IMG/VR virus record: IMGVR_UViG_3300031999_000182
Location: 1-24,832 of that record
Length of the DNA: 24,832 bases
From: a virus
Direction: 5' to 3' (one strand)
Notes under the pieces: model-generated
The model's input: the letters and a program-made list of their open reading frames with translations, nothing else
What the model was told of the DNA's origin: nothing
Database searches by the model: none
Part shown: one piece after another, positions 1-24,832 of the stretch
Layout of the letters: the number at the start of each line of letters is the position of its first letter
Position numbering within the stretch: the first letter of the stretch is position 1
Made by a program: the position numbers and the translations under genes

Positions 1-36
1 TCGACCAACCGTGCCGATGTAGTTTTGCATCCTAAA

Positions 37-75
37 TGGGACTAATTCTGCGCAGATGGGACTAAGTGGGACACT
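37..75. repeat. candidate left terminus: three phased TGGGAC sites
   Basis: TGGGACTAA occurs at 37-45 and 57-65 and TGGGACACT at 67-75, all in the same orientation and spaced 20 and 10 bases, i.e. on one face of the helix. Mu-type elements begin with 5'-TG and carry several transposase-binding repeats just inside the end. The site lies beyond the last early gene, where a terminus would be expected. Bases 1-36 would then be flanking host DNA. This is inference, because the opposite end is not visible. Confidence 0.4.
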
Positions 76-153
76 TGGTGGGGCGGGAAAAAAGTCAAGT
101 CTTGATGATTTTGTTAGATAAAGTGAAAAATTTCAAAAATTCTCAGATTTTTA
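76..153. other. AT-rich non-coding stretch beyond the early operon
   Basis: No gene is apparent. It holds a short inverted repeat TCAAG-T-CTTGA at 95-105 and TGAAA-AA-TTTCA near 124-135. No convincing intrinsic terminator for the leftward operon is visible, although leftward transcription from the genes at 573 and beyond must stop here or run into the flank. Confidence 0.3.
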
Positions 154-573
154 TTAAAATTTGCCCATGCGACAGTGTTTATCCGGTGCTCTTACCATTG
201 CTATAATCGGACACTTGCATAATGAGCAGAACCAGCCTTTTCTTTTATCACATTGATTACAGATTGGAGTCCTCTTGTCTGCCAATTCCTTTTCTCTGCC
301 CAGTAAGAGATTGCCCCAGCCAGTTATTATATTTCGCCCTGTTTGCAATAGCCCTTTTGCCTTGCCACAACAGCCGCCCTGTTTGGCCTTTGCTCTTGTC
401 GGGTCGATGACTTTCTTATTCGGTTGGATTATCCTCTGCTCCTCCCTGCCGTCAATCCAGCAGCCAAATAGACAACACCACGTCTGCCTGCCGCTTATGT
501 GCTTGCAGGTTTTGCACTTGGTAATCTGCTCGGCGGTGAATTCAGGTTTTATAATTCTATCACAATAATTCAT
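154..573 (-). CDS. cysteine-rich zinc-binding phage protein
   Basis: A 139-residue protein of unknown function and the last gene of the leftward operon. It has two cysteine clusters. Near residues 20-38 are C-x2-C and a C-C-x3-C pattern. The C-terminal third has C-x2-C followed by W-F-C-x2-C-x-C and ends in a C-x-M-G-K-F motif. This ending recalls the small C..C/CxxCxC/C-P-x-G-K-W zinc-binding proteins (DUF6171-like) often found in phage tail regions; the family link is from memory and tentative. The start ATG directly follows the stop TAA of the upstream gene (TAAATG), so translation is probably coupled; no separate Shine-Dalgarno sequence is visible. Confidence 0.7.
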   Translation of the reverse strand: MNYCDRIIKPEFTAEQITKCKTCKHISGRQTWCCLFGCWIDGREEQRIIQPNKKVIDPTRAKAKQGGCCGKAKGLLQTGRNIITGWGNLLLGREKELADKRTPICNQCDKRKGWFCSLCKCPIIAMVRAPDKHCRMGKF

Positions 574-1533
574 TTATAAGCATTTCGGAATAATAAACCA
601 ATAAGTTGACCAATTTGCACCGGTTATAGGTTTATCATCATAGGTTGAAGTATGATTTAATTTGCACCCATAAAAATTATCATCGGTGCCTATAACTCTA
701 TCTCCTGCATCACTTGAGTAAGGACGATTAACCAACCATTCAGGTGGTATAAATTCTCCTTCTAACACTTGTGCAGTCCCATTTTGACAAACACCTGTTA
801 TTGCAGACTCGGAAAGATCGCGTCCGCATTCGATTATTTTATTATTGACAGGAGCGACGGTAATACAATTTGTCTTTACTATATTATTTTGACGGAATAA
901 CCACATAAAATTACCATTTTGATGAGGGTCGTAAAGACGTGCCCAAATCATAGTTTGATCTGGAACGGATGGAAATATCCAAACAGTCAATATAAGATCA
1001 AAATCATAAGAACTTATAAAAGAACTGCAAGCTGAACCATACCATACATTTTCTCTTAACCCTTGCGGAACTATGGCTTGATGAGAATAATGTCTCTCCC
1101 AAGTGCACGGATAACCACTACTTACTTGTTTTAATATATGCTTACCATTTAGTTGCAAATTCAAAAATTCCCAACTACAAAAATAATTGCCACTATAAAG
1201 ATAACAACCATTACAAAAAACCACATCAGTGAATTCAAGGGTTACGCATTTTGGTGTTTGTCCTGCTGAACATTTATTACAATCATAACCATATTCTTCA
1301 CAACAATCCGTTGGTATCTCTACCTGAAACTTACCCGTTGTCCAGTTCATACAGCCATAAAAAGTGTCGTTGCAATCCTCGTTATTGGTCGCACCAGAAA
1401 GCGTGAGGGCAATCTGACCGGCGTGGACCCCCTCAAATATAATGCAGGCGGATTGTTCAAGGCACGTCTCAAGGTTCTCGAAGGTTATCGTGCCGGCAGG
1501 AAAGGCAACACAACCATATATGGTTATGGACAT
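574..1533 (-). CDS. cysteine-rich adhesin/tail-associated protein
   Basis: A 319-residue protein not assigned to a named family. It is unusually rich in Cys, Tyr, Trp and Asn. A central segment has a CCEEYGYDC-x2-C-x4-P pattern followed by a hydrophobic strand, then C-x2-C-Y-L-Y-S-G-x-Y, the look of a small disulphide or metal-stabilised beta-domain, followed by a longer beta-rich region. A Y-G-C motif appears three times (N-terminus, around residue 60, and near the C-terminus). The start is the ATG immediately after the preceding stop codon (TAAATG). By position and composition I infer a virion surface or receptor-binding component; there is no signal peptide. Confidence 0.65.
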   Translation of the reverse strand: MSITIYGCVAFPAGTITFENLETCLEQSACIIFEGVHAGQIALTLSGATNNEDCNDTFYGCMNWTTGKFQVEIPTDCCEEYGYDCNKCSAGQTPKCVTLEFTDVVFCNGCYLYSGNYFCSWEFLNLQLNGKHILKQVSSGYPCTWERHYSHQAIVPQGLRENVWYGSACSSFISSYDFDLILTVWIFPSVPDQTMIWARLYDPHQNGNFMWLFRQNNIVKTNCITVAPVNNKIIECGRDLSESAITGVCQNGTAQVLEGEFIPPEWLVNRPYSSDAGDRVIGTDDNFYGCKLNHTSTYDDKPITGANWSTYWFIIPKCL

Positions 1534-1911
1534 TTATGCACACACACTGATTTTCTGGAAGCCCCAGAGACATCGCCATTTGTCATTATGTTTGAAAACT
1601 ACAATATCTTGGTCATTGGCAAGATGAGGCCAGGCACTATCAAGATTTCCCCCGCCGCAAATATCGCAATATACGGTCACGCCCGCCTCATTGCCAGATG
1701 TTATCTCTACATCATTGGAGTCAAGCAGGTTGCAGACGATAGTCGCAGCCGCCCCTGCCGCCGCCGTAGTTCTCGCCCTGCGAATGGGGCTGCCTGCGGA
1801 GGCACGAAGTGCTCTTGTTTTTTGGATAAGTTCGGGAGAAATCAGTCGTTCTTTATTGGCGGCGGTATTTGCTTCTTTGATTGATTCCAGAATTTTTGAA
1901 AGGTCACTCAT
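1534..1911 (-). CDS. hypothetical tail-fibre-cluster protein
   Basis: A 125-residue protein of unknown function. The first 45 residues are helical and charged, followed by an Ala-rich hinge near residues 48-56. The C-terminal half is a beta-rich domain with a C-D-I-C-G-G-G segment and a tail containing W-R-C-L-W-G-F. It starts with ATGA overlapping the stop of the gene above and ends directly against the start of the gene below, so it is part of one co-translated block. A small structural or accessory fibre protein is the best guess. Confidence 0.65.
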   Translation of the reverse strand: MSDLSKILESIKEANTAANKERLISPELIQKTRALRASAGSPIRRARTTAAAGAAATIVCNLLDSNDVEITSGNEAGVTVYCDICGGGNLDSAWPHLANDQDIVVFKHNDKWRCLWGFQKISVCA

Positions 1912-2759
1912 CCTTCTTCTACCATCGCTTCCAATCCTGTAATAACAGGTGGGCCAACAGCATCTGCAGTCGCAGATATTATGTTTGTATTCTGGGATTC
2001 TCCGAGTCCCTCGGCGTAACTACGGACCCCGAATTGACATTTTTGTCCATCCTCGAATTCAGAAGAGGTCCATGTAAATTCGCCATGGCCACCTACGAGA
2101 TAAGTAACTGTGTCGAGCAATGTCCATTCACCATCCTCAATCAAATATATTTTAAATCCGGTTGGAGGTATTTCCTGATCAGCAGCATTATATCGCCATC
2201 TTATTTTGAATTTCCCGCCGGCGATAGAAGTAATAGCTAAGTCCATCGGCGGATTAGGACATAGAGGGACCATATTTCCCTCTGCATCGATGACCACCTG
2301 GCAGAGGGGGCTATCTTTTGATTCTTTACCACATTTACTTACTTGCCGGCGGATATAATGCCAGATTGTGCCGGGAGGTAATACTTGATTTGGAATCGCG
2401 ATAGAATCCGCGTCTAATAGCATTTCTGCCTGGATATTCTCATAATCTACGTTTCCATCCTGGCCGCAATAAATATGGTGATGGGCGAGAGGGCCGTGCA
2501 TATCACCCCAACCGGTGTATCCGTATGCGGGTTCGTATTCATCGGATATTTTGTCTACGCTGGTCCATATGCCGGACAGGTAGACTCCCTTGGTCAATGA
2601 CACTATCCAGGCGGTTTCATCGGGCCAATACCATAGCCAGAACCCTTTGGTGGAGTTGTGATAGCACTTCTCTCCACCATAGGTGCCTTCCTCGACGAAA
2701 TTTCCTACAGAATCAGGGGAAAGTGTTAGTGTTCCGGTAAATTCGAGAATTTCCGCCAT
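1908..2759 (-). CDS. fibronectin type III-like virion surface protein
   Basis: A 283-residue protein in two parts. Residues about 22-75 have the G-x-Y-x-G-x3-Y-x5-G-x-W-L-W-Y-W pattern seen in small aromatic carbohydrate-facing beta-domains of phage fibres. Residues about 168-268 read as an FN3 domain: P-x-P-P-M-D-L, then K-I-R-W-R-Y, G-F-K-I-Y-L, and a closing F-G-V-R-S-Y-A-E-G strand before a C-terminal extension. There is no signal peptide, which favours a virion protein over a secreted host protein. It ends in an ATGA overlap with the next gene. It begins after an 88-base gap with a hairpin, the only sizeable gap in the leftmost gene block. Confidence 0.7.
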   Translation of the reverse strand: MAEILEFTGTLTLSPDSVGNFVEEGTYGGEKCYHNSTKGFWLWYWPDETAWIVSLTKGVYLSGIWTSVDKISDEYEPAYGYTGWGDMHGPLAHHHIYCGQDGNVDYENIQAEMLLDADSIAIPNQVLPPGTIWHYIRRQVSKCGKESKDSPLCQVVIDAEGNMVPLCPNPPMDLAITSIAGGKFKIRWRYNAADQEIPPTGFKIYLIEDGEWTLLDTVTYLVGGHGEFTWTSSEFEDGQKCQFGVRSYAEGLGESQNTNIISATADAVGPPVITGLEAMVEEG

Positions 2760-2773
2760 TTATGGGCTCGATT

Positions 2774-2809
2774 AAAGGGTTATTATGATTGTATTAATAA
2801 CCTTTTTTT
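2774..2809. terminator. AT-rich hairpin with T-tract (plus strand)
   Basis: GGTTATTA at 2778-2785 pairs with TAATAACC at 2795-2802, extendable by flanking A-T pairs, and is followed by seven Ts at 2803-2809. In the plus direction it has the form of an intrinsic terminator, yet no plus-strand gene lies upstream. On the minus strand it sits between the genes at 3660 and 2759 with only a short T-run, so it may act as an attenuator or a block to antisense transcription. Confidence 0.45.
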
Positions 2810-2847
2810 ATGGTAATAAAGGGCCTTAAATAACCTGATAAATATAA

Positions 2848-3660
2848 TTAAGCGTTGGCTAAAGTTCCGAATACATCTACCGTGCAGGTACAGGCGCTGC
2901 CGGCGGCAGTTGTAACATCAATGACAAAAATCTCTTCGGCGGCATATTCCACTATCGCCGGCGGCGTGGAATTAGGCACCGGCATTAACCTGGCTGCCTT
3001 GCCGGCGGCATTCAGATTCGATAGTGTTTGCGCAGCCAGAAAATCCGTCTTGGCTGTGCTCTTGCCGAAGGTTGCAACGGTATTACCGGCGGATGCAGAT
3101 AACTTGCGAAGTTTGACATGGTCAACCACAAATTTCTTGCCTGTCGGCCCAATATAAAGGTTCGTAGAAGCCACCGAGTTCAGATTGACGGAATCCACGC
3201 TTGACAACAGAAGAATCGGGTTTGAAAAATGTAAAAACGTCTGGCCCCGCAGGTCTCGGACCGCCGTGATTATTCCCTCGGAATCGACATCAATTTCTGC
3301 AAGTTTGATATGTTCGGTTGTAGGCCATCCGCTGCCATCTATCCCTGAGCCAATGGTATTATCGGATTTAAGCCAGATATAGGTTGTATCATTATCTGTC
3401 GGGTTAATTGAGCTGCCGGATGTGTAGGTCTTTACCTCTCCTTTATAATTATAATCTCCACCTGCTACATTGAAAGTGGTTGGTGTTGCGCAATAAACGG
3501 CTAATGCCCCGGGCCAGTCCAATCGGTTCAAGAATCCCCAAACGAACCGCTTAAATTCCGTTATCCAGGGAGAAGTGCCTGCTGGCACAACTTCCAATCC
3601 TCTATCTGCGAGAAAACTATCAATCTGGGTTTCTGTCGGATATCCGCGTTCCATTGTCAT
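2848..3660 (-). CDS. putative tail fibre/appendage protein
   Basis: A 270-residue protein in phage-fibre style: a short helical N-terminus with a W-x-x-E-F-K-R-F-V-W-G-F-L-N motif, then beta-rich, Thr/Ser/Gly-rich sequence with Y-I-W-L-K-S-D and E-I-D-V-D-S-E-G-I-I-T-A-V-R-D-L-R-G, typical of phage tail or neck appendage proteins. The last 120 residues form a separate hydrophobic beta domain. I chose the ATG at 3660 rather than the TTG at 3666 because AAAGGA lies eight bases upstream of it. It is the first of the five structural-looking genes at the end of the early strand. Confidence 0.7.
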   Translation of the reverse strand: MTMERGYPTETQIDSFLADRGLEVVPAGTSPWITEFKRFVWGFLNRLDWPGALAVYCATPTTFNVAGGDYNYKGEVKTYTSGSSINPTDNDTTYIWLKSDNTIGSGIDGSGWPTTEHIKLAEIDVDSEGIITAVRDLRGQTFLHFSNPILLLSSVDSVNLNSVASTNLYIGPTGKKFVVDHVKLRKLSASAGNTVATFGKSTAKTDFLAAQTLSNLNAAGKAARLMPVPNSTPPAIVEYAAEEIFVIDVTTAAGSACTCTVDVFGTLANA

Positions 3661-3675
3661 TATCAATTTCCTTTC

Positions 3676-3936
3676 TCATTCTCTTTTAAGCGGCAAAACA
3701 TTCAAGTCGCTTATCACGATTTGTAGGTTTAATCTCTTCGCCAGAACTACCAATTGGGCCAGAGTTGGCTGTGCATTCATATCGACCGGCCAGCCCGCCG
3801 GCAACTCGAAACCGAGACCCAATAGATTAAAATCGATTACATTATGAGATTCCGCTTGTTTCCACAATTGATCAGCCAATCGCATCCTTATCCCTGCATC
3901 TAATTCAAGGACCAGCATTTCGTTTGATTCGTTCAT
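3676..3936 (-). CDS. small hypothetical protein
   Basis: An 86-residue protein. The C-terminal part, P-T-L-A-Q-L-V-V-L-A-K-R-L-N-L-Q-I-V-I, resembles the last helix and strand of XRE-type antitoxin regulators, but a recognisable helix-turn-helix is not evident upstream, so a DNA-binding role is only a possibility. It starts in a TAATG overlap with the winged-helix gene above and is followed after nine bases by the fibre-like gene, which makes it the junction between the replication and structural parts of the operon. Confidence 0.6.
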   Translation of the reverse strand: MNESNEMLVLELDAGIRMRLADQLWKQAESHNVIDFNLLGLGFELPAGWPVDMNAQPTLAQLVVLAKRLNLQIVISDLNVLPLKRE

Positions 3937-4304
3937 TAGCCGATTCCTATTGTCATTTTCTGCCCGAAGAGGATTCCCTGACCGGCGGCATCGGCCAGCA
4001 TTCGTTTTCTTTTATATGTTTCTGCAAGGATTTTTTTTGCATCAATCTGCCTGCCTTCCAAATACTCACTCCACAAAGACAGATCCTCAGTCAGCCAGTA
4101 TCCTTCGCTTAAAGTCGCTACGATTCTCGCCCCTGCCTTGCGGAGCTGCTCGATAATCGCCCGCACGTGCCGACGCTGGGTCTCACGGCAGCCGGGCAGA
4201 TATAATCTCATTGCAAGCGTGGCGGCCGTCATCGGCATTTCGGCCTCTTTAAGAATCGTTAGGCACCTGGCCAGGTCTGAGCTTGTCACATTGACTTCAT
4301 TCAT
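3936..4304 (-). CDS. winged helix-turn-helix protein
   Basis: A 122-residue protein. Residues about 8-68 read as a winged helix: helix (D-L-A-R-C-L-T-I-L-K), a second helix (M-T-A-A-T-L-A-M-R-L), a recognition helix with R-E-T-Q-R-R-H-V-R-A-I-I-E-Q-L-R-K-A-G, then a wing (A-R-I-V-A-T-L-S-E-G-Y-W-L). The tail is charged and helical. It begins with an ATGA overlap with the Gam-like gene. In Mu the genes after Gam and GemA include the Mor activator; this protein has the right place for a middle or late transcription activator, but its sequence does not identify it as Mor. Confidence 0.65.
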   Translation of the reverse strand: MNEVNVTSSDLARCLTILKEAEMPMTAATLAMRLYLPGCRETQRRHVRAIIEQLRKAGARIVATLSEGYWLTEDLSLWSEYLEGRQIDAKKILAETYKRKRMLADAAGQGILFGQKMTIGIG

Positions 4305-4822
4305 TTCAAGTCCGCCGCCTCGACTTTATTTGGCTCGACGAAAAAGACGTCCTTTTCTTCCCGTCGGGCCGAGACCAAAGCTAATTCATCATCCGTGAGC
4401 TTCGCCATTGCCTCTTTATCTATGGATTCCTTTATGCGAACAACCTGCTTGATTTTCGATGGTGAGAATATTTCCTTGATAAGGGATAGCGTCTCTTTGC
4501 AGGTGGTGATAAAGGTGCTTTTTCGCCAGCCGAGAATGCCGAAATTTAACTTCCGGCTGCGTAATTTACCGAAGTCATCCGGATGGTTTGCAGCGAATGC
4601 CTCCATGCTTCGCGTATAAAGGTCTATTTTATCCTGAGCAATCTCTACTGCTAAAACAAGGTCCTTCTTTGCATCCTCGATTTTAGTCTTGGCTAATAAT
4701 TCCGCCTGTTGAATGCGGGTTTGTAATTGCCCTATTCGCAGGACCAACTCATCTACCTGCTGCCAATCTTTGATAATAATGAGAGGTATTTCTTTTGATT
4801 TAACTCGCCTGTTTTTGGCCAT
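4301..4822 (-). CDS. gam: Mu Gam-like double-strand DNA end-binding protein
   Basis: A 173-residue protein, close to the Mu Gam length. It shows the family layout: an N-terminal long coiled coil (V-D-E-L-V-L-R-I-G-Q-L-Q-T-R-I-Q-Q-A-E and onward to about residue 70), then L-R-S-R-K-L-N-F-G-I-L-G-W-R-K-S, a conserved Gam signature region, and a C-terminal helical segment. Mu Gam is a Ku-like protein that coats linear double-stranded ends and blocks host exonucleases, protecting transposition intermediates. A good ribosome binding site AAGGGAG lies eight bases before the ATG. It overlaps the end of the GemA-like gene by 23 bases. Confidence 0.88.
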   Translation of the reverse strand: MAKNRRVKSKEIPLIIIKDWQQVDELVLRIGQLQTRIQQAELLAKTKIEDAKKDLVLAVEIAQDKIDLYTRSMEAFAANHPDDFGKLRSRKLNFGILGWRKSTFITTCKETLSLIKEIFSPSKIKQVVRIKESIDKEAMAKLTDDELALVSARREEKDVFFVEPNKVEAADLK

Positions 4823-5318
4823 CCCTGGCTCCCTTAATTTTGGTTTTTAGATCCTGTAGATTACAACAAGATTTTCCTATCCTCCTTACTACCATCGCCT
4901 TCAATGCCTCAATGAGGTCGTAAGCTTGTTTAGCAGTTAATGCTGGTAAATATTGGATTTTATCGGCGGTCATTCTTCTTATAAACCCTTCAAGTTGAAT
5001 GTCATTCCAACCGATATCGCCGATAAGATGGCGGATCGCCTCCTGCTGGGCGAAACTTATCTCATCTGTTGTCCTGATGATTTTGTTCCTGAAAAAGTTT
5101 TCACCCTTGCCCGGCATCCGGAACCCTAAAGATTCGCATATCGCCAGTAGGTCATCGAGTTGGCGATTGGTCAGTTGTTTGCAGCTCGTCACCGGCCGTT
5201 TGTTGTATTGTTTATACTGGCCGAGCAACAAACGATACCTGCCGTCAAATCGTCTGCTGCGGATTCCTGCGGCCCTAACCGCCGTTTGAACGAGTTTTAC
5301 TTGATTATTATTGAGCAT
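4800..5318 (-). CDS. GemA-like regulatory protein (DUF1018)
   Basis: A 172-residue protein with the layout of the Mu gp16/GemA family: an N-terminal K-L-V-Q-T-A-V-R-A-A-G segment, a Y-R-x-L-L motif, then S-C-K-Q-L-T-N-R-Q-L-D-D-L-L-A-I-C-E-S-L-G-F, followed by a Q-Q-E-A-I-R-H-L-I-G-D-I-G-W-N helical segment and a second S/T-x-x-Q-A-x-x-L-I-x-A-L repeat near the end. In Mu, GemA modulates host gene expression and DNA topology. Its position between MuB and Gam supports the call. The start is an ATG inside the last codons of the upstream 54-residue gene. Confidence 0.85.
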   Translation of the reverse strand: MLNNNQVKLVQTAVRAAGIRSRRFDGRYRLLLGQYKQYNKRPVTSCKQLTNRQLDDLLAICESLGFRMPGKGENFFRNKIIRTTDEISFAQQEAIRHLIGDIGWNDIQLEGFIRRMTADKIQYLPALTAKQAYDLIEALKAMVVRRIGKSCCNLQDLKTKIKGARDGQKQAS

Positions 5319-5472
5319 TTAATTTTCTACTTTTAGCCAATTCTTTATCCCAGTGATTAACAGATTCTTCTAAACTATGAATCGGCTTATTACAATGAAC
5401 ACAAGCCTTATGTCTTAAAGAACTTAATATGACGACGAGATAACTTGATGGCCTTTTTAATCTGTGAATCAT
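5308..5472 (-). CDS. small CxxC protein
   Basis: A 54-residue protein if started at the ATG at 5472. It has a basic, hydrophobic N-terminus (H-R-L-K-R-P-S-S-Y-L-V-V-I-L) and an H-K-A-C-V-H-C motif followed by S-L-E-E-S-V-N-H-W that could hold one zinc. The frame stays open upstream to 5538, but that part is exactly the dispersed CTCTGTG repeat, so I treat 5473-5521 as intergenic. It overlaps the GemA start by 11 bases. Function unknown. Confidence 0.5.
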   Translation of the reverse strand: MIHRLKRPSSYLVVILSSLRHKACVHCNKPIHSLEESVNHWDKELAKSRKLNAQ

Positions 5473-5489
5473 TATTCTATCTTCTTTTT

Positions 5490-5519
5490 CTCTGTATTCT
5501 CTGTGCTCTCTGTGGCTAA
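5490..5519. repeat. nonamer repeat CTCTGTGNN x3
   Basis: Three units (CTCTGTATT, CTCTGTGCT, CTCTGTGGC) followed by TAA, with the same layout as at 15435 and 16895. On the minus strand it fills the space between the MuB stop and the next start codon. Confidence 0.85.
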
Positions 5520-5521
5520 TC

Positions 5522-6649
5522 CTATCCTGCCTTTGCAACTGCCTGCTCGCCTTCCTCGGTTTCTTCTTTCGTTGCCAGCGGCAACCGGACCTTCACCGGC
5601 AGGTCAAGCTCTTCTATTATTTTTAATATTCCTTGTGAATCGATAATTCCTTCTCGAATAATTTTGGATGAGATATGCATGGCTGCTATTATATGGCCGC
5701 AAGTCCGCAATCTGCCGCTGCGTCCGGTCTTACAGATTTTCTGTAAGGTCTTCACCCCATCGCCTGTAAGTTTTAGACCGCCATATTCATAGAGTTGGCG
5801 GAGGTCATCGGCCGTATAAAGCCCACCGTCTTTGGTCGATGCCTTGGCGTCGAGGTCCAGCACCGCCATAAGCCGGGATGTGAACTGGTCCAGGGATTCG
5901 TAACCCCTACGTGTATTATCCTGCATAACAGTATCCAAAAGATGCCGGTTGCCGGCAAGGACTAACGGGCATCGTGATTTAACCACTATTATCTGGCGGA
6001 GCTGGTTGAGTTGTTTGACGGTCAAACTCGATGCTTCATCTAACATGATTACGATATGGCGGTTCTGCAGGTTGTCAATAAGCCGTCGCGTTACGCTGGC
6101 AAGTGACCCCGATGAATCGATACCTAATTTATGAGCAATCTCGGCGAATAGCATTGTCGAAGTCATTGCATCATCAAATTCTACAAAGACAGTATTCTTG
6201 TTTGCCTCGGAAAATTGCCTCAGGCAGTAGCTTTTCCCGTGCCCGCCGTCCCCTACGATAATGCCTATTTTGCCCTCTTCGTTCTTATCGCTGAATGATT
6301 CCGTTTGGGTTATAAGTGTGCGGATTTTTATCGCAACGGAAGTTTCAACGTATGAGTTTTTCTTGACCCGCGTCTCGTGTCGGGATACTGAATTTATCAG
6401 GTTCACGACCTTGTTCACGAGGTCGGTAAGATTGCCTTTATATTTACCGGCGAGAAACTGGCTGATTTGTGCGGGGCTTACCCCGATCGCCTCGGCCGCC
6501 TTCGTCTGGCTCCAGTTACGCTCTGTCAGAAAGGCCTGCAGACTCTCTGCTATTTTTTTCGCCTTCTGTTGGTTCAGGTCCATCGGAATCCTTTCTGTTA
6601 TTATCTGGCTGTCCTTTTCCATCTCCTGCTGGATATTATTTTCATTCAT
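5522..6649 (-). CDS. MuB-like AAA+ ATPase, target selector
   Basis: A 375-residue protein. Residues about 28-85 hold a helix-turn-helix (Q-T-K-A-A-E-A-I-G-V-S-P-A-Q-I-S-Q-F-L) as in MuB. The AAA+ core follows, with Walker A G-D-G-G-H-G-K-S at 133-140 and Walker B H-I-V-I-M-L-D-E-A at 198-206, then an L-A-G-N-R sensor-1 strand near 231-235. The C-terminal helical bundle extends to about 350. MuB forms ATP-dependent filaments on target DNA, stimulates the transposase and provides target immunity. The start codon overlaps the transposase stop (ATGAATGA), so production of the two is coupled. MuB of Mu is 312 residues; this one has longer N- and C-termini. Confidence 0.92.
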   Translation of the reverse strand: MNENNIQQEMEKDSQIITERIPMDLNQQKAKKIAESLQAFLTERNWSQTKAAEAIGVSPAQISQFLAGKYKGNLTDLVNKVVNLINSVSRHETRVKKNSYVETSVAIKIRTLITQTESFSDKNEEGKIGIIVGDGGHGKSYCLRQFSEANKNTVFVEFDDAMTSTMLFAEIAHKLGIDSSGSLASVTRRLIDNLQNRHIVIMLDEASSLTVKQLNQLRQIIVVKSRCPLVLAGNRHLLDTVMQDNTRRGYESLDQFTSRLMAVLDLDAKASTKDGGLYTADDLRQLYEYGGLKLTGDGVKTLQKICKTGRSGRLRTCGHIIAAMHISSKIIREGIIDSQGILKIIEELDLPVKVRLPLATKEETEEGEQAVAKAG

Positions 6650-8576
6650 CGAGCAATCTCACACCCTCAAATCGGTTTTTCGTTTTAAGAAGCGAAAAAT
6701 CCAGGTCAAGTCCTTCTCTCATCGATTCCGCCCCTGCCGCCTTCCTGAGGAGCTTGACTACTTTTTGCCTTTCATGCTCCGCCACCTGGTCATCGAGAGG
6801 GGTCCTGACCGGCTTTAATATTTGCGGTCCTCTGCTTTCTGCCTCCTCTTCTCTGCCTTCTGCCTTCTGCCTTCTGCCTTTTTCAACTTCCTGCATCGCC
6901 TTTATTGTCAGGGTTGTCAGGTCCATATTTCTCGTAAGCTCACTATTACGAAAATCCTTTGCGACCCGCAGGACCCTTCGTTTCTCGCGCATTGCATTTC
7001 GCAGAGATTCTTCGCTGATGGATGTTCCGTAATTAATAAGTTGGTTTTGTTCGGCGATAGTGATTAGTTTGAATGTCGCCACATCATAGATATAGGCCCT
7101 TCGAAGGTCATCAGGGTCATAAGAGATTCGAACCTTCCGCCCCTGGTGGATTAAAAGCTCAGCATTATACTGGCCATAGTATATTCCCTTGAACTGCACT
7201 CCGTTTTTGCCGACAATCAATTCGTGGCTCCATATCCGCAATAACAGGTCCACAACTCCCGGAGCGAGAACCCGGTGGATTCGGTGATTCTGGAATACCT
7301 CTGCAGGGCTTTGTTCCTGCATATCTTTGGCGCTGTGAGAATTGGCATTATAAACCTCGACGTAAGAGGCGAACAATTCCTCAAATTTCTCGAAAGATAT
7401 GGCTTCACGGATTGTGGCAGGGTCTTTAAGTTTCTCGACTAAGTCTTCCGGTTTTCGTTTGGTATCCTTGCCGCAATATAAATCGAAGGTCGCCGTGAAC
7501 TGCGAATCGATTGTTGCGAACAATCTCTCGATTCGTTTGGCCTTTGCATTAAAAGGTATCGCGAATGATACCGCGATATCCATCATCGCGAATATTCCAG
7601 CCAGTATTTTCTCATCCAGATATCCCTTGCCGAGTACCTTCCTCGGTCGCTTGGTTATGATCTCCCCTGTTGACTTCTTTACAATACAATCCTTGCCGAG
7701 TGCTTTCCTAACCTGTTTTGTAACACCGGTAAATAGTTCGCTGTCGTAATCCCTGCCGTTATCGATTTTGACCGATTCCGGTGGCCCGAATTTTTCGATT
7801 GCTCTTTTCATTGACAAAAGGATTGTCGTCTGGTTTGGAATGATTGATAGATACCAGCCGACAATCATCCTGCTTTTAAGGTCCTGCCAGACCGTCATCC
7901 AGGGCCGCACTAATCTATTTTGATAATTGACCCAGCAGTTAAACTGGCTGTGATCTCCGACCCAGACCTGGTTCGGCTCGATGCTGTCGGGGTCAATTTC
8001 GATATAAGGTGCGCATTTTGCCTCGTAGGCCGCCAGGCCTTCGCGGTGCAGGACACTGACTGCAAGTGGTATCCGGTCCTTGACGATTCGATACATCATA
8101 GATAATTCCGGTATCTTCCAGCCACGTTTTTGTGATTGGTTGATGTAGTTGATATTACACCAACAGGTTTTTAACGGCAGTTGCTGCTGGGTCAGATATA
8201 GTGACTTGAAAAACTCGAACGCCTCTTCGCTTATGATTTCGTTCTCGAACCTGCCTCCCCCGCGTTTATCGACAAGTCCCAAAAGTCCCTGCTGATGATA
8301 TTTTGCAAGCCATCGGTATAAAGTGGTTCTGGTTAATTCCTGATTGCCGGCGACAAACAGGTCTATCGCATCTCTCTTTGTCGCGTCGTTTTGCCTGTGG
8401 AATTGATTGAATTGCTGAATGATTCCTAATCGGCGAATTGCCTTATCTCTTTTGGATGCGGGGATATTGATAAGCTCCTCGGCAAGCTGGTTTTTTTTCT
8501 CTGTGCTCTCTGCCTGCCCTGCGTAGCCCGCAGGATGAAGCGGGGTGTTTTCTGTGGCTAAAGTTTGAACGGTCAT
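6642..8576 (-). CDS. MuA-like DDE transposase
   Basis: A 644-residue protein if started at 8576, where ATG overlaps the upstream stop as ATGA; the frame is open to 8648 but that would bury 76 bases of the upstream gene. Domains in order: helix-turn-helix N-terminal region (about 40-110, with Q-E-L-T-R-T-T-L-Y-R-W-L), RNase H-like catalytic core with D208 (W-V-G-D-H-S), D272 (K-I-D-N-G-R-D) and E350 (K-R-I-E-R-L-F-A), and the Mu-type C-terminal beta-barrel at about 453-543. The tail, about 545-644, would contain the MuB-interacting region. It catalyses strand cleavage and transfer for integration and replicative transposition. Two segments, near residues 9-29 and 566-582, are encoded by dispersed repeats and look like tolerated insertions. 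The barrel has a separate duplicate at 21243-21551. Confidence 0.95.
   Translation of the reverse strand: MTVQTLATENTPLHPAGYAGQAESTEKKNQLAEELINIPASKRDKAIRRLGIIQQFNQFHRQNDATKRDAIDLFVAGNQELTRTTLYRWLAKYHQQGLLGLVDKRGGGRFENEIISEEAFEFFKSLYLTQQQLPLKTCWCNINYINQSQKRGWKIPELSMMYRIVKDRIPLAVSVLHREGLAAYEAKCAPYIEIDPDSIEPNQVWVGDHSQFNCWVNYQNRLVRPWMTVWQDLKSRMIVGWYLSIIPNQTTILLSMKRAIEKFGPPESVKIDNGRDYDSELFTGVTKQVRKALGKDCIVKKSTGEIITKRPRKVLGKGYLDEKILAGIFAMMDIAVSFAIPFNAKAKRIERLFATIDSQFTATFDLYCGKDTKRKPEDLVEKLKDPATIREAISFEKFEELFASYVEVYNANSHSAKDMQEQSPAEVFQNHRIHRVLAPGVVDLLLRIWSHELIVGKNGVQFKGIYYGQYNAELLIHQGRKVRISYDPDDLRRAYIYDVATFKLITIAEQNQLINYGTSISEESLRNAMREKRRVLRVAKDFRNSELTRNMDLTTLTIKAMQEVEKGRRQKAEGREEEAESRGPQILKPVRTPLDDQVAEHERQKVVKLLRKAAGAESMREGLDLDFSLLKTKNRFEGVRLLDE
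6831..6880. repeat. heptamer repeat TTCTGCC, inside transposase gene
   Basis: An imperfect run of TTCTGCC-type 7-base units. On the minus strand it is read in frame and encodes the G-R-R-Q-K-A-E-G-R-E-E-E-A-E-S-R-G stretch between the beta-barrel and the C-terminal domain of the transposase, probably a flexible charged linker. Confidence 0.85.
8496..8564. repeat. composite dispersed repeat inside transposase 5' end
   Basis: CTCTGTGCTCTCTG is followed by CCTGCCCTGCGTAGCCCGCAG, GATGAAGCGGGG and TTTTCTGTGGCTAAAG. The CCTGCCCTGCGTA part recurs at about 12727-12741 and 13012-13025. It is read in frame into transposase residues of about 9-29 (A-T-E-N-T-P-L-H-P-A-G-Y-A-G-Q-A-E-S-T-E). Confidence 0.75.
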
Positions 8577-9052
8577 TTCTGGAAATGCCTTACAAGGCAC
8601 TCTATCGCCACATTTACGACGTTTAATGCCTTTTGCAAATTGAGCCAAAGTTCGCTCGTTTCAGGCGTATATTCCTGGTCATATTCTCTCCCGGGCCCGG
8701 TTACTATCGGCGCCGGCTCCGGCAATTCGTTAAGTTGTATCCATTTGCCCGAAGAATGATATTGTCCGATTGGTGACAAATCCTTCATCGGTGATACGAA
8801 GGAATTACCATCCGAGCCGATTTGTTTTATCGGATATTTTTGGTATTTATGGATGACCCAACGGCACTGGTTCTCTCTCTTGAATTGGACGACTTCATAG
8901 CCACAGTTACATTTGGAGCAGTATCCTAAATATGTCCTGAACTCCGTATGGTATCGGTTTGTCTGCGATGGCAGGACCTTGGTGCCCGGCATTTGCACGA
9001 AGCATTCAGGGCAAACCACCGCCTCAATTGTTATTGTTTGTTCATTGTTCAT
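8573..9052 (-). CDS. zinc-ribbon protein upstream of transposase
   Basis: A 159-residue protein. The N-terminal 50 residues hold a treble- or ribbon-like set of cysteines: C-P-E-C near residue 14, then Y-C-S-K-C-N-C-G-Y-E near 44-52. The rest is polar, with a C-terminal amphipathic helix (L-W-L-N-L-Q-K-A-L-N-V-V). It is joined by ATGA overlaps to the gene above (9049-9052) and to the transposase below (8573-8576). This close coupling suggests a DNA-binding helper or regulator of transposition; the function is not known. Confidence 0.7.
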   Translation of the reverse strand: MNNEQTITIEAVVCPECFVQMPGTKVLPSQTNRYHTEFRTYLGYCSKCNCGYEVVQFKRENQCRWVIHKYQKYPIKQIGSDGNSFVSPMKDLSPIGQYHSSGKWIQLNELPEPAPIVTGPGREYDQEYTPETSELWLNLQKALNVVNVAIECLVRHFQK

Positions 9053-9255
9053 AGACTTTGTGCCTCTGTGCCTTCTGCCTCCGCATCCTTATTTCTTTGC
9101 GCCTCTATTTTTTCGTATCTTGGTTTCTTGTCGTATTTAATCCCTAAATACGATTCCAATAATTCCAACCTATCTCTCAAATATTTAAAATCTTGTTGTT
9201 GGGTTTCTCTTAAGCAATCCATTCTATTTTCTATGAATGATTGTTCTCTGCTCAT
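9049..9255 (-). CDS. small coiled-coil protein
   Basis: A 68-residue, strongly charged helical protein (R-E-T-Q-Q-Q-D-F-K-Y-L-R-D-R-L-E-L-L-E-S-Y-L) with coiled-coil character through residues 10-38. Its final 18 residues (E-A-Q-R-N-K-D-A-E-A-E-G-T-E-A-Q) are encoded by a TTTGTGCCTCTGTGCC-type dispersed repeat, so the gene may have run on into the repeat. No Shine-Dalgarno sequence precedes the ATG. It lies just after the pentamer array at 9325-9429. Function unknown. Confidence 0.5.
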   Translation of the reverse strand: MSREQSFIENRMDCLRETQQQDFKYLRDRLELLESYLGIKYDKKPRYEKIEAQRNKDAEAEGTEAQSL

Positions 9256-9262
9256 AGTTTTT

Positions 9263-9290
9263 ACCCGTGTTAATCTGTGTTAATCCGTGT
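9263..9290. repeat. decamer repeat GTGTTAATCY
   Basis: CCGTGTTAATCTGTGTTAATCCGTGTC, also seen at about 9757, 10091, 12780 and 16853. It lies immediately upstream of the 68-residue minus-strand gene. Confidence 0.85.
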
Positions 9291-9324
9291 CCAATATTTT
9301 TTTGTTGTTTCCAAATTCAAAAAA

Positions 9325-9429
9325 CCAAACCTTACCTCACCATACCGCGCCATACCTGACCTCACCTTACCAAACCAAGTCGGACCTCGCCTCGCCAAAC
9401 CTCGCAGCGCCAGACCGTACCAAACCTCA
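9325..9429 (-). repeat. 21-unit degenerate pentamer array YNNGG
   Basis: Read on the minus strand, 105 bases divide without a single slip into 21 five-base units: TGAGG, TTTGG, TACGG, TCTGG, CGCTG, CGAGG and so on to TTTGG. Position 1 is always a pyrimidine. Position 4 is G in 20 units and position 5 is G in 20, the exceptions being CGCTG and TCCGA. Positions 2-3 vary freely. The first unit contains the TGA stop codon of the transglycosylase-like gene. The array would be in the transcript between that gene and the 68-residue gene. It is not coding. Confidence 0.9.
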
Positions 9430-10089
9430 TCTAATATTTTTTATTTTCTCCCAATAACCATCGACATCTTTTCCCCGCCAGCCGGCGGGTCCGTAATGAA
9501 AAATCCTTGCTGAAATTTCTTCGAGATTATTATCGAGGTACATTGTGATGTATAGTTTTGCGACGAGCTTTGCCTTCTTGATGTCCCGCATATCATCGAG
9601 GGTGAAGTTCAGTCCGAACCGTTGATTGACGTCCGTAAGGGCTTCCTGATGAATTTGCAGGGGTCCTACCGCCCTGCCGCCGTCCCCATCGGGCGGATTG
9701 AGCCGTCCTGATGATTCCTGTTTCCAGATTTTATCGATGAGATCGTTCAAGAAATCTGTGTTAATCTGTGTTAATCCGTGTCTGACTTGAAAGGATTGGT
9801 CGGCGGCTGGGGGTCCGCCGCCGACCAGGCATCCATCTGCGATGCGGTATGATGACGCCGGCAGGCCTGACCCTTCAGACCTACCGGAATTGGAAGGAGG
9901 ATTATTATGAGTATCGATTTCCCACTCCGCTCGGGGATGGCTTACGCCACTGGAAGCAGGATTCTTTTCCGGGGCGGGGGCACGGCCCCCCGTCCCAGTC
10001 AGGAGAAACAAAATTAAGGAGAGAATAATTCCGAGGACCATTCCCACCCTAAATCCTCTTATAAAGTTAATTTTCCGTTCATCATTCAT
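9427..10089 (-). CDS. membrane-anchored lytic transglycosylase-like protein
   Basis: A 220-residue protein. A transmembrane anchor lies at residues 13-31 (R-V-G-M-V-L-G-I-I-L-S-L-I-L-F-L-L). A low-complexity Pro/Gly/Ser linker follows to about 105. A lysozyme-like SLT domain covers about 112-218: I-W-K-Q-E-S-S-G-R with probable catalytic E125, G-G-R-A-V-G-P-L-Q-I at 137-146, and a closing H-Y-G-P-A-G-W near 198. Such enzymes cleave peptidoglycan for genome entry or host lysis; here it sits in the early operon, which would be early for lysis. The linker includes R-H-G-L-T-Q-I-N-T-D-F, encoded by the GTGTTAATC repeat at 9757-9783, and a GGTCGGCGG hairpin at about 9803-9831. No Shine-Dalgarno sequence precedes the start. 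Confidence 0.75.
   Translation of the reverse strand: MNDERKINFIRGFRVGMVLGIILSLILFLLTGTGGRAPAPEKNPASSGVSHPRAEWEIDTHNNPPSNSGRSEGSGLPASSYRIADGCLVGGGPPAADQSFQVRHGLTQINTDFLNDLIDKIWKQESSGRLNPPDGDGGRAVGPLQIHQEALTDVNQRFGLNFTLDDMRDIKKAKLVAKLYITMYLDNNLEEISARIFHYGPAGWRGKDVDGYWEKIKNIR
9757..9783. repeat. decamer repeat GTGTTAATCY inside a gene
   Basis: TCTGTGTTAATCTGTGTTAATCCGTGTC copies the repeat at 9263 and 16853, but here it is read in frame as part of the linker of the transglycosylase-like protein. Confidence 0.85.
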
Positions 10090-10090
10090 C

Positions 10091-10127
10091 TAAAATCTGT
10101 GTTAATCCGTGAAATCCGTGGTTAAAA
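10091..10127. repeat. repeat TCTGTGTTAATCCGTG upstream of the transglycosylase-like gene
   Basis: TCTGTGTTAATCCGTGAAATCCGTGGTTAAAA occupies the whole gap between the 64-residue gene and the ATG at 10089; the same ending ATCCGTGGTTAAAA recurs at 12796 and 14434. Confidence 0.85.
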
Positions 10128-10132
10128 TTCTC

Positions 10133-10327
10133 TCAATCTTTTACCCAGGAGCTTCGATGAAAAACTTCCGACCTTTCTCTGTCTAATCTTCTTATGCGGA
10201 TACATCCGCCCTCAACTTTTTCGATAAATATTGCCCGTGTGTTTTCATCGCAGCCATAAGCACCAACCATACCAGGGGTGGGTTTCAATCTGTCGCCTTT
10301 TTTAAATTCTGGTTCGGTTTTAACCAT
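10133..10327 (-). CDS. small basic SH3-like protein
   Basis: A 64-residue protein from the ATG at 10327. The sequence F-K-K-G-D-R-L-K-P-T-P, then T-R-A-I-F-I-E-K-V-E-G-G-C-I-R-I-R-R and S-S-W-V-K-D suggests a small beta-barrel of KOW/SH3 type, as in many phage 'DNA-binding or adaptor' minigenes. A longer TTG start at 10354 would add residues encoded by a CCTTTGTGCCTTTG repeat, which I consider non-coding. Function unknown. Confidence 0.5.
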   Translation of the reverse strand: MVKTEPEFKKGDRLKPTPGMVGAYGCDENTRAIFIEKVEGGCIRIRRLDRERSEVFHRSSWVKD

Positions 10328-10391
10328 TTGCCTTTGTGCCTTTGCTATGTTCAACTTTGCCGGGCGATACCCTTGCTGGATTTATCGCTTA

Positions 10392-10496
10392 TCATTTGAA
10401 AAACGGTGATAATGCCCTTGCGAATAGGCACGCCCCTGTCATCGAAAAGATGGCAATCCCTGTAATAATCAGATGTATGATGATTTTTTTAAGCAT
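10392..10496 (-). CDS. 34-residue single-span membrane peptide
   Basis: ATG at 10496 opens a short frame reading M-L-K-K-I-I-I-H-L-I-I-T-G-I-A-I-F-S-M-T-G-A and ending L-S-P-F-F-K. It has a positive N-terminus and one hydrophobic segment. Only a weak GGA lies upstream. It sits in a 610-base region otherwise without genes, which raises the chance that it is real. It could be a small lysis or membrane regulator, but nothing shows this. Confidence 0.35.
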   Translation of the reverse strand: MLKKIIIHLIITGIAIFSMTGACLFARALSPFFK

Positions 10497-10600
10497 CTTA
10501 AAATCCAAACCAATGCGGCGTTTAACCTATACCACACCGCGAAGGTTATTCACTTGCGTGTTCTGCAGACCTCAATAGGGCTTTCGCAGACCTTGCCGGG

Positions 10601-10685
10601 CAATCCACAATCTACAATTCGCAATCTAAAATTCCTTCATTTTTCCCTTGACTTTTCCTTCTGTCTTCTGTATTCTGTCTTCTAC
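10601..10685. repeat. two heptamer arrays: CAATCTA-type and CTTCTGT-type
   Basis: At 10601-10635 five 7-base units run CAATCCA, CAATCTA, CAATTCG, CAATCTA, AAATTCC. At 10658-10685 four units run CTTCTGT, CTTCTGT, ATTCTGT, CTTCTAC. The two unit sequences are unrelated but the period is the same. No gene is apparent in 10497-10689. Confidence 0.85.
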
Positions 10686-10689
10686 TCAT

Positions 10690-10937
10690 CACATCCTAAG
10701 CTTTGCCTTTGCTTCGCGAAGCAAAACGGCGCCTCGCCTTTGCTTTGCTTTGCCATACAATACTCCGCATTCGCATCGCGTTGCAATGCGTCTCTGTGCC
10801 TTTGCTTTGCTCTGCCACACAATACTCCGCATTCGCATCGCGTTGCAATACGTCTCCGTGCCTTTGCTTTGCTCGGCACCACTATGATAGACATTGCCTT
10901 CGCTTTGCTTTGCCCTACGGTGCCGAACAATGCCCCG
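10690..10937 (-). repeat. long degenerate pentamer array YNNNG with a 62-bp tandem duplication
   Basis: On the minus strand the sequence after the TAG of the RAMP-like gene splits into units CGGGG, CATTG, TTCGG, CACCG, TAGGG, CAAAG, CAAAG, CGAAG and so on for nearly 250 bases, with occasional 6-base units. Most units start with a pyrimidine and end with G, the same phase as the array at 9325-9429. Inside it, 10741-10802 and 10803-10864 are a tandem 62-base duplication with about four differences (60 bases plus two slips). Reading frames across it on both strands are open but low-complexity and I do not regard them as genes. Confidence 0.85.
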
Positions 10938-11513
10938 CTATTGCAATTCTTTCCAGTCAAAGCGGCCATAACTCGCATTACGCCACTGGCCTAATCCCCG
11001 CCATTGTCCATAATCGAGCCATAACTTTACGGCCTTTTCGAGTTTCTTATCGAGGCAGATAATCTCGAATTCAATCTTTGAGCCGGCGGGTGCCGATTCC
11101 GAACGGGCAAGGGCTATTCGTTCTCCCTGTGCCGTCTGGGCCCGAAGAGGCCGTTCCAGAATTGTTATCTCTCCTGAAAGTCGAATTGGTATTTTGCGGG
11201 GTTTGACAAATACCAGGCCATCAATGAGTTTCTTATGTGCCTTTAACTGGTTCTCCTTGGTCATTGTGCGGTTCAACATCCCCGCAGCGTCCTTTAGAAA
11301 ACCCTTAACCTGGTAATCCCAGAGAAAAGGTATCCCATCCTCCAATCGCATAAACACGGTAGAGGATTTCTTAATGTCCTCCTCCGGCAAGGATTCTATT
11401 TCGTCCTCTGCCACACCTTCCGGTCTTTTGCCCAGGATGAATTCAGTGGCAAGCTCCTTATTGCCTGAACAAGTGGCCAAAAGTGGTTCTGTGAATATTA
11501 ATTCGATTTTCAT
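10938..11513 (-). CDS. RAMP-like (Cas7/Csm3-fold-like) phage protein
   Basis: A 191-residue protein of unknown function. The N-terminus, K-I-E-L-I-F-T-E-P-L-L-A-T-C-S-G, matches the first strand plus 'PL..GSG' turn of RAMP proteins. At 62-80, P-F-L-W-D-Y-Q-V-K-G-F-L-K-D-A-A resembles the 'P-x-I-P-G-S-S-L-K-G-A-L-R' segment. At 143-155, A-G-S-K-I-E-F-E-I-I-C-L-D resembles the RAMP 'G-T-x-F-x-x-E-I' strand. Near the end, G-Q-W-R-G-L-G-Q-W-R-N-A-S-Y-G-R-F resembles the glycine-rich loop. Related-looking proteins are, to my recollection, common in Mu-like phages without a function. AAGGAG lies 13 bases before the ATG. It is the second gene of the early operon, so it acts early; RNA or DNA binding is a reasonable guess. 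Confidence 0.75.
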   Translation of the reverse strand: MKIELIFTEPLLATCSGNKELATEFILGKRPEGVAEDEIESLPEEDIKKSSTVFMRLEDGIPFLWDYQVKGFLKDAAGMLNRTMTKENQLKAHKKLIDGLVFVKPRKIPIRLSGEITILERPLRAQTAQGERIALARSESAPAGSKIEFEIICLDKKLEKAVKLWLDYGQWRGLGQWRNASYGRFDWKELQ

Positions 11514-11629
11514 AATTTTTATTTGACTCCTTCTTTTCTTTTTGTTATCATATTCTGTTTATACACTTCAGGATGGATCCTGCTTAATTTCAAGCCCGCC
11601 GGTTCTCTATCCGGCGGGGGTTGATAATC
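11514..11629. other. intergenic region with GC-rich hairpin
   Basis: Between the first two early genes. CCCGCCGG at about 11595-11602 pairs with CCGGCGGG at 11611-11618. A second stem, CTCAGCCG/CGGCTGAG, spans about 11629-11648 across the stop codon of the 68-residue gene. Neither is followed by a T-tract in the minus direction, so they may stabilise or process the RNA rather than terminate it. Confidence 0.5.
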
Positions 11630-11836
11630 TCAGCCGACAGCCGGCTGAGCTAAACCCTGATAAATATCGATTCCGTGCTGTTCGATTATTTTTTCTAATT
11701 CCTGCAGGAGGAGCATTCTGACAAGGTCATGGGGCTTTCGATAAACAATAGGGGCCACCGCGTTGAGCTTTTGGAAAAGCTCTGGGTCATTCCTTTTGTC
11801 AAAATGCAAATTTCCTATTGGTCCGATTGTTGCCAT
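11630..11836 (-). CDS. small putative regulator, first early gene
   Basis: A 68-residue protein. The central and C-terminal part (P-H-D-L-V-R-M-L-L-L-Q-E-L-E-K-I-I-E-Q-H-G-I-D) forms an amphipathic helix that would suit a ribbon-helix-helix or small dimeric regulator, but no family is recognised. It is the first gene of the leftward operon, directly facing the divergent gene at 11981, the place where Mu has Ner (a Cro-like early regulator). AAGGAA lies about eight bases before the ATG. A candidate promoter lies at 11864-11892. Confidence 0.55.
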   Translation of the reverse strand: MATIGPIGNLHFDKRNDPELFQKLNAVAPIVYRKPHDLVRMLLLQELEKIIEQHGIDIYQGLAQPAVG

Positions 11837-11863
11837 AGCTCAATTCCTTGCGATAGTATTACA

Positions 11864-11892
11864 AAGTTATCCTACATATCGGCTAAGGTCAA
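11864..11892 (-). promoter_or_regulatory. candidate early promoter
   Basis: On the minus strand TTGACC (11887-11892) and TAACTT (11864-11869) are 17 bases apart, giving a start about 20 bases before the first early gene. The -35 is near-consensus, the -10 weak, as expected for a promoter needing regulation. Confidence 0.45.
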
Positions 11893-11900
11893 GTAGAAAA

Positions 11901-11945
11901 TGTAATTTTTTACAAGATTTTCATAAATGTATATTTGGTAAATAC
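11901..11945. promoter_or_regulatory. candidate operators in the divergent switch
   Basis: A perfect inverted repeat TGTAA-TTTT-TTACA lies at 11901-11914, and a near-palindrome GTATATTTGGTAAATAC at 11929-11945. They lie between the two divergent promoters, with the first just behind the leftward -35 and the second touching the rightward -35, as expected of repressor sites. Confidence 0.4.
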
Positions 11946-11973
11946 TTGCATAATAACCGAATTTTACTATTTT
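11946..11973 (+). promoter_or_regulatory. candidate rightward promoter
   Basis: TTGCAT (11946-11951), 16-base spacer, TATTTT (11968-11973). The predicted transcript would begin at about 11980, right at the ATG at 11981, so the mRNA may be leaderless; no ribosome binding site is visible there. Confidence 0.4.
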
Positions 11974-11980
11974 GAATAAT

Positions 11981-12358
11981 ATGGCTACTCGAATAACAGA
12001 TTTGAGAACAAAAGTCCGACCTATTGCTCAACATTGGGTTGATAGGGGGTTTTCCATGACCGATATTTTATCAATAGGATTATTATTTCTCGCAGACAAG
12101 GATGCTAACCAAATCGCCGACCTTCGCTGTATCGTAAATGAAATTAATCCTCTACCGAATCGGGTCGGCTCGGCGGATGAATCGAAACAATCCGCCCGCA
12201 CTGCCCGCGTTGAGGCAATCAAAAAAATTATCTCGACAATGACCCAGCCGGGCTATAAAATCCTATCACAGGAAGAATCCGCCGCCCTCGATGAATTGAG
12301 AAAAACCCTCAGTCCTGAGAAAAAAGAGGCATCCGTTAAAAAGGCAAAGAACGCGTGA
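11981..12358 (+). CDS. putative repressor-like protein at the divergent switch
   Basis: A 125-residue protein from the ATG at 11981 (a TTG three codons upstream is the alternative). The first 40 residues, T-R-I-T-D-L-R-T-K-V, then R-P-I-A-Q-H-W-V-D-R-G-F-S-M-T-D-I-L-S-I-G-L-L-F-L-A, look like a strand plus two helices with a G-F-S turn, compatible with ribbon-helix-helix DNA binding. The tail is Lys/Ala-rich. It is the only gene divergent from the early operon, the position of the Mu c repressor, though no sequence relation to Mu c is seen. It ends in a GTGA overlap with the next gene. Confidence 0.5.
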   Translation: MATRITDLRTKVRPIAQHWVDRGFSMTDILSIGLLFLADKDANQIADLRCIVNEINPLPNRVGSADESKQSARTARVEAIKKIISTMTQPGYKILSQEESAALDELRKTLSPEKKEASVKKAKNA

Positions 12359-12723
12359 AAACTCAATGTCCAATCTGTAAAGAAGAACAGGAAATACCTA
12401 AAGAATATGAAGGTCGAGAAATAAAGTGCGTGGGATGCTCGGGCCGTTTTCTCGCCTTAAAAATCATACCTTTAGCTATAAAAAACAACCAAAAAACTAT
12501 TTCTGTTCCTCCTCCAAAATTGAACTCTGGACCTATCAAATGTCCTCGATGTGGTTCATTGCAAATAACAGCAAACAAAAAAGGTTTTAGTGGAGGCAAA
12601 GCCGTTGGTGGTGCCATATTATTAGGCCCTTTGGGGCTATTGGTAGGATTGCATCGTAGCAAAGAAATTATAATTACCTGTTTGAATTGTGGGCATACTT
12701 GGGAACCTCCAAAACCCTCCTGA
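12355..12723 (+). CDS. double zinc-ribbon membrane-associated protein
   Basis: A 122-residue protein starting with GTG in a GTGA overlap. An N-terminal ribbon C-P-I-C-x7-P-x5-G-x5-C-x2-C-x4-F is of the type common in planctomycete proteins (MJ0042-like). A second ribbon is formed by C-P-R-C near residue 61 and C-L-N-C-G near 110. Between them lies a glycine-zipper hydrophobic segment (G-G-K-A-V-G-G-A-I-L-L-G-P-L-G-L-L-V-G-L), probably membrane-inserting. Co-transcribed with the putative repressor. Role unknown; superinfection exclusion or host interaction are possible but not shown. Confidence 0.7.
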   Translation: MKTQCPICKEEQEIPKEYEGREIKCVGCSGRFLALKIIPLAIKNNQKTISVPPPKLNSGPIKCPRCGSLQITANKKGFSGGKAVGGAILLGPLGLLVGLHRSKEIIITCLNCGHTWEPPKPS

Positions 12724-12841
12724 AATCCTGCCTGCCCTGCGTAATTGTTTCTTGATGTAATAGGGACCCTTTTGAAATCCGCGTTAATCCGTGTGAATCC
12801 GTGGTTAAAATATTTAAGATTTCTCTTTACATATTCCGATT

Positions 12842-12913
12842 ATGATATTAGTTTGTTATTTGACAGCATGGATGCTTGTTGCATTCATTAACAAATTCCG
12901 ACGTGCATATTAA
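12842..12913 (+). CDS. possible 23-residue membrane peptide
   Basis: The frame reads M-I-L-V-C-Y-L-T-A-W-M-L-V-A-F-I and ends N-K-F-R-R-A-Y: one hydrophobic span with a basic tail. It ends just before the terminator, which fits the last gene of an operon, but there is no ribosome binding site. Speculative. Confidence 0.25.
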   Translation: MILVCYLTAWMLVAFINKFRRAY

Positions 12914-12963
12914 AGCCCGCCGGCTGAGTTAAACCAAAACTTAGCAGGTGGGTTTTGTTTTTA
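12914..12963 (+). terminator. intrinsic terminator of the repressor operon
   Basis: CCCGCC (12916-12921) pairs with GGTGGG (12947-12952) and, inside it, GCTGAGT pairs with ACTTAGC with one G-T wobble. The stem is followed by TTTTGTTTTT. It separates the 11981-12723 operon from the ATPase gene. Confidence 0.8.
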
Positions 12964-13046
12964 AATCCCGGAAAACCGTTATCTGGGACCAGCTCAAAGC
13001 CCCCGAATAGCCTGCCCTGCGTAGCCATTTAAAGCGAAGTAGGGTC

Positions 13047-13079
13047 CATGTTAATCAGTGTTTTAGTCAGTGTGAGTCA
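13047..13079. repeat. repeat TTAATCAGTGTTTTAGTCAGTG
   Basis: ATGTTAATCAGTGTTTTAGTCAGTGTGAGTCAGTG runs directly into the GTG start of the ATPase gene. An almost identical copy lies at 14468-14503 on the other side of the same gene; related sequence occurs at 23712-23776. Confidence 0.85.
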
Positions 13080-14417
13080 GTGATTACTAATCAGTTAAAT
13101 CTCGGCAGTATTCAGATACCTATCAATGCGGCGACTAAGACCTTCGCTATCCTGGCCAAGCGGGGCGCCGGCAAAACCTGGACGGCGGCGGTGATGGCCG
13201 AGGAGCTTTTCAAAAACGGCATTCCCTTCGTCGTTTTCGACCCGATTGATGTTTGGTGGGGTTTGCGTCTGACTGCAAACGGCAAGGATGCAGGCCTGCC
13301 GGTAGTTGTATTCGGGTTGGAGCACGCCGATATTCCTCTCGACAGGGACATGGGCAGGACAATCGCCCAGGCAATTGTCAGGGAGAACGTTTCCTGCGTT
13401 ATTAATACCTTCGGGATGCCCAAAGTCGCCCAACGTCATTTGATTGCCGAATTCGCTGAGGAACTTTTGAATATCAATAACACCCCTCGTCACGTCTTTA
13501 TCGAGGAAGCGCACGAGTTCGTTCCTCAGCATGTATTTGGCGGGCTTGGTAAGACCTTTAATTCGGTCAGCAATCTCGTAGTGATGGGCCGCAACAGGGG
13601 TATTGGCGTTACCTTGATTAATCAGCGGGCCGCCACGATTAACAAGGATGTTCTCACCCAGCTCGATACGTTACTCGCCTTTCAAAATGTCAGTCCTCAG
13701 GACCGCAAGGCACTCAAAGATTGGGTGGAATTTCACGCGGCGGAAGGCGACTTTGAGAAGTTTATGGCATCTTTGCCGTCTTTACCGAAAGGTGAGGGCT
13801 GGATTTGGTCACCTGAATTTCTCGGTATCTTCGAGCGAATCAAAATTCGCAAACGCGAGACTTTCCATCCGGACCGCGAAAAAATCGGCGATAAGTTCAC
13901 AATGCCGGAGTTTGGCCAGACCGATATTCAGGCCTTCATCGGCCGATTCGCCCGGTCTTTAGAGGATGGCAAAAAGAAAAAAGGTTCACCTGAAAAATCA
14001 CCTGTTGCCGGCGTTCAGGAAGAGTTTAAACCAAAAGAAAATCCGGAGTTGCTCGCCTTTCGCAATGAATACGAATCTAAACTTATGCAGAAGGATATCG
14101 AGCTAAGGAAATTGAGGGAGATACTCGAGCAAGTCCGCAGGATTGTCGATGGTTCGGGCGGTAATCAATCTCTCTCTGTACCTATTTCTGTAGGAAACAA
14201 TGTTGAGGAATGGTTAAAAAAATTAGGTAATGGCGGCGCTTCTCGAATTTTCAAGTTCCTGGCAGAAAAATCAGGAATGAAATTCACCAAGTCCCAAATT
14301 GCTTTGGCGGTCCGGCTTCGGATATCCGGAAGTTTCAATACTTATTTATCTACCTTGAAAAGAACCAATCTTATTGTTAAGGATGGTAATTTTTTCAGTA
14401 TAAACCCTGATTTATAA
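13080..14417 (+). CDS. HerA-like ATPase (FtsK/HerA superfamily)
   Basis: A 445-residue protein. Walker A is A-K-R-G-A-G-K-T at 26-33, Walker B H-V-F-I-E-E-A-H at 138-145, and G-R-N-R-G-I-G-V-T-L-I-N-Q-R at 170-183 matches the arginine-finger/sensor block of HerA and DUF87/DUF853 ATPases. A charged coiled segment near 320-350 and a C-terminal winged-helix-like region (about 385-440) follow. These enzymes form hexamers that move double-stranded DNA, often with a NurA nuclease or another effector; no such partner is adjacent. The GTG start lies in a dispersed repeat without a Shine-Dalgarno sequence, but the Walker A position requires a start here. Same-type repeats flank the gene on both sides, suggesting a cargo gene. 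Function in the phage unknown. Confidence 0.85.
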   Translation: MITNQLNLGSIQIPINAATKTFAILAKRGAGKTWTAAVMAEELFKNGIPFVVFDPIDVWWGLRLTANGKDAGLPVVVFGLEHADIPLDRDMGRTIAQAIVRENVSCVINTFGMPKVAQRHLIAEFAEELLNINNTPRHVFIEEAHEFVPQHVFGGLGKTFNSVSNLVVMGRNRGIGVTLINQRAATINKDVLTQLDTLLAFQNVSPQDRKALKDWVEFHAAEGDFEKFMASLPSLPKGEGWIWSPEFLGIFERIKIRKRETFHPDREKIGDKFTMPEFGQTDIQAFIGRFARSLEDGKKKKGSPEKSPVAGVQEEFKPKENPELLAFRNEYESKLMQKDIELRKLREILEQVRRIVDGSGGNQSLSVPISVGNNVEEWLKKLGNGGASRIFKFLAEKSGMKFTKSQIALAVRLRISGSFNTYLSTLKRTNLIVKDGNFFSINPDL

Positions 14418-14420
14418 CTC

Positions 14421-14503
14421 CGTGAAAATCAGTGTAATCCGTGGTTAAAAAGGATTTTAGATAAGTCCATGTTAATCAGTGTTTTAGTCAGTGTATTTCA
14501 GTG
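14421..14503. repeat. two dispersed repeats after the ATPase gene
   Basis: CTCCGTGAAAATCAGTGTAATCCGTGGTTAAAA at about 14418-14450 and ATGTTAATCAGTGTTTTAGTCAGTGTATTTCAGTG at 14468-14503; the second matches the sequence before the ATPase start at 13047. Confidence 0.85.
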
Positions 14504-14522
14504 TTCAAGAAAGGAGTCTTTT

Positions 14523-14567
14523 ATGTTCAGCAAATGCAAACCCAGCAAACCCCGTAAGCCCCGCTAA
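14523..14567 (+). CDS. 14-residue basic micro-ORF with perfect ribosome binding site
   Basis: ATG at 14523 follows AAAGGAG at optimal distance. The frame encodes MFSKCKPSKPRKPR and stops with TAA at 14565-14567. The peptide is half basic or proline residues. It may be a leader peptide, a very small phage protein, or the remnant of a deleted gene whose translation start survived. Confidence 0.4.
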   Translation: MFSKCKPSKPRKPR

Positions 14568-14622
14568 TGCGGAATTGCTCCTTGACAATTTAATAGAGGA
14601 CATTCCCATCATATTTGGTGGG

Positions 14623-14799
14623 TTAGTAGCCGAGTTTTTTTAACCCGGCATCGATGATTTGATTGGTCCAATCGATTAATCTAATGGGCTTTTTTTGCCG
14701 CCCGGACTCGATAGCCGAACTGCTTTTGAGTTTTTGATGTAATTTCATCGAGACGCGAATCATCGGCCATTTGGTGCGCAATTGATTATTAACCTTCAT
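14623..14799 (-). CDS. 58-residue ribbon-helix-helix-like protein
   Basis: ATG at 14799, preceded by AAAGGA. The sequence begins MKVNNQLRTKWPMIRVSMKL and continues H-Q-K-L-K-S-S-S-A, then I-R-L-I-D-W-T-N-Q-I-I-D-A-G-L-K-K-L. A basic strand followed by two helices suits an Arc/CopG-type DNA-binding protein. It is the last gene of a minus-strand trio that starts at 15239. Confidence 0.55.
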   Translation of the reverse strand: MKVNNQLRTKWPMIRVSMKLHQKLKSSSAIESGRQKKPIRLIDWTNQIIDAGLKKLGY

Positions 14800-14818
14800 C
14801 GCTTATTTCCTTTCGATT

Positions 14819-15001
14819 TTATTCATCACGAACCCAATCCCCATTATCCTTTTGCCGAAAACATCTCGGGCACACGCACCACTCTTCGTCGGCCAGTTCT
14901 TTTAAACCATGATAATGGCGTCCATCAATCTGGTTGCTGATGCCGGCTGGCTCCATTTTTGATCCGCACCTTATGCACGTATTTTCTCGGTCGATAGGCA
15001 T
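14819..15001 (-). CDS. small zinc-ribbon protein
   Basis: A 60-residue protein with C-I-R-C-G near residue 10 and C-V-C-P-R-C near residue 42, so one four-cysteine zinc site. A very strong ribosome binding site AAAGGAGG lies six bases before the ATG. Middle gene of the trio. DksA/TraR-like or nucleic-acid binding are possible; family not recognised. Confidence 0.65.
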   Translation of the reverse strand: MPIDRENTCIRCGSKMEPAGISNQIDGRHYHGLKELADEEWCVCPRCFRQKDNGDWVRDE

Positions 15002-15023
15002 AACATGCCTCCTTTCGCGGCTT

Positions 15024-15239
15024 TCAACTATTTTTTATTTCTTCGCAAGCAAATGAACAAACACGATGATTAGTATTCGGATTCCAATCAATATATTCAA
15101 CCGCTCGTAAATCTCCCGCATCTGTGTGAAATATATCGCCTTTCGTAATACCCTTTGCTTTCGCAATTCGATAGGGCAATAAGGGTCTATCAAGCGGGTC
15201 ACATTCGTTTAACATCTCATTCATTTCTACTATTACCAT
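15024..15239 (-). CDS. small hypothetical protein
   Basis: A 71-residue protein with P-L-L-P-Y-R-I-A-K-A-K-G-I-T-K-G-D-I-F-H-T-D-A-G-D-L-R-A-V-E-Y-I-D: a small beta-rich fold followed by H-R-V-C-S-F-A-C, a possible metal or disulphide pair. AAAGGA precedes the ATG. First gene of the trio, about 20 bases after the predicted transcript start of a perfect-consensus promoter. Confidence 0.6.
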   Translation of the reverse strand: MVIVEMNEMLNECDPLDRPLLPYRIAKAKGITKGDIFHTDAGDLRAVEYIDWNPNTNHRVCSFACEEIKNS

Positions 15240-15267
15240 TATTTTATCCTTTCAATTATCTGTAGTC

Positions 15268-15296
15268 ATTATAAACGATGTATATAATGTTGTCAA
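15268..15296 (-). promoter_or_regulatory. perfect sigma-70 promoter with overlapping inverted repeat
   Basis: On the minus strand TTGACA (15291-15296), exactly 17 bases, TATAAT (15268-15273). CATTATA and TATAATG arms (about 15267-15289) form an inverted repeat covering the -10 and part of the spacer, a likely operator. It drives the 15239-14623 trio and would be strong in the prophage unless repressed. Confidence 0.8.
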
Positions 15297-15395
15297 GTAT
15301 TTTTTTTGAGATTTTTTGAAGATTTCTCCGAAAACATTATTTTTGCGTCAAAAATAAGGATTTTAAGCAAAAAAATTTTATGAAAGGAATCAAAA

Positions 15396-15938
15396 ATGTT
15401 TTATGAATCCAAAATGAATTCCAATTTTGTAATTCTCTGTGTCCTCTGTGTCTTCTGTGGCTTATTCACTGGTTGTGGCAGCGATTTATTAACTGGCATT
15501 GGCATTGGTGCAGGTACGTCTGCCGGATTGACCGAAGCTCAAAAAATGGCACAGGAGAGTAAGGCCGTTCTTATTGCCGAGCTTGCTGCAACCAAAGAAA
15601 AGTTGTCACAGGCATCCGAACCTGCTGAAGTTAAAGCACTTGAAAACAAACTTTCAACGCTGGAAAAGAAACAGGATGTAGTCGAGATTACCGAGCAGGT
15701 AACGGGCAAGATAACAGAGGGTCTTACGAAGGATTGGCAGACGAAAGACCCGACCAAACAAACCGAAAATATTCAATGGATTGTCGGGGCAGGTATGGGT
15801 GCCTGGGCATTATGGAACAAGCGAAGGCAATTGGCCGCTGAAAAGACCTTGACAAGAATAGAGGGCGAAAGCGACCCTGCGACTGCCAAAAAGATTTACG
15901 ACATTCACAAAGATTATAAAAAGAAGGTGATTGCCTGA
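15396..15938 (+). CDS. putative lipoprotein with coiled coil and transmembrane segment
   Basis: A 180-residue protein. Residues 1-27 form a signal with lipobox L-F-T-G-C (C27). A charged coiled coil covers about 46-96 (E-L-A-A-T-K-E-K-L, then A-L-E-N-K-L-S-T-L-E-K-K). A hydrophobic span (I-Q-W-I-V-G-A-G-M-G-A-W-A-L-W) is at about 126-140, followed by a basic tail. A lipoprotein with coiled coil at the start of the late operon suggests a spanin- or Rz-like lysis role; this is inference. AAAGGA precedes the ATG at 15396. The signal core is encoded by the CTCTGTG repeat at 15435-15464. Confidence 0.65.
   Translation: MFYESKMNSNFVILCVLCVFCGLFTGCGSDLLTGIGIGAGTSAGLTEAQKMAQESKAVLIAELAATKEKLSQASEPAEVKALENKLSTLEKKQDVVEITEQVTGKITEGLTKDWQTKDPTKQTENIQWIVGAGMGAWALWNKRRQLAAEKTLTRIEGESDPATAKKIYDIHKDYKKKVIA
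15435..15464. repeat. nonamer repeat encoding signal peptide core
   Basis: CTCTGTGTC, CTCTGTGTC, TTCTGTGGC, TTA; here read as I-L-C-V-L-C-V-F-C-G-L in the lipoprotein. Confidence 0.85.
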
Positions 15939-15970
15939 AAACAATTGGCCGGATCAAAGGAATGAAGTGA

Positions 15971-16135
15971 TCTTGTTTTGTAAAATCCTGGAAGCCAATA
16001 GTTTCCCTGAAAGTTCGCGGGCGTGGTTTTTATTGTAATTGCCGAGTTTGCGGCACAGAGGCCCGCATTACCTGGGAAGATTCAAAAGTCATAGTCTTTT
16101 GTCCTAAATGCGAAAATAATCGCATTAAGTTGTAA
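15971..16135 (+). pseudogene. Com-like small zinc-ribbon frame without a start codon
   Basis: From after a TGA at 15968-15970 to TAA at 16133-16135 the frame encodes 54 residues ending R-G-R-G-F-Y-C-N-C-R-V-C-G-T-E-A and V-F-C-P-K-C-E-N-N-R-I-K-L. The C-x-C-x2-C/C-P-K-C layout resembles Mu Com-type zinc fingers. No in-frame ATG, GTG or TTG is present; a GTG at 15968 starts a different frame that dies at about 16038, so a one-base frameshift or a non-standard start is likely. Confidence 0.4.
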
Positions 16136-16154
16136 TTTAGAAAAGGAGTTCTTA

Positions 16155-16526
16155 ATGTCGTCTCAATGGTTGCTTGTTTTGTTCAGTTCAATGATTGGCA
16201 TTATCAGCAGTTTGATTCTTATAAATCTCCAGTCCATAAAGGCCTCAATTCGCTCTTTCAGCTTGCGGGCCGACAGGCACGAAGCCGAATTAAAGGCCCT
16301 TCAATCTGAATTTTCACGGTGCAAGGTTGACTGTGAAAGGACTTTTGTCGATAGTGAGCTTTTCCTTCGCGAAACCGGCTGGACCCGCCGCAGCATAGAG
16401 CAATTATGTGCCAGTGTAAATCGTCTCGAAGGCAAATTGACTATTACCGACAAGCTCCCTGAAATCTGCGGGGAGATCGCCCGCACAATCGTTGCAGGAA
16501 TGCGCAATGGAGAAAAACCCAAATGA
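16155..16526 (+). CDS. Mu gp25-like protein (DUF2730-like)
   Basis: A 123-residue protein. An N-terminal membrane span (residues 4-24, L-V-L-F-S-S-M-I-G-I-I-S-S-L-I-L-I) is followed by a helical domain with repeated R-x-E/L patterns (R-A-D-R-H-E-A-E-L-K-A-L, R-S-I-E-Q-L-C-A-S-V-N-R-L-E-G-K-L). This architecture and the place just before gp26-like, DUF3486 and terminase genes match Mu gp25. AAAGGAG precedes the ATG, and the stop overlaps the next start (ATGA). Confidence 0.7.
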   Translation: MSSQWLLVLFSSMIGIISSLILINLQSIKASIRSFSLRADRHEAELKALQSEFSRCKVDCERTFVDSELFLRETGWTRRSIEQLCASVNRLEGKLTITDKLPEICGEIARTIVAGMRNGEKPK

Positions 16527-16831
16527 GTAAAGACCCTGAAGCAATCAAGATTATGCAGATGCGGCGTTTGATTTTAAGCAACCTCAATCGATTGTATCCG
16601 ACTCCTTTGCAGATTCAGACCCTTTACAGGGTCCTTTGCGGGTTTGACGAACACTACACTTTGTCATTGTTGGCCAAAGATGCCGCCTATTTGCATCAGA
16701 AAGATTATATCGAGTTTATTGATGAGCAGATTGGCGGGTCCGGTTCGTTCGAGAAAAAATTCATCGGCCTGACCGCCGCCGGCAAAGAGATTGCCGACAA
16801 CATTCAATCAGATTCCGCATTAGAGATTTGA
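16523..16831 (+). CDS. Mu gp26-like winged-helix protein
   Basis: A 102-residue protein. M-R-R-L-I-L-S-N-L-N-R-L-Y-P-T-P-L-Q-I-Q-T-L, then L-A-K-D-A-A-Y-L-H-Q-K-D-Y-I-E-F and a beta hairpin to F-I-G-L-T-A-A-G-K-E-I-A-D is a winged-helix pattern. In Mu-like phages a protein of this size and fold sits between gp25 and the DUF3486 gene and is thought to belong to the packaging module. Start by ATGA overlap. Confidence 0.7.
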   Translation: MSKDPEAIKIMQMRRLILSNLNRLYPTPLQIQTLYRVLCGFDEHYTLSLLAKDAAYLHQKDYIEFIDEQIGGSGSFEKKFIGLTAAGKEIADNIQSDSALEI

Positions 16832-16852
16832 TTTTTTATGACAAATTTTGCC

Positions 16853-16924
16853 GTGTTAATCTGTGTTAATCCGTGTCTGATTTTGTTTTTTAATCTCTGT
16901 GACCTCTGTGGTCTCTGTGGCTAA
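16853..16924. repeat. two adjacent dispersed repeats before the small terminase gene
   Basis: GTGTTAATCTGTGTTAATCCGTGTC at 16853-16878, then CTCTGTGAC, CTCTGTGGT, CTCTGTGGC, TAA at 16895-16924, ending two bases before an ATG that has no Shine-Dalgarno sequence. Confidence 0.85.
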
Positions 16925-16926
16925 AA

Positions 16927-17490
16927 ATGACCAGACGTGTTCATAATTCGATTGATAAACTACCGCCCACCCTGCAGCAGGCATTGACGGCTATGCTCGT
17001 TGATAATCAATGGCCTGATGACTTCAAAGGCGAAAAAAAGGGCAAGCCGCGTTATGAGGATTTGACCGCTTATTGCAAAGATAAAGGTTTTGACGTCAGC
17101 GAATCCGCTATCGGCAGGTTTGGTATCAGAATGCGGATGCTCGCCCGGATGAAGGATGCTGGCGTTATCGTTCGCGATGTGATGAAGGATTTGACCGAGG
17201 AGAAGGCCTCAGCCACACAGAAGGCCGCCGCCGAGATGATTACCGCTCATATCGTTCAATTGGCGGCGAAAGAGGAATCGCTTTCGAGTAAGCAGTTAAA
17301 GGAGGTCTCTCAGGCCGTCCGCGATTGTATGAATGTCTCGATTACTGCTGACAAATATATCCGTGAGCAGCTCGCAAAGAAGATAAGGACCGCAACCGAA
17401 TCGACAAAGGCCAAGCTGACCAAGGCCGGAGTAAATCGAAAGCTCATTCAGGAAATCATAGATGAGCATTTAGGAGTCGTTAAAGCGTGA
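16927..17490 (+). CDS. small terminase subunit, DUF3486 (Mu gp27-like)
   Basis: A 187-residue protein with the DUF3486 pattern: R-V-H-N-S-I-D-K-L-P-P-T-L at the start, then the Y-E-D-L-T-A-Y-C-K-D-K-G-F-D-V-S-E-S-A-I-G-R-F-G DNA-binding segment (about 40-62), and a long helical tail (about 70-175). It recognises phage DNA for packaging and works with the large terminase, whose start overlaps its stop (GTGA). The start codon is directly preceded by a dispersed repeat. Confidence 0.88.
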   Translation: MTRRVHNSIDKLPPTLQQALTAMLVDNQWPDDFKGEKKGKPRYEDLTAYCKDKGFDVSESAIGRFGIRMRMLARMKDAGVIVRDVMKDLTEEKASATQKAAAEMITAHIVQLAAKEESLSSKQLKEVSQAVRDCMNVSITADKYIREQLAKKIRTATESTKAKLTKAGVNRKLIQEIIDEHLGVVKA

Positions 17491-18851
17491 TTCAAGAAGC
17501 ATTATCAAAGGATTATTTTCTTCCCTACCAGGTTGACTGGATAGCGGATGATTCCCGATTTAAACTCTGGGACAAATCCCGCCGCATCGGCGCTACTTAT
17601 GCTGAATCATATCGTGCGGTCCGCAGACGTAATTTGTCGGATGTTAGACGTGACTATTGGTTCAGCTCATCAGATGAATCTGCTGCCGTGGAATTTTCCT
17701 TATATTGTCAGCAATGGTGCAGGATTTTTGAGGCGGCGGTCAAGGTTCTCATTGAGGAGCTGGTGGATGATAAGGGCTTTCGATTTAATAATTACGTTGT
17801 GGAATTTCCCAATGGTTCTCGAATAAATTCGATGAGCTCCAATCCCCGCCGGTTCCGCAGCAAGGGCGGCGATGTCGGTCTCGATGAGTTCGACTGGCAT
17901 GATAGTCCGGGTGAGATGCTGGATGCTGCGATGCCGGTTACCATGTGGGGCTATGATATCTCAATTCTTTCGACCCGTAATGCTGAGGGTTCTGAATTTG
18001 ACAATCTCATAAAAACCGCCAGGCGGATTCGTTCCGGTGAATTAGTTCCGGCACAGGATAATGTTCTCCCCTGGTCGCTTCATGAGGTCCCGATTACCCT
18101 GGCCGTTGCGCGGGGACTGGCTGAAAAGATTTACAAGCTCAATTATATCGATCTTGAAGCACGCAGGAAATTTCTCGCCGAATGTCGTGCGAAATGCCGC
18201 AATGAGGATGCCTACAATCGGGAATATATGTGCATCCCTTCGACTGCATTGACCTCGCTTATCCCTTATGATTTATATCAATCCTGCGAATCGGCTGATT
18301 GTCTCCAGCCGCTTATCCCTCATACAAAAGAACGCCGCAATTATTATGCCGGTATGGATGTCGGCAGGGAGAAAGACCTTACAGTTATTTGGATTGATGA
18401 GCTTGTCGGTGATGTGCTTATCAATCGTAAGATTGAACGGTTACATAAGACCCCTTATGCGGTCCAGTTGCAGGTTGCAAGTGATTTACTTGCCAATCAG
18501 AATATTCGCCGCTTCTGCGGTGATGCTACCGGCCTTGGTGATATGCTGGTTGAATCTCTTCAGGATAAGTTCGGCGATTATCGTGTTGAAAAGGTCAAAT
18601 TCACAAATGAAGTCAAGGACCATTTGGCCAGCCAGATTTTAGGCCGGTTCCAGGATAAACGTATTCGCGTCCCATCTGACCGGGAGATTCGCGAGAGTTT
18701 CCATAGTGTCCGCAAGACCGTCACGGTTTCCGGCAATGTTCGCTATGATGCCGCTTCCACGGAGGCAGGCCACGCTGATGAATTCTGGGCTGCCGCCCTG
18801 GCGAAAGAGGCGGCTATTACAAATGTCATTCCGGAGGTAATCCTGCTTTGA
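17487..18851 (+). CDS. large terminase subunit (Mu gp28-like)
   Basis: A 454-residue protein. The ATPase begins with D-K-S-R-R-I-G-A-T-Y-A-E (29-40), an adenine/P-loop region where the usual Walker lysine is replaced, as in several Mu-type terminases that use an upstream arginine. Walker B is V-G-L-D-E-F-D (130-136). The RNase H-like nuclease has D291 (Y-A-G-M-D-V-G), D346 (F-C-G-D-A-T-G) and D431 (H-A-D-E-F-W). It translocates and cuts DNA for headful packaging, which in Mu-like phages includes flanking host DNA. GTG start overlapping the small subunit stop; its own end overlaps the portal start. Confidence 0.92.
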   Translation: MIQEALSKDYFLPYQVDWIADDSRFKLWDKSRRIGATYAESYRAVRRRNLSDVRRDYWFSSSDESAAVEFSLYCQQWCRIFEAAVKVLIEELVDDKGFRFNNYVVEFPNGSRINSMSSNPRRFRSKGGDVGLDEFDWHDSPGEMLDAAMPVTMWGYDISILSTRNAEGSEFDNLIKTARRIRSGELVPAQDNVLPWSLHEVPITLAVARGLAEKIYKLNYIDLEARRKFLAECRAKCRNEDAYNREYMCIPSTALTSLIPYDLYQSCESADCLQPLIPHTKERRNYYAGMDVGREKDLTVIWIDELVGDVLINRKIERLHKTPYAVQLQVASDLLANQNIRRFCGDATGLGDMLVESLQDKFGDYRVEKVKFTNEVKDHLASQILGRFQDKRIRVPSDREIRESFHSVRKTVTVSGNVRYDAASTEAGHADEFWAAALAKEAAITNVIPEVILL

Positions 18852-21250
18852 GCGAGCAAGCAAATAAATTAAGTCCCGAAGCCGCTTCAATGTTGCGGAC
18901 CGCCGTTGACAGGCAAATCGAATCGGCAGGCAAAAGTATTGGTTTAAGCCAGCTCGCCCATATCTGGCTGACCGGCGGCGATCTGACCGATTCTTCATTA
19001 AGTAAACCTACAAAGCCATATAAGCAGGTCGATCTTGTCTTTGCTTGCATTACTAAAATCATAACTACGATGCTGGGCCTGCCTTTGGTCATTTCCACGG
19101 TAGATGAGAAGATTATCGAATCCGGCCCTGCGTGGGAAGTGCTCTTTAAAAACCCGTTAATGACCTTCAAAAAGTTCGTTATCGATTGGGTCGGTCATTA
19201 CGCATTGACCCGCGATGTCTTTATCGTCTTCACCGAATCGGCCGGCATTCGCCCGACCGAGTTTCTTATCATCTCCGGCATTCAGATGAATCCTATTACT
19301 GATAAAGGCGGAAATCAGGGTGAGTTGCTCGGCTGGGAATTTCGCGGTGGCGGTGGCAGAACAGAAAAATTTACGACACTTGATGTCCATCAGACCCGGA
19401 ATTTCAATCCTTACGATCGCTTTCATGGTATAGGTCCTGCAACTGCCGCTGAGCAGAGCATAAATTACACCTACGCCGCCGAGTTATTTAATGCCGCCTC
19501 TTTACAAAATGGAGCTGAGCCGGGTCCGATTCTTATGGCACAAAATCGAATGGAACGTGAACAAGCTGAATCCCTTCGTTCTCAATTCGATGCCCGTCAT
19601 CAAGGCGCAGGTAAGGCAAAACGGACGGCTATTTTAACGGGCGGTCTGGATATTAAAACAATTGCTATGAACATGGTCGATATGGACGTTGCTAATTTGA
19701 TGCAGATTTCCGACAAAAAAATCTGCTCTGCCTTCGGCGTCCCGCCCGGCGTAGTCGGTCTTATTACTGAAGCGCAGTATTCTCACGGTCCCGCCCAGGA
19801 GGATTTTATCTTCAATACGATAATCCCGATTGCCGAACTTTTCGCAAGTGAGATTACCGATGGCATTTTATCAAGGTTCTGGTCATCTGATGTTCGCTCT
19901 CTGGAATTAAAAGAGAGCAGATTCGGGAAATCTTCGCGGTTCAAAAATTTGTTTATGAATCGTTCTTGGCGGGAGGCCTGTCAGAAAGCGGTCGCAAATA
20001 ATCAGCAGGTCTTTGCCTGGTTCGATTATAATCAGCATCCGGTTGTTCAGCGAGTCAAGAGAGAGCAGGCGGAGCAGGTGCTGAAGTTCACCGCTTCCGG
20101 CGTTACTTTGAACCAGCTTATCGCTGCCCACGATTTGCCTTACGAGGAGACCGCGTGGGGCGAGCACTGGTGGGTTCCTATGGGTCAAGTCCCTGCTGCT
20201 TTTACTCTCGAAGCCGGTCTCGAAGGAATGACCGGTCCTATCCTGCCGGAAGGGGGGACACCCATCGAAGAGGAACCAAAATCCATAGACAATTCTGAAA
20301 TCATCCAAAAAGACGAGATACGAGATACGAAAAACGATGAACGGAATTTGCGTCTTTGGCGAAACTGGACCGCATCCTGGCTCGGCATTGAAAGGGAATA
20401 TCAAAGTTCCCTGCGATTATTCTTTATTCGCCAGCAACGAGTTCTGATTTCAAAATTACGCCAGTCATTAAATCCTGAATCACGAACCACGAACCGCGAA
20501 CCACGAACCGCGAGCCACGAATCACGAGCCACGAATGACGAAGTTATAGCCCGCGTAACTTTGGACCTAAAATCCGAAGATAACAAACTTGTCATTATTC
20601 ATCGCAGTTTCTTTTACAAGGCAAGCGAGCTTGGTGTTCGTCAGACTCTTGTCGAGACCTTGAATCTGGCCGGTTCGGAATTAAATATACGTGTTGAGCA
20701 AGTCAAATTAAAGCAGGTGATTCACAGGGCATTGATTCGGTCTTCTCAAAACCTAAAACTCGTCAATCCCAATACACAGAAAAGGATTGCTAATCAATTG
20801 CGGGAAGGTCTTGAGGCAGGTGAGGGCATAAATGAACTTGAATCGCGTATCCGCGTGGAATTGGGTTCTAACCGTGCAAAAGCATTACGCATCGCTCGCA
20901 CCGAAACCGGCAGCGCCGTCAGTGCCGGCAGGCACGCGGGGTTGGAGGCCTCCGGAGTGAAATTAAAAAGCTGGCTTTCTGCCCGTGACAAGGCCGTCCG
21001 CGACTCACACAGGGAGGCCGAGGCGACTTATGCCGATGGCATTCCTCTCGACCAGTCCTTTAAGGTCGGTTCGAATGAAACGGGTTGGTTTAATTTGCTA
21101 TATCCCGGCGATCCGGGGGGTCCACCTCAGGAGATTATCAATTGTCGTTGTGTCGAACTTGCCAAAATGCCGTCAGGCAAGGAAGTTCAGCAATTTTACA
21201 TTTATGAAAAAATGCAAATAGATAAATCAAAAGGAGACAAAAATGGGTGA
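18848..21250 (+). CDS. HK97-type portal fused to MuF head-morphogenesis domain
   Basis: An 800-residue protein. Residues about 50-400 read as an HK97-type portal: Q-V-D-L-V-F-A-C-I-T-K-I, G-I-G-P-A-T-A-A-E-Q-S-I, K-K-I-C-S-A-F-G-V-P-P-G-V-V-G. The second half is a MuF (SPP1 gp7-like) domain: R-I-A-R-T-E-T-G at about 680, S-A-R-D-K-A-V-R-D-S-H near 712, and P-G-D-P-G-G-P-P-Q-E-I-I-N-C-R-C near 753-767. Portal and MuF are usually separate adjacent genes, so this is a fusion. Two stretches (about 488-499 and 545-565) are encoded by heptamer arrays. It starts TTG in a TTGA overlap with the terminase stop. It forms the DNA entry ring of the capsid. Confidence 0.92.
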   Translation: MSEQANKLSPEAASMLRTAVDRQIESAGKSIGLSQLAHIWLTGGDLTDSSLSKPTKPYKQVDLVFACITKIITTMLGLPLVISTVDEKIIESGPAWEVLFKNPLMTFKKFVIDWVGHYALTRDVFIVFTESAGIRPTEFLIISGIQMNPITDKGGNQGELLGWEFRGGGGRTEKFTTLDVHQTRNFNPYDRFHGIGPATAAEQSINYTYAAELFNAASLQNGAEPGPILMAQNRMEREQAESLRSQFDARHQGAGKAKRTAILTGGLDIKTIAMNMVDMDVANLMQISDKKICSAFGVPPGVVGLITEAQYSHGPAQEDFIFNTIIPIAELFASEITDGILSRFWSSDVRSLELKESRFGKSSRFKNLFMNRSWREACQKAVANNQQVFAWFDYNQHPVVQRVKREQAEQVLKFTASGVTLNQLIAAHDLPYEETAWGEHWWVPMGQVPAAFTLEAGLEGMTGPILPEGGTPIEEEPKSIDNSEIIQKDEIRDTKNDERNLRLWRNWTASWLGIEREYQSSLRLFFIRQQRVLISKLRQSLNPESRTTNREPRTASHESRATNDEVIARVTLDLKSEDNKLVIIHRSFFYKASELGVRQTLVETLNLAGSELNIRVEQVKLKQVIHRALIRSSQNLKLVNPNTQKRIANQLREGLEAGEGINELESRIRVELGSNRAKALRIARTETGSAVSAGRHAGLEASGVKLKSWLSARDKAVRDSHREAEATYADGIPLDQSFKVGSNETGWFNLLYPGDPGGPPQEIINCRCVELAKMPSGKEVQQFYIYEKMQIDKSKGDKNG
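20310..20344. repeat. heptamer array GATACGA in portal gene
   Basis: AAGACGA, GATACGA, GATACGA, AAAACGA, TGAACGG: five 7-base units read in frame as K-D-E-I-R-D-T-K-N-D-E-R-N, between the portal and MuF parts. Confidence 0.85.
20481..20543. repeat. nine-unit heptamer array CACGAAC in portal gene
   Basis: Nine contiguous units: CACGAAC, CACGAAC, CGCGAAC, CACGAAC, CGCGAGC, CACGAAT, CACGAGC, CACGAAT, GACGAAG. Read in frame they give a polar Thr/Arg/Glu/Asn linker in the fused portal-MuF protein. Confidence 0.92.
21221..21245. repeat. 25-bp direct repeat, copy 1
   Basis: GATAAATCAAAAGGAGACAA followed by AAATG; matches copy 2 at 21554-21578 in 23 of 25 positions. Contains the ribosome binding site and ATG of the transposase-barrel paralogue and the last codons of the portal gene. 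Confidence 0.9.
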
Positions 21251-21551
21251 ACAAAAAATACATAAATACCAATTGATTGTCAGCAAGACCGGTGTGCATT
21301 TTAAGGGAAGATATTATGGTCAATATAATATTGAACTTCTGGCATATCAGGGCAAGATGGTCCAATTATCTTACGACCCTGATGACCTTCAAAAGGTCTA
21401 TCTCTACGATGCGGTAACTTTCAAATTGATCACAATCGCAAAGCAAAACCAACTTATTCCTTACGGGACTGTCACTGAAGAATCCCTGCGAAATACAATG
21501 CGTGAGAGCCGAATATTTCGGCGGGCAGCAAAACAAATGCAAAAATGTTGA
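21243..21551 (+). CDS. stand-alone Mu transposase C-terminal beta-barrel paralogue
   Basis: A 102-residue protein that aligns without gaps except one residue to the C-terminal beta-barrel of the transposase encoded at 6950-7221 on the other strand; about 60 of 90 aligned residues are identical, including Y-Y-G-Q-Y-N, S-Y-D-P-D-D-L, T-F-K-L-I-T-I-A and E-E-S-L-R-N. DNA similarity is also clear (for example CTGCGAAAT-CAATGCG). It has no catalytic DDE core. A strong AAAGGAG site precedes the ATG. It lies between portal and protease in the late operon, where Mu-like phages normally have morphogenesis genes, so it is made late. It may compete with or modulate the transposase, or serve in the virion; neither is shown. 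Confidence 0.9.
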   Translation: MGEQKIHKYQLIVSKTGVHFKGRYYGQYNIELLAYQGKMVQLSYDPDDLQKVYLYDAVTFKLITIAKQNQLIPYGTVTEESLRNTMRESRIFRRAAKQMQKC

Positions 21552-21553
21552 TG

Positions 21554-21578
21554 GATAAATCGAAAGGGGACAAAAATG
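21554..21578. repeat. 25-bp direct repeat, copy 2
   Basis: GATAAATCGAAAGGGGACAA followed by AAATG, including the ribosome binding site and ATG of the protease gene. Together with copy 1 it brackets the inserted barrel gene; both copies would encode D-K-S-K-G-D-K-N in the portal frame. Confidence 0.9.
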
Positions 21579-22325
21579 TCCGTTAAAGCAAAATACTTTT
21601 TCGCTCAGGTAAAGCAAATCGACCAGGAATCCCGTTCGCTTGAGGCGGTGGCTTCGACAATGGACCTTGACCGTGATGAGGAGATTATTCTGCCCTCCGC
21701 ATTTGTCGGCACGATTGCTTCTTTTAAGGCCAATCCCGTGATATTGGCCGCACATCAGCACCGGCTCGCTTCCGGCTCATCGCCTGTTATCGGCTCTGCA
21801 ATTCCCGAAAGTATTCAAATCACCGATAAGGAGGTTGATTTTAAGATGCGGTTTGCATCCACAGCGCTTGGCGAGGAATACTGGCAATTATACAAAGATG
21901 CCCACATGAGGGCATTCAGTGTCGGTTTTATCCCTGTAAAAGGCAACTGGCAGGAAAGCAAGGGCAAACGGGTTTTTATCCATGAGGAAATCGAGCTTCT
22001 TGAAATCTCTGCCGTTCCGGTCCCTTCTAATCGTGCAGCATTGGCGAGGTCAAAGACCTTTTACGAAGAACCTGACCAGCAGGATTTGAAATCTTATATT
22101 GATGATAAACTCAATTCTTTCTCCAAAGAAATTTCCTCTCTTCGCGAATCTATCGAGAGTTCTCTCGAAGATATAAAGTCGTTACTTGTCCCTGGTTCGG
22201 ATGAATTTGCGGATGTCCTCTTGTCCGGTGAGGACCCTGTCGAATCCATCCCGTGCAAGGACAAGGACAAAGCCGGGCAATCGTTGTTGAGAATTAAAAA
22301 TGCTTTTAAAATTTATGGAGAATAA
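21576..22325 (+). CDS. HK97-family prohead protease
   Basis: A 249-residue protein. The protease domain covers residues 1-160: V-A-S-T-M-D-L-D-R-D-E-E-I-I-L-P at 25-40, probable catalytic His60 in I-L-A-A-H-Q-H-R, and Ser115 in M-R-A-F-S-V-G-F, followed by E-L-L-E-I-S-A-V-P-V-P. The last 90 residues are charged and helical, a possible scaffold segment. It cleaves head proteins during capsid maturation. AAAGGGG precedes the ATG. It ends two bases before the capsid gene. Confidence 0.93.
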   Translation: MSVKAKYFFAQVKQIDQESRSLEAVASTMDLDRDEEIILPSAFVGTIASFKANPVILAAHQHRLASGSSPVIGSAIPESIQITDKEVDFKMRFASTALGEEYWQLYKDAHMRAFSVGFIPVKGNWQESKGKRVFIHEEIELLEISAVPVPSNRAALARSKTFYEEPDQQDLKSYIDDKLNSFSKEISSLRESIESSLEDIKSLLVPGSDEFADVLLSGEDPVESIPCKDKDKAGQSLLRIKNAFKIYGE

Positions 22326-22327
22326 TC

Positions 22328-23707
22328 ATGTTAACTTCTGAACAAATCGAAAAACAATTAAAAGATACTGCGGATGCTGTCGAAAAAGGTGTCGCAGATA
22401 TCAATAAGAACATGGCAACAAGAAAGGAAGTACTCGACCTTATCGATGACCGGACCAAGGCCGACAAGGAAATGCTGACCCAGACCGGCGCTGATGTCAA
22501 GAAAATTAATACCGGCCTGACCGAAGTCCAGGAGTCAATTAGGACGCTGCAAAAGCAGTTGAAATTGACCAGCCGGCTCAGTTCAAGTCATATCTTTGAA
22601 GGCAGTAAATATAACGGCCTCTTCTCTTCGCCTCAGGAGGCCAAGTCGTTCGCCTTATTAGTAACGGCCTGTGTATTGTCCGGCACCCGGCTTTCAGACC
22701 GTGCAGAAAAGGCCGTTAAGGCCCTCTCTGATATGGGAATTGAGCCATACTGGCTCGATGCAAATGGTCGAAAGGTTATGACCGGCTCCTCGCAGACCGG
22801 AGGCGGCGGTCTTGTCACCGTAGAGCAGATACCGAGCATCATCATGCTTCTTGAGACCTACGGCAAGTTCCGTGCCAATGCCCAGAATATGCCGATGGGT
22901 GCCGGCCAGACCCTTCAGCCCAAAATCGATGGGTTGTTGACCGTCTATTGCCCGGGCGAAGGCGGCACGACTACTGCAGACGACCCGAAAATTTCTACAA
23001 TTTCCTTGTTACCGAAAACCCTTATAGCTCTGACCAAATATAGTATGGAGCTCGAGGATGATTCGCTGGTCGCCCTGGGTGAATTGCTGGCAGGTCTCTT
23101 TGCCCGCAGTTTCGCTTACTATGAGGACCTCTGCGGGTTTCTCGGCGATGGCACAAGCACCTATTTCAGTTTCAAGGGTATCGTAGGCGCCTTAATGGCG
23201 GTCAGTGCGACTATCGCCAATATCAAGTCGCTCGTTGTCGGCGCCGGTCCTGCCTATGCTAATTTGACCTTGGCCAATTTCAATTCTGTCATTGGCACCC
23301 TGCCCGACTTCGCCGATGACGGCAACGCCAAGTGGTATGAGCACCGTTATTTCTACTACACGGTCTTTGTTGCCCTCGCCCTTGTCGCTGGCGGAGCTAC
23401 CGCAGCCGAGGTTATTATGGGCGCTGGTCAACGTCAGAAGTTGCAACTCGGTTATACGGTCGAGTTCACACAAGTCATGCCACGTGTCGGAGCGGCCAGC
23501 CAGATTTGTGCCTTGCTCGCCAATTTGCGTCAGGGTGCATATCTTGGTACCAGAGGTGCCATTGAGTTTGCCCAATCATCTGAGATTTATTTCGCAGAGT
23601 CTATGATTGGCGTTCGCGGCCGCGACCGCGTGGCGATTAACGTCCACGGGGTCGGTGATACTACCAAGGCCGGCCCGATTTGCGGCCTTATCACCGCCGC
23701 CTCATAA
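22328..23707 (+). CDS. HK97-type major capsid protein
   Basis: A 459-residue protein. The first 85 residues are a coiled-coil delta domain (L-K-D-T-A-D-A-V-E-K-G, then T-E-V-Q-E-S-I-R-T-L-Q-K-Q-L), normally removed by the protease. The HK97 fold follows from about 100: V-T-V-E-Q-I-P-S-I-I-M-L-L-E-T-Y-G-K-F-R, then P-K-T-L-I-A-L-T-K-Y-S-M-E-L-E-D-D and G-F-L-G-D-G-T-S. GGAG precedes the ATG. Its place after the protease is standard. Confidence 0.92.
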   Translation: MLTSEQIEKQLKDTADAVEKGVADINKNMATRKEVLDLIDDRTKADKEMLTQTGADVKKINTGLTEVQESIRTLQKQLKLTSRLSSSHIFEGSKYNGLFSSPQEAKSFALLVTACVLSGTRLSDRAEKAVKALSDMGIEPYWLDANGRKVMTGSSQTGGGGLVTVEQIPSIIMLLETYGKFRANAQNMPMGAGQTLQPKIDGLLTVYCPGEGGTTTADDPKISTISLLPKTLIALTKYSMELEDDSLVALGELLAGLFARSFAYYEDLCGFLGDGTSTYFSFKGIVGALMAVSATIANIKSLVVGAGPAYANLTLANFNSVIGTLPDFADDGNAKWYEHRYFYYTVFVALALVAGGATAAEVIMGAGQRQKLQLGYTVEFTQVMPRVGAASQICALLANLRQGAYLGTRGAIEFAQSSEIYFAESMIGVRGRDRVAINVHGVGDTTKAGPICGLITAAS

Positions 23708-23711
23708 TCGC

Positions 23712-23776
23712 AACTTAGTCAGTGCTTTTGTCAGTGTTTTTGTCCGTGTTTAAGTTAGTGTTTAGTCCGTGTTTTC
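23712..23776. repeat. GTCAGTGTTTTTGT-type tandem repeat
   Basis: Runs of 'agtcagtgcttttgtcagtg' type, with five copies of TTAGT/TTTGT-CAGTG or -CCGTG, related to the repeats at 13047 and 14468, fill the gap between capsid and next gene up to the ribosome binding site AAAGGAG. Confidence 0.85.
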
Positions 23777-23791
23777 TGAAAGGAGTTTCAA

Positions 23792-24250
23792 ATGGATTTA
23801 AGAGCGATTTTGAAAGCACTCAAAATAGGTCAATTAGTGCCTCCTCAGCTCAAAGATAACGGCGTTTTTGCGGGCAATACCTATATTGACACCCTGGGTC
23901 TATCGGCATTGCTGGTTCTGATTGAGATGGGAGCGACCGATATAGCCATGGGTTCGACCGCTATTACTACTCCTCCGTTGCTTGAGGAATGTGATACGAC
24001 CGGCGGCAATTATACCGCTATTACCGGCGCTGCCTTGTCGGCCGTAATTGGGGCCGGAGATGACAATAAGCTCTATGGCATTCATCTCAACCTGGCTAAG
24101 TCGCACAAGCGATATGTCAGGATCCAGGCGCCGATTGCCGGTGATGGTACTCTCGGCGTAAATATGTCGGCGATTGCCCTTGGCTTTCCACCCGATCAGA
24201 TGCCGAAGAGTGCAGCAGAGATGGGACTTGCCGAGCTTATCGAGGCCTAA
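23792..24250 (+). CDS. head decoration/structural protein
   Basis: A 152-residue protein. D-N-G-V-F-A-G-N-T-Y-I-D-T-L-G-L-S-A-L-L-V-L-I-E-M-G-A-T-D, then L-L-E-E-C-D and K-R-Y-V-R-I-Q-A-P-I-A-G-D-G-T-L-G match a type of small beta-rich protein often found right after the major capsid gene in tailed phages, likely decorating the head or joining head and tail. AAAGGAG precedes the ATG. Confidence 0.7.
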   Translation: MDLRAILKALKIGQLVPPQLKDNGVFAGNTYIDTLGLSALLVLIEMGATDIAMGSTAITTPPLLEECDTTGGNYTAITGAALSAVIGAGDDNKLYGIHLNLAKSHKRYVRIQAPIAGDGTLGVNMSAIALGFPPDQMPKSAAEMGLAELIEA

Positions 24251-24287
24251 GGCTGAAAATTGGTTCTGGCATAAAGAAGAAATTGTC

Positions 24288-24321
24288 CTCTGCCGGCGGT
24301 GGATACCCGCCGCCGGCAGAG
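24288..24321. other. 12-bp perfect GC-rich hairpin
   Basis: CTCTGCCGGCGG (24288-24299) and CCGCCGGCAGAG (24310-24321) with a ten-base loop. No T-tract follows. It lies in a 120-base gap and may stabilise the 3' end of the capsid-region transcript. Confidence 0.75.
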
Positions 24322-24327
24322 AAACTG

Positions 24328-24355
24328 TGAACAATGAACTATGAACAATGAACTA
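24328..24355. repeat. four-unit heptamer array TGAACAA/TGAACTA
   Basis: TGAACAA, TGAACTA, TGAACAA, TGAACTA, ending just before the AAGGAG of the next gene. Confidence 0.9.
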
Positions 24356-24370
24356 AATTAAGGAGTTTTT

Positions 24371-24598
24371 ATGTGGGTCTTATTTAAAAAAACTTATTCG
24401 GGTCCGTTAGGTCTTTTCCTCGGCGGTATCAAGCAGGACATCCCGAAGGAAACCGCCGAGAAACTTGGCAAATTCTGTTCGCCCGTCCCCGCCCCCTGGG
24501 ATAAGCCGGAATCGGATTCGAGCCAGCAAAAAGAGTTTCGGACGCCGATGGACAAGCAGTATCGTCCCCGGCAGAAAAATCCATACAGGACTAAATGA
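24371..24598 (+). CDS. small late-operon protein
   Basis: A 75-residue protein: M-W-V-L-F-K-K-T-Y-S-G-P-L-G-L-F-L-G-G, then a D-I-P-K-E-T-A-E-K-L-G-K-F-C segment of a type common in short phage head-region proteins, and a basic, Pro/Gln-rich disordered tail. AAGGAG precedes the ATG. Likely structural; family not recognised. Stop overlaps the next start (ATGA). Confidence 0.6.
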   Translation: MWVLFKKTYSGPLGLFLGGIKQDIPKETAEKLGKFCSPVPAPWDKPESDSSQQKEFRTPMDKQYRPRQKNPYRTK

Positions 24599-24832
24599 CA
24601 GGTAAAATATCCATTTTTATTCTGGTTATGGGTATTATTTCAGGGACAATTTGTCCTCCTCCAGAATCTATTGTCCCACCGTTCGCCTATGACCCTGAAG
24701 AATGTCAATATCGGATTCTCGGGTCGGTGCAGATGAATGTGGGTAATTCGTTTGCTATACCGATAGGCGCTTGTGATCCTGATGGAGATGCACTTGTTTT
24801 TACGTTAGACAATCAGCCGGAGGGAATGATTT
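24595..24832 (+). CDS. secreted Ig/cadherin-like protein (partial, runs off window)
   Basis: The frame starts at ATG 24595 in an ATGA overlap, with AGGA upstream, and is open to the window end (79 residues). A signal-like N-terminus (K-I-S-I-F-I-L-V-M-G-I-I-S-G-T-I-C) with a possible lipobox-like S-G-T-I-C is followed by C-D-P-D-G-D-A-L-V-F-T-L-D, the calcium-binding hallmark of cadherin-like or putative-Ig (He_PIG) domains. A secreted or surface protein in a late phage operon could be an adhesin or moron. The rest is not visible. Confidence 0.6.
   Translation, partial: MTGKISIFILVMGIISGTICPPPESIVPPFAYDPEECQYRILGSVQMNVGNSFAIPIGACDPDGDALVFTLDNQPEGMI

Follow-up and report, generated by a model that had tools for sequence, protein, structure and literature searches.

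A probable VIPR locus in a Mu-like phage, with a single-domain RAMP gene and same-strand pentanucleotide arrays

Background

A preprint of 2026 put forward VIPR (Viral Interference Programmable Repeat; PMC13142463, bioRxiv 2026.04.26.720920) as an RNA-guided lineage that predates CRISPR and whose guide code is noncontiguous. The characterised systems are those of Escherichia phage SUSP1 and of a Pseudomonas fulva prophage (type II). The SUSP1 system comprises a phage RAMP protein, Vipr, and vrRNAs of 9-16 YNNGG repeats (GGY/NN) plus a structured tail; each five-base repeat spans three bases of the DNA target, two of which its NN pair reads and one of which is skipped. The vrRNA transcripts of VIPR are ~100 nt long, have the structured tail at their 3' end and co-purify with Vipr. 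VIPR represses competing phages, and the SUSP1 vrRNAs are proven guides (PMC13142463). An accessory vap gene is "typically" present, SUSP1 satellites carry guides in trans, seven VIPR types are distinguished, a "related consensus" and "staggered arrays with overlapping vrRNAs" are mentioned, and the RAMPs of Class 1 CRISPR are regarded as relatives of Vipr (PMC13142463). Another compact phage-borne RNA-guided system, TIGR-Tas (PMC12045711), likewise has a tandem guide array beside a single protein gene.

The locus described here lies in a window of 24,832 nucleotides (IMG/VR record IMGVR_UViG_3300031999_000182), the whole stretch of DNA that was analysed, which may be a fragment of a phage genome. 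It is very probably a VIPR system of a Mu-like phage: a Vipr RAMP with same-strand noncoding guide arrays, which would act as a DNA-binding repressor of rivals. Having been reached independently from raw sequence, it corroborates the coupling of RAMP gene and array in a Mu-like phage.

The RAMP-like gene and its phage context

The gene is defined by the open reading frame list, a family alignment, an AlphaFold2 model, fold matches and remote homology to SUSP1 Vipr:

10938..11513, minus strand: vipr-like gene for a single-domain RAMP of 191 aa, with an RRM core, a thumb hairpin (residues ~117-141) and the glycine-rich loop GLGQWRNASYGRF (residues ~172-185)

The open reading frame runs from ATG to stop with exactly the boundaries given by a first-pass annotation, which a model had made from the sequence alone. 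The gene is upstream of, and on the same strand as, those for MuA (6642-8648, PHROG E 2.2e-94), MuB (5522-6649, PHROG E 4.7e-42) and Gam (4301-4822, PHROG E 1.1e-21), that is, in the early (transposition) half of a Mu-like phage, as the annotation had placed it. A HerA/DUF87-type ATPase gene (13080-14417, plus strand) lies on the opposite strand to the vipr-like gene.

Relatives of the protein are encoded in at least 259 IMG/VR viral stretches (34 were found in the first search), and one viral homologue already carries the annotation "Cas system-associated RAMP superfamily protein"; plasmid records contain no match for the family. The invariant columns of an alignment of 29 homologues include L12, then D66, Y67, G71 and K74, and finally G169, G173, W177, R178 and G183. 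The first-pass annotation had recognised the protein by four segments that it took for RAMP hallmarks; all four are present and conserved in the alignment, and they are real conserved blocks, since most of the invariant columns fall within them. No neighbouring gene family is conserved beside the RAMP gene in more than 24 of 94 loci, the commonest being an integrase by sequence, and, unlike the described VIPR loci, these 94 have no conserved accessory (vap) gene that could be seen beside the family.

The AlphaFold2 model of the protein (pLDDT 84.7, pTM 0.79) supports a RAMP/Cas7-like fold. Foldseek searches of the PDB place Csm3, type VII Cas7 and Cas7-11 chains at the top (best E 7.5e-7), with 119 matches at E<=1e-3 that for Csm3 and Cas7 span residues 1-191, and VIA-align gives its top score with type VII Cas7 (8yhd; Z 12.5 over 160 residues). 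Thus the fold search on a predicted structure, by which the annotation had proposed that its RAMP/Cas7-like assignment stand or fall, returned a RAMP fold with a glycine-rich loop. By sequence, the link to known RAMPs is weak: Pfam and NCBIfam have no match for the protein, PHROG has a single match at chance level (E 0.4), and profile matches are limited to type VII Cas7 (E 0.012), Csm4 (E 0.026) and PADLOC Cas7_IIId, the last matching five of 29 family members (best 0.0016). HMMER matches to eS17 and TroA were discarded as chance.

Csm3 (type III-A), type VII Cas7 and Cas7-11 thus share with this protein the fold (Z up to 12.5), the glycine-rich loop, the thumb and a presumed RNA filament. 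With Csm3 and type VII Cas7 as the nearest solved folds, the locus could be a degenerate or orphan CRISPR-Cas remnant, its Cas7/Csm3 gene having become separated from a type III or type VII locus, but such an origin is very improbable: the family occurs widely in phages, where it is conserved, and has an array of its own, no other cas-like family occurs among the scanned open reading frames of the window, the window has no CRISPR-type repeats, and the residues at S50/S51, which an alignment made by hand suggests as the counterpart of the catalytic Asp region of Csm3, are not Asp. Class 1 CRISPR systems differ further in their 6-nt footprint and continuous spacers, and sequence identity to their RAMPs is ~10-16%.

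The protein resembles Vipr in being a small single-domain phage RAMP with G-loop and thumb, lacking a second RRM domain and encoded in a minimal phage or provirus locus; within the family the G-loop is invariant. ALH47069.1 (195 aa) was taken as the Vipr of SUSP1 from its size, its neighbour and its flanking arrays. Alignment of the family profile to it by hhalign (E 0.001, 20% identity) runs through the G-loop (GVGDWR-GRF), and hmmsearch with the family profile gives 2.3e-5 (Z=1); the two proteins are remote homologues, although their sequence similarity is weak.

Pentanucleotide arrays in the window

Two noncoding arrays lie on the strand of the vipr-like gene, the first identified from an array HMM and reading of the sequence, its internal duplication from Tandem Repeats Finder and a hand parse, and the second from a period-5 scan, the HMM and a parse:

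10692..10938, minus strand: GC/NNN array (HMM score 83 nats), a predicted vrRNA-like guide array directly 3' of the vipr-like gene
10736..10874, minus strand: tandem duplication inside that array, a double unit of 62 bases (2 x 31) whose copies are 94% alike
9321..9431, minus strand: GGT/NN array directly 3' of the open reading frame at 9427-10089

The main array (247 bases) begins at the stop codon of the RAMP gene. Parsed by hand, it consists of 41 pentamers and 7 hexamers with an initial G in 47 of 48 units and the consensus GC-NNN; a 6-base step (GCAAAG, GCGAAG or GCGAAT) recurs every 5n+1 bases, with step-to-step lengths of 31, 36 and 41. The units of the array decode to triplets without stops, the duplicated unit as ACG/ACA GAC ATT AAC GAT GAA GGA ATT GTG/ATG AGA/AAA AAA. 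Short spurious open reading frames near the RAMP gene, in the window and in most relatives, share an odd composition, the DNA there being pentamer tracts. Rfam has no match in the window. The first-pass annotation had stated that the window holds no CRISPR array and no other Cas gene; neither a Cas family among the scanned open reading frames nor CRISPR repeats were found, but the adjoining pentamer array had been overlooked.

The second array has 21 pentamers without steps, GG being present in 19 of 21 and mostly extended to GGT or GGC, and is the only region of the window above threshold in the period-5 scan (G statistic 94). On its sequence it fits the published vrRNA consensus GGY/NN. Decoding by the skip rule gives GAN TTN ACN CTN GCN GAN TTN GAN GAN CCN TTN TTN AAN GAN CAN ATN GCN ATN GAN AAN TTN. 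In this form the array can be read as a series of codons, the skip falling on the wobble position.

Linkage of gene and array among relatives

Arrays were detected with a cyclic HMM that expects G every five bases and allows one-base slips. As a positive control, this HMM, run blind, marks three places only on both strands of the 90-kb SUSP1 genome (KT454805), flanking the 195-aa gene and its neighbour (vipr/vap), in agreement with the published positions (PMC13142463); one rule therefore finds the SUSP1 arrays as well as those described here.

Among 98 loci, 84 have a same-strand array within 1.5 kb of the gene, usually within 50 bases, and several of the 14 that the HMM missed show arrays by eye (e.g. 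L111, L042, L035); the window's own extract (L001), being in the opposite orientation, was scored as missing. Arrays were placed by the HMM on the 3' side only in 46 loci, on the 5' side only in 25 and on both sides in 5, the 3' arrays starting a median of ~8 nt past the stop codon and the 5' arrays ending mostly 25-75 nt before the start codon; in only 3 of 98 loci is an array elsewhere on the gene strand. Total array length per locus is 127-1350 nt. Over the first 250 nt beyond the 3' end of the gene, the word GCAA[AGT]GG has a density of 7.45/kb on the gene strand, compared with 0.04/kb on the opposite strand. GC being palindromic, GC-type arrays show on both strands, and G-only arrays, such as that of Hydrogenobaculum phage 1, on the gene strand alone.

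A search of 2.9 million viral contigs that used only the array pattern found 20 stretches, and in 19 of these the gene lies within 1 kb of the array and on its strand. The exception (L120, IMGVR_UViG_3300033145_000771) has a GC/NNN array of ~110 bases, and its whole 56-kb contig encodes no Vipr homologue; by analogy with the satellites of SUSP1, it is possibly a satellite or phage whose guides act in trans.

The relatives include contigs binned with Planctomycetota, Eggerthellaceae, Oscillospiraceae and Coriobacteriales as well as Hydrogenobaculum phages, to all of which VIPR would thus extend. The pattern persists at 24% protein identity: in Hydrogenobaculum phage 1 (KP282676; L139, 3128-4592), the "hypothetical protein" ALG96927.1 is a Vipr homologue followed, from the first base after its stop codon, by a 694-base array of G-pentamers (G 86%, then T or A). 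Neither this protein nor its array is annotated as such in KP282676. Of nine loci of this type, the phage included, six have an array by HMM and the other three look similar by eye.

The first-pass annotation had suggested either an independent RNA/DNA-binding phage protein or a mimic that interferes with host CRISPR complexes. The former pointed in the right direction but was incomplete, the protein being coupled to pentanucleotide arrays and belonging with VIPR. An anti-CRISPR mimic that poisons host Cas7 filaments is compatible with a single-domain RAMP fold in a phage, but it would predict neither tight linkage to an array, nor strand polarity, nor a 5-nt grammar common to phages of very different hosts; nothing was found in its support, and it can hardly be credited.

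Array grammar and turnover

In 13 strong loci, all 1409 G-to-G steps are of 5 (1202) or 6 (207) bases, the hexamers being GCAAAG (103), GCGAAG, GCAATG, GCAACG and a few others. Between hexamers there are mostly 4, 5, 6 or 7 pentamers, so that unit lengths are mostly 26, 31, 36 and 41, in increments of five; fewer than four pentamers occur in 6.8% of cases versus the 50% expected of a geometric distribution (p 1.7e-41). Cas7 subunits measure crRNA in six-base increments, which the five-base increments recall by analogy. To our knowledge, the Tas protein of TIGR-Tas is not a RAMP and its array is not of G-pentamers. Stated explicitly, as G every 5 nt and a 6-nt step every 5n+1, the grammar lends itself to scanning and testing.

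Further arrays are found in L045 (5635-6116, 11329-11507, 12009-12368), L089 (4246-5109, 6880-7049, 7780-7924) and L063 (7093-7483), several of them at a distance from the gene and several being step-free GGY/NN arrays. Both grammars thus exist within one phage, as in the window.

The frame of the arrays is kept while their content turns over. Relatives with 91-95% identical genes have mosaic array blocks in common, in which aligned variable positions differ by 2-12%, compared with 18-30% at 4-fold silent sites of the gene. This low divergence may reflect either selection on content or a recent exchange of blocks. In the pairs L085/L096 and L153/L154, with genes 76-86% identical, the arrays have diverged beyond alignment.

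Such turnover, like the failure to find a target (below) and the position of the arrays on the gene's strand in what is presumably its 5' or 3' UTR, is also what might be expected if the array were a scaffold or autoregulatory element, the RAMP coating its own mRNA UTR via the periodic Gs and the variable letters being uninformative. This alternative is improbable: the aligned variable positions differ less than silent sites, which recent block exchange could also bring about, in-frame stops are depleted and triplet statistics are coding-like (see below), and the vrRNAs of SUSP1 are proven guides (PMC13142463). No selected RNA secondary structure was detected in the arrays (fold z +0.5 versus frame-preserving shuffles).

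Guide content and the decoding rule

When the GC/NNN arrays are decoded as N2N3N4 triplets, in-frame stops occur at 0.61 of expectation (0.88 and 0.84 in the shifted frames) and reverse-complement stops at 0.74 (0.91 and 0.80), and the triplet statistics of the arrays are similar to those of natural coding DNA. Pair statistics of N2N3 (r 0.84) and N3N4 (r 0.79) correlate with those of genomic bases at distance 1, and those of N2-N4 with distance 2 (0.80); mutational bias could account for these signals, the positions being adjoining, and pairs across the GC are the cleaner test. There, N4 with the next N2 (three apart) resembles genomic distance 1 (r 0.66, permutation p 0.037 and 0.05), and N4 with the next N4 resembles genomic bases 3 apart (p 0.02). 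N4 is conserved between relatives almost like N2 and N3. Because a position that is not read should carry no genomic signal, the signal at N4 counts in favour of its being read. Thus the pair statistics fit three consecutive target bases per pentamer and an informative extra variable base, which is suggestive rather than proof.

The main array differs from the VIPR arrays of SUSP1 in being GC/NNN without GG, "related" to GGY rather than strictly GGY, with one more variable base per pentamer, in its 6-base step (mostly GCAAAG) every 26-41 bases, and in the length that such arrays reach (up to ~1350 nt in all). This stepped grammar, which does not appear in the main text of the preprint (PMC13142463), may be new or may belong to one of the seven types distinguished there. 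The first G of GGY is constant in SUSP1, whereas at the equivalent position, the base before G, the GC/NNN arrays are variable (~25% G). Conceivably, although we rather doubt it, GC/NNN with the GCAAAG step constitutes a distinct VIPR guide grammar with units of 26, 31, 36 or 41 nt, in which this position too would be read, each pentamer specifying three contiguous target bases without a skip; if the third base is truly read, the code would be one of contiguous triplets, with a decoding rule different from that of VIPR.

Target searches

Comparison of all arrays with 2.9 Mb of related phage DNA (both strands counted), under five decoding rules and with shuffled controls, gave nothing beyond chance, nor did exact spaced patterns in viral contigs, wobble-masked patterns in 392 Planctomycetota genomes, or decoded peptides or DNA against phage records. 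The phage's own contig, searched in 5-nt-spacing geometry (not VIPR spacing), yielded no target. Extra matches in viral contigs from one spaced-pattern search proved to be a single gene with chance flanks. Nine repeats of the GGT array have seven exact matches in viral contigs (five different genes), all in an open frame and in codon register with the skip at the wobble position; agreement outside the searched core is about that of chance, so none of the seven is a proven target.

Proposed mechanism

Like VIPR, the locus combines its RAMP with same-strand noncoding tandem pentanucleotide arrays on the flanks, with constant and hypervariable positions; one of the arrays (9321-9431) is of the plain GGT/NN form. 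The analysis itself establishes the fold, the coupling of gene and array, the 5-nt grammar, the strand and position of the arrays and the remote homology to SUSP1 Vipr. The steps that follow, from transcription and processing of the arrays through RNP formation to DNA targeting and repression, and the identity of the targets, are extrapolated from VIPR. The arrays would be transcribed with the gene, on its strand, to yield vrRNA guides, on which Vipr would polymerise with roughly five nucleotides to a subunit, each pentamer being recognised by its invariant G and usually also by its C. The constant G(C) positions would thus hold the protein, and the variable positions would pair with three consecutive positions of the DNA target. 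The resulting RNP probably binds the dsDNA of rival phages or prophages and prevents transcription, as the VIPR of SUSP1 does.

Other features of the window

A 102-aa open reading frame (21243-21551, plus strand) between the portal-MuF fusion and the prohead protease closely resembles, by eye, the C-terminal region of the MuA encoded by this phage (FKG.YYGQYN.ELL..QG..V..SYDPDDL), and is apparently a stand-alone copy of Mu-transpos_C in the structural operon. Short intergenic tandem repeats were located by Tandem Repeats Finder at 9265-9290, 13051-13073, 14475-14505, 16851-16876 and 23715-23775; across the window they consist of related units of ~10-12 bases (AATCAGTGTT / CCGTGTTAAT).
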